A stretch of DNA of 64,000 nucleotides, taken from Methylophilus aquaticus (GTDB lineage Bacteria > Pseudomonadota > Gammaproteobacteria > Burkholderiales > Methylophilaceae). This document shows positions 1-64,000 of the stretch, in pieces. Position 1 is the first letter of the stretch. Every line of letters starts with the position of its first letter. Where the stretch lies: contig NZ_JAVCAP010000022.1 of NCBI RefSeq assembly GCF_030769565.1, positions 62,001 through 126,000 on the forward strand, in the 5' to 3' direction. Made by a program: the position numbers and the translations under genes. The notes beneath the pieces are model-generated. The model was not told where the DNA came from. It did not search any database and was given only the letters and a program-made list of their open reading frames with translations.

Positions 1-787
1 TGTCAAAAAATACGACGCGTTTGTTTTTACCAAACCCAGTGAAATAGGCATTGCCATGTCCTGAACGTGTTGAACCATCCATCACAAACAAGCCCTGGCT
101 GGCAAATCCGCATTTCTGCATCAGTGCTTCAATCCTGTTTTTCAGGCCGTGGTCTTCTAGCGGGGAAAATTTATTAAACAGCGGTGCAATCCAGGTTGGG
201 TACACAGCCAGCATAAACAGGTTGAATACACTCCATACTACCCATAGGTAGAACCACCACCCGCTGCCTGTACTTTGCATCAGCCATAGTGCGACCAGCA
301 GAATGGGGCCGCCCAGCAGTAAACCAACCAGGGTATGCTTGATCAGGTCATTAAAAAACATTCCGCGCGACATTTTATTGAAGCCAAACCGCGCATCCAC
401 ATTAAAGGTCTGGATGTAGTCAAATGGCAGTGTGGCAAGGCTAGAAAGCAGCATGGCAGAGCAGACCACCAGTGCGCCACGCACAATCTCATGTGAAGGC
501 AGCCATTGCTGCCACACATTGTCCAGTAATTGCAAAATACCACCGAGCGTCAGTGCCAGCAGGATAAAAGACTCCATGATGGTCTCACTTAAGCGGAGTT
601 TGACTTTGGCTGTTGTATAGTCTGCTGCGCGTTGATGTGCCTCCAGGCCGATCGTTTGACTAAAGGCTTGTGGCACCTGATGACGGTGACTTTCGATGTG
701 GCGAATGTGGCGCATGCCCAGCCAGATTCTGATGAATAAGCTGATCGCAATCAGGGCAACGAATATTTGTGTGAAGAGTGCTGACAT
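1..787 (-). CDS. M48 family metallopeptidase (Ste24/CAAX prenyl protease 1-like), 3' part outside window
   Basis: An open frame runs leftward from an ATG at 785-787 to the window edge with no stop, giving 262 codons of a partial protein. It starts with a hydrophobic segment (MSALFTQIFVALIAI), then a charged stretch with histidines, then several more hydrophobic segments around residues 60-170. It ends in a region containing VMDGSTRSGHGNAYFTGFG. This is the pattern of the peptidase M48 N-terminal domain followed by the start of the catalytic domain of Ste24-type zinc proteases, where SxxNAxxxG-like residues precede the HExxH motif. HExxH itself would lie beyond the left edge, so catalytic competence cannot be checked. 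In bacteria such inner-membrane proteases are thought to act in envelope protein quality control. It is divergent from orn. Confidence 0.75.
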   Translation of the reverse strand, partial: MSALFTQIFVALIAISLFIRIWLGMRHIRHIESHRHQVPQAFSQTIGLEAHQRAADYTTAKVKLRLSETIMESFILLALTLGGILQLLDNVWQQWLPSHEIVRGALVVCSAMLLSSLATLPFDYIQTFNVDARFGFNKMSRGMFFNDLIKHTLVGLLLGGPILLVALWLMQSTGSGWWFYLWVVWSVFNLFMLAVYPTWIAPLFNKFSPLEDHGLKNRIEALMQKCGFASQGLFVMDGSTRSGHGNAYFTGFGKNKRVVFFD

Positions 788-908
788 AACCTTATGTGTA
801 ATATGTAAATGTTACTAAAGACCTATTTTGATGGATTTATACCCACCTTGTTCAATGAACTGAATATAATGTCTCATTTTAATGGAAATCATGACAAGAG
901 GGACGCAA

Positions 909-1475
909 TTGGCGAATAATCAGGATTATTTAATCTGGCTGGACATGGAAATGAGTGGTTTGCAGCCAGACAGCGACCGTATTTTGGAGTTGGCAGCCGT
1001 GGTGACTGACGCACAATTGAATATTGTGGCTGAATCACCGGTGTTGGTGGTGTATCAATCAGATGCCGTATTGGATGGCATGGATGCCTGGAACAAGGGG
1101 ACGCATGGTCGTAGCGGGTTGATCGATAAAGTCAAAGCTTCCACGCTGGACGAAGAGGCCGCGACCGATGCCATGTTGAGTTTTCTAAAAGCACATGTGC
1201 CGGCAGGTAAGTCACCCATGTGTGGTAACTCAATCTGTCAGGACAGAAGATTTATGGCGCGTTATATGCCGCGTCTGGAGCAGTTTTTTCACTACCGCAA
1301 TCTCGACGTCAGCGTATTTAAAGAGTTGGCGCGTCGCTGGCGTCCGGATATTTACAGCGGTTTCAAGAAAGCCAGTCGACATGAAGCCCTGGCTGATATT
1401 TATGAGTCTATCGATGAGCTCAAATATTACCGTGAACATTTTTTGATCATGACAGCCCCGGCAAAAGCCGAGTAA
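909..1475 (+). CDS. orn: Oligoribonuclease
   Basis: 3'-to-5' exoribonuclease of the DEDDh family that degrades 2-5-nt RNA fragments, the last step of mRNA decay. The DED residues appear in [11 protein letters not shown] (Exo I), [10 protein letters not shown] (Exo II) and the final YYREHF region (Exo III), and the protein matches the usual length of about 180 aa. Start choice: in-frame ATGs exist at 882 and 891 but neither has a ribosome binding site. The TTG at 909 has AGAGGGA five bases upstream and gives [10 protein letters not shown], which lines up with the family N-terminus, so I use it (188 aa); the ATG at 882 would give 197 aa. The gene stands alone, divergent from the M48 protease and convergent with glgA. 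Confidence 0.93.
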
Positions 1476-1511
1476 CCAAAAGCAGAGTAACGTAGACCTC
1501 AGATAAAAAAA

Positions 1512-1529
1512 GACGCCTAAAAAGGCGTC
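1512..1529 (-). terminator. Rho-independent terminator of glgA
   Basis: Read leftward there is a 7-bp perfect stem (GACGCCT/AGGCGTC) with an AAAA/TTTT loop followed by seven T residues. It lies about 100 bases past the glgA stop. On the + strand the A tract precedes the stem, so it would be a poor terminator for orn. Confidence 0.8.
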
Positions 1530-1627
1530 CTGAGGGAGGAGAAGTTAGCTTTGGAGAAGCTTGAGTAGATATAAGCATCTTCTGTGCCAACTTACATTCC
1601 CTTTTGAGTCCAGTATTTCCCAGTTTT

Positions 1628-3079
1628 TTAATGCTTAAACATCCTTTGGTAGAGTGTTAAATAGTGTTTTGCACTGGTTTTCCAGCTGACATCCTGCTTC
1701 ATGGCCTGCTTTTGCAATTGCTGCCAGTGACCAAAATTGGCATGCATTCGGATGGCTTGTTGTAATGTGACCAAAAGTGTCGAGGCCGTGTTTTCGGGTA
1801 ACACAAAACCGGTCATATTATGTGGCAACTTCCCATCCTCCGTGACTGTTCCACCACTGACTGAGTCCGCCAACCCGCCTGTATTCGCGACGACAGGAAT
1901 CGTTCCGTAGCGTAATCCATACATTTGGTTTAATCCGCAAGGCTCAAAGCGGGAAGGCATCACGAAAATATCTACTCCTGCCATCATGCGGTGCGAGAGT
2001 GGCTCGTTGTATCCTATGGTCGCCGAAACTTTTCCTGGATAACGCTGCATCAATCCCAGAAAGTCTTGTTCTAGCTTGGGTTCACCACCTCCCAGTATTG
2101 CCAACTGACAACCTTGCTCAATCAGTGCTTGCGCGATCTCTAACAGCAGGTCCAGACCCTTTTGATGGGTCAGCCGACTGACCACACCAAGTAAAGGGCA
2201 GTTTGCATCCTTGTTTAATCCGAGTTCTTCTTGCAATATCTGTTTTACCTTGGCCTTGTTGCCCAGTTTTTTCTCACTGTAATGGACTGGAAGATGTACA
2301 TCTTGAGACGGATCCCAAGCTTGAGTATCAATCCCGTTAAGAATGCCTGTCAAGGCTCTGGCTCGGTGTTGCAAAAGACCCTGAAAACCAAAGCCAAATT
2401 GCTCTGTTTGGATTTCTCTGGCATAGGTCGGACTTACCGTGCACAGAGCATCCGCATAATAGAGACCTGCTTTCATGAAGGATACGTGTCCGAAGAACTC
2501 GTATCCTTCGGGCTGAAAATCACGATCATTTAATGTCAGTCTATGGCGCCAGTCAGGATGAAAATTGCCCTGGAATGCTATATTGTGAATGCTGAATGCA
2601 GACTTTACAGAGCTGCCCATCTGCTTTAAGTAATAAGGAACCAAGCCGGTTTGCCAGTCATTACAATGGACAACATCTGCCTGCCAGTCAAGTAAGTTGT
2701 TTTTATTCGCCAGAATTGCAGCGACTTTAGAAAGCACTCCAAATCGCAGGGGATTGTCTTGCCAATCCCCATGTTGGGGGTGATGGTAAGGGCTGCCATC
2801 ACGATCATAGAGCGCAGGTTGATCCACGAGAATCAGCGGGATATTGGTGCCTGGTAATGTTGTTTGGTATAGCTCACAGTCAATATCGTTAAATACTTTA
2901 AGGCCTCCCAGTCGTTTAGCTGGTGTACATTGTGACCGTATTCCTCGATAGGCTGGTAGTACAATATGGATATCCACTCCTAAAGATCTGAGTGCAATTG
3001 GCAAAGCACCACTTACATCTGCCAAGCCACCAGTCTTAATCAAGGGGAAAACTTCAGAAGTAACAAATAATAAGCGCAA
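1628..3079 (-). CDS. glgA: Glycogen synthase (ADP-glucose type)
   Basis: GT5-family glycosyltransferase that extends alpha-1,4-glucan chains from ADP-glucose in the cytoplasm. The protein has the N-terminal ADP-glucose-binding signature LFVTSEVFPLIKTGGLADV (KxGGLADV) and, near the C-terminus, the GT-B retaining motif SRFEPCGLNQMYGLRYG and the TGGLADSV segment. The open frame extends to an ATG at 3142. However, the 21 extra residues do not fit the family N-terminus, and a TACAAT element (-10 like, minus strand, 3154-3149) sits directly before that ATG. I prefer a TTG at 3079 preceded by AAAGAGAA, giving 483 aa (family about 480). No other glg gene is in the window. The gene diverges from fluC. 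Confidence 0.92.
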   Translation of the reverse strand: MRLLFVTSEVFPLIKTGGLADVSGALPIALRSLGVDIHIVLPAYRGIRSQCTPAKRLGGLKVFNDIDCELYQTTLPGTNIPLILVDQPALYDRDGSPYHHPQHGDWQDNPLRFGVLSKVAAILANKNNLLDWQADVVHCNDWQTGLVPYYLKQMGSSVKSAFSIHNIAFQGNFHPDWRHRLTLNDRDFQPEGYEFFGHVSFMKAGLYYADALCTVSPTYAREIQTEQFGFGFQGLLQHRARALTGILNGIDTQAWDPSQDVHLPVHYSEKKLGNKAKVKQILQEELGLNKDANCPLLGVVSRLTHQKGLDLLLEIAQALIEQGCQLAILGGGEPKLEQDFLGLMQRYPGKVSATIGYNEPLSHRMMAGVDIFVMPSRFEPCGLNQMYGLRYGTIPVVANTGGLADSVSGGTVTEDGKLPHNMTGFVLPENTASTLLVTLQQAIRMHANFGHWQQLQKQAMKQDVSWKTSAKHYLTLYQRMFKH

Positions 3080-3172
3080 GGGGTTCTCTTTAATGGGACG
3101 AAAGCATCGGGGCGCCAATAAAATAGCCTGTTTATGATACATTGCATTATTGTATTTTAGAAGGGACGTGAG

Positions 3173-3556
3173 ATGAAATTTTGGATGGCCGTTGGCTTAG
3201 GCGCGGCTCTGGGGGCATGGGTGAGATGGGGATTAACTACCTGGCTTAATGCGGTGGGTGTGATTCCATTAGGTACGTTTTTGGCGAATGCCATTGGTGG
3301 TTTTTTAATGGGTGTTGTGCTTGGTTTTTTTCAGTTCATCCCTCAACTTTCACCAGAATGGCGACTGTTTATAGCAACAGGCTTTCTGGGTGGATTAACA
3401 ACATTTTCAACATTCTCCGCGCAAGCATTTGAGTTGCTACAAAAACAGGCATACATGTGGGCCATGCTGTATGTTCTGGCGCACGTAGTGGCATCCATAC
3501 TGTTGACGATGCTGGGCTATTGGATGGTCATGCGTTGGCATTCTGCCCCATTGTAA
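3173..3556 (+). CDS. fluC: Fluoride ion channel Fluc/CrcB
   Basis: Small inner-membrane protein that exports fluoride as an antiparallel dimer. The 127-aa sequence has four hydrophobic segments and the family motif GGLTTFSTFSAQ (residues about 74-85), which contains the Phe-box and channel-lining residues. An early Gly/Arg region (GAALGAWVRWGLTT) and the NAIGGFLMG segment with its pore Asn also fit. The start ATG has AAGGGACG upstream. Only about 90 bases separate it from the glgA start chosen here, and I see no fluoride riboswitch in that space. Confidence 0.93.
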   Translation: MKFWMAVGLGAALGAWVRWGLTTWLNAVGVIPLGTFLANAIGGFLMGVVLGFFQFIPQLSPEWRLFIATGFLGGLTTFSTFSAQAFELLQKQAYMWAMLYVLAHVVASILLTMLGYWMVMRWHSAPL

Positions 3557-3586
3557 CGTTGGGTTGAAGTATTTCTCTCAATAAAA

Positions 3587-3612
3587 AAGAGGGCCAGGTG
3601 GCCCTCTTTTTC
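3587..3612. terminator. Bidirectional terminator between fluC and rne
   Basis: A perfect 7-bp stem GAGGGCC/GGCCCTC with loop AGGT (3589-3606) is flanked by A6 on the left and T5 on the right, so it can end both fluC (rightward) and rne (leftward). Confidence 0.85.
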
Positions 3613-3639
3613 TTGGTGTTGCACCTAACTAACGGGTGT

Positions 3640-6282
3640 TTATTTCTGGGTTTCTACCATTACTAATGGGGCTTCACCTGCAGCGACTTCATCTCCCTTT
3701 TTCCATTTTGGAGGTGCCTGACGTGTTTTCTTGGCTTTAGCCGGTGCTGCAACTGTTTCGCTTGGTGTTGCCACGGCTTTAGTTTCTACCAGTTGAATAC
3801 CGTCATCAATCTTGGCTGCTTTTGCTGCAGGTTTGTTTTTACCGCGCACAGGTTTTTTCTTGGGTTCTACAGCTTTTTCAGGGCTTGCAGTCTCTGCAAC
3901 GGCAGCGGCTATTTCAACCATCTCTATTGCAGGCTTATCTGCGGCGGTTTTAGCCGCTGCTTCACTGCCTTTACCGCGAGATTTTCCACCACGTGAGCGG
4001 CTACGTGCAGGCTTGGTCACTTCTGCAGTAGATGCAGCATCTGTGTTTGCAGCTTCAGCATTTTCCGACACGCGTTCTTTTGCGGTAGCGACTTCAGGCA
4101 CATCAGTTTTTGCAATTGCGACAACCTGCTCTATATGCGTTGCTGGCATTGTCAGTTCTGTTACATTCACAAGAGGCTGTGTCTGTTCATTCACTACGAT
4201 GGGTTGTGTTGACTCGGCACTCACTGCCTGATCATCCCGCTGGCGACGATCACGGCGGCCATGACGGTTGCGTCGACTACCGCGTTCACCACGCTCCTGG
4301 CGCGCTTCACCGGTTTGTGAAGTCAAGACAGGGGCTTGTTGCTGGTCAGGTTTATTAGCTTCCGCTGCTGGTTGACGCTCTTTATTGAACTGCTTGTCAT
4401 GTACCGGCCTATCCTGTTTCGTCTTGTGCGCAGCCTGATCAGCGGGTCTCTCAGATTTCTCTGTACGGTCACCGCGCTCTTGCTGGCGTTCACGCTGTTT
4501 GTCACGACGGTTGCGGTTTTTATTGCGGTCACGACTTTGCTCGCGTGCTTCACGCACCGGTTTGGTGGTTTCTTCAACCTCTGGTTTTTCTTCCATACCT
4601 AACCAGGATTTGATTACGCCAAACAGCGACTTTTTCGCTGCGACAGGGGCTGGCTTTTCTTCTACAATAGGCGCTGCAGTGGCGGGTGTGATCCCTTTCA
4701 CTACGGCTTCTGCTTTTGCCGGTGCGGCCGGTTGTTGCAAGTTATGCTGGTAGTCAGACTCAGTTGGCAGGTCCACCATTTTGTAGCTGGCCTGCGCGGT
4801 TTCTTCATTGACATCATCATGACGGATACGCGTAATATTGTAATTTGGGGTTTCCATGTGGATATTGGGAATCAACACTACTTCAACGCCCGTACGTTGT
4901 TCAATTTTGTGAATATCTGCACGTTTTTCATTCAACAGGAAAGTCGCAGCTTCAACAGGCAGTTGTACCTGAATAATTGCGCTGTTGTCCTTCATTGCTT
5001 CTTCTTGTGTGATGCGCAGAATATGCAAAGCAGTGGATTCGATACCACGGATGTGTCCTGTGCCGTTACAGCGTGGACAGGTCGCATGGTTGGTTTCACC
5101 CAGGCTAGGGCGCAAGCGCTGACGCGAGAGCTCCAGCAGGCCAAAGCGCGAAATCTTGCCCATTTGCACGCGAGCACGGTCATGATGCAGGGCATCCCGC
5201 AAGGCGTTTTCTACCTCACGCTGGTTACGCTGGACTTCCATATCAATAAAGTCAATGACGACCAGGCCACCCAGGTCGCGCAGACGCATTTGACGCGCCA
5301 CTTCTTCAGCCGCTTCGAGGTTGGTATTGAACGCTGTTTGTTCAATATCTGACCCTTTGATTGAGCGGCCAGAGTTGACATCGATCGATACCAGCGCTTC
5401 GGTATGGTCAATTACAATCGCACCCCCTGAAGGCAGGCGCACTTCGCGTGCAAATGCCGTTTCAATCTGATGCTCAATCTGGAAGCGGGAAAACAGCGGA
5501 ATTTCATCCTGATACAGTTTGACGCGCGCAACATTGCCCGGCATCACGTGGTTCATGAACTGTACCGCCTGTTCATGGACATCCACGGTGTCAATCAGGA
5601 TTTCACCGATATCGGCACTGAAATAATCGCGGATCGCACGAATCACCAAGCTACCTTCCTGATAAATCAGGTAGGCGCCCGGCTGGAAGTTAGAGGCATC
5701 CTCAATGGCTTTCCACAGTTGGGTCAGGTAGTTCAGATCCCACTGCAGTTCTTCAGCATTGCGTCCGATACCGGCCGTACGCGCAATAATGCTCATGCCG
5801 TTAGGGATTTCCAGTTGTGCCATGGTGTCGCGCAATTCATTGCGCTCTTCACCTTCTACCCGGCGCGAAACACCACCGCCACGCGGGTTGTTTGGCATCA
5901 ATACCAGATAACGACCTGCCAGCGAGATAAACGTAGTCAGGGCAGCGCCTTTGCTACCACGTTCGTCTTTGTCGACCTGCACAATGACTTCCTGACCTTC
6001 TTTGATCACATCCTGAATACGGGCGCGGCCAGCGTCCGGTTTGTCCTGGAAATAGCTGCGCGAAATCTCTTTAAAAGGCAAAAAGCCGTGTCTGTCAGTA
6101 CCATAGTCGACAAACGCGGCTTCCAGTGAGGGCTCAATACGGGTGATCACCCCTTTGTAGATATTGCTTTTACGCTGCTCTTTGCCAGCATGTTCAATAT
6201 CCAGGTCAATCAGTTTTTGTCCATCGACGATAGCAACGCGCAACTCTTCAGATTGCGTTGCATTAAACAACATTCTTTTCAT
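3640..6282 (-). CDS. rne: Ribonuclease E
   Basis: Essential endoribonuclease that starts mRNA decay and matures rRNA and tRNA; its C-terminal half normally scaffolds a degradosome. The 880-aa protein begins [17 protein letters not shown]. It then has an S1 domain (about residues 35-120), the RNase H/DNase I-like catalytic part with [10 protein letters not shown] and [10 protein letters not shown] carrying the two magnesium-binding aspartates, and the zinc-link motif CPRCNGTGH. The long C-terminal tail is rich in Arg, Glu, Ala and Pro, low-complexity and probably disordered. The frame could extend 22 codons upstream, but the ATG at 6282 has AAGGAG at ideal spacing and gives the conserved N-terminus. 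It diverges from rluC, as in many proteobacteria. Confidence 0.96.
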
Positions 6283-6916
6283 ATATGACTCCTTGCGAAG
6301 TCGCAGAATGCATGAGGGACAAGGCGGGCCGGGTTGGCTGGCAACCACCGGAAATTAACGTAAAGCACACGGATGACTCATGCCATTGATCGCTATCGTG
6401 GACAGTGGTGACCATAGACAGTGGTGACAAGGTGCAACTTTGTACATCATGTGATATTGACGCTACCAGTTTGGATAAGGCATCGAGCGGTCACATGGTT
6501 CTGAAAGGGAGTTGATAAAGGTAAACCTTGCATGACGCAATGCGCCTGATGCGAGTGTCTGTCTACCGGATTCAAAATAAAAACCCTATGCAGAGATTAA
6601 ATTCGTTAAAATTCAGGTTTGGCAACGCCAAGCTCATGTCGTTAATTATTCTGCGAGAGCTTTCGCGTGTGTAATTTCTAAATTTGTTATCGCTACTTGA
6701 TGGCGAGCGGTATTCACCAAAAATTTTGTTTACTTCTGCTTCCGGTCAACTTTATTTTTGGCCATCCGTTGATTTTTGGCCAATCATTGGCTGGCGTGTC
6801 CGGGCTTTTTAATCAAGGCATTGCGATGTTATCGCGATTGCATCTGCCGACACCACGGAACCAGAATTTCGACAGTATATCCATAAGTCAAGATAAAGCA
6901 AAGCACGACCTTAACC
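6283..6916. promoter_or_regulatory. rne leader and rne/rluC divergent control region
   Basis: About 630 bases without a convincing gene separate the divergent rne and rluC starts. In other proteobacteria rne has a long 5' leader through which RNase E represses its own mRNA; a similar role here is inferred from position only. A 12-bp direct repeat GACAGTGGTGAC occurs at 6401-6412 and 6417-6428. The stretch 6700-6910 is open in one frame, but without a ribosome site or family-like sequence I do not call it. Confidence 0.4.
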
Positions 6917-8065
6917 ATGCAAATGAATTCCCGACACATAAAAACAGTCTCAGCGAATACGGTTGATACGACGTCCAGTAATCAGGCTCCCGCCTCTGGC
7001 GATAAACCCGCTAGCGATCGTGCCACGCTATTGCGTGTAGATGAAGGGTCGGAAACCCAGCGCATAGATAATTATCTGACTAAAGTGCTGAAGGGCGTAC
7101 CCAAAAGCCATGTTTACCGTATTTTGCGTAGTGGAGAAGTACGGGTCAATAAAAAGCGTATCAGCGCCGATTATCGTCTGCAGTTGGGAGACGAGGTGCG
7201 CGTGCCGCCTATTCGGATGTCAATGCCCAGTGCGAACATGAGTGCGCCTGCCTATGTGAAGCCCAGGCTTGCGGATATGGTTATTTATGAAGATGATGCC
7301 ATGCTGGCTTTGAACAAGCCGGCGGGCATGGCTGTACATGGAGGTAGCGGCATCAGTCTGGGTGTGATTGAGCAATTGCGTCTGGAAAGGCCGCAGGCCA
7401 AGTTTCTCGAACTGGTGCATCGACTTGATCGTGAAACCTCGGGTGTATTAATGATTGCCAAAAAGCGTTCGGCATTGACCGCCTTGCATGAGGCTATGCG
7501 CCATCATCATATGGATAAACGCTATGTGATGCTGGTGCAAGGTCACTGGCAAGATAAAACGAAGAAAGTATCACTGGATTTACAAAAGTATGTCACCGAG
7601 TCGGGTGAGCGGCGTGTGCAAGTGGTGGATATGCCTTTGCTCACAGATACACCGGGTGCGCGTAAGTCAGTCAAAACAGCGGGAATTGCTGCAAAACAGC
7701 AGGCAGCACGCGGCAAATTTGAAGTTGAAACTCAAACCTCAGAGACATGGTTTTATTTGCAGCAGCATATTGGTCCTTACAGCTTTTTACAGGCAAAACT
7801 GATTACTGGTCGTACGCATCAGCTCAGGGTACAGTTGTCGCATTTGGGCTTCCCGATCGTGGGAGATGATAAATATGGTGATTTCACTTTGAACAAACAA
7901 TTGCTCAAACAGGGGCTCAAACGGATGTTTTTACATTCGAGCGAGACCCGAATTGCGCATCCATTAACGGGTGAAGCCTTACACCTGATTGCAAGTTTGC
8001 CCGTTGATCTCGACACATTTTTGCAACAGCAGCGTCAATTACACACAGACTCTTCAGAAAAATAA
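6917..8065 (+). CDS. rluC: 23S rRNA pseudouridine synthase RluC
   Basis: Modifies uridines 955, 2504 and 2580 of 23S rRNA in the E. coli system. The protein has an S4-type RNA-binding domain (about residues 45-105, with KSHVYRILRSGEVRVNKKR), then the RluA-family catalytic domain with ELVHRLDRETSGVLMIAKK, which contains the catalytic aspartate, and the late motif TGRTHQLRVQLSHLGFPIVGD. At 382 aa it is a little longer than E. coli RluC because of a polar N-terminus. Two close ATGs (6917, 6923) could serve as start. The next gene follows after 14 bases, so it probably heads the rluC-HAD-Rieske-(sppA) transcript. Confidence 0.92.
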   Translation: MQMNSRHIKTVSANTVDTTSSNQAPASGDKPASDRATLLRVDEGSETQRIDNYLTKVLKGVPKSHVYRILRSGEVRVNKKRISADYRLQLGDEVRVPPIRMSMPSANMSAPAYVKPRLADMVIYEDDAMLALNKPAGMAVHGGSGISLGVIEQLRLERPQAKFLELVHRLDRETSGVLMIAKKRSALTALHEAMRHHHMDKRYVMLVQGHWQDKTKKVSLDLQKYVTESGERRVQVVDMPLLTDTPGARKSVKTAGIAAKQQAARGKFEVETQTSETWFYLQQHIGPYSFLQAKLITGRTHQLRVQLSHLGFPIVGDDKYGDFTLNKQLLKQGLKRMFLHSSETRIAHPLTGEALHLIASLPVDLDTFLQQQRQLHTDSSEK

Positions 8066-8079
8066 CAGGCAATTAAAGT

Positions 8080-8739
8080 ATGGCAGTGAAACAATTTGAT
8101 TTGGTGGTGTGGGATTGGGACGGCACGATTGCCGACTCTACAGGCATGATTACACAGGCCTTGATCAGGGCCGCCGAAGAAACAGGGCTGCCGCCGCTCA
8201 CGGCAGAAAAAGTGCGCGGCATTATCGGATTAGGGTTGCGCGAGTCTATTCATGCTCTTTATGGAGATATTCCGCAAACGTTGGCACAGGACCTGGCGAC
8301 CGCCTATCACCGGCGTTACTATGCTGGGGAGAACGAGATTGTCATGTTTGAAGGCATTGCCGAGACGATTGCCGCGCTGGCACACCGCGGCTGCAAGCAG
8401 GCGGTGGCAACGGGTAAAGGGCGCAGAGGATTGGATGCAGCCTTGGCCAATACCGGGCTTGGCAGGTATTTTAGCGCAACTAAAACAGTGGATGAATGTT
8501 TTTCAAAGCCACACCCGCAAATGCTGGATGAGTTAATGGATGAACTGGTGGTGATGCCGCACCGTACACTGATGATTGGCGACTCACAATACGATATACA
8601 GATGGGTAAAAACGCAGATGTGAATACTGCTGCTGTTGCCTACGGCTCGCAAACAGCGGCACAATTACAGCAGTATTCACCGGGTCAGCTGTTTCAGGAT
8701 GTGGCAACATTGCGTCAATGGTTGCTGGAGCAGGTATGA
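8080..8739 (+). CDS. HAD-IA family hydrolase (phosphoglycolate phosphatase-like)
   Basis: Cytoplasmic haloacid-dehalogenase-type phosphatase, 219 aa. Motif I is VVWDWDGTIADST (nucleophile Asp; Trp replaces the usual Phe of DFDGT). Motif II is the AVATGKG region, motif III includes SKPHP, and motif IV is MIGDSQYDIQMGK. A helical cap domain lies between motifs I and II, the arrangement of the Gph/PGP group. A similar HAD protein often follows rluC in betaproteobacteria; its substrate is not known to me. The stop overlaps the start of the Rieske gene (ATGA), so the two are translationally coupled. Confidence 0.85.
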   Translation: MAVKQFDLVVWDWDGTIADSTGMITQALIRAAEETGLPPLTAEKVRGIIGLGLRESIHALYGDIPQTLAQDLATAYHRRYYAGENEIVMFEGIAETIAALAHRGCKQAVATGKGRRGLDAALANTGLGRYFSATKTVDECFSKPHPQMLDELMDELVVMPHRTLMIGDSQYDIQMGKNADVNTAAVAYGSQTAAQLQQYSPGQLFQDVATLRQWLLEQV

Positions 8740-9089
8740 CAGAGGTGCAAGAAGTGACGTTTGACAGTCATTTGCTGATTGAGAAGGGTGAGGGTCTGCG
8801 TTTTGCTATTCCGTTACTGGGGCCCCATGCGACGGGGTTTGCAGTGCGTTTTGAAGGCAATGTGTATGCTTATGTCAACCGTTGTGCGCATGTGCCGATA
8901 GAGCTGGATTGGGAGCACGGTAAGTTTTTTAACATGACACAAGAGTGGCTCATCTGTGCAACCCATGGTGCAATGTATGCACCACAAAGCGGACATTGTG
9001 TGATGGGGCCTTGTAAAGGTAAACATTTAAAAGGGATCCCGGTCTCGGAGCAAAATGGATTGGTTCGAATACATCTGGATCAGTTGTAG
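8736..9089 (+). CDS. Rieske [2Fe-2S] domain protein
   Basis: Small soluble protein of 117 aa made of a single Rieske fold. The cluster ligands are visible as C-x-H (RCAHVPIELDW) and C-x-x-H (LICATHGAMY), followed by GPCKGKHLKGIPV. There is no signal peptide or membrane segment, which suggests a ferredoxin-like electron carrier or a regulatory protein rather than a bc1 subunit. The start at 8736 overlaps the previous stop as ATGA and has GGAG seven bases upstream; an in-frame ATG at 8718 lies inside the HAD gene and is less likely. Its partner is unknown. Confidence 0.85.
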   Translation: MTEVQEVTFDSHLLIEKGEGLRFAIPLLGPHATGFAVRFEGNVYAYVNRCAHVPIELDWEHGKFFNMTQEWLICATHGAMYAPQSGHCVMGPCKGKHLKGIPVSEQNGLVRIHLDQL

Positions 9090-9224
9090 TCACGTCGTGC
9101 CCAGTGCTTCCCAACGCATATTTGCTGCACGCATAATCGAAGCAAACCATACGAAAGTTGTTAGAATATTTAAAGTCACTGATCATAAATTATTAATGCC
9201 AAAGTTATTGATGAAAGTAGAGCC

Positions 9225-10205
9225 ATGCAAGAAGAACGTTCGCAGTCCCCGGAATTAAAAAATACTGCACCTGCACCGGATTGGGCAGTCAGTTCACTGG
9301 AAAAAATAGCGCTTGCCGGATTGCAGGAACAAAAATCCTCCAGGCGCTGGTCCATTGTATTCAAGTCGCTGACCTTTATTTATTTGTTTTTCCTGCTCAT
9401 GATGCTATTGGGATGGGTCGGCCAGAACAAGGCGGCTTCAACTGCGCACACCGCGTTGATTGATATCGCAGGCGTGATCGAGGCAGGCGGACAAGTCAAT
9501 GCCGATGCTGTGATCAGCAGTTTGAACGACGCGTATGACAACAAGGGCACCAAAGGTATTATCTTGCGGATTAACAGCCCGGGCGGCAGTCCGGTACAGG
9601 CGGGGATTATCAATGATGAAATTCACCGTCAGCGTAAACTGCATCCGGAGATTCCCGTATATGCGGTGGTCGAAGATATCTGCGCCTCAGGCGGGTACTA
9701 CATTGCCGTCGCAGCGGACAAGATCTTTGTTGATAAAGCCAGTATTGTCGGTTCTATAGGCGTATTGATGGATGGTTATGGATTTACCGAGCTGATGAAA
9801 AAAGTGGGCGTCGAACGTCGCCTGCTCACTGCCGGTGCAAACAAAGGCATGCTGGATCCTTTTTCACCAGTCAATCCCAAACAAAAAGCATTTGCACAAA
9901 CCATGCTTGACCAGATCCATCAGCAATTTATTGACGTGGTGCGTGAAGGTCGAGGCAGTCGCTTGAAAGAAAATGAAGAAACGTTCAGTGGCCTGTTCTG
10001 GAATGGCGAGGAAAGTATCAAGCTGGGTCTGGCCGATGCGCAGGGCAGTGCAGAGTTTGTGGCGCGTGAAGTGATCAAAGAATCCGAGATTGTTGATTTT
10101 ACTTATCAGGAAACAGTGGTGGATCGCTTTGCCAAACGCCTGGGCGCCAGCATGGGGCAGGCTCTGGGGACGCATGTCCAGTCACTCATTCCCACTTTGC
10201 GATAA
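9225..10205 (+). CDS. sppA: Signal peptide peptidase SppA, S49 family (short form)
   Basis: Inner-membrane serine protease that degrades cleaved signal peptides. The 326-aa protein has a cytoplasmic N-terminus, one membrane segment (about residues 47-65) and a single S49 domain. The nucleophile serine is S155 in ICASGGYYIA and the general-base lysine is probably K207 in AGANKGMLDPF, a Ser-Lys dyad as in the Bacillus-type short SppA. It follows the Rieske gene by 135 bases and may have its own promoter. The terminator at 10421-10446 ends it. Confidence 0.93.
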   Translation: MQEERSQSPELKNTAPAPDWAVSSLEKIALAGLQEQKSSRRWSIVFKSLTFIYLFFLLMMLLGWVGQNKAASTAHTALIDIAGVIEAGGQVNADAVISSLNDAYDNKGTKGIILRINSPGGSPVQAGIINDEIHRQRKLHPEIPVYAVVEDICASGGYYIAVAADKIFVDKASIVGSIGVLMDGYGFTELMKKVGVERRLLTAGANKGMLDPFSPVNPKQKAFAQTMLDQIHQQFIDVVREGRGSRLKENEETFSGLFWNGEESIKLGLADAQGSAEFVAREVIKESEIVDFTYQETVVDRFAKRLGASMGQALGTHVQSLIPTLR

Positions 10206-10420
10206 TCAGTGGTTTGACTTAAACCCAGATTTTCTATTAGGCGATTTTCAATCTACTTGAACGTCAACTTGTCCATTTTGTGTCTTTGTCTAGGCAAGTT
10301 ATCGGTCAATAGAATGACTATTGCCCTCAAATTTCCACAAAAAATCCATCAAACTGTCCAGCGTTGCCGTTTCAAGTCCTAACGGAACGTCTGGGTTAAA
10401 GAGTAATGCGCATGCAACAA

Positions 10421-10446
10421 AAAAGGGACCGTAGGTCCCTTTTTTG
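10421..10446. terminator. Bidirectional terminator between sppA and der
   Basis: Stem AAAAGGGACC/GGTCCCTTTT with a three-base loop GTA (10421-10443) is followed by further T residues on the right and preceded by A on the left. The rest of the 10206-10485 gap holds no gene that I can support. Confidence 0.85.
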
Positions 10447-10485
10447 TTTTGCCTTCTATGAGATGCAGGCCTTATATAATATGCA

Positions 10486-11916
10486 CTATTTCTTGGTTTT
10501 ATTTTTTTCGTTGCGCTCTTTCAGCTTGGCACGCATTTCATTTTTGCGTCTACGCATGGTCACCAGACCTTCCCCTTGTTTACGCTCTTCTTCTTTATCA
10601 AACGGGTTATCCCCTTGATGGTATTGCACCCGCAGCGGGGTACCGACCAATTGAAAGGCTTTTCTAAACACGCCAGCTAAGTAGCGGGTATAACTATCCT
10701 TGATATGGTCGACATGATTGCCGTGTACCACAACGATCGGTGGGTTAGAGCCGCCCTGGTGCGCATAACGCAGTTTAGGGCGGATGCCTTTGCTGATGGG
10801 TGGCTGGTGTTGAATCACCGCTTCGCCCAATACGCGGGTGATTTGCGGTGTTGCCAGTTTGACCATTGCAGCTTTGAAGGCGACATCCACCGAGTCAAAT
10901 AACTCGTTTAACCCTTTTTTGCGTAAGGCTGAAATATAGTGAAACTTGGCAAAGTCCAAAAACTGTAGCTTGCGGTCTATCTCTCGTTTAATCCAGTCAC
11001 GCTCGTCGTCTTTCAGGCCATCCCATTTATTAATGGCTACGACCAATGCACGACCAGTTTCCAGAATATAGGCAGCCACATGCGCATCCTGCTCAGTAAT
11101 GCCGTCTTGCGCATCCACCACCAAAATGGCGACATTGGCATCTTCAATCGCCTGCATGGTTTTAATCACCGAAAATTTTTCGACGGCTTCAAACACTTTG
11201 CCACGCTTGCGTACGCCAGCAGTATCAATGATGGTGTAGTCTTTGCCATTTTTTTCTAGATGAATTTCAATTGAGTCACGCGTCGTGCCCGGCTGGTCAA
11301 AAGCAATCACGCGATCTTCACCGAGCAGGGCATTTACCAGCGTTGATTTACCCACATTGGGACGGCCGACAATGGCAATCCGCGGTGCGTCATGATTTGC
11401 TGCAGTGCTTTCATCCTCTTTATCTACAATGGTTTCTAAGGCAAGCTCGACTAAATCACGTACACCTTCGCCATGGGCTGAGGAAATGGAGAGTGGCTCA
11501 CCCATGCCCAGTTCATGAAAATCGGCACTGACAATGGCTTTTTGCATGCCTTCGGTTTTATTCACCGCCAGCAATACCGGACGTTGCGCTTTGCGCAAGG
11601 TTTGCGCAATGCTGAACTCTTGTGGCGTTAACCCAGCTCTGGCATCCACTAAAAAGATAATGACGTCAGCTTCGTCAATGGCCAATAAGGTCTGTTTGGC
11701 CATTTCTTTGAGTATGCCGCTATCCGCAGTTGGCTCGAAACCACCGGTATCAATCACCAAATAGGGTTTACTCGCCCCCAAGCCGCGGCCGTAGTGGCGG
11801 TCTCGGGTCAGGCCAGGCAAGTCTGCAACCAGCGCATCACGTGATCTGGTCAGACGGTTGAAAAGGGTGGATTTGCCGACATTGGGACGGCCAACCAGAA
11901 CAATGGTAGGTAGCAT
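10486..11916 (-). CDS. der: Ribosome assembly GTPase Der (EngA)
   Basis: Essential GTPase for 50S subunit maturation. Two tandem G domains are clear: the first with [14 protein letters not shown] near residue 8 and DLPGLTRD, the second with [16 protein letters not shown] near residue 185 and [13 protein letters not shown]-like C-terminal domain follows and a lysine/arginine-rich tail ends the 476-aa protein, all typical of the family. The start codon overlaps the bamB stop (TAATG), and bamB-der is a conserved pair. Confidence 0.97.
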
Positions 11917-13127
11917 TATTTAATAGAAACCGCGTATAGATTGCCGTCACGCGATTGGGCAAAGAATTGATTATTGGAGCCGGCAACGAGTGACATGACA
12001 GGTTTAGACCCAAGTTGTATGCGACCGACAAAACTACCATCATCATGGCTAAGTAAATGGACATAGCCTTCAAGATCACCGACGGCAACCACGTTGCCGA
12101 GTGCCAGAGGCACTGTCAGCAAGCGATAGCCAAGATTGGCTTGACGCCAGAAAGTTTTGCCGTTGGTATCGTCAAGCGAGTACACGGAGCCCACAGTATG
12201 GCTGATATAAATTCTTCCTGCATCCGCAGACAGACCAACATAGCTTGAAATGTCGCGGTTCCAGAGTAGCTGTCCACGTTGCCGGTCTACCGCTGCAATT
12301 TTACCCTGATAGGCCACGACATAAACGACTGGACCATCTACCACAGGCAGGCTGGTGATATCAGCAATGCGCTCAATTTCGGTGACACCCTTTGGCTGCG
12401 CCACGGTTGCTTCCCAAATCATTTTGCCAGAGTCAGCGCGAATCGCTACCAGTTTACCTCCAGGAAAACCGGCATACACTGCGCCACTGTCAACGACAAT
12501 CCCGGCTTGTGTTTTCAGTGATAGTGATGGGGTTGCCCGTTCATAAATCCATTTGCGGCGACCATCAGCGGCATCAATGCCGTAAATGTGATGGTCGCTG
12601 GTACGGACAATCACTGTACCATCATAGTAGCGAGGTTGGCCTTGTACTTCACTGGATAATACAGCACTCCACATTTTTTTGCCGCTCAGGTTTAGTGCAA
12701 CCAGATGACCCTTGCTGGTGCCCGCCAGTACCAGTCCGCCCCCTAAACCTACTGCACCACTGACAGCTTCATCCAAGGCTGTTTTCCACTGGATTTTGCC
12801 GGACTCAGCAGACAGCTGCATGACTTCACCTTCGGCATTGGCAGTGTAGAGAATGCGCTCATCAAGTACCGGCGTATAACTGAAGCGACCAGCATCTCCC
12901 ACATCCGTTGACCAGAGGATTTTTGTTTCATAAGCACTGGTGATCGGTTCCAGTTCAACTGGTGGGTTGGCTGGTTCTGCGCCAAATATGCTTTCACTTA
13001 AATTGTTTTTGATGTCGGTGAAGGAGCTACAGCCAGAAATGGCAAATGCCAACAGCACAACTGTTGGCAATGATGACCATTGATAAGCTCGCGTAAAAGC
13101 GAGTGTAGGTAAATATTTCCTGATCAT
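11916..13127 (-). CDS. bamB: Outer membrane protein assembly factor BamB
   Basis: Lipoprotein of the BAM complex that helps insert beta-barrel proteins in the outer membrane. The N-terminus is a signal peptide with the lipobox AISGC, so processing should acylate a cysteine near residue 33. The rest is a beta-propeller with repeated PQQ-like blades ([34 protein letters not shown]). Length 403 aa is normal. It sits between yfgM (3 bases upstream) and der (1-base overlap), the usual order. bamD is also in this window at 40405. Confidence 0.95.
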
Positions 13128-13130
13128 GTG

Positions 13131-13769
13131 TTAGCCCAGCGCATCCAGCTTTTGTTGGGTCAGGTAAAATAGTTTGCCTTCCGGATCCAGGCTTTTCAGC
13201 GCATCCTGATAAGCTGCTTTGGCTTCTTTTTCCTGTTTTTTTGAGAGGTAAATATCGCCCAGCATGGCATTTTTCAGCCCATCAAAGCCGGTATCATTAA
13301 TTGCTACCAGTGTTTTTTTTGCTTCATCCAGTGCGTTGCGCTCGATCTGCAGGCCAGCCATTTCAATCGCTGCCATGTGTTGGACAGCAGGCTCTTTCGA
13401 TTCTTTCATTGCCCACTGCAATTGCGCTTCCGCTTTATCAGTCTGCTTGGCCTCATGGAGTGCACGTGCTGCAAACAAGGCTGCACGCCCTGCATAAGGG
13501 GTCATGCTGTAGTCTTTTTCCAGTGTCTGCGCCTCTGCCAGAATGCTGTCAGCCTTTTTGCTATCCACTTCAAGCAACGAAGTGCTGACCAGTGTTTGGT
13601 AGGCGTTGGATGCCGCCGTAGCCTTGCTGTTCATCCATGTCTGGTAGCCTTGCCAGCCACCATAGATGACGAGTGCTGCAATCACCAAACGCGTGGCCAG
13701 TTTACCGTTTTTATTCCACCAGGCTCTGAACTCGTCCAGTTGTTCCTGTTCTTCCAAATCATAAGCCAT
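13131..13769 (-). CDS. yfgM: YfgM family TPR protein (SecYEG-associated periplasmic chaperone)
   Basis: Membrane-anchored protein with a short cytoplasmic start (MAYDLEEQEQLDEFRAWW), one membrane helix (LVIAALVIYGGWQGY) and a periplasmic alpha-helical TPR domain. In E. coli YfgM works with PpiD at the SecYEG translocon. The 212-aa length fits. The frame also allows an ATG two codons upstream (13775), but the family begins at the second methionine. It is the upstream partner of bamB and der. In the usual order hisS comes directly before it; here three other genes lie between them. Confidence 0.88.
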   Translation of the reverse strand: MAYDLEEQEQLDEFRAWWNKNGKLATRLVIAALVIYGGWQGYQTWMNSKATAASNAYQTLVSTSLLEVDSKKADSILAEAQTLEKDYSMTPYAGRAALFAARALHEAKQTDKAEAQLQWAMKESKEPAVQHMAAIEMAGLQIERNALDEAKKTLVAINDTGFDGLKNAMLGDIYLSKKQEKEAKAAYQDALKSLDPEGKLFYLTQQKLDALG

Positions 13770-13811
13770 AACCAATACCTGTTATTTATTCTTTAAATGA
13801 AGTGCTGAACA

Positions 13812-14621
13812 TTAGGCGATGGCAACACGTTTTGCGTGGCCGGGAATCGCGTTCAGCAATTGTTGAGTGTAAATTTCCTGGGGTGCATTATAAATGTTTT
13901 CTACGCTTCCTTGCTCAATTACTTTGCCTTTTTGCATCACCATGACTTCGTCGGCAATATGTCTGACCACGCGCAAGTCGTGGGTGATAAACAAATAACT
14001 GAGGCCCATTTCAGTTTGCAGCTGTTTAAGCAACAGCAAAATTTGCGCTTGCACAGAAACGTCGAGCGCCGAGACCGGCTCGTCACAAATGACCAGTTTG
14101 GGTTGCAAAATAAGTGCGCGCGCAATGCCGATGCGCTGGCGTTGCCCGCCCGAAAATTGATGTGGAAATTTTGGGCTATCTTCCGCCTTGAGGCCTACTT
14201 TTTCCAGCATATGCATGACTTGATCACGTTGCTGCCTGGCGTTGCCTACGCCATGAATGACCAGACCTTCGGCAATAATTTCGCCTATGCGCATACGTGG
14301 ATTGAGTGAAGCAAACGGGTCCTGAAACACCATCTGGATATGTTTGCGCGCATGGCGCAAGGCCTGTTTGTCCATTGACAGAAAATCCTGCTGATCAAAA
14401 ATGACCTGGCCGCTGTCGAGCGGCAGCAAGCGCATCAGCCCCCTCGCCAAGGTCGATTTCCCACTGCCTGATTCACCGACCACTGCGAGTGTCGTGCCCC
14501 GTTTCAATTGCAGGCTGACATCATCCAGAGCGCGAATGCGCGTCTTCTGCAGTCCCAGGGTGCCGCTGTGCTGGCTATACGTTTTAACCAGATGATGGGC
14601 TTGCAGAATCAAATCAGACAT
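13812..14621 (-). CDS. Peptide/nickel-type ABC transporter ATP-binding protein (OppF/DppF-like)
   Basis: ATPase subunit of a peptide-type importer, 269 aa. Walker A is GESGSGKSTLARG, the signature is FSGGQRQRIGIARAL, and Walker B is LVICDEPVSALD; the H-loop is LFITHDLRVV. The N-terminus has the OppF-type long first strand (LVKTYSQHSGTLG). The frame is open further upstream to 14792, but that part lies inside the preceding gene; the ATG at 14621 gives the family start. It follows its OppD-like partner by 10 bases. In YejF-type systems the two ATPases are fused; here they are separate. Confidence 0.88.
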   Translation of the reverse strand: MSDLILQAHHLVKTYSQHSGTLGLQKTRIRALDDVSLQLKRGTTLAVVGESGSGKSTLARGLMRLLPLDSGQVIFDQQDFLSMDKQALRHARKHIQMVFQDPFASLNPRMRIGEIIAEGLVIHGVGNARQQRDQVMHMLEKVGLKAEDSPKFPHQFSGGQRQRIGIARALILQPKLVICDEPVSALDVSVQAQILLLLKQLQTEMGLSYLFITHDLRVVRHIADEVMVMQKGKVIEQGSVENIYNAPQEIYTQQLLNAIPGHAKRVAIA

Positions 14622-14631
14622 GGCGATATTC

Positions 14632-15456
14632 TCATGCAGGCGTGAGCCAGTCATAACGTATGGGTTGCAGCTGCTTTTTACCTTCTGCATCCGGCACACA
14701 GGCAAGCAGGGCACGCGTGTAGGGGTGTTGTGGTTGATTGAGCACTTGTGACACCGGGCCGCGCTCGACAATCTCCCCCCTGAACATAACAATCACGTCA
14801 TCCGCAATGTCTGCCACCACGCCGAAATCATGCGTGATAAACAGCATGGCCATTTGCATCCGGTCTTTTAAGGCGTCAAGCAAACGTAACACCTGTGCCT
14901 GCACGGTCACATCTAGTGCCGTGGTCGGTTCGTCCGCAATCAGCAGGGCGGGTTCGCAGGCGATGCTCATGGCAATCATCACGCGCTGGCGCTGGCCGCC
15001 GGACAGTTCATCCGGATAACTGTCTGCACGCGCTGGATCAATGCCTACCTGTGTCATCAGGGAGGCCACTTTTTGCTTGAGTGCACTGCCTTTCAGGCCG
15101 ATGTGTATCTGTAAAGGTTCGCCAATCTGGAAGCCGACTGTCAACACCGGATTAAGCGAGGTCATGGGTTCCTGAAAGATCATGCCAATTTGTTTACCAC
15201 GGATACATTGCATCTGCGCATTATCCAGGCGACTGATGTCCTGGCCTTCAAACAGAACGCGCCCCTGCATCACCAGTTGTTTGGACAATAGCTGCATGAT
15301 GCTGAGTGCGGTCAGACTTTTGCCGCTGCCCGACTCGCCGACAATACACGTGGTTTTGCCGCGCGCCAGCGATAGTGAGATATTCTTGACCAGCATGTGC
15401 TGCGGGTCATTGCGTGGCGAAATGCCAAGATGTTCTATGCGCAGCAGTTCAGTCAT
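14632..15456 (-). CDS. Peptide/nickel-type ABC transporter ATP-binding protein (OppD/DppD-like)
   Basis: First ATPase of the pair, 274 aa. Walker A is GESGSGKSLTALS, signature LSGGQRQRVMIAMS, Walker B LLIADEPTTALD, H-loop FITHDFGVVADI. The C-terminal NQPQHPYTRALLACVP segment is typical of OppD/DppD proteins, although the cysteine-rich oligopeptide extension is not evident. The start overlaps the stop of the SIMPL gene by 4 bases (ATGA). No permease or substrate-binding protein gene is nearby, so this ATPase pair must either use membrane subunits encoded elsewhere or have a different role. Confidence 0.88.
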   Translation of the reverse strand: MTELLRIEHLGISPRNDPQHMLVKNISLSLARGKTTCIVGESGSGKSLTALSIMQLLSKQLVMQGRVLFEGQDISRLDNAQMQCIRGKQIGMIFQEPMTSLNPVLTVGFQIGEPLQIHIGLKGSALKQKVASLMTQVGIDPARADSYPDELSGGQRQRVMIAMSIACEPALLIADEPTTALDVTVQAQVLRLLDALKDRMQMAMLFITHDFGVVADIADDVIVMFRGEIVERGPVSQVLNQPQHPYTRALLACVPDAEGKKQLQPIRYDWLTPA

Positions 15457-16208
15457 TCGATGCTGTAGACCACAGTCACGACGACACGGGCCAGTTTGTC
15501 TATGGTGGATTTGTCATAAATGCCGCCGTAGCTGTTGTCACTATCATCACCGCCGGTCGCCGATAAGATATAAAAAGCGCCCTGACTGGCAGACTTCATC
15601 ACGCCAACGTTGACACCGTCCTGCTTAACAAATTCTGTGGCACGGGTGCGCGCATTTTTGGTAGCCTCTGCAATCAATGACATTTTAACGGCTTCCAGAT
15701 TGCTGACCAGAAACTCGGGAGGCTGCGAGGTCACCGGATGGTTGTCAGCACGCAGGCTTAATATGGCCTGATTGGCAGCAGTGATTTTGCCAAGGTCATT
15801 ACTGGTGATGTGGACATTCTGATAGCCCTCAAAGCCGCGCTGCACTTGTCGCGGATTATCGTGTATATACTCTTCTTCGTAATGCGGCCCCAGTGTCTGT
15901 ACGTCTACACTGCGTGTGCTCTTGTCCAGACCTTGCTGGTCGAGAAATGCTTCCAGTACTGCACGTTCCCGGTCGATCGCTTTAATGGTTTCTGCCTGGG
16001 TAGGCGCAGTGACAGAGAGGCTGATCGTCCATTGCGCGCGGTCAGCTTTCACCGGCTTTTCTGCCAGACCCTTTACCGTGATGCTTTGCTGGCTGGAAAC
16101 GGCATGTTTGGCCTGCACACCGAGTATAAATGCAGCTGAAGCCATGCCCAATGCCAGCAGCAAACCCAACACGGTCATTGCATTGAAAAACTGCTTCTGT
16201 TCAGACAT
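15453..16208 (-). CDS. SIMPL domain (DUF541) periplasmic protein
   Basis: 251-aa protein with an N-terminal membrane anchor or signal segment (AMTVLGLLLALGMASAAFILG) and a SIMPL/DUF541 domain, including ITVKGLAEKPVKADRAQWTISL and a late NARTRATEFVKQDG segment. Members of this family form ring-shaped assemblies in the periplasm or outer membrane; their role is unsettled, and stress links have been reported. The ATG at 16208 has GGGGAGGTAAG just upstream and is preferred over the start nine codons earlier. It is translationally coupled to the OppD-like ATPase and lies 38 bases after hisS. Confidence 0.82.
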   Translation of the reverse strand: MSEQKQFFNAMTVLGLLLALGMASAAFILGVQAKHAVSSQQSITVKGLAEKPVKADRAQWTISLSVTAPTQAETIKAIDRERAVLEAFLDQQGLDKSTRSVDVQTLGPHYEEEYIHDNPRQVQRGFEGYQNVHITSNDLGKITAANQAILSLRADNHPVTSQPPEFLVSNLEAVKMSLIAEATKNARTRATEFVKQDGVNVGVMKSASQGAFYILSATGGDDSDNSYGGIYDKSTIDKLARVVVTVVYSIE

Positions 16209-16246
16209 CTTACCTCCCCGGATTGACTGTAGCAAAGTTGCCTGTG

Positions 16247-17506
16247 TTAAGTGGGTTGCACGTGCTGGAGTACCTGATCGAGCAGCAGACGTACCTGGTC
16301 GCCCTGACCCTGCATTGGCTTCAGGCTGATTTCGTCGGCCATCGCCTCGTCATCACCCAAAATAGCGGCGTAACGTGCGCCGCTCCGGTCAGCCTTTTTC
16401 ATTTGCGACTTAAAGCTGCCGCCTCCAGCATGTAACACCACATTCAACCCCATACTACGCAGGCTTTCGGCAACGGTAAAAGCTTTTTGTTCTGCCAGGG
16501 TGCCCACATTCACCAGATAAATATCCGGACTGTTGCTGGCAACAACACCGTATTCCTGCATCAGTAAAAATACGCGCTCAAGGCCAATGCCAAAACCACA
16601 GGCCGGCGTGGCATTGCCACCGATGCGTTCGACCAGTGTGTCGTAACGCCCACCTCCGGCGATGGTTCCTTGTGCCCCCAATTTGGTGGTGACCCATTCA
16701 AATACGGTGCGGTTGTAGTAATCGAGACCACGTACCAGGCGGTGGTTGATGGTATAGGCAATTCGGGCTCCAGTCAGCAGTGCACACAAGCGTGAGAAAT
16801 GTTCTTTGGAAGCCTCGCCCAGCACATCCATCAGCTTTGGGGCGCCTTCGCATATGGCTTGCATGCGTGGATTCTTGCTATCCAGAATACGCAATGGATT
16901 GCTTTGGAGGCGACGCTTGGCATCCTCATCCAGACCATCCATATGCTGCTCAAAATAGGCAATGAGTGTTTGGCGGTAAAGCCCACGTTCATCCGCATCG
17001 CCAATGCTGTTAATCTGCAATTCCACATCCTGGATGCCAAGGGCTTGCCACAGGCGCGCCAGCATGACAATTTGTTCGGCATCCACGTCCGGGCCATCAA
17101 ATCCAAATGCCTCCACACCAATCTGGTGAAACTGGCGCTGGCGGCCTTTTTGTACGTTTTCGTGGCGGAACATCGGCCCCATGTACCACAGGCGCTGTGG
17201 CCCATTGTAGGTGAGGTTGTGTTCGACCACCGCACGCACGCACCCCGCGGTACCCTCCGGGCGCAAGGTCAGCTTGTCGCCGTTGAGCGCATCTTCCCAG
17301 GCATACATTTCTTTTTCGACGATATCGGTATGTTCACCTACGCTGCGCACAAACAGTTCGGTGGGTTCTACCAGCGGCATGCGGATATTGTTGTAGCCAT
17401 ACTGGCTCAAAATTCGGCGGGCTGTGTCTTCCAGTTTAAACCAGAGCGGAGTGGCTTCCGGCAGAATGTCGTAAAAGCCTTTGATGGATTGAAATTTTTG
17501 ACTCAT
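16247..17506 (-). CDS. hisS: Histidyl-tRNA synthetase
   Basis: Class II aminoacyl-tRNA synthetase that charges tRNA-His. The 419-aa protein starts with KGFYDILP, has motif 2 around YMGPMFRHENVQKGRQRQFHQ, the histidine-specific RGLDYYNRTVFEW, and the motif 3 region GFGIGLERVFLL, followed by the anticodon-binding domain. It follows ispG by 30 bases, the conserved ispG-hisS pair. Confidence 0.97.
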   Translation of the reverse strand: MSQKFQSIKGFYDILPEATPLWFKLEDTARRILSQYGYNNIRMPLVEPTELFVRSVGEHTDIVEKEMYAWEDALNGDKLTLRPEGTAGCVRAVVEHNLTYNGPQRLWYMGPMFRHENVQKGRQRQFHQIGVEAFGFDGPDVDAEQIVMLARLWQALGIQDVELQINSIGDADERGLYRQTLIAYFEQHMDGLDEDAKRRLQSNPLRILDSKNPRMQAICEGAPKLMDVLGEASKEHFSRLCALLTGARIAYTINHRLVRGLDYYNRTVFEWVTTKLGAQGTIAGGGRYDTLVERIGGNATPACGFGIGLERVFLLMQEYGVVASNSPDIYLVNVGTLAEQKAFTVAESLRSMGLNVVLHAGGGSFKSQMKKADRSGARYAAILGDDEAMADEISLKPMQGQGDQVRLLLDQVLQHVQPT

Positions 17507-17536
17507 GTTTTCTGAAGAGATGTTTTGTATTGAGGG

Positions 17537-18817
17537 CTAAGCCGCAATGATAGGGATCACAGCCGGTCTGACTGCATGTAGCTTGCCACCTTCGGCATAA
17601 TGGGTGCGGACATACTCGTCCACGATCTGTTGAAATTCCTGTGCGATATGGTCACCTTTCAGCGTGACCGTTTTTTCGCCATCGACAAACACTGGCGCCA
17701 CAGGGGTTTCGCCAGTCCCCGGCAGGCTGATTCCAATATTCGCCAGTTTGGATTCGCCGGGGCCGTTCACCACGCAGCCCATGACGGCCACATTGAGATT
17801 TTCTACACCCGGATACTGGCTGCGCCATACCGGCATTTGCTGTCTGAGCCAGCTCTGGATTTGCATGGCCAGTTCCTGAAAATAGGTGCTGGTGGTGCGG
17901 CCGCAACCCGGGCAGGCGGTGACCAGTGGTGTAAATGAGCGGATGCCCATGGTTTGCAGGATCTCCTGCGCAACGACCACTTCTTTGGTGCGTGATTCAT
18001 TGGGTTCCGGGGTCAGCGAGACACGGATCGTATCGCCGATGCCCTGTTGCAACAAAATGGCCAGTGCTGCGGTAGAGGCGACAATCCCTTTGGAGCCCAT
18101 GCCTGCTTCGGTCAGGCCCAAATGCAGGGGGTATTCACAACGCGCGCCAAGGTCGGTATAGACTTTGACCAAGTCTTGCACATTGCTGACTTTGCAGGAA
18201 ATGATGATCTGGTTCGGGTCCAGGCCCAAATCCACGGCTTGCTGCGCACTTTCCAGGGCCGACTGAATCAAGGCCTCACGCATCAGCGCATCGGCAGCCA
18301 GTGGTTCAGTCAGTTTGGCGTTGTCATCCATCATTTGCGCCATTTTGGCTTGGTCAAGACTGCCCCAGTTGACGCCAATGCGCACGGATTTTTTATAATG
18401 AATAGCCGCTTCAATCATGGCGGCAAACTGCTCGTCACGTTTGCTGCCTTTGCCTACATTGCCAGGATTGATGCGGTATTTGGCCAATGCCTCTGCACAG
18501 TCTGGATAGGCCTGCAGCAGTTTGTGACCATTAAAATGAAAGTCACCCACCAGCGGCACATTGCAGCCCAGCGTATCCAGACCTTTGCGTATGGTGGCCA
18601 CTTGGGCGGCAGCTTCAGCCGAATTGACGGTAATGCGCACAACTTCGGAACCGGCTTGCCAGAGCGCATAAACCTGAGCAATGGTGACTTGTGCATCCGC
18701 TGTATCGGTATTGGTCATGCTTTGAACCACTACCGGCGAAGAAGGGGTGTTATACAGGCCGCCGCCTACTGCGACATGACCTATCATGACCTGACGGGTA
18801 TTTCTGCGTTGTAACAT
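17537..18817 (-). CDS. ispG: 4-hydroxy-3-methylbut-2-en-1-yl diphosphate synthase (GcpE)
   Basis: Penultimate enzyme of the MEP isoprenoid pathway, a [4Fe-4S] protein that converts MEcPP to HMBPP. The 426-aa protein has the TIM-barrel start with [13 protein letters not shown] and the cluster cysteines in [11 protein letters not shown] and [10 protein letters not shown]. The N-terminus [13 protein letters not shown] fits the family. It starts 2 bases after the rodZ stop. Confidence 0.97.
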
Positions 18818-18819
18818 GA

Positions 18820-20043
18820 TTATTTGAGCTGGATACGCGCCACGCGTCCGCGTGTCGCTTGTGATAAATCATAAGGCTGGTTATCAATGCTTAGCTGGGT
18901 GCCGCTGGCATGACCCACTGTGATACTGAGTGGCTTTTCTACTGTAATAGATCGCTCGGTTCCGGCAGTCAGCACTTCGCTAAATACTTTGTTACCTTGT
19001 CCATCTTCAACTCTGATCCAGGAGTCTTCAGTAACTTTAAATGCCAATTGCGTTTTTGTCGGATTTACCGCCTTGAGTGTCGTCAAGGGCGTATTGCTGG
19101 CAGCAGGCGTAGGTGTGCTGACCACAGTGTTTTCCAATGGCTGACCGGACAGCGTTGCAGGCGTTGATGCTGTTTCATGAACGGGCTGACCTTCGCCTGA
19201 GATCGCAGGTGTTGTTTCCGCTGGCCCACCCTCAACGACCGGGGCGGGTTGAATATTATTGTTGGCAGACTCTTCAATTGGTGTGGTGACCGCAGGAGCA
19301 GGCAATTCAATATGTTCGGCTGATTGACTGATATTTCCCGCATCTAGTGGCAAGGTGGCCTCTTTTTGGGTTTGCGGCTTAATATGGTTGATATAAAAAT
19401 AGGTCAGAATAGACAGCAGCAGCAAAAAAATCAACAGGTTGATATAGCGCTGTGGCCGCACAGGGCGATGTGTTTTTCCAATCACCGAGGTGTTGGCATT
19501 TGATTTCACACTGAGTGGTAACGGGGCTTCTGTTGGCACCAGTCGTTGATAAGCCGCCAGAATGGGTTCCGCTTCAACTTTTAATAATCGTGCATAGTTG
19601 CGAATGAAGCCGCGCACAATGCTTTGCTGCGGAAGCTTGGCAAAGTCGTCTTGTTCAATGGCCTGAATTTGACTGATGCCCAGTCGAAGTTGACCGGACA
19701 CTTCGTGGATGCTGAGTCCCAATGCTTCGCGTGCCGCCTTTAACTGGCCACCACACGCAGACCCTGTAATGATCACTGCGGGCGCTTGTGTGGGCGCGTT
19801 TTCCATGGCCATGGCGGCCGCATACTCTTCCGGAGCCTGCGTGTGTGCAGTTTCGGTATTGGGCATGTCTGTGGCGTCGGCTATCATAGAGGGCAAATGA
19901 ATATCAGAGTGCTGCATATCAGCAGCCACCTGAAAAGCCTGTTCTGACATTTTTTCGGTGTCAGCTTTGCGCTTGCGTGTGCGCTTGGGCTTGTCTGCGC
20001 CTGTAGGGGCTTCAGTACCGACCTTTGCTTGATCCTCTGCCAT
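18820..20043 (-). CDS. rodZ: RodZ-like cytoskeletal helix-turn-helix membrane protein
   Basis: Inner-membrane protein that links MreB to cell shape. Order in the 407-aa protein: a variable acidic and basic N-terminus (about 90 residues, longer than usual), an Xre/Cro-type HTH ([21 protein letters not shown]), one membrane helix ([19 protein letters not shown]), a Pro/Thr-rich periplasmic linker, and a C-terminal DUF4115 domain with [16 protein letters not shown]. The position between pilW and ispG is the classical one for rodZ. Confidence 0.9.
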
Positions 20044-20052
20044 AACCTGCGA

Positions 20053-20847
20053 TTACTCCACTTTTTGCAATTGTTTGGTTTCGTTTGCGTTGGGGAACAG
20101 TTTGTATAACTGTACGGTATAGAAACGTGCATCATCCTGCAGTTGCAATGCACGACAAAGCCGAATTGCCAACCATAACGATTCTGCCGTAGGTGCTACA
20201 TTAACACTATTTTGCAGGGTATTTAAGGCCAAATTGGCATCGCCCCGTCCAAATTGCAAGTTTGCTAACTGATAAGCAGAGGCATGTGCCAATGGATCGA
20301 TTGCCAGTCCTTTTACGAAATAAGCCTCAGCTTGCCCTTTTTGCTGATTACGCATGGCGCAGACACCGGCATTGTAATAAGCCACCTGCGGTGTTTTATA
20401 CAGCGGGTTTTTGACCGCCAGCATGAACTCCTTGATCGAGGCATCATAGCGGGCCTGGTCGCACAAAAATCGACCATAGTTATTGTGGGATTCAGAGTTG
20501 CCCGGCTGTAATTGAATAGCCCGTTTAAACGCTTCTTCCGCACGTGTTTTTTCACCTAGGGTGGCATAGACCAGACCAAGCCCGTTGTAGGCCAGCGCAT
20601 AGGTCGGGCTTCGCTCAATGGCTGTCGTAAATTCATCCAGGGCGACTTCGTAGCGCTGCAAACGGAAATATTCTGCTCCCAGTTCGGTATGCACGCGTGC
20701 CGATTCAACATCGCCGGTTTCACGTGTCGCCGACTGGTCATAAGGGCGCTGATCACGATCGGCAGGCGCCTGCGCACACCCGGTCAATAATAACCAAGGG
20801 GTCATGGCCAGTAACAAGATGACTTTGGTATAAGACGGAATATGCAT
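20053..20847 (-). CDS. pilW: Type IV pilus biogenesis/stability lipoprotein PilW (PilF)
   Basis: Outer-membrane lipoprotein pilotin needed for secretin PilQ assembly. The signal peptide ends with the lipobox LLTGC. The mature part is a chain of TPR repeats (YNGLGLVYATLGEKTRAEEAFKR is partly visible across residues 88-110). Length 264 aa fits. It lies between rlmN (6 bases upstream) and rodZ (9 bases downstream), the standard order. No pilus structural genes occur in the window. Confidence 0.9.
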   Translation of the reverse strand: MHIPSYTKVILLLAMTPWLLLTGCAQAPADRDQRPYDQSATRETGDVESARVHTELGAEYFRLQRYEVALDEFTTAIERSPTYALAYNGLGLVYATLGEKTRAEEAFKRAIQLQPGNSESHNNYGRFLCDQARYDASIKEFMLAVKNPLYKTPQVAYYNAGVCAMRNQQKGQAEAYFVKGLAIDPLAHASAYQLANLQFGRGDANLALNTLQNSVNVAPTAESLWLAIRLCRALQLQDDARFYTVQLYKLFPNANETKQLQKVE

Positions 20848-20853
20848 GCCAAT

Positions 20854-21972
20854 CTAGGAAGTTGGTTGTATAGGAATGGTTTTTTGTGTACGGCGGGTTT
20901 TATCCAGCACTTTGCCTGCCAACTGCCCGCAGGCCGCATCAATATCGTCCCCGCGCGTTTTGCGTACAGTGACCACATAACCAGCCTGCATTAACATATC
21001 ACGAAACGCGCGCACCTGCATGGGCTTGGACGTGTCGTAACCGCTGTTCGGAAATGGGTTAAACGGAATCAGGTTAAATTTGCACGGAATATCACGCACC
21101 ACGTTGATGAGCTGCTTTGCATGCTCCAGTGTGTCATTGATGCCATCCAGCATCACATATTCAAAGGTGACGAAATCACGCGGCGCTTTGACCAGATAAC
21201 GCTCGCAGGCCGCCATCAGTGTTTTGATCGGGTATTTCTTGTTAATTGGCACAATTTCATCGCGCAGTGCGTCGTTAGGCGCATGCAGGGACACGGCCAA
21301 CGCAACCGGGCAGTCTTCCTTCAGTCTGTCCATGGCGGGCACCAGTCCGCTGGTTGATAGCGTCACGCGACGACGGCTCAAGCCATACGCACTGTCATCC
21401 AGCATGATCTGCATCGCGGTCACCACGTTGTCGTAGTTGGCGAGCGGTTCGCCCATGCCCATCATGACGACGTTGGAAATGATGCGGTCATTCGCGGGCA
21501 ACATGTTGTAGCCCTCTGACTGGCGCAGGGAGTGGTTGGCAATCCAGAGCTGGCCAATGATTTCAGACACGCTCAGGTTGCGATTAAACCCCTGGCGGCC
21601 TGTGCTGCAGAAAGTGCATTCGAGCGCACATCCAACCTGGCTTGAAATGCACAAGGTGCCGCGGTCATCTTCCGGGATAAACACGGTTTCGACGCTGTTG
21701 GCACTACCATCTTTTGTGTTATCGGTACCGATCAGCCATTTGCGGGTGCCATCGTCAGAGATCTGCTCGAGTTGAACGTCAGGCAGCGTAAATTCGGTTT
21801 CATTGCGCAATTTTTCGCGTAGCGATTGGGCAATGTCAGTCATTTGGTCGAGGTCTAACACCCCGAAGTGATGCATCCAGCGCATCAGTTGCTTGGCGCG
21901 AAAAGGCTTCTCGCCGATGCCGGTGAAATATTCAGCCAATTGCGGCTGGTTGAAGTTGAGCAGATTTGTCAA
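20854..21972 (-). CDS. rlmN: Dual-specificity 23S rRNA/tRNA adenine-C2 methyltransferase RlmN
   Basis: Radical SAM enzyme that methylates A2503 of 23S rRNA and A37 of some tRNAs. The 372-aa protein shows the CX3CX2C cluster motif in [16 protein letters not shown] and the conserved catalytic cysteine region near [18 protein letters not shown]. It lies downstream of ndk and upstream of pilW, as in related bacteria. Confidence 0.97.
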
Positions 21973-22039
21973 TGTGGGTAGACCTTGAGACGGACGCCAA
22001 TGCAGTTTCAGTCATCGGCGTCAGTCTATGGCTTAAAAA

Positions 22040-22444
22040 TTAACCAAAGAAATATTTGATTTCGATGGCAGCATTTTCCAGGCTGTCAGAACCGTGCACA
22101 GCGTTGGCATCAATGCTGTCAGCGAAGTCAGCACGGATAGTGCCGGGTGCTGCGTCTTTAGGATTGGTAGCACCCATCAGCTCGCGGTTTTTCAATACAG
22201 CGTTTTCGCCTTCCAGCGCTTGAATCATCACTGGACCGGAAATCATGAATTTCACCAGATCGTTAAAGAAAGGACGCTCTTTGTGCACAGCGTAAAAGCC
22301 TTCAGCTTCTGCTTGTGAAAGTTGTACCATTTTAGCGGCAACAACTTTCAAACCTGCGTTTTCAAAACGGGTGTAGATTTGACCAATAACGTTTTTAGCA
22401 ACTGCGTCTGGTTTGATAATGCTGAGTGTACGCTCTAAAGCCAT
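22040..22444 (-). CDS. ndk: Nucleoside diphosphate kinase
   Basis: Transfers gamma-phosphate between nucleoside tri- and diphosphates through a phosphohistidine. The 134-aa protein starts [14 protein letters not shown] and has the active-site motif NAVHGSDS with the catalytic histidine at residue 117. The C-terminus ends at KYFFG, several residues shorter than the E. coli enzyme, which is within known variation. The frame is open 14 codons further upstream, but the ATG at 22444 gives the family start and has a GGAG sequence just before it. It probably starts the rlmN-pilW-rodZ-ispG-hisS transcript. Confidence 0.96.
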
Positions 22445-22623
22445 GAGAACTCCAAATAAATGAATTGAACAAAAAGAAACATGCATTCTACTATTTTTAG
22501 CCGATGAGATAAACCGGATTCGTCGTCTGTTACCAGTGGACCGCGGAATAACGTCGCATTCATCGCTTTATTTTTGCGATACACTGACAATATATGCTTT
22601 ATCATGAGTTGCATTACAACCAT

Positions 22624-22647
22624 GCGTTGATTTTTTGCGTTGATTTT
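22624..22647. repeat. Tandem 13-base direct repeat upstream of fhcB
   Basis: GCGTTGATTTT occurs at 22624-22634 and again at 22637-22647, separated by TT (13-base period), in the ndk/fhcB divergent spacer, 31 bases before the fhcB start. It could be a regulator site, but no known family is recognised. Confidence 0.45.
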
Positions 22648-22678
22648 CTTAGGTCTAACACGAGTTTAAATAATCGCC

Positions 22679-23890
22679 ATGACACAACTATTAAATGCCA
22701 TGCACACATGCCCTGCCTGTGGGTTATTGTGTGACGATATTTCCAGCGATGCCATCGCGCGCCAGCAGTTAAGCTGTGGCAAGGCGGCCAAATTTTATGC
22801 CCGCTCTGTGAAACACCCCTCTGCACAGATCCATGGTCGGGCGGTCACCGTGCGCGAAGCTGTTAAAGCAGCCGCAACAATGCTCACACAGGCTACATCC
22901 CCGCTGGTCGCAGGCAGCAGTACCGATGTGCACGGCGCACGTGCGCTGGTCGATTTGTCACATGCTACGCATGCCAGCATGACGCACCTGAATGCCAGCA
23001 GCACCTTGCGCAATATGCAGGTATTGCAGCATCGCGGCTGGCAGACCACGACGCTGACTGAAGTCCGCAACCGCGCCGATGTGATTCTGATGATAGGCAC
23101 TGATGTGGTCAGCCATAACGCGCGTTTTTTTGAACGGGTGGTGTGGGTGGATGAAGCCATGTTTACCAACGCCGCACAGCGCAAGATTATTTACCTGGGC
23201 GGTGATGATTTGAATACCAAGCCTGGCGTTTCGCCTGACGGGCATGCGCCAGAAGTGATCGCCTGTGCCTCCGCGCATTTGCCGGAAGTGGTGGCCGCCT
23301 TACGTGCGCTAGTACTGGATAAGCCCGTGACTGGCACGCAGGTGGCAGGGGTCGCTGTCAGCACATTAAAAGCATTGGCTGACACGCTGAAAGCGGCCAA
23401 ATACGCTACGCTGGTATGGGTATCAAAAGACCTGCATTACGCCCATGCTGAACTTACTATAGAACACATTACCGAAACTGTCGTCGCCCTCAACCAGAAA
23501 TCGCGCGCCATGGGTTTGTCCATGGGCGGCAGCGATGGCGATACCAGCGTCAACTATGCCCACACCTGGTTGAATGGGGTGATTATTGACCAGCCAGACT
23601 GGGAAAGCCATGATGTCGTGGTTTGGGTGAATAGCTACAGCCCTGATGCGATGCCGCCCGCAGGGGCTGCACCAGTGATTGTGCTTGGTGCCTCTGATAG
23701 TGCATTTGCAACGCCGCCTGCTGTGTTTATCCCGGTGGCAACGCCAGGATTAGAGTGTGATGGGCAAATGTTCCGCGTTGATGGTTCTGTAACCTTGCCT
23801 TTGACAGCAGCCAAGCCTGACGATTTACCCAGCTTGCGTGAAGTGGTCAACCAGATACTTACCACCTTGGAACAAGGAGCCTTGGCATGA
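22679..23890 (+). CDS. fhcB: Formyltransferase/hydrolase complex subunit B (formylmethanofuran dehydrogenase B-like)
   Basis: Subunit of the Fhc complex, which hydrolyses the formyl group from its methanofuran-type carrier to formate. It is related to molybdopterin-containing FmdB/FwdB. The 403-aa protein begins with a cysteine-rich segment (MHTCPACGLLCDDIS), has GTDVVSHNARFFERVVW, and ends with the PGLECDGQMFRVDGSVTLPL segment of the family. In methylotrophs FhcB is reported to have lost the redox role, consistent with a hydrolytic complex. The ATG at 22679 lacks a clear ribosome site; ATG 22700 is an alternative. It is the first gene of fhcBADC and overlaps fhcA by 4 bases. Confidence 0.92.
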   Translation: MTQLLNAMHTCPACGLLCDDISSDAIARQQLSCGKAAKFYARSVKHPSAQIHGRAVTVREAVKAAATMLTQATSPLVAGSSTDVHGARALVDLSHATHASMTHLNASSTLRNMQVLQHRGWQTTTLTEVRNRADVILMIGTDVVSHNARFFERVVWVDEAMFTNAAQRKIIYLGGDDLNTKPGVSPDGHAPEVIACASAHLPEVVAALRALVLDKPVTGTQVAGVAVSTLKALADTLKAAKYATLVWVSKDLHYAHAELTIEHITETVVALNQKSRAMGLSMGGSDGDTSVNYAHTWLNGVIIDQPDWESHDVVVWVNSYSPDAMPPAGAAPVIVLGASDSAFATPPAVFIPVATPGLECDGQMFRVDGSVTLPLTAAKPDDLPSLREVVNQILTTLEQGALA

Positions 23891-25551
23891 TTACCGTACT
23901 CAAAAATGCCAAAGTGGTAGACCCTGCCCACGGAAAAGATGGCGTGGTGCAGGATATTTACATTCGCGATGGCCGCATTGTTGCGCGTCCGGCAGCGAAT
24001 GAAAAAATCGATGAGGTTTTTGATTTAAATGGCAAGATTGTCATGGCAGGCGCCATTGATATGCACAGTCATATCGGCGGCGGCAAAGTGAATATTGCCC
24101 GCATGCTGTTGCCTGAGTACCAGGAAATGCGCCGCATGCAAGAGCCTGAAGCGCATATCTGTGGCCCGAATTGCAGCCACCATGCCACACCAAATACTAC
24201 CGATACCGGTATGCGCTATATCGAAATGGGCTATACCGCTGCGTTTGAACCTGCTGTGCTGGCGGTGAATGCCAGGCAGGCGCATATGGAAATGGGCGAC
24301 ACCCCGATGATCGACAAGGGTGGCTATGCAATGCTGGGCAACGATGATTATCTGTTGCGCCTGCTGAGCCAGAATGCTGACCAGAAAACCATTAATGACT
24401 ATGTCGCCTGGACCTTGCACGCGACGCAGACCATAGGCATTAAAGTAGTGAATCCCGGTGGTATTTCAGCCTTCAAATTTAACGAGCGCCGTCAGGATCT
24501 CGACCAGTTGCACAGTTACTACAACATCACACCTCGCCGTATTTTGCAGGCCTTGAGTCGTGCGGTGAACGAGGTTGGCATTGCCAAGCCTTTGCATGTG
24601 CACTGTAACAACCTGGGTGTAGCTGGAAATTTCCAGACCACGCTAGACACCATGGGTGCCAGTGATGGCCTGCCTATGCACCTCACGCATATCCAGTTTC
24701 ATAGTTACGGGACAGAGGGCGACAAAAAGTTTTCATCAGCAGCGGCCAATATTGCCGAAGCAGTGAACAAAAACAAACACATCACCGTTGATGTTGGTCA
24801 GATACTGTTCGGTCAAACCGTGACGGCTTCTGGCGATAACATGATGCAACATTTGAATGCCAAAGTCGCCAATCCGAAAAAATCGGTCATCATGGATATT
24901 GAGTGCGATGCTGGTTGTGGCGTTGTGCCATTCAAGTACCGCGATCAGAACTATGTGAACGCTTTGCAATGGGCGATTGGCCTGGAAGTATTTCTCAGCG
25001 TGGATGACCCGTGGCGTATCTTTCTCACCACCGACCATCCTAACGGCGCGCCATTTACCAGTTACCCACACCTGATTCGTTTATTGATGGATAAAACCTT
25101 CCGCAATGACGCGTTCGACAAGCTCAACCTGGATGCTCAGGCCATGAGCAATCTGAAAGCGCTGGAACGTGAATATAGCCTGTATGAAATCGCCATCATG
25201 ACGCGCGCCGCGCCAGCCAAACTGATTGGTCTGCGTGACCGTGGCCATCTGGGCGAGGGCGCTGCAGCCGATATTACGGTGTATACCGAACAAGCCGATA
25301 AAGAGGCCATGTTTGCCAAGCCTGACCTGGTGTTTAAGGATGGTCAGCTGGTCGTGAAAGAGGGCAAAGTGGTGAAAGTGGTATGGGGCGCGACGCATAC
25401 GGTCAAACCCGCATTTGACCTTGGCATAGAGCGCGATATCAAGCAGTATTTTGACCGCTATCACACCATGCAAATGCACAACTTTAAAATTTCTAATGAC
25501 CAGATTGCGGAAGATGGCCGTAATCATGTGATTAACCATACGCAGGGGTAA
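23887..25551 (+). CDS. fhcA: Formyltransferase/hydrolase complex subunit A
   Basis: Amidohydrolase-type subunit, homologous to formylmethanofuran dehydrogenase subunit A, expected to carry out the hydrolytic release of formate. The 554-aa protein has the metal-binding DMHSHIGGGKVN (HxH), the HVHCNNLGVAGN region, and a late DHPNGAPFTSYPHLIRLLMD segment with the conserved His and Asp. It is cytoplasmic. The start has AAGGAG upstream and overlaps fhcB as ATGA. fhcD starts 2 bases after the stop. Confidence 0.95.
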   Translation: MITVLKNAKVVDPAHGKDGVVQDIYIRDGRIVARPAANEKIDEVFDLNGKIVMAGAIDMHSHIGGGKVNIARMLLPEYQEMRRMQEPEAHICGPNCSHHATPNTTDTGMRYIEMGYTAAFEPAVLAVNARQAHMEMGDTPMIDKGGYAMLGNDDYLLRLLSQNADQKTINDYVAWTLHATQTIGIKVVNPGGISAFKFNERRQDLDQLHSYYNITPRRILQALSRAVNEVGIAKPLHVHCNNLGVAGNFQTTLDTMGASDGLPMHLTHIQFHSYGTEGDKKFSSAAANIAEAVNKNKHITVDVGQILFGQTVTASGDNMMQHLNAKVANPKKSVIMDIECDAGCGVVPFKYRDQNYVNALQWAIGLEVFLSVDDPWRIFLTTDHPNGAPFTSYPHLIRLLMDKTFRNDAFDKLNLDAQAMSNLKALEREYSLYEIAIMTRAAPAKLIGLRDRGHLGEGAAADITVYTEQADKEAMFAKPDLVFKDGQLVVKEGKVVKVVWGATHTVKPAFDLGIERDIKQYFDRYHTMQMHNFKISNDQIAEDGRNHVINHTQG

Positions 25552-25553
25552 AT

Positions 25554-26480
25554 ATGCAGTTAAATGGCGTAGATATTGACGACACCTTTGCCGAAGCATT
25601 TAACATGCGCGCAACGCGTGTGCTGATTACCGCACAAAACTTGCGTTGGGCGTATAACGCAGCCAATGCCATGACTGGCTTTGCCACCAGTGTGATTGGC
25701 TGTGGCGTAGAGGCTGGCATAGAGCGCGAACTGTCTGAGGATGAAACGCCCGATGGTCGCCCGGGCGTCAGCGTATTATTGTTTGCGATGGGTAGCAAAG
25801 TGCTCATGCAACAGCTGGAAACCCGCATGGGGCAATGTATTCTGACTTGCCCGACCGCCGCGGCGTTTGCCGGGATTGAGTCGGAAGACATGATCAGCCT
25901 GGGCAAGCACTTGCGCTTTTTTGGCGATGGTAACCAGATTTCCAAGCAGATCCCGGATGCTACCGGCAAACTCAAACGTTTCTGGCGCATCCCGGTGATG
26001 GATGGCGAGTTTCTGACCGAAGAAACCACCGGCATGGTGCGCGCCATTGGGGGCGGTAACTTTCTTGTGCTGGGCACCAGTCAGGCCCAGGTACTCACTG
26101 CCTGCGAGGCCGCGATTGATGCCATGCGCAAATTACCCAATGTGGTGATGCCGTTTCCGGGCGGTGTGGTGCGTTCTGGCTCCAAGGTCGGCAGCAAATA
26201 TCCCAAAATGTTTGCCAGCACCAACGATGCGTTCTGCCCGACCCTGAAAGGGGCCGTCAAGAGTGAGCTTGATCCACGGGTGGAAAGCGTGATGGAAATC
26301 GTGGTCAATGGCCTCACGTTTGAAGATATTGCCATTTCCATGAAGGCTGGCATTGAAGCCGCCTGCAGTTTGGGTAAAGAGAATGGCATTTTGCGTATTT
26401 CTGCCGGTAACTACGGCGGTAAACTGGGCCAACACCACTTTAAACTGCGTCCAATTTTAAGCGGGGAGGTGACCGCATGA
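25554..26480 (+). CDS. fhcD: Formylmethanofuran:tetrahydromethanopterin formyltransferase (Fhc subunit D)
   Basis: Transfers the formyl group between N5-formyl-tetrahydromethanopterin and the methanofuran carrier. The 308-aa protein begins MQLNGVDIDDTFAEAFNMRA and contains TSVIGCGVEAGIE, the FGDGNQISKQ segment and VRSGSKVGSKYPKMFASTND, all typical of Ftr proteins. It is flanked by fhcA and fhcC and overlaps fhcC by 4 bases. Confidence 0.96.
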   Translation: MQLNGVDIDDTFAEAFNMRATRVLITAQNLRWAYNAANAMTGFATSVIGCGVEAGIERELSEDETPDGRPGVSVLLFAMGSKVLMQQLETRMGQCILTCPTAAAFAGIESEDMISLGKHLRFFGDGNQISKQIPDATGKLKRFWRIPVMDGEFLTEETTGMVRAIGGGNFLVLGTSQAQVLTACEAAIDAMRKLPNVVMPFPGGVVRSGSKVGSKYPKMFASTNDAFCPTLKGAVKSELDPRVESVMEIVVNGLTFEDIAISMKAGIEAACSLGKENGILRISAGNYGGKLGQHHFKLRPILSGEVTA

Positions 26481-27148
26481 GCCATATCATATTCACAGCC
26501 AAACCTCTGTCACGCGCTGTAGATTGCCGTGCCTTATTGCCATTGGCTTTGCAGGGCAAAACGGTTGCCGAGATCGCCGCAATCAAGCTGGCTGCCAACC
26601 TCACGGTTGCAGAGGCGTTTGATGTCAGTGTGGATGTCGCCATAGCGGCACCGCAAGTGACCTTTAAAAAGACGACGGCCTTACACCACTCTATTGGCTT
26701 TGGCATGACGGCCGGTCAACTCAGCATTGAAGGGGATGCCGGAGATTTTCTCGGGGCACAACTGCAAAATGGCATTGTGATCTGCAAGGGCAGCGCCGGT
26801 GCACGTGCAGGTGACCGCATGCGTCGAGGCATGTTGCTGATTGAAGGCAATGCCGGTGACTACTGTGCCTCGGATATGATGGCTGGCACGCTGGGCGTAC
26901 TGGGCACCACGGGTGCTTATGTGGGCTATGGCATGAAGCGCGGCACATTGCTGCTGGCACAAGCGCCCCAACTATCGGCCACCTGGGTGGATTGCGGCCC
27001 GCACAAACTGCCTTTCCTCAATATTCTGTATAAATCCTTCAAATTACTCGACAGCCGTTTTGCGCAGATTTCCAGTCTGCGTGTACAGCGCTGGATGGGT
27101 GATATGGGGGGCATCGGCAAGGCCGAAATACTGGTTATCCAGCCTTAA
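26477..27148 (+). CDS. fhcC: Formyltransferase/hydrolase complex subunit C
   Basis: Homologous to formylmethanofuran dehydrogenase subunit C; a beta-helix protein with repeated glycine-rich turns (IEGDAGDFLGAQLQNG, KGSAGARAGDRMRRG, IEGNAGDYCASDMMAG). Its 223-aa length is at the short end for the family; the N-terminal portion looks reduced. It closes the fhcBADC operon and is followed by a terminator. Confidence 0.92.
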   Translation: MSHIIFTAKPLSRAVDCRALLPLALQGKTVAEIAAIKLAANLTVAEAFDVSVDVAIAAPQVTFKKTTALHHSIGFGMTAGQLSIEGDAGDFLGAQLQNGIVICKGSAGARAGDRMRRGMLLIEGNAGDYCASDMMAGTLGVLGTTGAYVGYGMKRGTLLLAQAPQLSATWVDCGPHKLPFLNILYKSFKLLDSRFAQISSLRVQRWMGDMGGIGKAEILVIQP

Positions 27149-27170
27149 CGGGAGATCAGCAGGCACATGC

Positions 27171-27199
27171 AAACGGGCTTCAGGCCCGTTTTGCTTTTT
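27171..27199 (+). terminator. Rho-independent terminator of fhcBADC
   Basis: Stem AAACGGGC/GCCCGTTT with loop TTCAG, followed by a T-rich run TTTTGCTTTTT, 22 bases after the fhcC stop. Confidence 0.8.
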
Positions 27200-27271
27200 G
27201 AATCAGTGGCTTTTGAGTCAGTGCCTTGGCAGTGTTAAAATGGCGGATTATTGAATGATGCCGTCAACACC

Positions 27272-28189
27272 ATGAGCCAATTTCTCACCGCTGCCCTGTA
27301 TAAATTTGTCACGCTGGAAAACTACAAGGAGATGCAACAGCCCATCCTTGAGCACTGCCTGATGCACCGTATTAAAGGCACGTTGCTGCTGGCGAAGGAG
27401 GGCATCAACGGCACCATTGCCGGTGCGCCGGAAGATATCCGTGCCATTCTCGATTATTTGAAACAGGACCCGCGCATGGCCGACCTGGAGCACAAAGAAT
27501 CCTGGGCCGACACGCACCCGTTTTACCGCATGAAGGTCAAGCTCAAAAAAGAAATCGTCACCATGGGTGTGCCAGATGTAGACCCCAATCTGGTGGTCGG
27601 CACCTATGTGAAGCCGGAGGACTGGAACGCACTGATTTCTGACCCGGATGTGATTTTGCTCGACACTCGTAACGATTACGAAGTGCATATCGGCACCTTC
27701 AAAGGTGCGGTAGACCCCAAGACCACCACTTTCCGCGAGTTTCCCAAATATGTAGCGGACAATCTGGATACCACCAAGCACAAAAAAGTCGCCATGTTCT
27801 GCACCGGCGGCATCCGTTGCGAAAAAGCCTCCTCATACATGAAGCAGCAGGGGTTTGAAGAGGTTTACCATTTGCAGGGCGGCATCCTCAAATATCTTGA
27901 AACCGTGCCTCAGGAACAAAGTCTGTGGGAAGGCGAATGCTTTGTGTTTGATCAGCGCGTGGCAGTCAAACATGGGCTTGCCGTGGGTGACCATGACCAG
28001 TGTTATGCCTGCCGCATGCCGTTAACACCCGAAGAAATGCAAAGCGAGCAATACGAAGCAGGCATCTCTTGCCCTTATTGCTACGACAAGCTGAGTGCAG
28101 AGAAAAAAGAGTCACTCAGAGAGCGCCAGAAGCAGGTCAAACTGGCTCGATTACGTGGACAAACACATATTGGCGATACGCAAAAATAA
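27272..28189 (+). CDS. trhO: tRNA uridine-34 hydroxylase TrhO (rhodanese family)
   Basis: O2-dependent enzyme that makes 5-hydroxyuridine at tRNA position 34. The 305-aa protein has an N-terminal acylphosphatase-like domain ([17 protein letters not shown]), the rhodanese domain with active-site loop [16 protein letters not shown] (catalytic Cys), and a C-terminal cysteine-rich segment ([22 protein letters not shown]). The frame opens at 27251; the ATG at 27272 gives the conserved [12 protein letters not shown] start. It stands alone after the fhc terminator. Confidence 0.92.
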
Positions 28190-28212
28190 GCACTCAACCA
28201 AAGGAGCACATG

Positions 28213-28734
28213 ATGAAACTACTGGAAAAACTCGCAGGCGAGCGCGCCGCCTTACCACCCAAATTCACTGGTAAAGCAATTTTAATGGCCGGGCTGGGCG
28301 GCATGATCGCCATCAGCATCGCCGCACTCATGAGCGCACGCCTGGACCAGTTATTGGTGCTGGGTTCGTTTGGTGCCTCCTGCGTGATTTTGTTTGCCTA
28401 CCCCGATGCACCTTTTGCCCAGCCACGCAATGTCATCGGCGGTCACTTTTTAAGTTCCTTGATCGGTCTGCTAGTGGTCTCGCAGTTAGGGGTGGCTTGG
28501 TGGGCTTTGGGTCTTGCCGTTGGATTGGCGATTGCTGGGATGATGTTCACCCGCACCGTGCATCCGCCCGCAGGTTCCAACCCCGTCATTGTCTGGCTGG
28601 TTGCCAGCCAGGGTGCGTTCAGTTGGCAGTTTTTGTGGTTTCCTACCTTGTTTGGCGCCATCATCATCACCATCGTCGCGCTGATATATAACAACTTGAC
28701 GCGTGAGGGCAAGTACCCAAAATACTGGTTATAA
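28213..28734 (+). CDS. HPP family integral membrane protein
   Basis: 173-aa protein with about four hydrophobic segments and the motif that names the family, TRTVHPPAGSNPVIVW. Other family signatures are GSFGASCVILFAYPDAPFAQPRNVIGG (shown here in parts at residues 48-74). Plant and cyanobacterial relatives transport nitrite; the bacterial function here is open. Two adjacent ATGs (28210, 28213); the second has AAGGAG at better spacing. The stop lies 7 bases before the end of the convergent integron integrase. Confidence 0.85.
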   Translation: MKLLEKLAGERAALPPKFTGKAILMAGLGGMIAISIAALMSARLDQLLVLGSFGASCVILFAYPDAPFAQPRNVIGGHFLSSLIGLLVVSQLGVAWWALGLAVGLAIAGMMFTRTVHPPAGSNPVIVWLVASQGAFSWQFLWFPTLFGAIIITIVALIYNNLTREGKYPKYWL

Positions 28735-28741
28735 ACAGCCG

Positions 28742-29725
28742 CTAAATCACATCGAGCGGACTGCTGGCTGCCAATCCGCCTTTGTTAAGCACATGGGTAT
28801 AAATCATGGTGGTCGTTACATCTGCGTGCCCCATTAAATCCTGCACCGTACGAATATCCTGACCACCTTCGAGCAAATGCGTGGCAAAACTGTGGCGCAA
28901 GGTGTGTGGGGTGACTGGCTTGGCGATGCCCACTTTTTCAACTACTTTTTTCACGGCGCGTTGCACCGTCTTTTCATCTGCATGATGGCGACGCACCTGA
29001 TGGGTTTGCGGATCAAGCGACAGCTTGGTTGCCGGAAACACATACTGCCACCCCCATTCTTTGCCTGCACCAGGGTGCTTTTTGTCCAATGCCTCAGGCA
29101 TGAACACCTCGCCAAAGCCCTTAGTCAAATCCTTGCTATGCAACGCCTGCACAGTTTCTAAATACGCCTGCAGCGGAACAATCAAACTCGCTGGCAACAT
29201 GGTGACGCGATTTTTATAGCCTTTATCGGTACGCACAAAAATCTCACGTTTGGCAAAATCAACATCATTCACCCGCAAGCGCAAACACTCCATCACCCGC
29301 AACCCGCTGCCATACAACAAACTCGCAATCAGCCACATCGAGCCATCCAGGTGACCAAGCACCGCCTGCACCTCCTGCTTGTTGAGCACCACTGGCATGC
29401 TTTTGGGCGTTTTTGCCTGTGCCACATGCCCCAGCAAGGGCAACTCGATCTCCAGCACCTCTTTATACAAAAAGAGCAGGGCGCTCTTCGCCTGGTTCTG
29501 CGTGCTGGCTGACACGTTTCGTGTCACCGCCAGGTGGGTTAAAAAATCCTCAACTTCACTCGCTCCCATATCGCGTGGGTGCCGCTTGCCATGGTGCAAA
29601 ATATAGCGTTTAATCCATTGAATATAAGCCTCTTCGGTACGCTTGCTGTAATGCTTCACCCGCAATCGTTCGACGATAAGAGGAAACAGCTTTGGAGCAG
29701 GTTTTACTTCAGGTGTGTTTTTCAT
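28742..29725 (-). CDS. intI: Integron integrase IntI (tyrosine recombinase)
   Basis: Site-specific recombinase that inserts and excises gene cassettes at attI and attC sites. The 327-aa protein has the SAM-like core-binding N-terminus (YSKRTEEAYIQWIKRYILHH) and the catalytic residues Arg143 (GSGLRVMECLRLR), His274/Arg277 (HTLRHSF), His300 (LMGHADVTTT) and Tyr309 (MIYTHVL). The decisive trait is the extra segment specific to integron integrases before the second motif (about residues 210-236: EALDKKHPGAGKEWGWQYVF). The ending GGLAASSPLDVI matches that of IntI1-type proteins. It appears intact. It is transcribed away from an attI-like site, the standard integron layout. A weak AAGGG ribosome site precedes the ATG; no LexA box was found. 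Confidence 0.95.
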   Translation of the reverse strand: MKNTPEVKPAPKLFPLIVERLRVKHYSKRTEEAYIQWIKRYILHHGKRHPRDMGASEVEDFLTHLAVTRNVSASTQNQAKSALLFLYKEVLEIELPLLGHVAQAKTPKSMPVVLNKQEVQAVLGHLDGSMWLIASLLYGSGLRVMECLRLRVNDVDFAKREIFVRTDKGYKNRVTMLPASLIVPLQAYLETVQALHSKDLTKGFGEVFMPEALDKKHPGAGKEWGWQYVFPATKLSLDPQTHQVRRHHADEKTVQRAVKKVVEKVGIAKPVTPHTLRHSFATHLLEGGQDIRTVQDLMGHADVTTTMIYTHVLNKGGLAASSPLDVI

Positions 29726-29839
29726 AGCTAAGCCCTTTTATATAGGTGTAATAATAAAATACAAACTATTGATTTAATAATGATAAATAATTTTTATAAA
29801 TTTATAGCCCCTGGACTAAATAAAAATTTAGGTTCGTTT

Positions 29840-29865
29840 TTGGGGTCTAATTAACGTTAGATTTT
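29840..29865 (+). other. Putative attI site (core GTTAGAT)
   Basis: The sequence TCTAATTAACGTTAGAT contains a core GTTAGAT at 29856-29862, which fits the integron consensus GTTRRRY, with an inverted TCTAA arm just upstream. It lies 131 bases upstream of the intI start, on the side where attI sites are found. Crossover would be expected between G29856 and T29857. Assigned from position and core sequence only. Confidence 0.6.
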
Positions 29866-30054
29866 GTCAGGTATTCGGACGAAGAGGAAAAGCGATTTCG
29901 GGGTGGTAAACGTTCAAGCATATCAAAAAAATGTCGGTGAATAAAAGGATTGGTCTGTATTCAAAAACAAATCATAAATTTGCCTACCCCAGAAACTAAC
30001 CAACCCCCATTTAAACTATCTACTAATTTAGGATTGGTATGCCTATGAAACAAT

Positions 30055-30109
30055 CTCTAACCCATTCCAGCGGATCGCCTTCGGTGTCCGCTGAACTCAA
30101 ACGTTGACG
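30055..30109 (+). repeat. attC recombination site (59-base-element type)
   Basis: A 55-base imperfect palindrome with the attC order: left outer box CTCTAAC (30055-30061), left inner box CAGCGGA (30068-30074), a small loop stem CGCC/GGTG, right inner box TCCGCTG (30087-30093), then AACTCAAAC and the outer core GTTGACG (30103-30109). The arm spacing and the AACTCAAACGTT string are as in classical cassette-associated sites. The outer core departs from GTTRRRY at two positions, and the left box starts with C rather than a purine. Confidence 0.75.
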
Positions 30110-30529
30110 CTGTAGAATAAGTGTTTTAGAAAAATCAAGGCATACCATGACAATAAATAGACCTTCACAATCGCCCCAAAAGCATCTAACTCAATACAGT
30201 CTATGGTTAAAGCACTCCTCAAAATACAATCACTCAACCCCTCAACAGCTTTTTCTACAGCTTCGTTAGCCCACAGACAATGACTACTCGTCTGGATTAG
30301 TACCTGTTTCAAGCATTCGGGCAACCCAAAAAACAATGTAGAGTCTTAATGCTAAAGATGCCGCAGTTGCAAAAAAGACTAAAAAAACTCCTTAGACCCT
30401 CATAAAGCCAAATATTTTTGGCACCTTTTTTCATCCTCATGGCATTATCTAATTGAAGTAAATTAAGCCAGAATCGATTAATGGTTTTGCCGATTAAATT
30501 ACGCCCTCTATTTTCAATCTAGGTATATG

Positions 30530-30602
30530 GTTTAATTGATATTATGAAAAATTATACGCTCGTTTACACGCCGTCATTGGGACGGCTACTTAATAGTTAG
30601 GC
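30530..30602 (+). repeat. Probable degenerate attC and cassette junction (core GTTAGGC)
   Basis: A perfect consensus core GTTAGGC at 30596-30602 directly precedes the leader of the 30619 gene. An inverted repeat GCCGTC/GACGGC (30570-30585) supplies an inner stem, and GTTTAAT (30530-30536) is a possible left outer box. The arms do not match each other well, so the left limit is uncertain. Confidence 0.5.
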
Positions 30603-30618
30603 CCCACAGGAGAGTGCA

Positions 30619-31332
30619 GTGACAGATCTAGTCGCGAATGTCGCCGTCATTGGCCGATTTCAGCTTATGCCGGGAATACTTCCCGTTCGACTTGAAGCGC
30701 CCAACGTCGAGTGTCTTGTTGCTCACGCATTTCCAAGCCACATCGAAGACCCGACGCGCGGCATCAAGATCGATACGAGCGACTGCACCGTCTTCACTGT
30801 GACACACCGCGATAGGGGCGATCTGGACCTCGCCAAGATCGAGAACGTCAAGCTTTTGTTTGAGCAGAGCCTTTCCGCTATAAGCGAAGTATCTATTTGG
30901 ACAAAGGCGGGAGACGTCGTTGGGGAAATGTCTTCCTTCATTCGCCAGATTGGAACGACGGACGTAAAGGCATTCTTTGCACAGGGGGCGAACGAGACTT
31001 TGATTGGTTGGGTAAGTCCTGCATTTACATTCGACCGCAAGGCAGCAGCGATGATCGCCGGCTTCTTGTCAAACATGATCGTCTCAAACGGACCTGCGGC
31101 AAATCCAATACCCCCGATAACAAGGCGAGTGATGAGTTCGCTTGACCTTATCAACCTTGGATTCCATACAGAGTCCTTCGTTAATCTGTTCTCACTGGTT
31201 GATGATCTCACCCAAGAAGTGATCAAGGCAGGCATGACGAAGCGTGGCCTGAGTGATGATGATCAAAAGGGCCTTCTTCGGGCGATCAAGGAGGAACGCC
31301 TTAAGGTCTCTCAAGAAACACCTTCTAAATGA
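30619..31332 (+). CDS. Integron cassette protein of unknown function
   Basis: 237-aa protein with a GTG start (AGGAGAG seven bases upstream) that begins 17 bases after a GTTAGGC cassette core, as cassette genes usually do. I recognise no domain. The sequence looks soluble and mixed alpha/beta, without signal peptide or membrane helix; the first half contains an ECLVAHAF...TVFTVTHRDRGDLDL stretch and the C-terminus is charged and helical (RAIKEERLKVSQE). Its codons end in G or C more often than those of the AT-rich flanks, which suggests recent transfer. The downstream attC expected after the stop is missing; an IS110-family element begins within a few bases of it. Confidence 0.75.
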   Translation: MTDLVANVAVIGRFQLMPGILPVRLEAPNVECLVAHAFPSHIEDPTRGIKIDTSDCTVFTVTHRDRGDLDLAKIENVKLLFEQSLSAISEVSIWTKAGDVVGEMSSFIRQIGTTDVKAFFAQGANETLIGWVSPAFTFDRKAAAMIAGFLSNMIVSNGPAANPIPPITRRVMSSLDLINLGFHTESFVNLFSLVDDLTQEVIKAGMTKRGLSDDDQKGLLRAIKEERLKVSQETPSK

Positions 31333-31339
31333 TTGATTT

Positions 31340-33010
31340 TAAATAAGGTATTTAAGCCATATTTTCGCTTTCGACGAGTTTCATGCCCATTTTTTCGGCC
31401 CGCTGAGCCAATTGCCGCAATACCCTTTCTCTGTAGCGCTCCTCAAAATAGTCTTGGCCTTGATCGGTATACTCCTCGCCTTTGGTGAGCATGGTGTATA
31501 TCAGCCGTGCCAGTTTGTGTGCGGCGGCGGTCACGGCTTTGGGTTTGTCCATATGTGCGCACATTCGGCGAAAGTATGCGCCTAGCGCTGATTGGCTGCT
31601 ACGTAGTGCAGCAGCGGCTAATTTCAATGCCTGTGCAGCGCGGTTGGCGACACGTTTGGTTTTACCGCTCAGCACTTTGCCTCCAGTAATGCGGGTGCCA
31701 GGACACAGCCCCAGCCAACTGGCAAAATGTTTGGCTGAGGCAAAGCGTGACATGTCTGCGCCAGTTTCACTGATGACTGCCAGCGCAGTGGTCACATCAA
31801 TGCCGTCTATACGAGTGAGGTCTACACCACACAGCTGGTACAACTGTGTGCGCAGATCAAACTTTGGCGCATTGCGGGCACGTCCACGCTTTTTACCTTT
31901 TGCGGGTACGCCATCATAGGCCTGCAAACTCCGGAGCTTGGCTTCAATCTCCTGGTCGCATTCAGCCAACTGTGTCACGATAAAATCGAACATCGCCAGC
32001 GCTTGCTTGAGTGCAAACAGATGCTCTTCTCGCCAGTGCCCTTGCAGGCTTTTGGCAATCTCGTCGTGGCTGGCGCGGATGCGCACGTTTTTGAGTGCAG
32101 CCAGCACTTGTCCATCACGTTCACCAGCAATGATGGCACGTAGTATCTTCTGCCCAGATTCTCCTGCGATATCCGAGATGACATTGGTCAGTTGAATGTT
32201 CATCTGTGTGAGCGCTTTTTGCATATGCTGCACTTGCCTGCCTTAGTCTTTTAAGAGCATACCGCGTTGCCGCCACAGCGAACGCAGGGCACATACCCCC
32301 TCTGACGGGCGAAACGCACCTTGCAACAAACCGTAGGACATGAGTTGTTGCAACCACTGGCAATCCAGCACATCGGATTTACGTCCTGAGACATTCTTGA
32401 CATGACGGGCATTGACCAGCAACACCTTGAAACCGCGCGCCTCCAACAACTCAAACACAGGAATCCAGTACACCCCTGTGGACTCCATCGCAACTGTATC
32501 AACACCACAAGTTTTAAGCCAATCCGCCAAGGCGTGGAGGTCAGCCGTAAAACTCTTAAATTCCCGTACTGGCTCGTCATCTCGGTCAGGAGGAACGGCC
32601 ACATAATGTGAGGCGCTCCCAATATCGATACCCGCAGCGTTGGGATGCGTGATGGTTATCGGGCCAGACTTGCCGGGCTTGAGTCGGTTATTGCGATTGC
32701 ATTGTGTCATGATTTGCTCCATCATTCGTGATTGAATGTGGCGCTGCATCGGGAACGTCGTCAAGCTCACTCTCTCAAACGGGATACCTGCTTGCGGAAA
32801 ACCTCGCAACACGGGTTCACCAATATCGATGACGTCTCCCTGACCATGCTAACCCGCGGGCAGAATGCACCATTGCTTTATCGGTCTTCCGCAACGCCAC
32901 ATTCTACTTTGCCACTTCGGGAGCTACTTGTGTTTCTTCGGCGCGATTTGCGGCATGGAGCCGATTACTTCGCTAACCCATCTCTAGGGACTTCCCCTTC
33001 CTGTCAAGTA
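31340..33010 (-). mobile_element. IS110-family insertion sequence (approximate limits)
   Basis: A single leftward IS110-type transposase frame, broken by one stop, plus about 300 bases of non-coding DNA upstream of it. IS110 elements lack classical terminal inverted repeats and target duplications, so the ends are estimates: the left end is bounded by the cassette gene stop at 31332 and the right end by a separate open frame reaching 33054. TGATTTTA (31334-31341) and TAAAATCA (33029-33036) form an outer inverted pair, but in AT-rich DNA this could be chance. Confidence 0.7.
31352..32710 (-). pseudogene. IS110-family transposase, interrupted by an in-frame TAA
   Basis: The N-terminal part (from an ATG at 32710 with GGAG upstream) has the DEDD RuvC-like domain: AAGIDIGSASHYVAV (first Asp), VAMESTGVYWIPVFE (Glu) and GRKSDVLDCQWLQ (Asp pair). 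The C-terminal part is the transposase_20 domain, including the serine region YFRRMCAHMDKPKAVTAAAHKLARLIYTML. Both parts are in the same frame and are separated only by a TAA at 32243-32245, between ...MLLKD and GRQVQHMQKALTQ. A single C-to-T change (CAA to TAA) would explain it. Restart at the ATG at 32233 would give a 293-aa fragment without the nuclease domain, so the element is probably not autonomous. Confidence 0.88.
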
Positions 33011-33053
33011 AAATCCACCCAATCATCCTAAAATCAGGGTGATTTTGCATTTT
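32711..33053 (-). other. Non-coding upstream region of the IS110 element, possible bridge RNA locus
   Basis: About 340 bases without a credible gene, upstream of the transposase. IS110-group elements encode a structured bridge RNA in this position. Structure is present: GAATGTGGCGCTGC (32734-32747) pairs with GCAACGCCACATTC (32891-32904) with one mismatch. GCTAACCC occurs twice (32848-32855, 32972-32979), and a short hairpin AAAATCA-GGG-TGATTTT lies at 33030-33046. Assignment as bridge RNA is inference from position and family. Confidence 0.35.
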
Positions 33054-33251
33054 TTACATCCTTGGTTTGTAAATCACCTCAACCTGTGACTGACAATCTT
33101 CAATAGCCCATAAAGGGTTAAAGTGCATCTCTCTAGTCGGCTTTTGTTGCGGATCATTTGTTACTTCGCGGGCCAAGATGATTCGCGCGCAAAGCCCCCA
33201 TTTCTTAATCTGCCTGACAAGCACGCGTAGAATGATCTCCCGATTGAGCCA
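33054..33251 (-). pseudogene. Possible gene remnant (65 codons, unknown)
   Basis: A leftward open frame with protein-like composition (WGLCARIILAREV, EMHFNPLWAIEDCQSQVEVI) ends at a TAA at 33054-33056. It has no start: it begins after a TAG at 33252-33254, with no credible upstream continuation. It may be the 3' end of a gene cut by integron or IS activity. I recognise no family. Confidence 0.3.
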
Positions 33252-33324
33252 CTACCATGCTGGACCTGTGCAAGCTTAGCCTTTACCATGAGGTTTATCT
33301 AATGCCAAATGAGTGAGGTTTTAA

Positions 33325-33657
33325 GTGGCTATTCAGTTTTTACCTATCCTTAAAGCGGTGGCGCCTTATATTGCGCAGGTGGCTACGGCGGCTATTCCGG
33401 CGTTTACTTCCAAACCTGAGGCTGCCAAGGTGGACCCGTTATTGACGCGGCAGATTGAGGAGTTACAGGCAGCGACGATCCAGAATGCTGAGTCACTCCA
33501 CTTGCTGGCAGAAAAAATGCAGCTGGCGATTCAGGCGTTGGAGGAGGCCGGGCAGGAAGCCAAAAAGCAGGTGGCAGCATACAAAACGATGTTGTTTGCT
33601 TCGCTTGGTCTGGCGATGGTCACGGCCATTGCTTGCGTTTACCTTTTGTTGCGTTAA
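33325..33657 (+). CDS. Small membrane-anchored protein of unknown function
   Basis: 110-aa protein with a GTG start preceded by GAGG. It has a hydrophobic N-terminus (FLPILKAVAPYIAQVATAAIPAF), a middle helix of about 45 residues rich in Ala, Glu, Gln and Leu that looks like a coiled coil (RQIEELQAATIQNAESLHLL), and a C-terminal membrane segment (LFASLGLAMVTAIACVYLLL). I recognise no family. It lies just beyond the integron/IS region and may be its first resident neighbour. Confidence 0.6.
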   Translation: MAIQFLPILKAVAPYIAQVATAAIPAFTSKPEAAKVDPLLTRQIEELQAATIQNAESLHLLAEKMQLAIQALEEAGQEAKKQVAAYKTMLFASLGLAMVTAIACVYLLLR

Positions 33658-33756
33658 GTGCATCCATATGCATTTTGGGCCGTGTTTATCATCTCTAAAG
33701 AGTGTTGAAACTGTCATCTAGCCATTCAGGACGTGCCATTGAAGGAGCTATTCATC

Positions 33757-34125
33757 ATGTCAAATTTACAGGTCACTGAAATCAAGGCCTTTGTACCTGC
33801 CAAAAACTTTGCGCTTTCCAAGCAGTTTTATCAAGAGCTGGGCTTTACCATGGCTTCTGAAGGGGGCGGGGTGGCTTATTTTCATTTTGAGCATGTGAGT
33901 TTTTTGTTGCAGGATTTTTGTGCGGATCATCTGGCTGAAAACTTTATGATGCATTTGCTGGTACATGATGTGGATGCCTGGTGGAGCAAGGTGCAGGAAA
34001 GTGGTGTGATCGGCCGATACGACCTGAAGATTTGGCCCATTACGCTGCAGCCTTGGGGCATGCGCGACTTTTGTATCACTGATCCTTCGGGTGTGCTTTG
34101 GCGGATTGGTCAGAACGTGGATTAA
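33757..34125 (+). CDS. VOC (glyoxalase/bleomycin resistance) family protein
   Basis: 122-aa single-domain protein with paired beta-alpha-beta-beta-beta units: KAFVPAKNFALSKQFYQELGFTM at the start and FCITDPSGVLWRIGQN at the end, as in the glyoxalase/dioxygenase superfamily. Reaction unknown. The ATG at 33757 has GGAG upstream and is preferred over a start eight codons earlier. VOC proteins are frequent integron cassette products, but no attC site flanks this gene. Confidence 0.8.
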   Translation: MSNLQVTEIKAFVPAKNFALSKQFYQELGFTMASEGGGVAYFHFEHVSFLLQDFCADHLAENFMMHLLVHDVDAWWSKVQESGVIGRYDLKIWPITLQPWGMRDFCITDPSGVLWRIGQNVD

Positions 34126-34406
34126 CGGCAAGGGTGTTATATGTGCACCTGGCTTGTCCGCAAATAAAAAATCTAACTGTTTGTTGATGTGTGCGCTGAT
34201 GTGCGTATTGCTCTCGCGAGTATTTCGCTCTCTGTTTTAATTTCATTCGCAGTCATTTGTTGTTTATCACGCGCAAAACTGCTGGCTGATGTGCGGTTTT
34301 TGTGTATTTAATGTTAAAATTTGAAAACTTATGGTAAGTCACCTCATTTTTTAATAAATAGCCTTAATAATGTTCTCCAACATACTGATATAAATAATTA
34401 TTTTTT

Positions 34407-34967
34407 ATGAAATATTACTGTTGGCGTTTGTTTCTGTACCTGTTTTTTTCAGTATTTTTCTGGCCTTTGTCCGGTTTGGCTGATCAATTAAAGTCTGAAG
34501 CTTTATCGTCGGCTAGTATTTTGGTGCCGATAAAGTCATCCGCTGGGAACGTGATGAGTAAACAGCAGATTTTCAGTTGCCTTGGGTTGCAGGCAAATAC
34601 AGAATCACATAAAAAAGTGTTGATGGTTTCTGGGCAGCAGATTAGTCATTTGGAAGGCTTGCTGACAAGTCACGAGCAAAGTCTGCAGCAACAAAATAAT
34701 CAGTTGGATCAACTGGAGGTGCGGGCGTCATCCTCAGCCACCGCCATGAGTCGCTTTCGTACCGTTGCCACGGCCTATAATCATCAGCTTGAGGTGTTTA
34801 ATAGCTTGCAGCATGACTATCAGCAATTACTGCAGGCACATAACCAGCAAACTTCAGCTTACAATCATTTGATTGAACAATATCAAGTCGCGTGTGGCAG
34901 CAAGCTGTATCTGGAAGAAGATTTGAAACAGGTGCAGATGGAAATCACCAAACTTTCATCCAAATAA
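34407..34967 (+). CDS. Secreted coiled-coil protein of unknown function
   Basis: 186-aa protein with a signal peptide (FLYLFFSVFFWPLSGLADQ, likely cut after Ala-Asp or nearby) and a mature part that is largely a glutamine-rich coiled coil (EGLLTSHEQSLQQQNNQLDQ). Two cysteines (CLGLQA and VACGSK) could form a disulphide in the periplasm. No family is recognised. It stands alone in AT-rich DNA. Confidence 0.6.
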   Translation: MKYYCWRLFLYLFFSVFFWPLSGLADQLKSEALSSASILVPIKSSAGNVMSKQQIFSCLGLQANTESHKKVLMVSGQQISHLEGLLTSHEQSLQQQNNQLDQLEVRASSSATAMSRFRTVATAYNHQLEVFNSLQHDYQQLLQAHNQQTSAYNHLIEQYQVACGSKLYLEEDLKQVQMEITKLSSK

Positions 34968-35127
34968 GCAGTGAATGATGCATTTGCAAGGTTGAGTGCG
35001 CCTTTTATTTCCATCTTGGGCGCGGTCCTGAAAAGCCATCACAAGCGCATGCATTTGGCGTTTATGCACGGGGTATGCCAGCCATTGCTTCTAACACCCT
35101 GCTTGCAAATTTTGCTAAGCTGTTCGC

Positions 35128-38100
35128 ATGCAAAATCAATTCAAAAAAATCTTTTCTGAGCTGTCTCACCGGTTATCTGTTCGCATTATTGGCGGGCTGC
35201 TGGTTTTTTATTTCCTGTTTGCTTATTTTGCGGTCAATCCGCTGGCACAGCGCGTGTTGCCATGGGTGGGCGAGAAGCAGCTTGCCAGCCGACTCAGTGT
35301 GGGCAAGGTCAGTTTTGATCCGTTACGCCTCAAAACAACCATAGACGATCTTCAACTCACGCAGACTAACGGTGCGCCATTGGCGGCATTTGACCAACTG
35401 ATGGTGGATGTTGAAGTCAGTGGCTTGTTGCAATGGGCATGGAAGTTTAAGGAGATCAGCATTCACGGGCCGCGTGTGCAGCTTGAAATTGCACAAAACG
35501 GCACGTTCAACTGGGCCACTTTGCTGGCCAAGCTCAATGAGGATAAAACACCGCCCAGCGAGTCACTGCCACGGCTGATATTGCAGCACATTGTGATCCA
35601 CAATGGTCAGGTCAGTTATCTCGATACGCACCGGGCCACCCCATTTAAAACCGGCTTGTCGCCGATTGACCTGACACTGGACGGGTTTTCAACTCTGCCT
35701 GAAGATCGCGGCGATTATTTGCTGGCTGCCCGGCTGCCAAACCAGGGTGGAGTGTTGAAGTGGAAGGGCGATATGGGGGTGAACCCGCTGGCCTCCAAAG
35801 GCGCATTTGCAGTAGAAGGCCTCAATCTCGCCAGGTTTAAACCATTGCTGGCAAGTCTGACCCCTGATTTCAAGCTTGAACAGGGAAGTTTGCAACTGGG
35901 CTTTGAGTACGATTTTGCGCTGGTGGACGAGCAACCTGAAGTGGCGGTGCGTGGGTTGCTGATGCAGGTCAGCCAACTGGCTGCCAGCCTGCAATCAGAG
36001 AGAAAACTGGCGTTGTCACAGTTTTCTCTGAGCGCACCAACCATTAACTTCTCCGCGCAACAGCAGCCGCCACTGCGATTGCAGCAACTGGGTTTGAATC
36101 TGGAGGGTCTGGCCTTGCAGCAAGGCAAAGATACCCATGCTTCATTAAAACATGCCGCATTGAAGTTGCCACAACTGGATATCCGTCTCAACGGTGCGAC
36201 ACAAGCGGTGTTTGCCGGATTATCCCTGGACATGCAGGCATTGGCATTGGCAAAGGGCAATGAGACCTTGCTGCAGGTGCCTGCGTTGGCCGTACGCGGG
36301 CTCGATTTTGATTTGGCCGAGCGCAGCATTCATGTCGCGCAAGTGGCGCTGCCGGATGGGGAAGTGCATGCCACGCTCGATAAGGCAGGTGTGATGAACT
36401 GGCAACAGGCGTTTGCCGTGGAAGCGCCGGCAGCCAGCGAGACCACGGTCGTTGCGGCTGCACCTGTGTCTGATGTGATCACCGAGGATAAACCGTTTCA
36501 ACTCGCTATTGCCGATGTGCAATTAAAGCATTGGCGTCTGGGGTTTGAGCATCAGCAATTGTTGCATCCATTGCGTGTCAGTGTTGCCGACTTCAATCTG
36601 GGTTTTGCCGTTGCAGGACCGGCAAATGCATTGGCCATTACGCACGTGCAAGCCAGTATGCATACACTGGCGGCGCACTCCAGTGCGTTCAAATCACCGG
36701 TGGTGAGCCTGACCAAACTTAACCTGAATGAGGCAGCGCTGCATCTGGCCGAGCACAAGGTGCAGGTGCAGGGCCTGCAGTTATCCGGCTTGAAAACCGG
36801 GGTAGTACAGGCCGCGGCCGGGCAGCCGCTGAACTGGCAGACGATTTTGGCGCCATTGCCGGTGACGGCACAACCGGATAGCCAGGCAAGCTTGCGCGCG
36901 AGGGTGTCGTCACCATCGCATCCACAAGCCGCTGCTGGCAGTCAGGCTAGTCCCTGGTCTGTCAGCCTGAAAAAACTTGCGTTGGACAATGCCAGCGTGC
37001 ATGTCGAGGATGGCAGTCTGGCCACCCCCGTGGTGCTGGATATTGAAAAAGCCTTGTTTGAAGTGCGCGATGCTTCGCTGGACTTACGCAAGCCGCTGCC
37101 GGTCAATCTGGCGTTTCAGGTCAGACAGGGCGGCCAATTCCGGTTGCACGGCAAGCTCATACCGCAGCCGTTAAAGCTGGATGCCAACCTGCAATTACAG
37201 CAGTTATCCCTGTTGCCTTTTTCAGGCTATGTCAATCGGTTTGCCTTGTTGAAACTGCATAGTGGGGCGCTGGATGTGGGCGGACAACTGGCGGTGCAAC
37301 AGCAAAAAACGCTGACGGGCAGTTTTAAAGGGGGCTTTAATATTCATCAGCTGGGCGTGGTGGAAGAAGCAGGCGCAGTGCCATTTTTAAGCTGGGAGCG
37401 GGTAGGCAGTGATAGCCTTGCACTGACGCTGGCACCCAATCAGTTGCATATGACTACGCTGGAAATCGTCAAGCCGACGGGCAAGCTGATTATTCATGAA
37501 GACAAAACCATGAATGTCACCCGCATCATGCGGCAGCCTGCTACTGTCAACGCTGCACCCATCACTTCTGCACCAAACACTGCTACAACAGTGACGACAT
37601 CAGGCGCACGCGCTGCAGTCATGCCTTCTGCCCCTGAGAGCAAAGCGGCTAACAGTGACGGCTTTCCGGTGAACATTGAAACGGTGCGCATCGACCGCGC
37701 CGAACTCGATTTCGCCGATTTGTCGCTGACCCCACAATTTGGTACGCATATCAATACCTTGAGTGGTGTGATCAATGGGGTATCCACGCAGCCAATCTCG
37801 GTGGCGCAGGTCGAGTTGGACGGCAAGGTCGACGCGTACGGCTCAGCCACCATACGCGGGGCATTGCAGCCATTTAATGTGACACAGTTTACGGATTTGA
37901 AGCTCGCGTTTAAAAACCTGGAAATGAACCGGCTCACCCCTTACTCAGGCAAGTTTGCAGGTAGACGCATTGATTCCGGGCGCTTGTCTGTCGCGCTGCA
38001 ATATAAAATCAAACAACGCCAGCTGGCAGGTGAAAACAAGTTTGTGATTCAGAAGCTCAAGCTGGGGGAACGTGTGGACAGCAAAGAGGCAGCAAATCTG

Positions 38101-38853
38101 CCGCTGGATCTGGCGATTGCAATTCTGGAAGACAGTGATGGCGTGATCGACCTCGACTTGCCGATTGCAGGCAGCCTGGATGATCCACAATTCAGCTATG
38201 GCGGCATTGTGTGGAAGGCGATTAAAAATGTATTGACCAAGATTGTGACCTCGCCGTTTAAGGCCTTGGGCAAGCTGTTTGGCAGTGGTGGTGACCAACT
38301 GGATGGTATTGTGTTTGAAGTGGGGAGCGCTGAAATTACGCCACCCGAGCAAGAGAAGCTGGTTGCAGTCGCGCACATGCTTGGTCAACGTACCAAGTTG
38401 CGTTTGTCTGTCACCCCAGCTTACAATCAGGCAGCCGATGCACGTGCATTACAGGAACAGTCCTTGCGCAAACAGGTGGCTGTTGCTTTGGGGATCAAAC
38501 TGGCTGCGGGACAAGCCCCGGGGCCGATTGATTTGAGTCATCCAAAAACGCAAAAAGTACTGGATGATTTGTATAACACCTTGACGAAAAAACCGCTGCT
38601 CAAACGACTGGCTTCGAAATTTGAAAAGCCGGAAGATGGGCATTATGTACAGCTACAGGAGCAGCTGACTGTCAGTATCGTCATCACCGAGGCCGATTTG
38701 CAAGCCTTGGCTACGGCCAGGGGGGTGGCGATGCAGAACTTTTTGGCTGATGCGGGGATTACTGGCCAACGTTTGCGGGTGCTGCCGCCCGTCAAAGTGT
38801 CAGAAACACCGGTGACCAGCACACTGGCAATGGAGGTCAATGCTGAAAAATAG
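35128..38853 (+). CDS. DUF748 domain protein, AsmA-like envelope protein
   Basis: 1241-aa protein with one N-terminal membrane helix (RIIGGLLVFYFLFAYFAVNP) and a long periplasmic part rich in beta strands. The segment VGKVSFDPLRLKTTIDDLQL, followed by LLQWAWKFKEISIHGPRVQ and GTFNWATLLAKL, is the DUF748/AsmA-type repeat. Such proteins form long beta grooves that may carry phospholipids across the periplasm. The C-terminal part has another DUF748 segment (PYSGKFAGRRIDSGRLSVAL, LPLDLAIAILEDSDGVIDL) and ends in an OmpA-like half (VFEVGSAEITPPEQEKLVAVA). Alanine-, proline- and threonine-rich linkers occur near residues 590-620 and 800-850. No operon partner. Confidence 0.85.
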   Translation: MQNQFKKIFSELSHRLSVRIIGGLLVFYFLFAYFAVNPLAQRVLPWVGEKQLASRLSVGKVSFDPLRLKTTIDDLQLTQTNGAPLAAFDQLMVDVEVSGLLQWAWKFKEISIHGPRVQLEIAQNGTFNWATLLAKLNEDKTPPSESLPRLILQHIVIHNGQVSYLDTHRATPFKTGLSPIDLTLDGFSTLPEDRGDYLLAARLPNQGGVLKWKGDMGVNPLASKGAFAVEGLNLARFKPLLASLTPDFKLEQGSLQLGFEYDFALVDEQPEVAVRGLLMQVSQLAASLQSERKLALSQFSLSAPTINFSAQQQPPLRLQQLGLNLEGLALQQGKDTHASLKHAALKLPQLDIRLNGATQAVFAGLSLDMQALALAKGNETLLQVPALAVRGLDFDLAERSIHVAQVALPDGEVHATLDKAGVMNWQQAFAVEAPAASETTVVAAAPVSDVITEDKPFQLAIADVQLKHWRLGFEHQQLLHPLRVSVADFNLGFAVAGPANALAITHVQASMHTLAAHSSAFKSPVVSLTKLNLNEAALHLAEHKVQVQGLQLSGLKTGVVQAAAGQPLNWQTILAPLPVTAQPDSQASLRARVSSPSHPQAAAGSQASPWSVSLKKLALDNASVHVEDGSLATPVVLDIEKALFEVRDASLDLRKPLPVNLAFQVRQGGQFRLHGKLIPQPLKLDANLQLQQLSLLPFSGYVNRFALLKLHSGALDVGGQLAVQQQKTLTGSFKGGFNIHQLGVVEEAGAVPFLSWERVGSDSLALTLAPNQLHMTTLEIVKPTGKLIIHEDKTMNVTRIMRQPATVNAAPITSAPNTATTVTTSGARAAVMPSAPESKAANSDGFPVNIETVRIDRAELDFADLSLTPQFGTHINTLSGVINGVSTQPISVAQVELDGKVDAYGSATIRGALQPFNVTQFTDLKLAFKNLEMNRLTPYSGKFAGRRIDSGRLSVALQYKIKQRQLAGENKFVIQKLKLGERVDSKEAANLPLDLAIAILEDSDGVIDLDLPIAGSLDDPQFSYGGIVWKAIKNVLTKIVTSPFKALGKLFGSGGDQLDGIVFEVGSAEITPPEQEKLVAVAHMLGQRTKLRLSVTPAYNQAADARALQEQSLRKQVAVALGIKLAAGQAPGPIDLSHPKTQKVLDDLYNTLTKKPLLKRLASKFEKPEDGHYVQLQEQLTVSIVITEADLQALATARGVAMQNFLADAGITGQRLRVLPPVKVSETPVTSTLAMEVNAEK

Positions 38854-38920
38854 TGTGTGTTGTGCACTGCAACCACAGACAGCCTATGCTTGTTAATCGA
38901 TATGAAAAGGCGCATGAAAC

Positions 38921-39241
38921 ATGGCAAAGTTTGTTCCAAGGCAAGCAATTAAAACGAATACGTCGAGTATTGAAGTCACCATGGATGCAGCCAACCCCTT
39001 GCATTCCGGCAGGCACCGTTTTCAGCTGATTGTTGAGGATGATTCCGGTAATGTGTCTGAGCCTGCCACGGTGGATGTGGTGGTGATTGACAACAAAAAA
39101 CCGACTGCACTACTTGATGCCCCAGCCACAGTAGTGTTTGGACGTTCATTTTCATTGTTGGGCGCGCGCTCTTTCGACATGGGCCGTGAAAGATTAAAAG
39201 TTACCGCTGGGTGCAGCTCTCCTGACGGTCCATCATGGTGA
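38921..39241 (+). CDS. Ig/PKD-like small protein, probably frameshifted near the end
   Basis: 106-aa protein with a beta-sandwich pattern: GRHRFQLIVEDDSGNVSEPA is a typical Ig/PKD-like strand set, followed by VVVIDNKKPTALLDAP. From residue 90 the reading frame loses this character. Shifting by one base at the AAA run 39189-39191 restores SYRWVQLS and a stop at 39223-39225, which is the strand expected in such domains. So the last 16 residues of the annotated frame are probably out of frame, through a natural indel or sequence error. No signal peptide is seen. Function unknown. Confidence 0.55.
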   Translation: MAKFVPRQAIKTNTSSIEVTMDAANPLHSGRHRFQLIVEDDSGNVSEPATVDVVVIDNKKPTALLDAPATVVFGRSFSLLGARSFDMGRERLKVTAGCSSPDGPSW

Positions 39242-39269
39242 TGCGTCTCATCAGCGCACAGGAGGCGCG

Positions 39270-39635
39270 TTGAATATTCAAAAGCAGAGTGTTTTAGTGG
39301 CGCTGACGGGCGCCATAGGCACGCTCTGGTTTGAGTATGTGGCAGCTGCAGGCTTTGGGTTTCTGACGACCAAGAGTGGCTGGTGGATGACCGCGTGGAC
39401 AGTGTTACCGTATGCGATGCTCTTTTTTGGCAGGCATGTCGCAACGGGAGCTCAAGCCCAGCGCTGGATGCTATGGATTTCATTGCTGGTGGTTACGACA
39501 GGAATGTATGCGTATTACCAGGCTTTTTTTGTGTTTCTGGATGCACAGAGTGCCCTGATCTTTCTGTTTATGCCCTTGTTGCAAAGTATGGTCTGTTTCA
39601 CGCTGTTGATTGTTGTTAAATTCTTTGGAAAATAA
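39270..39635 (+). CDS. Four-helix membrane protein of unknown function
   Basis: 121-aa protein with a TTG start (GGAGG four bases upstream) and four hydrophobic segments (VALTGAIGTLWFEYVAAAGF, AWTVLPYAMLFFG, WMLWISLLVVTTGMYAYY, LIFLFMPLLQSMVCFTLLIV). I recognise no family. The neighbouring lipoprotein gene begins 30 bases downstream, so the two may be cotranscribed. Confidence 0.6.
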   Translation: MNIQKQSVLVALTGAIGTLWFEYVAAAGFGFLTTKSGWWMTAWTVLPYAMLFFGRHVATGAQAQRWMLWISLLVVTTGMYAYYQAFFVFLDAQSALIFLFMPLLQSMVCFTLLIVVKFFGK

Positions 39636-39665
39636 TCTGTGCCATCTGACAAGGGAGTCATCGTG

Positions 39666-39869
39666 ATGCGAATTTTGCGCGTAAGCAGTATGGCAATGTT
39701 AGCCTTGCTGGCAGCTTGTTCGTCGCAGCAGATGTATACGTCAGGACAATATTTGCAACGCAACCAGTGTATGCAACTGGTGGAGCAGGCTGCCATGGAC
39801 AAGTGCTTGCAACAGGCGGAGTTGCCCTACGAGCAGTATACGCATGCGCGAGGTGAGTCACTCCCATGA
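39666..39869 (+). CDS. Small lipoprotein of unknown function
   Basis: 67-aa protein with a lipoprotein signal peptide (MRILRVSSMAMLALLAAC) and a short mature part with three further cysteine/glutamine-rich stretches (NQCMQLVEQAAMDKCLQQ). The ATG at 39666 has AAGGGAG upstream; an in-frame GTG at 39639 is less likely. Function unknown. Confidence 0.65.
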   Translation: MRILRVSSMAMLALLAACSSQQMYTSGQYLQRNQCMQLVEQAAMDKCLQQAELPYEQYTHARGESLP

Positions 39870-39939
39870 CTAGATGGGGCACGGTATACAGATATATAAG
39901 ATGCCCGATTTGATCGGGGTATTGTGTATGGCGTGCTGA

Positions 39940-40353
39940 ATGATGATGCAGTTTAAAAAAATACTTGCCTATCTTTGGGCATCGCCGACGACACTGGTGG
40001 GCGTTGCACTGGCAATGCCTTTGCTTTTAACAGGCGCCAAAATCAGATGCGTGCAGGGCGCGTTTGAAATCTATGACGGCTGGCTGCTCAGATGCCTGAC
40101 GCAGGCGGGTGGTTTTGCTGCGATGACGCTCGGGCATATTGTGATAGGCGTTTCGGCTGACTGTCTGCATACTTTGCGTTGCCATGAACACGTGCATGTC
40201 AGGCAAGCCGAGCGTTGGGGAATCTTGTTTATTCCAGCCTATGTGCTGGCAGGGTGTTGGCAAAGCCTGTGTGGCCGTCATGCCTATTATGACAATCCGT
40301 TTGAACGGGAAGCGTTTGCAGCGGATGAAGAGATGCAATCACATGATGGCTGA
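39940..40353 (+). CDS. Membrane protein with HExxH-type motif, unknown function
   Basis: 137-aa protein with two hydrophobic segments (residues about 15-33 and 55-75) and a central CHEHVHVRQAERWG stretch, which reads as HExxH with additional histidine. It is followed by a third hydrophobic segment and a conserved-looking NPFEREAFAADEE with an acidic residue that could be a third zinc ligand. This arrangement resembles small gluzincin-like peptidases, but activity is not established. It ends just before a bidirectional terminator. Confidence 0.6.
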   Translation: MMMQFKKILAYLWASPTTLVGVALAMPLLLTGAKIRCVQGAFEIYDGWLLRCLTQAGGFAAMTLGHIVIGVSADCLHTLRCHEHVHVRQAERWGILFIPAYVLAGCWQSLCGRHAYYDNPFEREAFAADEEMQSHDG

Positions 40354-40355
40354 TC

Positions 40356-40383
40356 AAAAAAGCCAGCATCTGCTGGCTTTTTT
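40356..40383. terminator. Bidirectional terminator between the 39940 gene and bamD
   Basis: Stem AGCCAGCA/TGCTGGCT with a two-base loop (40361-40378), flanked by A6 and T6. Serves both convergent genes. Confidence 0.85.
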
Positions 40384-40404
40384 GATACGAATAATATTTC
40401 CAGC

Positions 40405-41238
40405 CTAGTAAAGACTTTCCCAGAATTTCCACCAGATTTTTTCTTCCTCCTGAATTTTTCCGGTGACCATGGGGTTATCAGGGTAATTTGTTTTCAGAAT
40501 ACGCAAAGTATCTGCCTTGAGGTCGTCCAGTTCCATGGCGTCGTAGGCGCTGACCATGGTCACCAATGCATCTTCGACGGCTGTTGAATTCGGGTAGGTT
40601 TCGAGTACGAAGCGTGTTCTGTTCAAGGCAGCAACATAAGCTTTGCGCTGCATGTAGTAACGTGCAACATGCATTTCATGCAATGCCAGTGCATTGACCA
40701 GATAGATCATGCGCTGGGTCGCGTCTTTGTAGTAACGGCTGGTAGGAAAGCGTTCGGTCATCTCTTTGAATGCAGCAAAGGAAACCTTCAAGGTTTTTGG
40801 GTCGCGGTCATTGATTTGCTGCCCGGTATATTTTTCCATGAATCCGCGCTCGTTAAACGTGGCCAAGCCTTTTAAGTAGTAGGCGTAATCCAGGTTAGGG
40901 TGATTGGGGTGCAGCTTGATAAACCGGTCAAGTGCCGAGATGCAGAGTACCGGTTCAGTTTTTTTATAGTAGGCGTAAGCAACTTCTAACTGCGCTTGTG
41001 TTGCATAGACGCCATGCGGATACCGTGATTCCAGCTTTTGAAAGTATTCAATCGCCTTGTCGTAATTCTTGTCGACCATTTTTTCCTGGCCGGTGGCGTA
41101 AAGCTTTTGTTCGCTCCAGCCTTTCGTCTCATCCAGTGGGTTGGGGTTACCAAAAATGGCGCAGGCGCTCATTGAAATCGCGGCGATTAAAATAAAAGCA
41201 CGCGTGAGCAGGGCGTTAAGCGGTAAAATGCGAAGCAT
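40405..41238 (-). CDS. bamD: Outer membrane protein assembly factor BamD
   Basis: Essential lipoprotein of the BAM complex, made of TPR repeats that bind BamA. The 277-aa protein has a signal peptide with lipobox MSAC (cysteine near residue 26), then WSEQKLYATGQEKM and TPR-like helices with ESRYPHGVYATQAQLEVAY and FVLETYPNSTAVEDALVTM. It is divergent from rluD with 46 bases between them, the conserved bamD/rluD arrangement. Confidence 0.95.
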   Translation of the reverse strand: MLRILPLNALLTRAFILIAAISMSACAIFGNPNPLDETKGWSEQKLYATGQEKMVDKNYDKAIEYFQKLESRYPHGVYATQAQLEVAYAYYKKTEPVLCISALDRFIKLHPNHPNLDYAYYLKGLATFNERGFMEKYTGQQINDRDPKTLKVSFAAFKEMTERFPTSRYYKDATQRMIYLVNALALHEMHVARYYMQRKAYVAALNRTRFVLETYPNSTAVEDALVTMVSAYDAMELDDLKADTLRILKTNYPDNPMVTGKIQEEEKIWWKFWESLY

Positions 41239-41284
41239 GTTGTTAAACAGTCGTTAGATTAAGGAACTCAAGGCATTATAACTG

Positions 41285-42439
41285 ATGCCGTTTAAAAATA
41301 TGAAAGAAAGCGCAAGCTTAACTCTGGTCGTCCCCACCAGCCTTGGCGGGCAGCGTTTGGACCTCGCCTTGCAGCAGATGTTGCCTGACCATTCGCGCAG
41401 CCGTTTACAAACCTGGATTAAGGAGGGCTTGGTGCTGCTGGATGGTGCTGCCCCTACCGCTAAAACCAAGGTGTGGGGCGGCGAGAAGCTGCTGGTCAAC
41501 CCACCTGAAAACTTGCAGGAAAACGCGTTTTCGCCGGAAGATATTCCACTGGATGTGGTGTATGAAGATGATGCACTAATGATTATCAACAAACCTGCGG
41601 GGTTAGTGGTGCACCCTGCCGCTGGTAACTGGAGCGGGACTTTGCTCAATGCCTTGCTGTTTCAGTGGCCGCAGCTCAAAGACGTGCCGCGTGCCGGGAT
41701 TGTGCACCGGTTGGACAAAGATACCAGCGGCTTGCTGGTGGTTGCCAAAACATTAGAGGCGCAAACCAGCCTGGTGCGTCAGTTGCAGGCACGCACAGTC
41801 AAGCGTGAGTACCGGGCGATTGTCTGGGGGCAGCTCTGGCGCAATGGTAAGGTCGATCAGCCCATCGGACGTCATCCACATCAGCGCACCAAAATGGCGG
41901 TGGTGCGCAAAGGTAAGTCTGCCGTGACCCACTATCAGATTCTGGAGCGGTTTGGTACTAACACTTATTTGCGTTGCAACCTGGAAACTGGACGCACGCA
42001 TCAGATCCGCGTGCATTTGCAATACCTCAAAGCCCCGATAGTTGGCGATCCCATGTATGGCATCGGCAATATCATTCCGCACAAGATGATGTCACAAGAA
42101 CTGCGTGCCGTGATTGGTGATTTCAAGCGTCAGGCCTTGCATGCGGTTAAACTGGGGCTGATCCATCCGGTCACCAATGAATTCATGGAATGGCAAATTG
42201 AGCTGGCGGATGACATGCGTGTTTTGCTGGATGCGATGCGCACCACCGAGCTGCCGGATGAGCCATTGGCGCCGGTGGATTTCAATGTGGATGAAAACGG
42301 GTTGTTTATTGGCGAAGAGGATGAAGACTGGGGCGATGATGACCTGGATGCAGACTTTGAGGATGCCGAGGGCGACGATGCAGATTGGGACGATGATGCA
42401 CCTCTGGAAGATGATGCACCTCTGGAAGATGATGCATAG
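41285..42439 (+). CDS. rluD: 23S rRNA pseudouridine synthase RluD
   Basis: Makes pseudouridines 1911, 1915 and 1917 in 23S rRNA helix 69. The S4 domain covers about residues 15-75, the catalytic motif is GIVHRLDKDTSGLLVVAKT and the late motif is ETGRTHQIRVHLQYL. The protein is 384 aa, about 55 longer than E. coli RluD. The extra length is a very acidic C-terminal tail ending in a six-residue repeat (DDAPLE, see separate entry). A TATAAC element at 41277-41282 lies so close to the first ATG that translation may start at the ATG at 41300. pgeF follows in the conserved rluD-pgeF pair. Confidence 0.95.
   Translation: MPFKNMKESASLTLVVPTSLGGQRLDLALQQMLPDHSRSRLQTWIKEGLVLLDGAAPTAKTKVWGGEKLLVNPPENLQENAFSPEDIPLDVVYEDDALMIINKPAGLVVHPAAGNWSGTLLNALLFQWPQLKDVPRAGIVHRLDKDTSGLLVVAKTLEAQTSLVRQLQARTVKREYRAIVWGQLWRNGKVDQPIGRHPHQRTKMAVVRKGKSAVTHYQILERFGTNTYLRCNLETGRTHQIRVHLQYLKAPIVGDPMYGIGNIIPHKMMSQELRAVIGDFKRQALHAVKLGLIHPVTNEFMEWQIELADDMRVLLDAMRTTELPDEPLAPVDFNVDENGLFIGEEDEDWGDDDLDADFEDAEGDDADWDDDAPLEDDAPLEDDA
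42392..42436 (+). repeat. 18-base coding repeat in the rluD tail
   Basis: The unit GATGATGCACCTCTGGAA is present at 42392-42409 and 42410-42427 and half again at 42428-42436, perfectly conserved at the DNA level. It encodes DDAPLE repeats; the copy number may vary by slippage. Confidence 0.85.
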
Positions 42440-42453
42440 CAAGCGGCACCCCC

Positions 42454-43182
42454 ATGGCTGACTTACCGATCATCATACCAGACTGGCCGGCTCCGGCCCA
42501 TGTCAAAGCCCTGCAAACCACACGTTTGGGGGGCGTGAGCACGGGTGTATATGCCAGTTTGAATCTGGGTGATCATGTCAAAGACCAACCGCAGTATGTT
42601 GCGGCTAACCGCCAGCGTTTAAGCCCTTTGCTTCCTTCTGAGCCGGTCTGGCTCAATCAGGTGCATGGCATCCGCGTGATTGATGCGGCACAGGCAAGTT
42701 GCATCGAAAGTGCCGATGCGAGCTTCAGCACGCACAAACAGGTGGTCTGTGTGACCATGACTGCCGATTGTTTGCCTGTCTTGTTGTGCGACCAGGCCGG
42801 TACGGTAGTGGCTGCCGTGCATGCCGGTTGGCGCAGCCTGTGCGATGGTGTGATCGAAGCCACAGTGCACACCATGCCGGTCGCCGCATCCAGCCTGATG
42901 GCTTGGCTAGGCCCGGCTATCGGTCCGCAGGCATTTGAAGTGGGCGGTGAGGTGAGGGCGCAGTTTATGGCGGTGGATGCCCAAGCCGAAACTGCTTTTG
43001 TGTCGCACGGGGATAAATGGCTGGGCGATTTATATACCCTCGCCAGACAGCGTTTGCAGCGGCTGGGCGTGACGCAGGTGTATGGGGGTGGCCGCTGTAC
43101 TTATAGCGAAGCAGAGACCTTTTTCAGTTATAGACGCGATGGTGATACCGGGCGTATGGCAAGTATGATCTGGCTGGAATAA
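42454..43182 (+). CDS. pgeF: Peptidoglycan editing factor PgeF (multicopper oxidase-like, YfiH/LACC1 family)
   Basis: 242-aa protein of the family once annotated as polyphenol oxidase. The metal/active-site residues are visible in TADCLPVLLCD (Cys) and AAVHAGWRSLCDGV (His), with a third histidine in WLNQVHGIRV. In E. coli PgeF removes wrongly built muropeptide precursors; LACC1 relatives act on purine nucleosides. It follows rluD by 14 bases. Confidence 0.9.
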   Translation: MADLPIIIPDWPAPAHVKALQTTRLGGVSTGVYASLNLGDHVKDQPQYVAANRQRLSPLLPSEPVWLNQVHGIRVIDAAQASCIESADASFSTHKQVVCVTMTADCLPVLLCDQAGTVVAAVHAGWRSLCDGVIEATVHTMPVAASSLMAWLGPAIGPQAFEVGGEVRAQFMAVDAQAETAFVSHGDKWLGDLYTLARQRLQRLGVTQVYGGGRCTYSEAETFFSYRRDGDTGRMASMIWLE

Positions 43183-43326
43183 ATTTTTAGCTACAGAGGA
43201 CGTACAGGGATCAGCGTTGAGAAACAAGGGCTATGCACGATGATGCTGTGACCGATATGCCCAATTTTTTTGAGCCACATGTTTTGGTTTTCTCTGTCCT
43301 CTGTGGTCAATAAGCTTTATTTAAAT

Positions 43327-43989
43327 ATGAAAAAACATTTAATTTTTGATCTGGATGGGACGCTGATTGATTCTGCGCCCAGTATTTTGCACTGTTTCGG
43401 CTTGGCTTTTAGCACTACCCATACCCCGCTCAAGACTGAATTAAACAACGATGTGATAGGCCCGCCCTTGATGGAGGCACTCAGACGATTGTCTGGCAGC
43501 GACGATCCGGCGCTGCTTCACACCCTTGCTGCTGCTTTCAAGCAGCATTACGACACTAGCGGCTATTTGCAGTCGGTGGTATTTGACGGTGTGCCCGCCA
43601 TGCTCGAGCAGTTGCAGGCGGCTGGGTATGCCTTATATATTGCCACCAACAAACGCTTTGACCCGACTGAAAAAATTGTGGCGCATCTGGGCTGGCAATC
43701 TTTGTTTACTGGCGTATATGCACTGGATTACTTTCAGCCAACCCTCCAGTGCAAGGCAGATATGGTGGGGCAGATGGTGACGGATCTGGTACTGGATGCC
43801 GAGGCATGTGTATATATTGGCGACCGCCTGGAAGACGGGCTGGCCGCGGATGCGCACCAGATGGATTTTATACTGGTGACCTGGGGGTATGCAGGGGATG
43901 TTTCGCGCATGAAAGCACATTGGCAGCGTTGTGCGCAAGTGCAAGCCTTGCCAGGCATGATAGCCACTTTAGCAGGCGGCGCTCAATGA
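43327..43989 (+). CDS. HAD hydrolase, phosphoglycolate phosphatase-like
   Basis: 220-aa HAD-IA protein with IFDLDGTLIDSAPSILHCFG (motif I), IATNKRFDPTEKI (motif II), the CKADMVGQM lysine and YIGDRLEDGLAAD (motif IV). The gene start is placed at ATG 43327 (MKKHLIFDLDG); the frame extends 19 codons further but has no ribosome site. It overlaps the next gene by ATGA. It is one of three Gph-like phosphatases in this window (others at 8080 and 62014), so the substrate cannot be told from sequence. Confidence 0.85.
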   Translation: MKKHLIFDLDGTLIDSAPSILHCFGLAFSTTHTPLKTELNNDVIGPPLMEALRRLSGSDDPALLHTLAAAFKQHYDTSGYLQSVVFDGVPAMLEQLQAAGYALYIATNKRFDPTEKIVAHLGWQSLFTGVYALDYFQPTLQCKADMVGQMVTDLVLDAEACVYIGDRLEDGLAADAHQMDFILVTWGYAGDVSRMKAHWQRCAQVQALPGMIATLAGGAQ

Positions 43990-44405
43990 AAAAGCTACGT
44001 GCGCGTCGACATCCTGTGAGCGACTCTATGGGAACTGCAGCGGGCAGGTGGCGTCAATGGCCGATGATGGTGCCTGTCGTTATCTGCATGCTCGGTTTTG
44101 TGTATTGGGGGCTACAGCAGCACTGGGATGTCAAAGTGCTGGCAGGGCTTACTTTGCTGGTGGGCCTGATGTCTGGTGCTTTTGTCTGGATCATCGGTCT
44201 GATCGGTTTGTTGCCTGTGGTTGGGCCCATCGTGGTGAAGGTATTAAGTTTCGGTTTTATCTGGCTGCTCAACGCCTTGGGTTACCTGGTTTCCTACATT
44301 GCCATTCGTCGCGGCTATTCACAAGATGTGCTGACCTATCGCGGACTGACACTGGCATTGATGGTGGGCATTATCACAGGCTATGTCGTTGCACAGTTTA
44401 TTTAA
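43986..44405 (+). CDS. Membrane protein of unknown function
   Basis: 139-aa protein with a basic N-terminus (MKKLRARRHPVSD) and four hydrophobic segments (MMVPVVICMLGFVYWGL, LLVGLMSGAFVWIIGLIGLLP, VVGPIVVKVLSFGFIWLLNA, LALMVGIITGYVVAQFI). It overlaps the phosphatase gene by 4 bases, so it is probably translated with it. I recognise no family. Confidence 0.7.
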   Translation: MKKLRARRHPVSDSMGTAAGRWRQWPMMVPVVICMLGFVYWGLQQHWDVKVLAGLTLLVGLMSGAFVWIIGLIGLLPVVGPIVVKVLSFGFIWLLNALGYLVSYIAIRRGYSQDVLTYRGLTLALMVGIITGYVVAQFI

Positions 44406-44482
44406 TCTCTCAAGTGTGCAGACGTGGTGATTTCAATACCCGTTAACTGTTTGTTTATGCTTTGTTTTTTTGATAACTCACG

Positions 44483-44488
44483 TATAAT
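44483..44488 (+). promoter_or_regulatory. Likely promoter -10 element of the ZIP gene
   Basis: A perfect TATAAT lies 26 bases before the ATG of the ZIP gene, with only a weak TTGTTT-like element (44462-44467, 15-base spacing) at the -35 position. A transcription start near 44495 would give a leader of about 20 bases. Confidence 0.4.
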
Positions 44489-44514
44489 GCGCGCCTCTTT
44501 CCTGTGAACACTGC

Positions 44515-45444
44515 ATGACAACTTTGACTCTGTTACTTGCTGATATTACCCCGTTGACCGGCATGGTGCTGGCTTGCCTGGTGGGGGGCGTGCTAAGCGT
44601 CTCTGTGGCTGCCATCTTCGCCCTGAACGCCAAAAAACAAATGGTGCCGTTGCTGGTCAGTTATGCGATTGGCGCTTTGCTGGCTGCCGTGTTCCTTGAA
44701 ATTCTGCCACACGCGATTCAGACAGCACCGAATATTGAAGCCATGACCGCTATGATGCTGTTTGGCATTCTGCTGTTTTTTGCACTGGAAAAGCTGGTGT
44801 TGTGGCGGCATTGCCATGGCGATCATTGCGAGATGCATGCACCGCATGATGAAGCACATTGTCCTGATTTGCATGCTGCGCCCGATCAGTCTGGTGTCAA
44901 ATTCAAATTGGCACAAACGCAGGTGTCACAGCTACAGCGTCATCAGCACGGACCTGACTGCGATCATGCGCCATTGCATCATGACCATGATCATGGTCGT
45001 AGCGGCATGATGATTATGATCGGGGATACCTTTCATAACTTTGTCGATGGTATTTTGATTTGTGCTGCGTTTATGGTGGATATGCAAGTGGGGCTGGTCA
45101 CTGCGCTGGCGATTATTGCCCATGAAATTCCGCAAGAAGTGGGTGATTTTCTGATTTTGCTGCATTCCGGCTACAGTAAGCAAAAAGCATTTTTATTCAA
45201 TATTGCATCCAGCCTGGCAACCCTGCTGGGAGGGGTGCTGGCCTATCTTGCGCTGACGCTGGTGCAGCAGTGGGTGCCTTATATTTTAAGCCTTGCTGCC
45301 GCCAGCATGCTCTATGTGGCGGTGGCCGACTTGATTCCCGGCTTGCACAAGCGCACAGCCATGCGGGATACGTTATTGCAATTATTATTGATCGCTCTTG
45401 GCGTGGCTTCTGTCGCGGTGACCAAGTGGCTGGTCGAAGGTTAA
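44515..45444 (+). CDS. ZIP family metal transporter
   Basis: 309-aa inner-membrane protein that should import zinc or related divalent metals. Eight hydrophobic segments are interrupted by a histidine-rich cytoplasmic loop (about residues 98-160: HCHGDHCEMHAPHDEAHC, then HHDHDHGRSG). The metal-binding helix motifs are FHNFVDGILI and IAHEIPQEVGDF (HNxxD, HExPxExGD), as in ZIP proteins. rimO begins 12 bases after its stop and may be cotranscribed. Confidence 0.92.
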   Translation: MTTLTLLLADITPLTGMVLACLVGGVLSVSVAAIFALNAKKQMVPLLVSYAIGALLAAVFLEILPHAIQTAPNIEAMTAMMLFGILLFFALEKLVLWRHCHGDHCEMHAPHDEAHCPDLHAAPDQSGVKFKLAQTQVSQLQRHQHGPDCDHAPLHHDHDHGRSGMMIMIGDTFHNFVDGILICAAFMVDMQVGLVTALAIIAHEIPQEVGDFLILLHSGYSKQKAFLFNIASSLATLLGGVLAYLALTLVQQWVPYILSLAAASMLYVAVADLIPGLHKRTAMRDTLLQLLLIALGVASVAVTKWLVEG

Positions 45445-45456
45445 AGGATTTATATC

Positions 45457-46791
45457 ATGCAAAGCACTCCCAAGGTCGGTTTTGTTTCGTTGGGCTGCCC
45501 CAAAGCCGGTTCGGATTCTGAGCGTATCCTGACCCAGTTGCGGGCCGAAGGCTATGAAATCAGCAATAGCTACGAGCAGTCAGACCTCGTAGTGGTCAAT
45601 ACCTGTGGCTTTATCGATTCTGCTGTGCAGGAGTCGCTTGATGCGATTGGTGAAGCGCTCAACAAGAATGGCAAAGTGATTGTGACTGGTTGTCTGGGCG
45701 CCAAAAAAGACGTGGTCACTGGTGCGCACCCCAGTGTATTGGCAGTGACGGGCCCGCACGCACTCGAAGAGGTGATGGGCCATGTGCATACCCATTTGCC
45801 CAAGCCACATGACCCATTTGCCGATCTGGTGCCACCGCAAGGCATACGGCTGACACCCAAGCATTATGCCTATCTCAAGATTTCGGAAGGCTGTAACCAT
45901 CGATGCAGTTTTTGCATTATCCCCAGCATGCGCGGTGACCTGGTCAGCCGCCCGATTGGCGATGTGTTGAATGAGGCCGAAAGTCTGGTCAATGCCGGTG
46001 TATCTGAGATTCTGGTGATTTCGCAGGACACGTCTGCTTATGGCGTGGATATGAAATTCCGCAAGGGCTTCTGGAATGGCCGCCCGGTGAGAACACATAT
46101 GACCGAGCTCAGTAAAGCCTTGGGCGAGCTGGGTGTGTGGGTGCGGTTGCATTATGTCTATCCATATCCGCATGTGGATGATGTGATTCCCCTGATGGCA
46201 GAAGGCGCCATTCTGCCTTACCTGGATGTGCCATTTCAGCATGCCAGCCCGCGCGTACTCAAAACCATGAAGCGACCTGCCAGTAGCGAGAATAACCTCG
46301 CGCGCATCAAGGCCTGGCGAGACATTTGCCCGGAAATCGCCATTCGCAGTACTTTTATTGTCGGTTTCCCTGGCGAGACAGAAGATGACTTCAAAATGCT
46401 GCTCGATTTTATGGAAGAGGCGCAACTTGATCGTGTAGGCTGCTTTGCCTATTCTGCGGTCGACGGTGCAGCCGCGAATGCCTTGCCTGATCCTGTCGCC
46501 GAAGAAATCAAGCAGGAACGCTTAAGCCGCTTTATGGAAGTGCAAGAGCGCATCAGCGCGGCAAAAGTTGCGGCAAAAGTGGGCAGCCTGCAAACCGTTC
46601 TGGTAGATGAGTTGACTGAAGATGACAATGGCAATGTGATTGCAATTGCCCGCACCAAAGGCGATGCGCCGGAAATTGACGGCATTGTCTATTTGCAGGA
46701 TGGTGAAGGCTTGAACCCGGGCGATTTTGTTGATGTGCAAATCGTCGACTCACAAGGCCACGATTTGATTGGTGCGCCGCCAGAGTTTTAA
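45457..46791 (+). CDS. rimO: Ribosomal protein S12 methylthiotransferase RimO
   Basis: Radical SAM enzyme that adds a methylthio group to Asp-89 of S12. The 444-aa protein has the UPF0004 domain ([36 protein letters not shown], three cysteines for one cluster), the radical SAM motif [11 protein letters not shown] and a C-terminal TRAM domain. The segment KAGSDSE replaces the commoner KNLVDSE. Confidence 0.96.
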
Positions 46792-46807
46792 TCTGGCTCT
46801 CCTGAAT

Positions 46808-46838
46808 AAAAATGCCGCATGCGCGGCATTTTTATTTT
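46808..46838 (+). terminator. Rho-independent terminator of rimO
   Basis: Eleven-base stem AAAAATGCCGC/GCGGCATTTTT with loop ATGC (46808-46833), followed by ATTTT. The A5 flank means it may also end the leftward 46871 gene. Confidence 0.88.
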
Positions 46839-46870
46839 CCGGGATACTTTTGGCCAGACGGGGCGTCAGC

Positions 46871-47206
46871 TTAGGCCGCAATGGCCGGACGCTCACAGTC
46901 CGCACGCTCTGCAAAAATGTCTAGCGTAAACGGGCAGCGTTTCAGTTTATTGTGTATGTTTTTGCGTTTAGCAGAGGGTTGCAGGTTGACATAAGGCGTC
47001 TGGCTCAAGCGCACATAGCCGGATTGCCTCAGTTTTTCGGCAGTGGTTTCAAACTGGCTAAGCGGGTTATCCATATTTTGCAGGGTAATGCCATGCTTAT
47101 GCACATCCAGTACATGATAAATGGTTTGGGATTGCCCATTTGCGGCAGGTTTGCCGTAGAGCTCTCCCACATGAATGTCGGTTTGCGAATCAGGTATATG
47201 CTGCAT
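46871..47206 (-). CDS. Hypothetical protein
   Basis: 111-aa protein read from an ATG at 47206 (MQHIPDSQTDIHVGELYG); the frame extends nine codons upstream. It looks soluble, with Cys only near the end (KRCPFTLDIFAERADCERPA) and a central segment YHVLDVHKHGITLQNMDN. No family is recognised. It is convergent with rimO and divergent from gltX. Confidence 0.55.
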   Translation of the reverse strand: MQHIPDSQTDIHVGELYGKPAANGQSQTIYHVLDVHKHGITLQNMDNPLSQFETTAEKLRQSGYVRLSQTPYVNLQPSAKRKNIHNKLKRCPFTLDIFAERADCERPAIAA

Positions 47207-47265
47207 GCAAGGATGATAGCGCGTTTGCCGCAAGGCTTCAATCCATCCGCGTAGCCCTTATGCTT

Positions 47266-47289
47266 GATAAGCCGGATGATAAGCCGGAT
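47266..47289. repeat. Tandem 12-base repeat upstream of gltX
   Basis: GATAAGCCGGAT is repeated twice without spacing, 42 bases before the gltX start. The repeat is perfect, so it is probably recent. Confidence 0.7.
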
Positions 47290-47330
47290 GAGCATGTTAA
47301 AATGGGGGCTTGTGTATTTAGAGAGTCATC

Positions 47331-48734
47331 ATGTCAGTTGTTAAAACCCGTTTTGCCCCCAGTCCTACCGGTTATCTGCATATTGGCGGTGCGCGTACTG
47401 CCCTGTTTTCCTGGGCGTATGCCAAGCGGCATGGCGGGCAGTTTATTCTGCGCATTGAGGATACCGATGTGGCGCGTTCAACGCCAGAGGCGGTGCAGGC
47501 GATTCTGGATGGTATGGCCTGGTTGCAACTGGACCATGACGAAGGCCCGTTTTACCAGATGCAGCGCATGGATACTTACAAAAAAATCATTCAGAAAATG
47601 CTGGATGACGGCCATGCTTATTATTGCTATTGCAGCAAAGAAGAGCTGGATGCCTTGCGTGAAACGCAAATGCAGCAGGGTCTGAAGCCGCGCTATGATG
47701 GCCGCTGGCGCCCAGAAACGGACAAAACTTTGCCTGAGGTGCCCCAAGATGTGCCACCAGTGGTGCGCTTTAAAAACCCGACTACAGGCGTGGTGGCTTG
47801 GGATGATATGGTCAAAGGCCGCATTGAAATCGCCAATGCCGAGCTGGATGACCTGATTATTGCGCGCGCCGATGGTACCCCCACCTATAACTTCTGCGTC
47901 GTGGTCGATGACTGGGAGATGGGCGTGACGCAGGTGATTCGTGGTGATGACCATGTGAATAACACGCCGCGTCAGATCAACATGTTGCAAGCCTTGGGTG
48001 CGCAAGTGCCTCAATATGCGCATTTGTCAATGATTTTGGGCGATGATGGCCAAAAACTCTCTAAACGCCATGGTGCTGTGAGTGTGATGCAATATCACGA
48101 GGACGGTTACTTGCGTGAAGCAGTGCTCAATTACCTGGCCCGTTTGGGCTGGTCGCATGGCGATGACGAAGTGTTCAGCATGGCGCAATTCTGTGAGTGG
48201 TTTGACCTTGACCATATCACGCCTTCTGCGGCGCAGTTTAATACTGAAAAACTCAACTGGCTCAATGCGCATTACATTAAAAATCTGCCGCTAGAACGCA
48301 TTGCCGACGAGGTCAAACCTCGGCTGGGCAAACTGGGTGTTACGGAGACCAGTACGCCTGATTTACTGGCAGTGCTGAATTTATACCGTGAGCGTAGCAA
48401 TAATCTGAACCAGTTGGCGCAGGAGATTGCTTTCTTCTACCAGATGCCTGCCATCAACGAAGCCGATGCTGCCAAGCATATTCAGCAGGAAACTTCAGGC
48501 ATTATCGAAAAATTTTTGGAAAAGGCTCAAGATTCCGACTGGGCTGCCGATAACCTACACGATGCGCTTAATTTCGTGGTGACTGAACAGCAGATCAAAT
48601 TTCCCAAGCTGGCGATGCCTTTGCGGGTGGCTTTGATCGGGATTGCACAGTCACCCAGCATTGACCAGGTGATGGCAATTCTGGGTAAAGAAACCTGTTT
48701 GCAGCGCATTCATGCTTTATTTCCAAAAAAATAA
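47331..48734 (+). CDS. gltX: Glutamyl-tRNA synthetase
   Basis: Class I synthetase for tRNA-Glu, 467 aa. The HIGH motif is HIGGARTALFSW near residue 18 and KMSKS is KLSKRHGAVSV near residue 240. The insertion with YCYCSKEELDALRE carries potential zinc ligands. The C-terminal helical anticodon-binding domain is intact. It is followed by hfq after 111 bases. Confidence 0.97.
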   Translation: MSVVKTRFAPSPTGYLHIGGARTALFSWAYAKRHGGQFILRIEDTDVARSTPEAVQAILDGMAWLQLDHDEGPFYQMQRMDTYKKIIQKMLDDGHAYYCYCSKEELDALRETQMQQGLKPRYDGRWRPETDKTLPEVPQDVPPVVRFKNPTTGVVAWDDMVKGRIEIANAELDDLIIARADGTPTYNFCVVVDDWEMGVTQVIRGDDHVNNTPRQINMLQALGAQVPQYAHLSMILGDDGQKLSKRHGAVSVMQYHEDGYLREAVLNYLARLGWSHGDDEVFSMAQFCEWFDLDHITPSAAQFNTEKLNWLNAHYIKNLPLERIADEVKPRLGKLGVTETSTPDLLAVLNLYRERSNNLNQLAQEIAFFYQMPAINEADAAKHIQQETSGIIEKFLEKAQDSDWAADNLHDALNFVVTEQQIKFPKLAMPLRVALIGIAQSPSIDQVMAILGKETCLQRIHALFPKK

Positions 48735-48845
48735 AGCATGGGGATTGAAATTGGAACAAATTAGTACAATTATAGTCATTATGATGGATTGGTGTTCAAG
48801 ATAACAAAAACTCCAATACGATTAAAACAAACAAGGAGCAACTCC

Positions 48846-49088
48846 ATGAATAACAAAGGCCAAATGCTGCAAGACCCTTTTCTGAACGCCTTGAGAAAAG
48901 AACACGTGCAAGTGTCCATTTATCTGGTTAACGGTATCAAGCTGCAAGGTCAAGTGGATTCTTTTGACCAATATGTGATTTTGTTGAAAAACACCGTCAC
49001 CCAAATGGTTTACAAACACGCTATTTCTACCATTGTTCCTGCACGTCCGGTGAATCTTGGGCCGCACGAACCCGCACAAGAATCTTAA
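48846..49088 (+). CDS. hfq: RNA chaperone Hfq
   Basis: 80-aa Sm-like protein that forms a hexameric ring and pairs small RNAs with mRNAs. It begins [20 protein letters not shown] (Sm1 start), has the Sm2 motif YKHAI and a short tail. AAGGAG lies seven bases before the ATG; the frame also extends 19 codons upstream without a ribosome site. It is followed 3 bases later by hflX, the conserved hfq-hflX pair. Confidence 0.98.
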
Positions 49089-49091
49089 TGC

Positions 49092-50219
49092 ATGTTTGAC
49101 AGACCTACGGGCGGAGATGCCGTAGTCCTGGTCAGCGTTAACTTTGGGGATGCTGATTATGAAGAAAGCTTGCAAGAGCTCCGCCACCTCGCCGATACTG
49201 CCGGCCTCAATATTTCTGCCACACTGGAAGGTAAACGTCAGTCACCTGATCCCAAATTTTTTATTGGTTCGGGCAAGGCCGATGAACTGAAAGTGCTCAT
49301 GGCTGCGCATGAAAGTAAAGTGGCAGCTTTTAATCACGATTTGAGCCCCTCACAACAGCGTAACCTTGAAAAACATCTCGAGGCTCGGGTGGTAGATCGC
49401 ACCGGCTTGATTCTGGATATTTTTGCCCAGCGTGCGCAGTCACATGAAGGTAAATTACAGGTGGAACTCGCGCAGCTGGAGCATTTGTCTACCCGACTGG
49501 TGCGCGGCTGGACCCACCTTGAGCGTCAAAAAGGTGGGATTGGCGTGCGTGGCGGGCCGGGTGAAACCCAGTTGGAGCTTGACCGTCGCATGTTGCGTGT
49601 GCGCGTCAAGCAGTTGCGCGAAAAGCTGGATAAGCTCAAGCAGCAGCGTGGCATGCAACGGCGTGCACGCAAACGCTCCAATTTGATGACGGTCTCCATT
49701 GTGGGGTATACCAATGCTGGCAAGTCCACTTTGTTCAACCGGCTGACCCATTCAGGGGTGTATGCTGCGGATCAATTGTTTGCCACGCTGGATACTACTT
49801 CACGCAAAATGCATTTGCCTGAAGGTTTTCCTGTGGTGTTGTCTGACACGGTAGGATTTATCAAGCACTTGCCAACGACCTTGATTGAGGCATTTGGCGC
49901 CACACTTGAAGAGGCAGCACAGGCTGATTTGCTGCTGCATGTGGTGGATGTTTCCAGTCCTAACCGGGATGCTCAGATTGAGCAAGTGAATATTATTTTG
50001 AACGAGATTGGTGCAGCCGATGTCAGGCAGGTGCTGGTCTTGAACCAGATTGACAAGCTGGGCATGCCGTCGGGAGTAGACCGTGACGAGTATGGTAATA
50101 TCAAAACTGTAAGGGTTTCAGCTAAAGACGGTGGTGGTATTGAAGATTTACGTCAGGCGCTGTTGGAACATCAGCAATACTTGAAAAAACTGAGTACGGA
50201 AGAGCGTGCTTACGTTTAA
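49092..50219 (+). CDS. hflX: Ribosome-splitting GTPase HflX
   Basis: GTPase that rescues or splits stalled ribosomes. The 375-aa protein has the HflX glycine-rich region (RGWTHLERQKGGIGVRGGPG), G1 [15 protein letters not shown]3 DTVGFIKHLP and NQIDKLG. It is 50 residues shorter at the C-terminus than E. coli HflX, which is within family range. hflK follows after about 28 bases. Confidence 0.96.
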   Translation: MFDRPTGGDAVVLVSVNFGDADYEESLQELRHLADTAGLNISATLEGKRQSPDPKFFIGSGKADELKVLMAAHESKVAAFNHDLSPSQQRNLEKHLEARVVDRTGLILDIFAQRAQSHEGKLQVELAQLEHLSTRLVRGWTHLERQKGGIGVRGGPGETQLELDRRMLRVRVKQLREKLDKLKQQRGMQRRARKRSNLMTVSIVGYTNAGKSTLFNRLTHSGVYAADQLFATLDTTSRKMHLPEGFPVVLSDTVGFIKHLPTTLIEAFGATLEEAAQADLLLHVVDVSSPNRDAQIEQVNIILNEIGAADVRQVLVLNQIDKLGMPSGVDRDEYGNIKTVRVSAKDGGGIEDLRQALLEHQQYLKKLSTEERAYV

Positions 50220-50247
50220 AGATGAATAAAAATACGGAGTGTCATGC

Positions 50248-51444
50248 ATGAGAAAATTCCCCGGCTTTTGGAACAAGAATAACGAAGGCCCACCTGATCT
50301 GGATGAAGTATTCAAAGACTTGAATCAAAAGCTTAACCGTATGTTTGGTGGCAAAGGCAGTCAAGGTAGCGGCAGTGGGCGTGGCCCGTCAACACCTTCT
50401 GCGCCATTACCTGTAGCGCCAATATTGGGTTTGGTGGCAGTGATTTGGTTAGGCTCAGGCTTCTACATCGTGGATCAGGGTTCTCGCGGTGTTGTGTTGC
50501 GCTTTGGTAAGCATGTAGAAACGACCACTCCCGGACCGCGTTGGCATTTACCTTTTCCTATTGAAACGGTTGAAAATGTCAACTTGGAGCAGGTACGTAC
50601 CATTGAAATGGGCTACCGTTCATTTGAAGGTGAGTCTGGGCGAAGCAAAGAGTTGCGCGAATCACTGATGTTGACAGATGATGAAAACATTATTGATTTG
50701 CAAGTGGCTGTGCAATATAACCTCAAATCTGTAGAGGATTATCAGTTTAGCAACCGCTCGACTGAAGAGAGTGTGCGTGGTGTTGCTGAAACAGCGATTC
50801 GCGAAATTGTCGGCAAAAGCAAGATGGACTTCGTGTTGTATGAAGGTCGCGACGATGTTGCCGCCAAAGCGAAGAAACTGATGCAGGATATGCTGGATCG
50901 TTATAAGTCTGGTATTCATGTGGTGAATGTCACCATGCAGAATGCACAGCCTCCGGAGCAGGTGCAGGCTGCGTTTGATGATGCTGTGAAAGCCAAGCAG
51001 GATCTGGAGCGTCAGAAAAACGAAGGCCAGGCATATGCTAATGATGTCATCCCTAAAGCGCGCGGTACGGCTTCAAGGTTGGCTGAAGAGGCTGCGGGTT
51101 ACAAGTTACGTGTCGAGAATGAAGCCAAAGGGAATGCTGATCGGTTTGAACAGGTGCTTGCGCAGTATAACAAGGCGCCGGAAGTGACTCGCCAGCGCTT
51201 GTATCTGGATGCGCAGGAACAGATATTGTCTAATACCAGCAAGGTATTGGTGGATCAAAAAGGCGGAAATAGTATGCTTTATTTGCCTTTGGATAAGCTG
51301 CTTGGATCGGGCGCTGCAAATAATAGTAACAATGCATCGACAGCCGCCACCGGCGAAAAGCTGGTGCAGCCGCCACAATCTGATGCAGGGGTGGTTGAGC
51401 GCACACGCGATGCGCTGAGAAGCCGTGATCGCGAATATCGCTAG
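50248..51444 (+). CDS. hflK: FtsH protease modulator HflK
   Basis: Inner-membrane SPFH protein that forms a cage with HflC around FtsH. The 398-aa protein has a Gly/Pro-rich cytoplasmic N-terminus (GPPDLDEVFKDLNQKLNRMF), one membrane helix (VAPILGLVAVIWLGSGFYIV) and the SPFH domain with a coiled-coil tail and a serine/asparagine-rich end. An in-frame GTG at 50239 exists; the ATG at 50248 is preferred since CGGAG lies at workable spacing. Paired with hflC 20 bases downstream. Confidence 0.95.
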   Translation: MRKFPGFWNKNNEGPPDLDEVFKDLNQKLNRMFGGKGSQGSGSGRGPSTPSAPLPVAPILGLVAVIWLGSGFYIVDQGSRGVVLRFGKHVETTTPGPRWHLPFPIETVENVNLEQVRTIEMGYRSFEGESGRSKELRESLMLTDDENIIDLQVAVQYNLKSVEDYQFSNRSTEESVRGVAETAIREIVGKSKMDFVLYEGRDDVAAKAKKLMQDMLDRYKSGIHVVNVTMQNAQPPEQVQAAFDDAVKAKQDLERQKNEGQAYANDVIPKARGTASRLAEEAAGYKLRVENEAKGNADRFEQVLAQYNKAPEVTRQRLYLDAQEQILSNTSKVLVDQKGGNSMLYLPLDKLLGSGAANNSNNASTAATGEKLVQPPQSDAGVVERTRDALRSRDREYR

Positions 51445-51464
51445 TAGAGCCAGAGGAAGAATAA

Positions 51465-52334
51465 ATGAAAAATATTGGAAGCATCTTGATAGGCATTTTC
51501 ATCCTGCTGGTGGTGATCACTTCGTCAGCTTACACCGTGGATCAGCGAGAGTATGCGCTGGTGTTCCGCTTGGGTGAAATTGTCTCGGTTAAAAAAGAGC
51601 CTGGGCTGTATTTTAAAATGCCTATGGTTGAAAATGTGCGCTATTACGACAAACGTATCCTGACCCTGAACTGGGAGGAGCCTGATCGTTTTATCACCAG
51701 CGAGAAGAAGAATGTGCTGGTGGATTCATTTGTGAAGTGGCGCATTATTGATCCATCGAAATACTACGTTTCTGTACGTGGCGACGAAGTGCAGGCTGAG
51801 CGTCGCTTGTCGCAAATGGTCAATGACGGTTTGCGCGCCGAGTTTGGTAAACGCACGATTCATGATGTAGTGTCCGGTGAGCGCTCGGAAATTATGGAGA
51901 TCCTGCGTCAGCGTGCTGACAAGGAAAGCCGCCAAATGGGGATACAGATTCTGGATGTACGCCTGCGTCGTGTAGACCTGCCTAAAGAAGTGAGTGAGTC
52001 AGTTTATCAACGGATGGAGGCTGAGCGTAAATCAGTTGCCAACGAGCTGCGTTCACAGGGTTCAGCCGCTGCGGAAAAAATTCGTGCTGATGCAGATAGG
52101 CAACGTGAAGTGATTATTGCAGAAGCCTTCCGCGATGCGCAAAAAATCAAAGGTGAGGGGGATGCCAAGGCTTCTGAAATTTATGCGCAAGCGTTTGGTA
52201 AAAATCCTGAATTTTATTCTTTCTACCGCAGTCAGGAAGCTTACAAAAACAGTTTTAAGAGTAAGTCTGATGTGATTATTGTTGATCAAAGTTCTGATTT
52301 CTTTAAATACATGCGTAGTTCTGGTAAGAAATAA
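51465..52334 (+). CDS. hflC: FtsH protease modulator HflC
   Basis: Partner of HflK, 289 aa: an N-terminal membrane helix (ILIGIFILLVVITSSAYTV), SPFH domain (EYALVFRLGEIVSVKKEPGL), and a helical region ending with SSDFFKYMRSSG. It follows hflK with an AGAGGAAG ribosome site and is followed by the DUF2065 gene. Confidence 0.96.
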   Translation: MKNIGSILIGIFILLVVITSSAYTVDQREYALVFRLGEIVSVKKEPGLYFKMPMVENVRYYDKRILTLNWEEPDRFITSEKKNVLVDSFVKWRIIDPSKYYVSVRGDEVQAERRLSQMVNDGLRAEFGKRTIHDVVSGERSEIMEILRQRADKESRQMGIQILDVRLRRVDLPKEVSESVYQRMEAERKSVANELRSQGSAAAEKIRADADRQREVIIAEAFRDAQKIKGEGDAKASEIYAQAFGKNPEFYSFYRSQEAYKNSFKSKSDVIIVDQSSDFFKYMRSSGKK

Positions 52335-52347
52335 CACTGTCTGAAAA

Positions 52348-52527
52348 ATGAACGGATGGTGGATATTGGGTGGTGTGCTGCTGATTGAAGGGTTGATGCC
52401 ATTATTGTTTACGCAAGCATGGCGTCAAACCTTTGAAAAACTGTTGCAGTTACGTGATGGCCAAATTCGTTTTATTGGTTTTTTGTCTGTGCTCGCAGGC
52501 TTGCTGATTCTTCTGTTCAGTCGTTAG
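52348..52527 (+). CDS. DUF2065 family small membrane protein (YjeT-like)
   Basis: 59-aa protein, MNGWWILGGVLLIEGLMPLL at the start and GFLSVLAGLLILLFSR at the end: two membrane helices joined by a charged loop (QTFEKLLQLRDGQIR). DUF2065 proteins regularly follow hflC in betaproteobacteria and gammaproteobacteria; their role is unknown. It starts 13 bases after the hflC stop and is easily missed because of its size. Confidence 0.88.
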   Translation: MNGWWILGGVLLIEGLMPLLFTQAWRQTFEKLLQLRDGQIRFIGFLSVLAGLLILLFSR

Positions 52528-52657
52528 TGTATGCAGTGCCAGCGGGTGAATGGTTGACTCACTGCTGCCAGTTTTCTGTGTTTTGTCAATCGACCGTTAT
52601 GTGTCTTTGAATACTTTACCCGTGTCTAGAACAAGGCTTTGCAGGTATAATAGTAGG

Positions 52658-53812
52658 ATGCATAATTGGTTACTTCCTGAATATATCGAAGACGTGCTGC
52701 CTGCTGAGGCAGCACGTCTGGAGTCCTATAGACGTCAATTGCTTGATTTGTTTCGCGTACATGGTTACCAGTACGTGATGCCTCCCATGATGGAGTATGT
52801 CGAGTCTTTACTCACTGGCACCGGCCATGATCTGGATATTGCGACCTTTAAAGTTGTAGATCAACTCACTGGCCGCCTGATGGGGCTGCGTGCCGATACC
52901 ACGCCGCAAGCTGCACGCATAGATGCACACATGCTCAATCACCAGGGCGTTTCCCGCTTGTGCTATGCAGGCACCGTGTTGCGTACCAAACCGGACGGAT
53001 TGGCACGTACACGTGAGCCTTTGCAGATGGGTGCCGAGTTATATGGGCATGCCGGGATCGAAAGTGATATCGAAGTCCAGCGTCTGATGATCAAAGCCCT
53101 GCAGTTGCTGGGCATGCAAACCCTGTTTGTTGACGTCAGCCACGTCGCCATTTTTGCCAGCCTTTCTCATATGGCCCAGTTGGAAACACAACAAGAAGAA
53201 GAGTTGCAGGCCGCCTTGCACTGCAAGGATGTTGCACGTGTTAAAGCGTTGGTTGCCAATTTACCGGTGAAGGCGCAACAACCCTTTATTGATTTAACGC
53301 ATTTGCATGGTGGTATTGAAGTGCTTGAAAATGCGCATGACTGTCTGCCGGATACCCCGGAAATTGCGCAAGCCTTACAAGAGATGGCAGCCATTGCTGC
53401 GCGTTTGCGCAGTCCGTCCGTCGAAGTGACTTTTGATTTGAGCGAATTGCGCGGTTATCACTATCATAGCGGGCTGGTATTTGCCGCCTATGCCAAAGGC
53501 TATGCTGGCCCGATTGCATTGGGTGGGCGTTATGATGAGGTGGGGGCTGCTTTTGGCCGTGCGCGTCCAGCCACTGGCTTCAGTCTCGACTTGCGTGGTG
53601 CGTTGCTGGCCTTGGGGCCTGCGCAAACCTCCATGGGTGTGTTGGCGCCCGTGTCGGACGATCCTGCCTTGCAAACCATGATAGAAACGCTACGCGCTGA
53701 GGGCACAGTTGTGGTTGAAGCGCTGCCTGAAGCCCCTGTCCATTATTCCGAGCTGGCTTGCGACCGCATCTTGCAAAAGGTGGATGGTTGCTGGCAAGTG
53801 CTTGCTGTTTAG
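52658..53812 (+). CDS. hisZ: ATP phosphoribosyltransferase regulatory subunit HisZ
   Basis: 384-aa HisRS-like protein that, with short-form HisG, starts histidine biosynthesis. It has the class II-like fold (YIEDVLPAEAARLESYRRQLLDLF) and KVVDQLTGRLMGLRADTTPQ in the motif 2 region, but lacks the histidyl-tRNA synthetase signature and anticodon domain. The frame opens at 52550; the ATG at 52658 gives the family start. No hisG is in the window. The hflC-DUF2065-hisZ-purA order is typical for betaproteobacteria. Confidence 0.9.
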   Translation: MHNWLLPEYIEDVLPAEAARLESYRRQLLDLFRVHGYQYVMPPMMEYVESLLTGTGHDLDIATFKVVDQLTGRLMGLRADTTPQAARIDAHMLNHQGVSRLCYAGTVLRTKPDGLARTREPLQMGAELYGHAGIESDIEVQRLMIKALQLLGMQTLFVDVSHVAIFASLSHMAQLETQQEEELQAALHCKDVARVKALVANLPVKAQQPFIDLTHLHGGIEVLENAHDCLPDTPEIAQALQEMAAIAARLRSPSVEVTFDLSELRGYHYHSGLVFAAYAKGYAGPIALGGRYDEVGAAFGRARPATGFSLDLRGALLALGPAQTSMGVLAPVSDDPALQTMIETLRAEGTVVVEALPEAPVHYSELACDRILQKVDGCWQVLAV

Positions 53813-53858
53813 TTGTTAAACAGCATTTGTTACTCATTTTTTAGAAGTTTATATTGAT

Positions 53859-55193
53859 ATGACATCCTCTACTCAAGCAAAAAATGTCGTTGTGATTGGC
53901 ACCCAATGGGGCGACGAAGGCAAAGGTAAAATCGTAGACTGGCTCACTGACCATGCGCAGGGCGTGGTTCGTTTTCAGGGCGGACATAATGCAGGGCATA
54001 CGCTGGTAGTGGGGCAGGGCGCAGCACAAAAGGTCTACAAACTCAATCTCGTGCCTTCAGGGATTGTGCGTGATGGCGTGCTCTGCTATATCGGCAATGG
54101 CGTTGTGCTGGATACTTCGCATTTGCTGAGCGAGATTGCAACGCTTGAACAAGGTGGCCTGGATGTTAAAAATCGTCTTAAAGTCAGTCCAGGCTGTCCA
54201 CTTATCCTGTCGCACCACGTGGCCGTAGATTTGGCGCGTGAAGCCAAACGCAGTGCCGAGAAAAAAATTGGTACGACCGGCAAGGGGATCGGCCCGGCTT
54301 ACGAAGATAAAGTCGCACGTCGCGCACTGCGCGTGTATGACCTGTTTTATCCGGAGCGTTTTGCCGAAAAACTGCGTGAGGTGATGGATTATCACAACTT
54401 TGTGCTCACCAACTATCTGGGTGCTGCAGCCGTGGATTTTCAGCAGCAATATGATGCCAGCATGCAACATGCCAGCGTGTTGAAGCCGATGGTGGCGGAT
54501 ATTTCTGCCGCGTTGTATGAGGCCAATGCACGCGGTGAACATTTGTTGTTTGAAGGCGCACAGGGCACTTTGCTGGACGTGGATCATGGCACTTATCCCT
54601 ATGTGACTTCCAGTAATTGTATCGCTGGTCAGGCGTCTGCAGGCACTGGTGTGGGTGCAAACATGTTGCATTATGTACTGGGCATTACCAAGGCCTACAC
54701 CACACGTGTGGGTGGCGGCCCGTTCCCCAGTGAACTGGATATCGATACCGAAGGTGCACCCGGCTACCAAATGTCAACCGTAGGCCAGGAAATCGGCACA
54801 GTTACCAAACGCAAGCGTCGTTGTGGCTGGTTTGATGCCGCTGCATTACGCCGTTCTGCGCGTATCAATGGCTTGACTGGCTTGTGTATTACCAAGCTCG
54901 ATGTGCTCGATGGTATTGATGAACTCAATATCTGTACTGGTTACAAACTGGATGGCAAGGTGGTCGATATGCTGCCTATTGGTGCGGATGACGTGGCGCG
55001 TTGTGAACCGATTTATGAAACTGTTTCCGGTTGGCAGGAAAGTACATTTGGTGCCAAAACCTGGGAAGCACTGCCTAAAAATGCGCAGCATTATCTGAAG
55101 CGCCTGGAAACCGTGTGTGGTGTGCCGATTGCGATTGTGTCTACAGGCCCCGAGCGCGATGAAACCATTGTCCTGCAACATCCTTTTGCTTGA
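53859..55193 (+). CDS. purA: Adenylosuccinate synthetase
   Basis: GTP-dependent enzyme of AMP synthesis, 444 aa. P-loop-like [18 protein letters not shown], the IMP-binding GGHNAGHT, and [13 protein letters not shown] are all present; the late region [11 protein letters not shown] is also typical. It lies between hisZ and the cofactor cluster; the flavoprotein gene starts 19 bases after the stop, so the cofactor genes may be read from the purA transcript. Confidence 0.97.
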
Positions 55194-55212
55194 TTGGTGA
55201 AGGGGTAATCAC

Positions 55213-55800
55213 ATGAAAGCACAGCGTCTGGCATGGGCCATTACCGGATCCGGGCATTATTTGCGCGAATCGCTGGCGATATTGCAGACCTTGCAGGATG
55301 TGGACGTTTATCTGAGCCGCGCGGCCGCTGAAATTATTCAGCAATACGGTTTTCAGGCCCAGCTCGAGGCCACGGGCCACAAAGTGTATCAGGACAAAAC
55401 CGCCAGCAGTGTCCCCGTTGAACGATTCTACGAAGGCGTTTATCACACGCTGGTGGTTTCCCCTGCGACCTCCAATACCATTGCCAAAATGGCGTATGGT
55501 TTTTCTGATAGTCTGGTCACCAACCTGTTTGCGCAGGCAGGCAAGACACGTGTACACAGCATCGTATTTGCCTGCGATACGGCGCCAGAGCTTGAGTCAG
55601 AAGCGCCCCGTGACCACATGGTCAAAGTATATCCGCGCCATATTGACCTGCATAATGTGGGTCTGTTAAAGCAGTTTGCAGACACTGACGTTGTCGAAGA
55701 TATGGATGCATTGCAAGATGCCATCATGCAGCGGCTGGCGGGTGTGCATGCAGTGCATTTGCATGCAGGTGTGGAAGTTTCCGAGCAACAGGCGGTGTAA
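55213..55800 (+). CDS. Flavoprotein, dihydromethanopterin reductase (DmrB/AfpA)-like
   Basis: 195-aa HFCD-type flavoprotein. The N-terminus LAWAITGSGHYLRESLAIL and the VVSPATSNTIAKMAYGFSDS stretch (PASANT-like, FMN binding) are those of the archaeoflavoprotein AfpA/DmrB group, which reduces dihydromethanopterin to the active tetrahydro form. In aerobic methylotrophs such genes accompany H4MPT genes. Here it is the first gene of a compact set with the DHPS-like, DUF447 and mfnB genes. The reaction is inferred from family and context. Confidence 0.82.
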   Translation: MKAQRLAWAITGSGHYLRESLAILQTLQDVDVYLSRAAAEIIQQYGFQAQLEATGHKVYQDKTASSVPVERFYEGVYHTLVVSPATSNTIAKMAYGFSDSLVTNLFAQAGKTRVHSIVFACDTAPELESEAPRDHMVKVYPRHIDLHNVGLLKQFADTDVVEDMDALQDAIMQRLAGVHAVHLHAGVEVSEQQAV

Positions 55801-55805
55801 CGCGC

Positions 55806-57239
55806 ATGACGCGGTCGCTGCTGTTCCTCACCGGAAAGCTGGCAGAACAGAGTCTGCACAAAGTGTTGCAATCCGTGCAGGCTAATAGCACACATGACCC
55901 TTTTGAATATCAAATCAAGCAAGTCGGCGTTTCAGTGGCGGCGTTAATGACCCCGCCCTTGATTGCCCGTCGACTGCCCAAAGTGGAAAATGTGGATAAA
56001 GTGATTTTACCCGGGCTTTGCCAGGGCGACTTGACCCCACTCATCGAGCAATGGGGTGTGCCTGTTGAGCGTGGCCCTGAAGACTTGAAAGACTTGCCTC
56101 AATATTTTGGACAGCAGGGCAAAGCCCCGGATCTGAGTCAGCACAGTGTGTTGATTTTTGCTGAAATTGTTGATGCGCCTGATCTTAATATTGCACAGAT
56201 TCTTGAAAAAGCCCGTCACTTTCAGTCACAAGGTGCGGATGTGATTGACCTCGGTTGTCTGCCCGGGAAGCCCTTTGCACACATGACAGACACGGTGAAG
56301 GCACTCAAGGCTGAAGGCTTTCCCGTCAGTGTTGACTCTATGCGCGAGGATGATTTGTTGGCAGCAGGCAAGGCCGGCGCGGACTATCTGCTCAGTTTGC
56401 ACGAGAAAAGCCTGTGGATCGCCAGTGAAGTCGCGTCTACGCCTATCCTGATTCCGGCCAAGCCCGGGCAGATGGCCAGCCTGACGCGTGCCATTGAGCA
56501 TTGCCTGAAAATCGGCAAACCATTTATTGCGGACCCTATCCTGGACCCCATCCATTTTGGCCTGACAGATTCAATTGTGCGTTACCACAAGCTGCGCAAG
56601 CGCTATCCCGAGATTGCCATCATGATGGGGGTAGGTAACCTGACCGAACTCACCGATGCCGATACTACCGGTATTAATGCGATGTTATTCGGTATTATCA
56701 GTGAGTTGAATATCAATGCGGTGTTGGCTACCTCAGTCAGTGCCCATGCCGTGTATGCGATTGCCGAGGCTGATATTGCGCGACGGATCATGTATAGAGC
56801 CAAGCAAGACCAGCGCCTGCCCAGAGGGTACTCGCCCGGCTTGCTGGGGTTGCACGGGCGCAAACCGTTTCCATATGATGCGACCGAGATTGCCGCGTTT
56901 GCCGCGCAAATTAAAGACCCCAGTTTTCGCATCATGGTCAGTGAAGAGGGGGTGCATGTCTATAATCGCGACGGTATGTTGCACGGTGTGGACCCTTTTC
57001 AGTTCTATGCTGGCTTGCAGGTGGCGGACGATGCTTCCCATGCGTTTTATCTCGGCGTAGAGTTGGCGAAAGCGCAAATCGCCTGGCAACTGAATAAGCG
57101 CTATGTACAAGACGAACTGCTGGATTGGGGCGTTGCGAGCATGCGCCAGTCTGCACAACCTAAAGTGGCGCATCGCGAAGCTTCCATTCGAGAACGTGCC
57201 GAGCGGATGCCTGTCCAGAGCAGCAATAATCAAGACTAA
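55806..57239 (+). CDS. Dihydropteroate synthase-like protein (methanopterin biosynthesis)
   Basis: 477-aa protein with an N-terminal domain of unknown function (about 150 residues; LFLTGKLAEQSLHKVL) followed by a TIM-barrel related to dihydropteroate synthase (GADVIDLGCLPGKPF, VSVDSMREDDLLAAGKAGADYLL, MMGVGNLTELTDADTTG). Methanogens and methylotrophs carry this DHPS-related family in the methanopterin pathway. It overlaps the DUF447 gene by one base (TAATG). The exact step is not established. Confidence 0.82.
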   Translation: MTRSLLFLTGKLAEQSLHKVLQSVQANSTHDPFEYQIKQVGVSVAALMTPPLIARRLPKVENVDKVILPGLCQGDLTPLIEQWGVPVERGPEDLKDLPQYFGQQGKAPDLSQHSVLIFAEIVDAPDLNIAQILEKARHFQSQGADVIDLGCLPGKPFAHMTDTVKALKAEGFPVSVDSMREDDLLAAGKAGADYLLSLHEKSLWIASEVASTPILIPAKPGQMASLTRAIEHCLKIGKPFIADPILDPIHFGLTDSIVRYHKLRKRYPEIAIMMGVGNLTELTDADTTGINAMLFGIISELNINAVLATSVSAHAVYAIAEADIARRIMYRAKQDQRLPRGYSPGLLGLHGRKPFPYDATEIAAFAAQIKDPSFRIMVSEEGVHVYNRDGMLHGVDPFQFYAGLQVADDASHAFYLGVELAKAQIAWQLNKRYVQDELLDWGVASMRQSAQPKVAHREASIRERAERMPVQSSNNQD

Positions 57240-57826
57240 TGGATCACGTGATGATTTACGAAACGATAGTGACGACGACTTCAGGCCAGGGCGAGATTCA
57301 CATTGCCCCGTTTGGCGTACAGTGGCGTGATGGGTTTGTGGTGATTTCACCTTTCAAGCCGTCTGCAACTTTACAGAATATTATGGACAGCGGTTGCGCC
57401 GTGCTTAACCTGACAGATGATGTACGGGTGTTTGCAGCGGCGATTGCCAGAAAAACAAAATTTGCAACCTTAACCATCAACGGGTTTCCTGGGAACCGTT
57501 TACAGGAGTGTCTGGCGTATCACACATTAACATTACATCACATTGAAGAGGACGACTTGCGGCCCAAGCTTTGGATGGAAGTTACAAGCACAGTATCGCA
57601 CGGGCTGTTCAAGGGCTTTAATCGCGCACAGGCGGCTGTCATAGAGTTAGCAGTGCTGGTCAGTCGCTTGCATATGTTGCCGTCAGAAAAAATCATGCGC
57701 GAACTGGAGTATTTACAAATTGCCATTGATAAAACGGCTGGCCCACAAGAGCTTGAAGCATGGCAATGGTTGTTGGATTGCGTGCATAACCACATGGCAC
57801 AACAAGCCGGTATGCAACAGGCTTGA
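57239..57826 (+). CDS. DUF447 family protein (methanopterin/methanofuran gene cluster)
   Basis: 195-aa protein resembling a flavin-reductase split-barrel: IYETIVTTTSGQGEIHIAPFGVQW at the start (spread over about 24 residues), then SGCAVLNLTDDVRVFAAAI. Genes of this family are found with H4MPT-linked C1 genes in archaea and methylotrophs. The role is unknown. Start overlaps the previous stop as TAATG; a second start at 57251 is possible. Confidence 0.8.
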   Translation: MDHVMIYETIVTTTSGQGEIHIAPFGVQWRDGFVVISPFKPSATLQNIMDSGCAVLNLTDDVRVFAAAIARKTKFATLTINGFPGNRLQECLAYHTLTLHHIEEDDLRPKLWMEVTSTVSHGLFKGFNRAQAAVIELAVLVSRLHMLPSEKIMRELEYLQIAIDKTAGPQELEAWQWLLDCVHNHMAQQAGMQQA

Positions 57827-57834
57827 GGATGCAT

Positions 57835-58548
57835 ATGCAGTTGCTTGTCAGTGTAAATTCGGTTTCTGAAGCCAGCCTGGCATTATCTGCCGGGGTGGAT
57901 TTGCTCGATTTGAAAGATACCACCTATGGGGCTTTGGCCATGCTTGATATGGGGGTGTCGCAAGCAATTCTGCAGGCAGTCCGGCATCACCGGATAGCAC
58001 ATCCAGCATCCACAGTCACCGTCAGTGCGACCATCGGCGATGATTGTGCCTCTATGGAGCAACTCAAGCAGCGCATGGATGCACGTCTGGAGGCTGGCGT
58101 GGATATCATCAAATTGCCTGCCACCATTTGGCTTGATTCTGATTTGCAAACGACCTTGCAGCGGTTCCTTGGTCATCAAGTATCTCTGATTGCTGTGTTC
58201 TCTCCAGCTGAACTCGCAGAACATGCTTTCATGCATGAAAAGCTAGCTGAGTTGTCTGCAAAAGGCTACTTTGGCGTGATGGTAGATACGATAGACAAAC
58301 ATATGCCTGTCACTGCACAAGTGGATCAGCATACTCTACGAGCATTCATTCAACTTGCGCAATCATTGGCGTTGACTGTCGGAGTGGCTGGTGGCCTGCA
58401 AGTCTCGGACCTGAAATTGCTTTCTCTAATGCGCCCTGATTACATCGGTTTTAGAAGTGGACTGTGTGAACAGCAGCAAAGAAAAAATTGCTTGTCGGCG
58501 AGTATGTTGATGACCACGGTCGAAAAAATGTCTGATATTTGCCAATAA
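57835..58548 (+). CDS. mfnB: (5-formylfuran-3-yl)methyl phosphate synthase (MfnB, DUF556)
   Basis: 237-aa TIM-barrel enzyme that makes the furan precursor of methanofuran from two glyceraldehyde-3-phosphate molecules. The N-terminus LLVSVNSVSEASLALSAGVD and the motif LLDLKDTTYGALAM contain the conserved lysine that forms the Schiff base; a second lysine follows in DIIKLPATIW. A GAGG ribosome site lies before ATG 57835; an in-frame ATG at 57829 is an alternative. Its presence argues that this organism makes a methanofuran-type carrier for the Fhc complex. Confidence 0.88.
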   Translation: MQLLVSVNSVSEASLALSAGVDLLDLKDTTYGALAMLDMGVSQAILQAVRHHRIAHPASTVTVSATIGDDCASMEQLKQRMDARLEAGVDIIKLPATIWLDSDLQTTLQRFLGHQVSLIAVFSPAELAEHAFMHEKLAELSAKGYFGVMVDTIDKHMPVTAQVDQHTLRAFIQLAQSLALTVGVAGGLQVSDLKLLSLMRPDYIGFRSGLCEQQQRKNCLSASMLMTTVEKMSDICQ

Positions 58549-58592
58549 ACGGCTTGTAAGCTTGGTATTTGCTAGAGATTGCAGATTTCGGG

Positions 58593-58621
58593 TTGCTAGC
58601 AGGGTATGGATTGCGTATAGT
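58593..58621 (+). promoter_or_regulatory. Likely sigma-70 promoter of the OmpA-family gene
   Basis: TTGCTA at 58593-58598 and TATAGT at 58616-58621 are separated by exactly 17 bases. Transcription would begin near 58628, about 50 bases before the ATG. Confidence 0.5.
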
Positions 58622-58676
58622 TTAGTCTGAGCTATCTAAGTGTGGCGTTCGCGCCCAATAACAAAGGAGTCAATAA

Positions 58677-59789
58677 ATGAAGAAGAATTTTTTAGGCTTG
58701 GCAGTAGCTTCTGCAATGGTATTTGCATCGCAAGTCGCACAAGCTGAAGACATGTACCGCGGTGCTTGGTATGCCGTGCCAGGTGTAAGCTACATGAACA
58801 CGGATAATGACCTGGAAGCTGATAATGGCCGTGGTGGTTTTCTGGCAATTGGTAAAGAGTTAAGCGAGCACTGGGATATTCAAGGCCGTTTGGGCTACAA
58901 CCGTGCCGATGAAGATTTAAATTTGGGCGTTGGTGAAAGTGGTAAATACAAGCAGACTGCGCTAGGTCTTGATGCGCTGTATATGTTCAGCCGCGAAAAG
59001 TTTCGTCCATTCCTGTTAGCAGGGGTTGGTGCTGCACGTAACAATGTTGATTACAGTATTCCAGGCGTAAACATGGATAATAAAAAAACTTCCTGGATGG
59101 CAAACGTTGGTCTGGGTGCGCAATACCTGTTTAGCGACAACTTTGGTATTCAGGCAGATATCCGCCATCAATGGAGTCGTGCAAAATACAATGTAAGTGG
59201 TTTGGTGAATGGTTCGGACACTGACACCATTGGTAACACTTTGGTTAACTTGGGCGCTATTTTCCGTTTCGGTGCACCAGCACCAGTCGTTGAAGAGCCA
59301 ATGCCAGCTGAGCCAGCACCAATGCCGGTGGCTGAGGCTGCACCGGCGCCAGCGCCAGTGGCTGAGCCAGTACCTGCGCCAGTTGTTTGCACACCACAAA
59401 CTGAAACTGTCACTGTCAGTGCTGAGAAACTGTTTGGTTTTGACAAGGCAAACTTGAAAGAAGAAGGCCGTCGCGTTTTGGAAGAAACTGCTGCCAAAAT
59501 CAAATCCAACCCTGAAATTACTGCTGTGGTTGTGACTGGTCATACTGACCGTATCGGTTCAGAAGCCTACAATCAGAAACTGTCAGAGCGTCGTGCCAAA
59601 CAAGTGGCTGACTACCTGATTGCTCACGGTGTAAGCAGCAGCATCATTACTGCTGAAGGCAAAGGCAAATCTGAGCCTGTTGTTCAGTGTGATGGCAAGA
59701 AAGTGACTAAACAACTGATCTCTTGCTTGCAGCCTAACCGTCGCGTTGAAATTCGTGCTGAAGGTACCAAACAAGTTGGTTGTCAGTAA
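58677..59789 (+). CDS. OmpA-family outer membrane protein
   Basis: 370-aa protein with a signal peptide (SAMVFASQVAQAED), an eight-stranded beta-barrel part up to about residue 200 ending in FRFGAP, a Pro/Ala/Glu-rich hinge (VVEEPMPAEPAPMPVAEA) and an OmpA C-terminal peptidoglycan-binding domain (LFGFDKANLKEEGRRVLEE; VTGHTDRIGSEAYNQKLSER). Two cysteines near the end (VQCDGKKV, SCLQPNRR) form the disulphide usual for OmpA. An AAGGAG site precedes the ATG. It likely tethers the outer membrane to peptidoglycan. Confidence 0.94.
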   Translation: MKKNFLGLAVASAMVFASQVAQAEDMYRGAWYAVPGVSYMNTDNDLEADNGRGGFLAIGKELSEHWDIQGRLGYNRADEDLNLGVGESGKYKQTALGLDALYMFSREKFRPFLLAGVGAARNNVDYSIPGVNMDNKKTSWMANVGLGAQYLFSDNFGIQADIRHQWSRAKYNVSGLVNGSDTDTIGNTLVNLGAIFRFGAPAPVVEEPMPAEPAPMPVAEAAPAPAPVAEPVPAPVVCTPQTETVTVSAEKLFGFDKANLKEEGRRVLEETAAKIKSNPEITAVVVTGHTDRIGSEAYNQKLSERRAKQVADYLIAHGVSSSIITAEGKGKSEPVVQCDGKKVTKQLISCLQPNRRVEIRAEGTKQVGCQ

Positions 59790-59790
59790 T

Positions 59791-59806
59791 TAACCCTTAA
59801 GGGTTA
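59791..59806. repeat. 16-base perfect palindrome after the OmpA-family gene
   Basis: TAACCCTTAAGGGTTA is a perfect palindrome one base after the stop codon. It is followed by the terminator at 59812 and may stabilise the mRNA 3' end. Confidence 0.6.
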
Positions 59807-59811
59807 TAAAA

Positions 59812-59838
59812 AAGCCACGCAAATGCGTGGCTTTTTTT
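59812..59838 (+). terminator. Rho-independent terminator of the OmpA-family gene
   Basis: Stem AAGCCACGC/GCGTGGCTT with loop AAAT (59812-59833), followed by T5. Confidence 0.88.
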
Positions 59839-59879
59839 ATGGCGGCAGTAGACTGTTTCAAGTAAATACAGAGGGCTAA

Positions 59880-61265
59880 ATGTATAATTCAACCATGAAG
59901 CCATCTTCGTTTATGATTAAAGCGCGCTGGATAATCCCCATGACTGCGCGTACAACTGTTCTGGAACATCATGCTGTGCTGATTGAGGAGGGGCGGATAC
60001 AGGGTATTTATCCGCTATCAGAGTTGCCAGACTGGACACATCATTTGCCTGTCGTTGACTGTCAGCAGCATGTACTGATCCCCGGCTTGATCAACTTGCA
60101 TGTACATAGCAGTATGAATTTATTGCGCGGCTATGCCGATGATTACGCCTTGATGCCATGGCTTAAAGAGCAGATATGGCCTGCCGAAAAACAGTGGGTC
60201 TCCTCGGCTTTTGTCCACGATGGTGCCTTGCTCGCCTGTGCTGAAATGCTCAGTGGCGGGATCACCACTTTTAACGATATGTATTTTTACGCGGGCGCCA
60301 CGATAGAGGCCGTATTAAAGGCGGGAATGCGCGCGCATATTGGCCTGGTGGTGATGGAGTTTCCGACAAATTATGCCAGTCATGCGCAGGAATATATCCA
60401 TTCAGGCACTGCAGTCAGAGACCAATACAAGCAAGAGTCTTCGATCAGTTTTTCTTTTGCGCCGCATGCACCGTATACCGTCAGTGATAAAACATTCGAG
60501 CAGATTGTAACCCTGTCTGAGCAACTGAATCTTGGCATACACACGCACCTGCACGAAACGCAGGATGAAATTGCACAAAGCCTGCAAACCTATGGCATGC
60601 GTCCACTGGCGCGTTTGCAGGCACTTGGTGTGATCGGGCCAAATACTGTGCTTGCCCATGGCGTGCATCTGGAAACTGCCGAGCTGGAATTGTTGTCAAG
60701 GCAAGGGGCACACATTGCACATTGTCCGAGTTCAAATCTTAAATTGGCCAGTGGCATTGCACCGATCGCAGCCGCATTACGCGCCGGTATTAATGTGGGC
60801 TTGGGGACTGACGGTGCAGCCAGCAATAACCGGCTGGATATGTGGCAGGAAATGCGCACAGCAGCGATGCTGGCCAAAGTGGCAGATCATAACCCGGAGT
60901 CATTGCCCGCATATGAAGCGCTGGCGATGGCCACCATCCATGGGGCCAGGGCACTAGGATTGCAAGATCAGGTGGGCAGTATCGAGCCTGGTAAGCTGGC
61001 AGATTTGGTGGCCGTCAACATGGATGATTTGAACAGTCTGCCATGTTTTGATCCTGTGTCACATTTGGTCTATGTGACCGGGCGGGAGCAGGTCACACAT
61101 ACGTGGGTGCAGGGGCAATTGCAATATCAGCGACAGGCGGGAGGTCTGCAAGTATTTGAACAGCTGGATAGCGAAGAGTTAAAGTCAATCGCTTTGCAAT
61201 GGCAATGGAAGATTAACGCTGTACGCCACAGGGATCAGCCCGCGGCGAGTAAAAAGGAATATTAA
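59880..61265 (+). CDS. Amidohydrolase, 5'-methylthioadenosine/S-adenosylhomocysteine deaminase-like
   Basis: 461-aa TRZ/ATZ-family amidohydrolase. Metal ligands are visible in LINLHVHSSMNLLRG (HxH), HTHLHETQDEI, VLAHGVHLE and GLGTDGAASNN (Asp). The IAHCPSSNLKLASG segment is typical of MTA/SAH deaminases (MtaD). Its gene abuts ubiG (stop at 61265, ubiG ATG at 61266), a common pairing: removing SAH would help the SAM-dependent UbiG. The first ATG is at 59880; an ATG at 59895 is an alternative. Confidence 0.88.
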   Translation: MYNSTMKPSSFMIKARWIIPMTARTTVLEHHAVLIEEGRIQGIYPLSELPDWTHHLPVVDCQQHVLIPGLINLHVHSSMNLLRGYADDYALMPWLKEQIWPAEKQWVSSAFVHDGALLACAEMLSGGITTFNDMYFYAGATIEAVLKAGMRAHIGLVVMEFPTNYASHAQEYIHSGTAVRDQYKQESSISFSFAPHAPYTVSDKTFEQIVTLSEQLNLGIHTHLHETQDEIAQSLQTYGMRPLARLQALGVIGPNTVLAHGVHLETAELELLSRQGAHIAHCPSSNLKLASGIAPIAAALRAGINVGLGTDGAASNNRLDMWQEMRTAAMLAKVADHNPESLPAYEALAMATIHGARALGLQDQVGSIEPGKLADLVAVNMDDLNSLPCFDPVSHLVYVTGREQVTHTWVQGQLQYQRQAGGLQVFEQLDSEELKSIALQWQWKINAVRHRDQPAASKKEY

Positions 61266-61964
61266 ATGGCAAACGTTGAAACCGCAGAAGTGAATAAATT
61301 TTCTGACTTGGCCCATCAATGGTGGGATATGCAAGGCGTATTCAAACCACTGCATCAGTTAAACCCTTTGCGCCTGGATTACATAGACAGCCGCGCTGCA
61401 CTATCAGGCAAGCTTGTACTGGATGTCGGGTGTGGTGGTGGCATATTGAGCGAATCCATGGCCAAGCGCGGCGCGCAGGTGACCGGGATTGATCTGGCTG
61501 ACAAATCGTTGCAAGTGGCACAGTTGCATGCGCTGGAGGCCGGCGTGCAGGTAGAGTATCGCTGTATTGCAGTCGAGGCGCTGGCTGCAGAAAGGCCGCA
61601 AGCCTTTGATGTGGTGACCTGTATGGAAATGCTGGAGCATGTGCCGGATCCTGCCAGTGTGGTGCGTGCATGTGCTGCCTTGGTCAAACCGGGCGGTCAA
61701 TTGTTTTTTTCAACCCTCAACCGCAATGCCAAGGCCTACCTGATGGCGGTGGTTGGCGCGGAATATCTACTCAACCTGCTACCCAAAGGCACACATGATT
61801 ACAGCAAGTTTATCAAACCCTCTGAGTTGGCCAGCTGGTTACGTCAAACCGGACTTGAGTTGCAACACCAGACGGGGGTGACTTACAACCCCTTCAGCAA
61901 GCAATACGCGCTGACCATGGATACCAGTGTTAACTATATGCTGCACGCCATCAAAGAAGCTTAA
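61266..61964 (+). CDS. ubiG: Ubiquinone biosynthesis O-methyltransferase UbiG
   Basis: SAM-dependent methyltransferase acting twice in ubiquinone synthesis. The 232-aa protein has [20 protein letters not shown] (family start), the SAM motif [16 protein letters not shown] and [14 protein letters not shown]. It abuts the deaminase gene and is followed 49 bases later by gph. Confidence 0.95.
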
Positions 61965-62013
61965 GGCAAAGTGGCCTAATCCAGAAAAGCCTAAACTCGA
62001 GAACCCTGAATCC

Positions 62014-62658
62014 ATGCAAGCAGTCCTGTTTGACTTCGACGGTACGTTGGTTGATACCGCCCCCGATCTGGGCCATGCCCTTAACCTGCAACGCGCGCGC
62101 CATGGTTTGCCATTTTTACCGGATGAAAGCATACGTCCCTACGCTTCGCATGGCTCGCGCGGCCTGCTCGAAATCGGCTTTGGTTTGTTGCCCGGCCAGG
62201 CCAACTTTGAGGCCATGCGTACCGAATATTTAGAGCTCTATACGCAAGTCATGACGCGTCAGCCTGTGCTGTTTCCCGGCATGGCCGAAACCCTTGCGGA
62301 GATAGAACAGCGTGGCTTGCGCTGGGGGATTGTAACCAACAAACCGCGTCGGTTTACGTTGCCCATGGTCGAGCATATGGGATTGGATCGTCGTGCCGGT
62401 GCTGTGATCAGCGGAGACGATGCGCCCCAGCCCAAGCCGTCCCCGCAAACCTTGTTGCTGGCATGCGAGCACATGCATTTGCATCCAGAAAAAGTCTTGT
62501 ATGTGGGCGATGCTGAGCGCGATGTTCAAGCCGGCAATGCTGCCGGGATGACCACACTGGTGGCATTGTTCGGCTATTTGTCTGCGGCTGATCAACCGCA
62601 GGCATGGGGAGCCGATGGGTGTATTCATCAGCCCCAGGATCTGCTTGCTTATTTGTAA
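62014..62658 (+). CDS. gph: Phosphoglycolate phosphatase
   Basis: 214-aa HAD-IA protein with VLFDFDGTLVDTAPDLGHAL (motif I), GIVTNKPRRF (motif II), KPSPQTLLLACEHM (motif III) and YVGDAERDVQAGNAAG (motif IV). The position next to ubiG is where proteobacterial gph is usually found, so I give it the symbol, unlike the other two HAD genes here. The ATG at 62014 (MQAVLFDFDGTL) is chosen; the frame runs on into ubiG. Confidence 0.88.
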   Translation: MQAVLFDFDGTLVDTAPDLGHALNLQRARHGLPFLPDESIRPYASHGSRGLLEIGFGLLPGQANFEAMRTEYLELYTQVMTRQPVLFPGMAETLAEIEQRGLRWGIVTNKPRRFTLPMVEHMGLDRRAGAVISGDDAPQPKPSPQTLLLACEHMHLHPEKVLYVGDAERDVQAGNAAGMTTLVALFGYLSAADQPQAWGADGCIHQPQDLLAYL

Positions 62659-62711
62659 GCAGTGGGTAATCGCCTGTAGGAATTGATGTGTAAGTATTGA
62701 TTTGGACTTGC

Positions 62712-64000
62712 TTAGTTACGTGTGCTACTGAGCACTGCCATGGCCGCAATATTAATATCCGCAACCAGAATACTGGCCAGCTTTCCTTGATCATTCAGAA
62801 TAGGTAAAGAGACTGTCAGGCAAAAATCTTCAGTGGCTGTAGAGAGGTAAATGCTTGAAATATAAGGCGCATTCGTTTCTACAACGCGTTGATAATAGGC
62901 CTGCTGGCTGCGGTCTATGCCGGCGCCCCCGGCTTTTATTTTTCCGTACATGTTCGGATTGATCCAGTTGGCATAGCGCTGCACTCCGTTAGACTCCAGT
63001 TCGAAGATGACTTCGAAAAATGGAAATTCGGCAAAACAGCTGTCCAAGTCGTGAGAACCTGTCGCGCGTTGCGTGTGTAGTAGCGATTGCAACGCTGAAA
63101 GTGCTTTTTGTTGCCAGTCTGAATAAAACTCTTTTTTGGGTAAGATCGTTTGCGGCGGCGTATCTTCGACGACGACGATACTGCCAATATTCGCTTTGCC
63201 AATCTTTTTTAGCATGGCTGCCCGCTCCGCTGCCATGACGCTGTTCTCCAGTGTGCCTTGCTTGCCATTGACGACAGCGATAGACACGCTGGCGACAGGG
63301 TGATCTTTACCGTCTTCTGTGGTGAAAAAGCCGCGCTCCAAATCGCTGGCATCGTACAGGTGTACTGCCAATGCCTGGAACTGGCTGATGATATGGAGCA
63401 AGGTGTCATTGAGACCAGGGGCATTGTGATCGTAGATCAGGACAAAATCATCGCCGCCGATATGGCCGACCATAATACCGGATTTATCCTGAAACTCCTG
63501 GCGGATGATTTCGGAGAGCAGTCTGATCATGGCATCGCCACGAATAAAGCCGTAACGGTCGTTGTAAGATTTGAAATGATCCAGGTCTATATAGACCAGT
63601 TGTGTATTGGTATTGTTGCGCAAACTGTTGTCCAGCGTTTGCCTGAGTGTGGGCCCTGTGGTGAGGTGGCTCAGCGGGTGCAAGTTGCCCGTAGATGCTT
63701 TACGACTGATCAACTGGGCCATGATTTCCATAGGTTGCAAGATGCCGATATAGCCACCTTCATCATTAACGGTGATCCAGATATCAATATTGCCACGCTC
63801 AAGATAAAAAATGCGTGCCAGCACCGAGGAGGGCAGCATGTGGTTAATCACCTTGGGCAAGGGGTCGCAACATGCGCCCAAGCCGGAGACTTTTCTGGAA
63901 AAGACTTTGCCACGACGCAATACACCGAGCGGTTTTTGTCCATCCAGCACCACGGCTGTCGCGATATCTGCATGGGCATTAAATAATCGTCTTGCCTCTG
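62712..64000 (-). CDS. CBS-GGDEF signalling protein with C-terminal sensor-like domain (5' end outside window)
   Basis: The frame is open to the right edge, so the N-terminus lies outside (429 codons visible). Order: a CBS-like part (ATAVVLDGQKPLGVLRRGK, then VNDEGGYIGILQPMEIMAQL), a GGDEF domain (about residues 120-275 of the visible part; LVYIDLDHFKSYNDRYGFIRGD), and a C-terminal region resembling a Cache-type sensor. The active-site motif is GGDDF instead of GGDEF and no RxxD inhibitory site is evident before it, so cyclase activity is uncertain. Relatives with this order usually carry an EAL domain at the N-terminus; that would lie beyond the edge. A GTG at 63953 is in frame but not a likely start. 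Confidence 0.8.
   Translation of the reverse strand, partial: EARRLFNAHADIATAVVLDGQKPLGVLRRGKVFSRKVSGLGACCDPLPKVINHMLPSSVLARIFYLERGNIDIWITVNDEGGYIGILQPMEIMAQLISRKASTGNLHPLSHLTTGPTLRQTLDNSLRNNTNTQLVYIDLDHFKSYNDRYGFIRGDAMIRLLSEIIRQEFQDKSGIMVGHIGGDDFVLIYDHNAPGLNDTLLHIISQFQALAVHLYDASDLERGFFTTEDGKDHPVASVSIAVVNGKQGTLENSVMAAERAAMLKKIGKANIGSIVVVEDTPPQTILPKKEFYSDWQQKALSALQSLLHTQRATGSHDLDSCFAEFPFFEVIFELESNGVQRYANWINPNMYGKIKAGGAGIDRSQQAYYQRVVETNAPYISSIYLSTATEDFCLTVSLPILNDQGKLASILVADINIAAMAVLSSTRN

What the first reader, a model, noticed from the sequence alone, without database searches (positions are those of the whole stretch)
28742..31332. Small chromosomal integron in a methylotroph
An apparently intact integron integrase with the IntI-specific segment is followed, on its upstream side, by an attI-like core (29856), a hairpin attC (30055-30109), a second consensus core (30596) and a gene starting 17 bases after that core. 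This is the standard integron layout in a genome region otherwise filled with housekeeping and C1 genes. The two first units carry no clear gene, so they may hold small RNAs, tiny proteins or decayed cassettes.
Basis: partly seen in the sequence, partly recalled or inferred. Interest (0 to 1): 0.8.

Follow-up and report, generated by a model that had tools for sequence, protein, structure and literature searches.

The report
Worn integron hit by attC-targeting elements
A small, partly decayed gene-capturing device (integron) sits in the chromosome of a methanol-eating bacterium, and one of its apparently empty units is a 159-base parasite whose larger relatives land on the integron's own recombination sites in many related bacteria.

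Summary
The integron is real but worn. The integrase (28742-29725) is a true IntI (TIGR02249, 462 bits; cut-off 265) with all catalytic residues and low dN/dS. attI is supported: in nine relatives leader conservation ends at the core (29856). The attC at 30055-30108 is supported by a covariance model built without this genome (27.8 bits; next hit 8.6). The core at 30596 is not an attC by that model; it ends a dispersed 163-bp repeat. Fifteen of 20 genus loci share the flanking genes: an ordinary sedentary chromosomal integron, a kind described in a related methylotroph in 2008.

The surprise is one 'gene-less' unit: 30106-30264 is a miniature inverted-repeat element with GTT on both sides, inside the attC's R' core. 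A second copy lies in another attC of this genome. Related miniatures and full-length elements (1.76-1.82 kb, IS1182-family transposase) occur across the order: in a search that did not ask for the target, 25 of 32 terminal-repeat flanks were GTT/AAC, against 4 of 80 in a viral background. The papers searched held no report of attC-targeting IS1182 elements; ISfinder was not consulted.

The parts
28742..29725 (-). intI, integron integrase, 327 aa, R143 K168 H274 R277 H300 Y309 all present
   Evidence: TIGR02249 462.2 bits, cut-off 265; separated from the genome's two Xer proteins, 99/97 support; dN/dS 0.06-0.14 against eight relatives, dS over 1 in all eight and so rough
29834..29862 (+). attI core region, crossover core GTTAGAT 29856-29862
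   Evidence: blastn conservation ends at 29856-29864 in nine relatives; GTTAG core kept in 13 of 18 relatives' leaders; sequence
29863..30054 (+). first unit, no ORF of 40 aa or more found within it; its first part (to 29945) is also in G005 (L052)
30055..30105 (+). attC, R'' (CTCTAAC) to the GTT of R'; its remaining R' bases lie after the inserted element at 30268-30271
   Evidence: model R1 27.8 bits over 30055-30108; empty site obtained by joining the flanks
30106..30264 (+). 159-bp MITE-like element: ends GACGCTGTAGAATAA / TTTTTCTACAGCTTC, GTT at 30103-30105 and 30265-30267
   Evidence: second copy C35 of the same genome, 98% over the 167 bases aligned
30440..30602 (+). dispersed repeat ending in the core GTTAGGC (30596-30602)
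   Evidence: 82-84% identical at C11, C14, G007 and G014; last 47 bp 98% at C35; sequences diverge just after the core
30619..31332 (+). gene after the second core, 237 aa, GTG start, function unknown
   Evidence: no NCBIfam, Pfam or PADLOC family, PHROG only at E 0.19; found in no other of 399 genomes
31352..32812 (-). IS110-family transposase gene with one in-frame stop (codon 190 of 487)
   Evidence: NF033542 in both halves
32973..33226 (+). repeated right-hand end, begins CTAACCCATC (like an attC R''), no R' core
   Evidence: 70-83% matches at C11, C25, C34, C35, C42, G008 and G014

Best explanation
The locus is an old, small sedentary chromosomal integron whose integrase is probably still competent but whose array is mostly worn out. 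IntI recognises attI (core 29856) and attC hairpins. Only one recognisable attC is left, and a 159-bp non-autonomous element (30106-30264) was inserted at the GTT of that attC's R' box, duplicating GTT. The element belongs to a family whose full-length members encode an IS1182-family transposase and whose inserts lie preferentially at attC R' cores across the order; the transposase probably recognises the attC core or its fold as landing site. Shown by sequence: IntI, attI, attC, the element, its GTT flanks, its second copy, the relatives and their target bias. Inferred: that transposition by such a transposase put it there, that the target is read as a folded site, and that IntI is active.
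For: IntI: TIGR02249 462 bits, catalytic set and IntI insert, dN/dS 0.06-0.14. Locus: 20 of 22 genus genomes have an IntI over the cut-off; 15 of 20 genus loci carry right-flank genes, 8 of these also left-flank genes (only about 2 kb was fetched on the integrase side). attI. attC. Element: same boundaries in two different attCs of the genome; three further named genomes with it at attC-like sites (Sulfurisoma, Gallionellaceae MAG, Azonexus), in two of them reversed relative to the attC; pattern GTT+terminal repeat: 33 matches in 21 of 399 genomes, reversed-pattern control 0; terminal repeat alone: 25 of 32 flanks GTT or AAC in the 30 loci fetched of 70 places, against 4 of 80 in viral contigs (one of the 25 is the window itself); attC-like upstream half at 17 of 30 sites against 128 of 1909 other GTTs; right-hand GTT in 10 of 11 short copies and 5 of 7 full-length ones; IS1182 model over its cut-off in 4 of 6 transposases.
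Against: No transposase of this kind was found in the genome itself (the tool warns that an empty answer shows nothing). The window copy's left end departs from the family repeat (GAATAA for GAAAAA), so it may be long immobile. The copy in G014 has TTT/GGT flanks, not GTT. A stricter first version of the attC test gave 11 of 30 sites against 77 of 1909 and failed the window site itself; the looser version was made after seeing that, and it recovers 24 of 33 known attCs. Some sites are not evidently attC (L134, L137/L156, L141), two full-length copies have GTC on the right, and no second end was found in 4 of 15 fuller loci. Seven of 32 flanks were neither GTT nor AAC; the control pattern gave 7 matches in the same search. 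A promoter scan of 29700-30700 found no sigma-70-like site.
Confidence: 0.85

Rival explanations
1. The 159-bp unit is an ordinary ORF-less gene cassette (30104-30265) moved by the integrase, perhaps carrying a small RNA.
For: Its boundaries coincide with G|TT crossover points in two different attCs of the genome, and ORF-less or RNA cassettes are known in Xanthomonas (sRNA-Xcc1; passage in PMC12444791).
Against: No attC hairpin at its 3' end by model R1; terminal inverted repeats; both orientations relative to the attC; relatives 1.76-1.82 kb long with an IS1182 transposase and the same ends; no Rfam family in the region up to E 1.
Confidence: 0.1
2. The locus is a fully working small integron with two attC-bounded cassettes.
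For: Intact integrase, attI and one attC.
Against: The only attC is split by an insertion, the second core has no attC by model R1, and an IS110 element with an internal stop follows the gene.
Confidence: 0.1
3. The attC bias is an artefact of searching with GTT in the pattern and of hosts rich in integrons.
For: The first order-wide search asked for GTT; several genomes contribute more than one site.
Against: The second search did not ask for GTT and still gave 25 of 32 GTT/AAC flanks; 12 of 13 AAC-side flanks fit at least 3 of the 4 RYYY positions of an attC R' read from the other strand; the right-hand GTT was never part of a pattern.
Confidence: 0.04

Closest known systems
Integron of Methylobacillus flagellatus KT (PMC2426708; abstract and passages seen)
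   Same: Chromosomal integron with IntI and cassettes in an obligate methylotroph of the beta-proteobacteria.
   Different: The present locus has one recognisable, split attC and few cassettes; the paper describes several annotated cassettes.
IS1111-attC group (Tetu and Holmes 2008; Post and Hall 2009; known here only through passages of PMC11187229, PMC11089894 and PMC12444791)
   Same: Insertion sequences that target attC sites of gene cassettes.
   Different: Those have a DEDD transposase guided by a seekRNA and sub-terminal repeats; the family here has a DDE-type IS1182 transposase, terminal inverted repeats and GTT on both sides.
IS1272 of the IS1182 family (PMC5678879; abstract and passages seen)
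   Same: IS1182-family element whose targets are inverted-repeat (stem-loop) structures.
   Different: IS1272 replaces the stem-loop and leaves no target duplication; here the attC stem stays and GTT is on both sides.
Group IIC-attC introns (recalled; titles only in reference lists and search listings)
   Same: Mobile elements that use attC as a landing site.
   Different: Ribozyme and reverse transcriptase, not a DDE transposase.

Membership tests
Integron | intI of the integron-integrase subfamily with complete catalytic set | tested here: met
   TIGR02249 over cut-off; residues and IntI insert
Integron | attI beside intI | tested here: met
   leader conserved to the core 29856; by comparison only, no recombination assay
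Integron | at least one attC | tested here: met
   30055-30108, 27.8 bits; split by an insertion
Integron | promoter Pc facing the cassettes | tested here: inconclusive
   no sigma-70-like match in 29700-30700; the scan is crude
Integron | recombination activity | not testable with these tools
   needs an assay
Sedentary chromosomal integron | fixed chromosomal site shared by relatives | tested here: met
   15 of 20 genus loci share right-flank genes, 8 also left-flank genes
Sedentary chromosomal integron | array of similar attCs | tested here: not met
   one attC in the window; relatives with canonical IntI have 2 or more in all 10 loci scanned
MITE of an IS1182-family element | short, no transposase gene, terminal inverted repeats shared with full-length elements | tested here: met
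   159 bp; ends shared, with differences, with 1.76-1.82 kb elements
MITE of an IS1182-family element | short target duplication | tested here: met
   GTT both sides in the window, C35 and 10 of 11 short copies; the left GTT was required when 8 of these were picked
MITE of an IS1182-family element | mobilised by the family's transposase | not testable with these tools
   no transposase found in the genome
IS1182 family (the full-length relatives) | match to the curated IS1182 transposase model | tested here: met
   NF033551 over the cut-off 270 in 4 of 6 (274-303 bits); the other two 260 and 269
IS1111-attC group | DEDD transposase | tested here: not met
   relatives have DDE_Tnp_1 / DDE_Tnp_1_6 domains
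Gene cassette (unit 30104-30265) | own attC at its 3' end | tested here: not met
   no model R1 hit there

The most novel reading that the evidence does not exclude
A branch of the IS1182 family, with its own miniature elements, has specialised on the R' core of integron attC sites across the Burkholderiales-type order. Because its ends begin GA, an insert leaves GTTGA in place of GTTRR, so the split attC may stay recombinogenic and the element may then be carried from array to array by the integrase as part of a cassette: a transposon that hitch-hikes on integrons.
Probability: 0.35. Interest if true: 0.75.

Novelty: new variant of a known kind. Interest (0 to 1): 0.6.

Why it matters
Known attC parasites (IS1111-attC elements, group IIC-attC introns) use RNA guidance or a ribozyme. 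A DDE transposase family that lands on the same core by another route would give an independent test of how folded attC DNA is seen by proteins other than the integrase, and it explains some 'empty' cassettes and split attCs that attC finders miss. The integron itself is ordinary and adds one more worn chromosomal integron.

Tried and rejected
Cassette reading of 30104-30265: rejected because of terminal repeats, both orientations and full-length relatives. attC at 30530-30602: rejected on model R1; the C35 copy, which has a R''-like GCATAAC, scored only 8.0 bits. IS1111-attC origin: rejected on the transposase family. The IS110 element as the partner of the miniature: rejected, different transposase type. 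First motif-and-fold attC finder: gave hits on both strands, so it was used only to collect the 33 training sites, not as evidence. Plasmid search with the miniature: no match; with one transposase (L157): 1524 plasmid records, all under 60% identity, not followed up. Function of the 237-aa protein: nothing found. No structure prediction was run. The decayed right-hand end and the 163-bp repeat were described but their origin was not resolved.

Papers: no claim of absence goes beyond the open-licence PMC library; searches for attC-targeting elements were made; for Methylophilus or Methylophilaceae integrons 51 and 97; for inactive integrases 98. Seen as passages only: PMC11187229, PMC11089894, PMC8618304, PMC9137128, PMC12444791, PMC2426708; abstract and passages: PMC5678879; the rest as listings.

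Full report
What was checked. The window is C15:62001-126000 of a 2.96-Mb genome in 45 contigs. One genus genome (G014) has a contig of 910207 bases, the length of a contig of Methylophilus sp. 13, so the genus is taken to be Methylophilus; this is inference. The left side carries formylmethanofuran dehydrogenase A and C, the formyltransferase FhcD and TrhO.

The integrase. The 327-aa ORF scores 462 bits with TIGR02249 (cut-off 265). In a tree of 36 proteins, 34 integrases are split from the genome's two Xer proteins with 99/97 support; the window protein lies in an unresolved fork, nearest to genus members (79% identity at most). It has the residues R143, K168, H274, R277, H300 and Y309 and the insert that the two Xer proteins lack. 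dN/dS against eight relatives is 0.06-0.14, with dS above 1 in all eight, so the values are rough. Of 61 genomes (own plus 60 relatives), 33 have an integron integrase over the cut-off; in the genus 20 of 22. The genome has a second intact one on C42 and a fragment on C35.

The locus. Of 20 genus integrase loci, 15 have one or both right-flank genes (33325, 33760) and 8 of these also a left-flank gene; only about 2 kb was fetched on that side. DNA conservation of the leader ends at 29856-29864 in nine loci (L050, L053, L057-L061, L064, L065), goes on to 29945 in L052, and stops earlier elsewhere. That is what an attI crossover point should look like. A GTTAG core is kept in 13 of 18 relatives' leaders.

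attC. I collected 33 sites from other genomes with a home-made finder, aligned them and built model R1. In the window, with filters off, it finds 30055-30108 at 27.8 bits (E 1.1e-4); the next hit is 8.6 bits. In the own genome it gives seven matches up to E 1, the best on C42 (53.2 bits), two on C14 and two on C35. Nothing was found at 30530-30602. The bottom-strand fold of 30055-30109 is only modest (z -1.47).

The 159-bp element. 30106-30264 has ends GACGCTGTAGAATAA and TTTTTCTACAGCTTC, with GTT on both sides. The same unit, 98% identical over 167 aligned bases, lies in a different attC on C35, with a different right-hand neighbour. Among 22 genus genomes one more copy is found, in G014, 75% identical, with flanks TTT and GGT. 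A pattern with both ends found four stretches in the genome collection: Methylophilus sp. 13, Sulfurisoma, a Gallionellaceae MAG and Azonexus; in Sulfurisoma and Azonexus it is reversed relative to the attC. GTT plus the terminal repeat occurs 33 times in 21 of 399 order genomes, the reversed control pattern 0 times. Thirty distinct sites were tested for an attC-like half upstream: 11 of 30 against 77 of 1909 other GTTs with a strict rule that also missed the window site, and 17 of 30 against 128 of 1909 with a looser rule made afterwards, which recovers 24 of 33 known attCs.

Full-length relatives. Of 15 fuller loci, seven have both ends 1762-1820 bp apart with a transposase ORF, four are miniatures of 158-159 bp, and in four no second end was found. 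The base triplet after the right end is GTT in 5 of the 7 (GTC in the two of G287) and in all four miniatures. The transposases pass the IS1182 model in 4 of 6 (274-303 bits, cut-off 270); the others score 260 and 269. In 11 short elements aligned, the right flank is GTT in 10; for eight of them the left GTT was a condition of the pick; one is 251 bp.

Target without asking for it. The bare terminal repeat occurs at 70 places in 41 of 399 genomes; the control pattern 7 times. In the 30 loci fetched there are 32 occurrences: 12 after GTT, 13 after AAC, 7 after other triplets; one of the AAC cases is the window. Twelve of the 13 AAC flanks fit at least three of the four RYYY positions expected of R' read backwards.

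How it may work (inference). IS1182-family members are reported to go for palindromes; IS1272 replaces stem-loops and leaves no duplication (PMC5678879). Here the attC stem stays and GTT is doubled, so the mode differs. The ends begin GA, so the insert leaves GTTGA, close to GTTRR; whether the split attC still recombines is untested.

The rest of the array. 30440-30602 is a repeat 82-84% identical at C11, C14, G007 and G014, and its last 47 bp are on C35; sequences part just after the core. It may be an orphan attI-like site or a worn attC. The 237-aa gene has no relative in the other 398 of 399 genomes. The IS110 transposase gene has one in-frame stop. 32973-33226 recurs at the ends of other arrays.

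Novelty. Chromosomal integrons of methylotrophs are known (PMC2426708; Methylophilaceae attCs, PMC11089894). attC-targeting insertion sequences are known for IS1111 (passages). I found no report for IS1182, which cover open-licence PMC papers only.

Noticed in passing
L054, L056, L057, L058, L059, L060, L061, L062 (orthologous intI in eight genus genomes): In 8 of 20 genus loci the integrase has lost catalytic K168 (Q/N/E/H) and H274 of HxxR (N/Q) together, with no stop codon in the aligned frame. Pairwise dN/dS stays low (median 0.107 in the 14 of 28 pairs with 0<dS<3; canonical ones 0.063 in 21 of 36). Model R1 finds no attC in 7 of these 8 loci (L058 has 9) and at least 2 in all 10 canonical loci scanned (several of these gave training sites); the attI core is missing in 5 of the 8 and in none of the 10. 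A retained non-recombinase role is possible.
   Followed up: partly
window 30440-30602; L100 (C11), L098 (C14), L109, L110: A dispersed 163-bp repeat ending in a GTTAGG-type core stands before different sequences at several places, with no intact integrase next to it at C11 or C14; perhaps an orphan attI-like platform.
   Followed up: partly
window 32973-33226; C11, C25, C34, C35, C42: A repeated right-hand end that starts like an attC R'' (CTAACCCATC) and recurs at the ends of other arrays or contigs of the genome.
   Followed up: partly
L046:3701-3811, L052, L055:3415-3525, L058, L064, L065: Many genus attCs found by model R1 are 111 nt long, which suggests a shared long loop.
   Followed up: no
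L014 (C35) 1-4200: A second, decayed integron locus of the same genome beside mutT/thiE-like genes, with an integrase fragment and several cassettes; gene names recalled from the sequence, not tested.
   Followed up: partly
window 31352-32812: IS110-family transposase gene with one in-frame stop inside the array; its ends and target were not determined.
   Followed up: no
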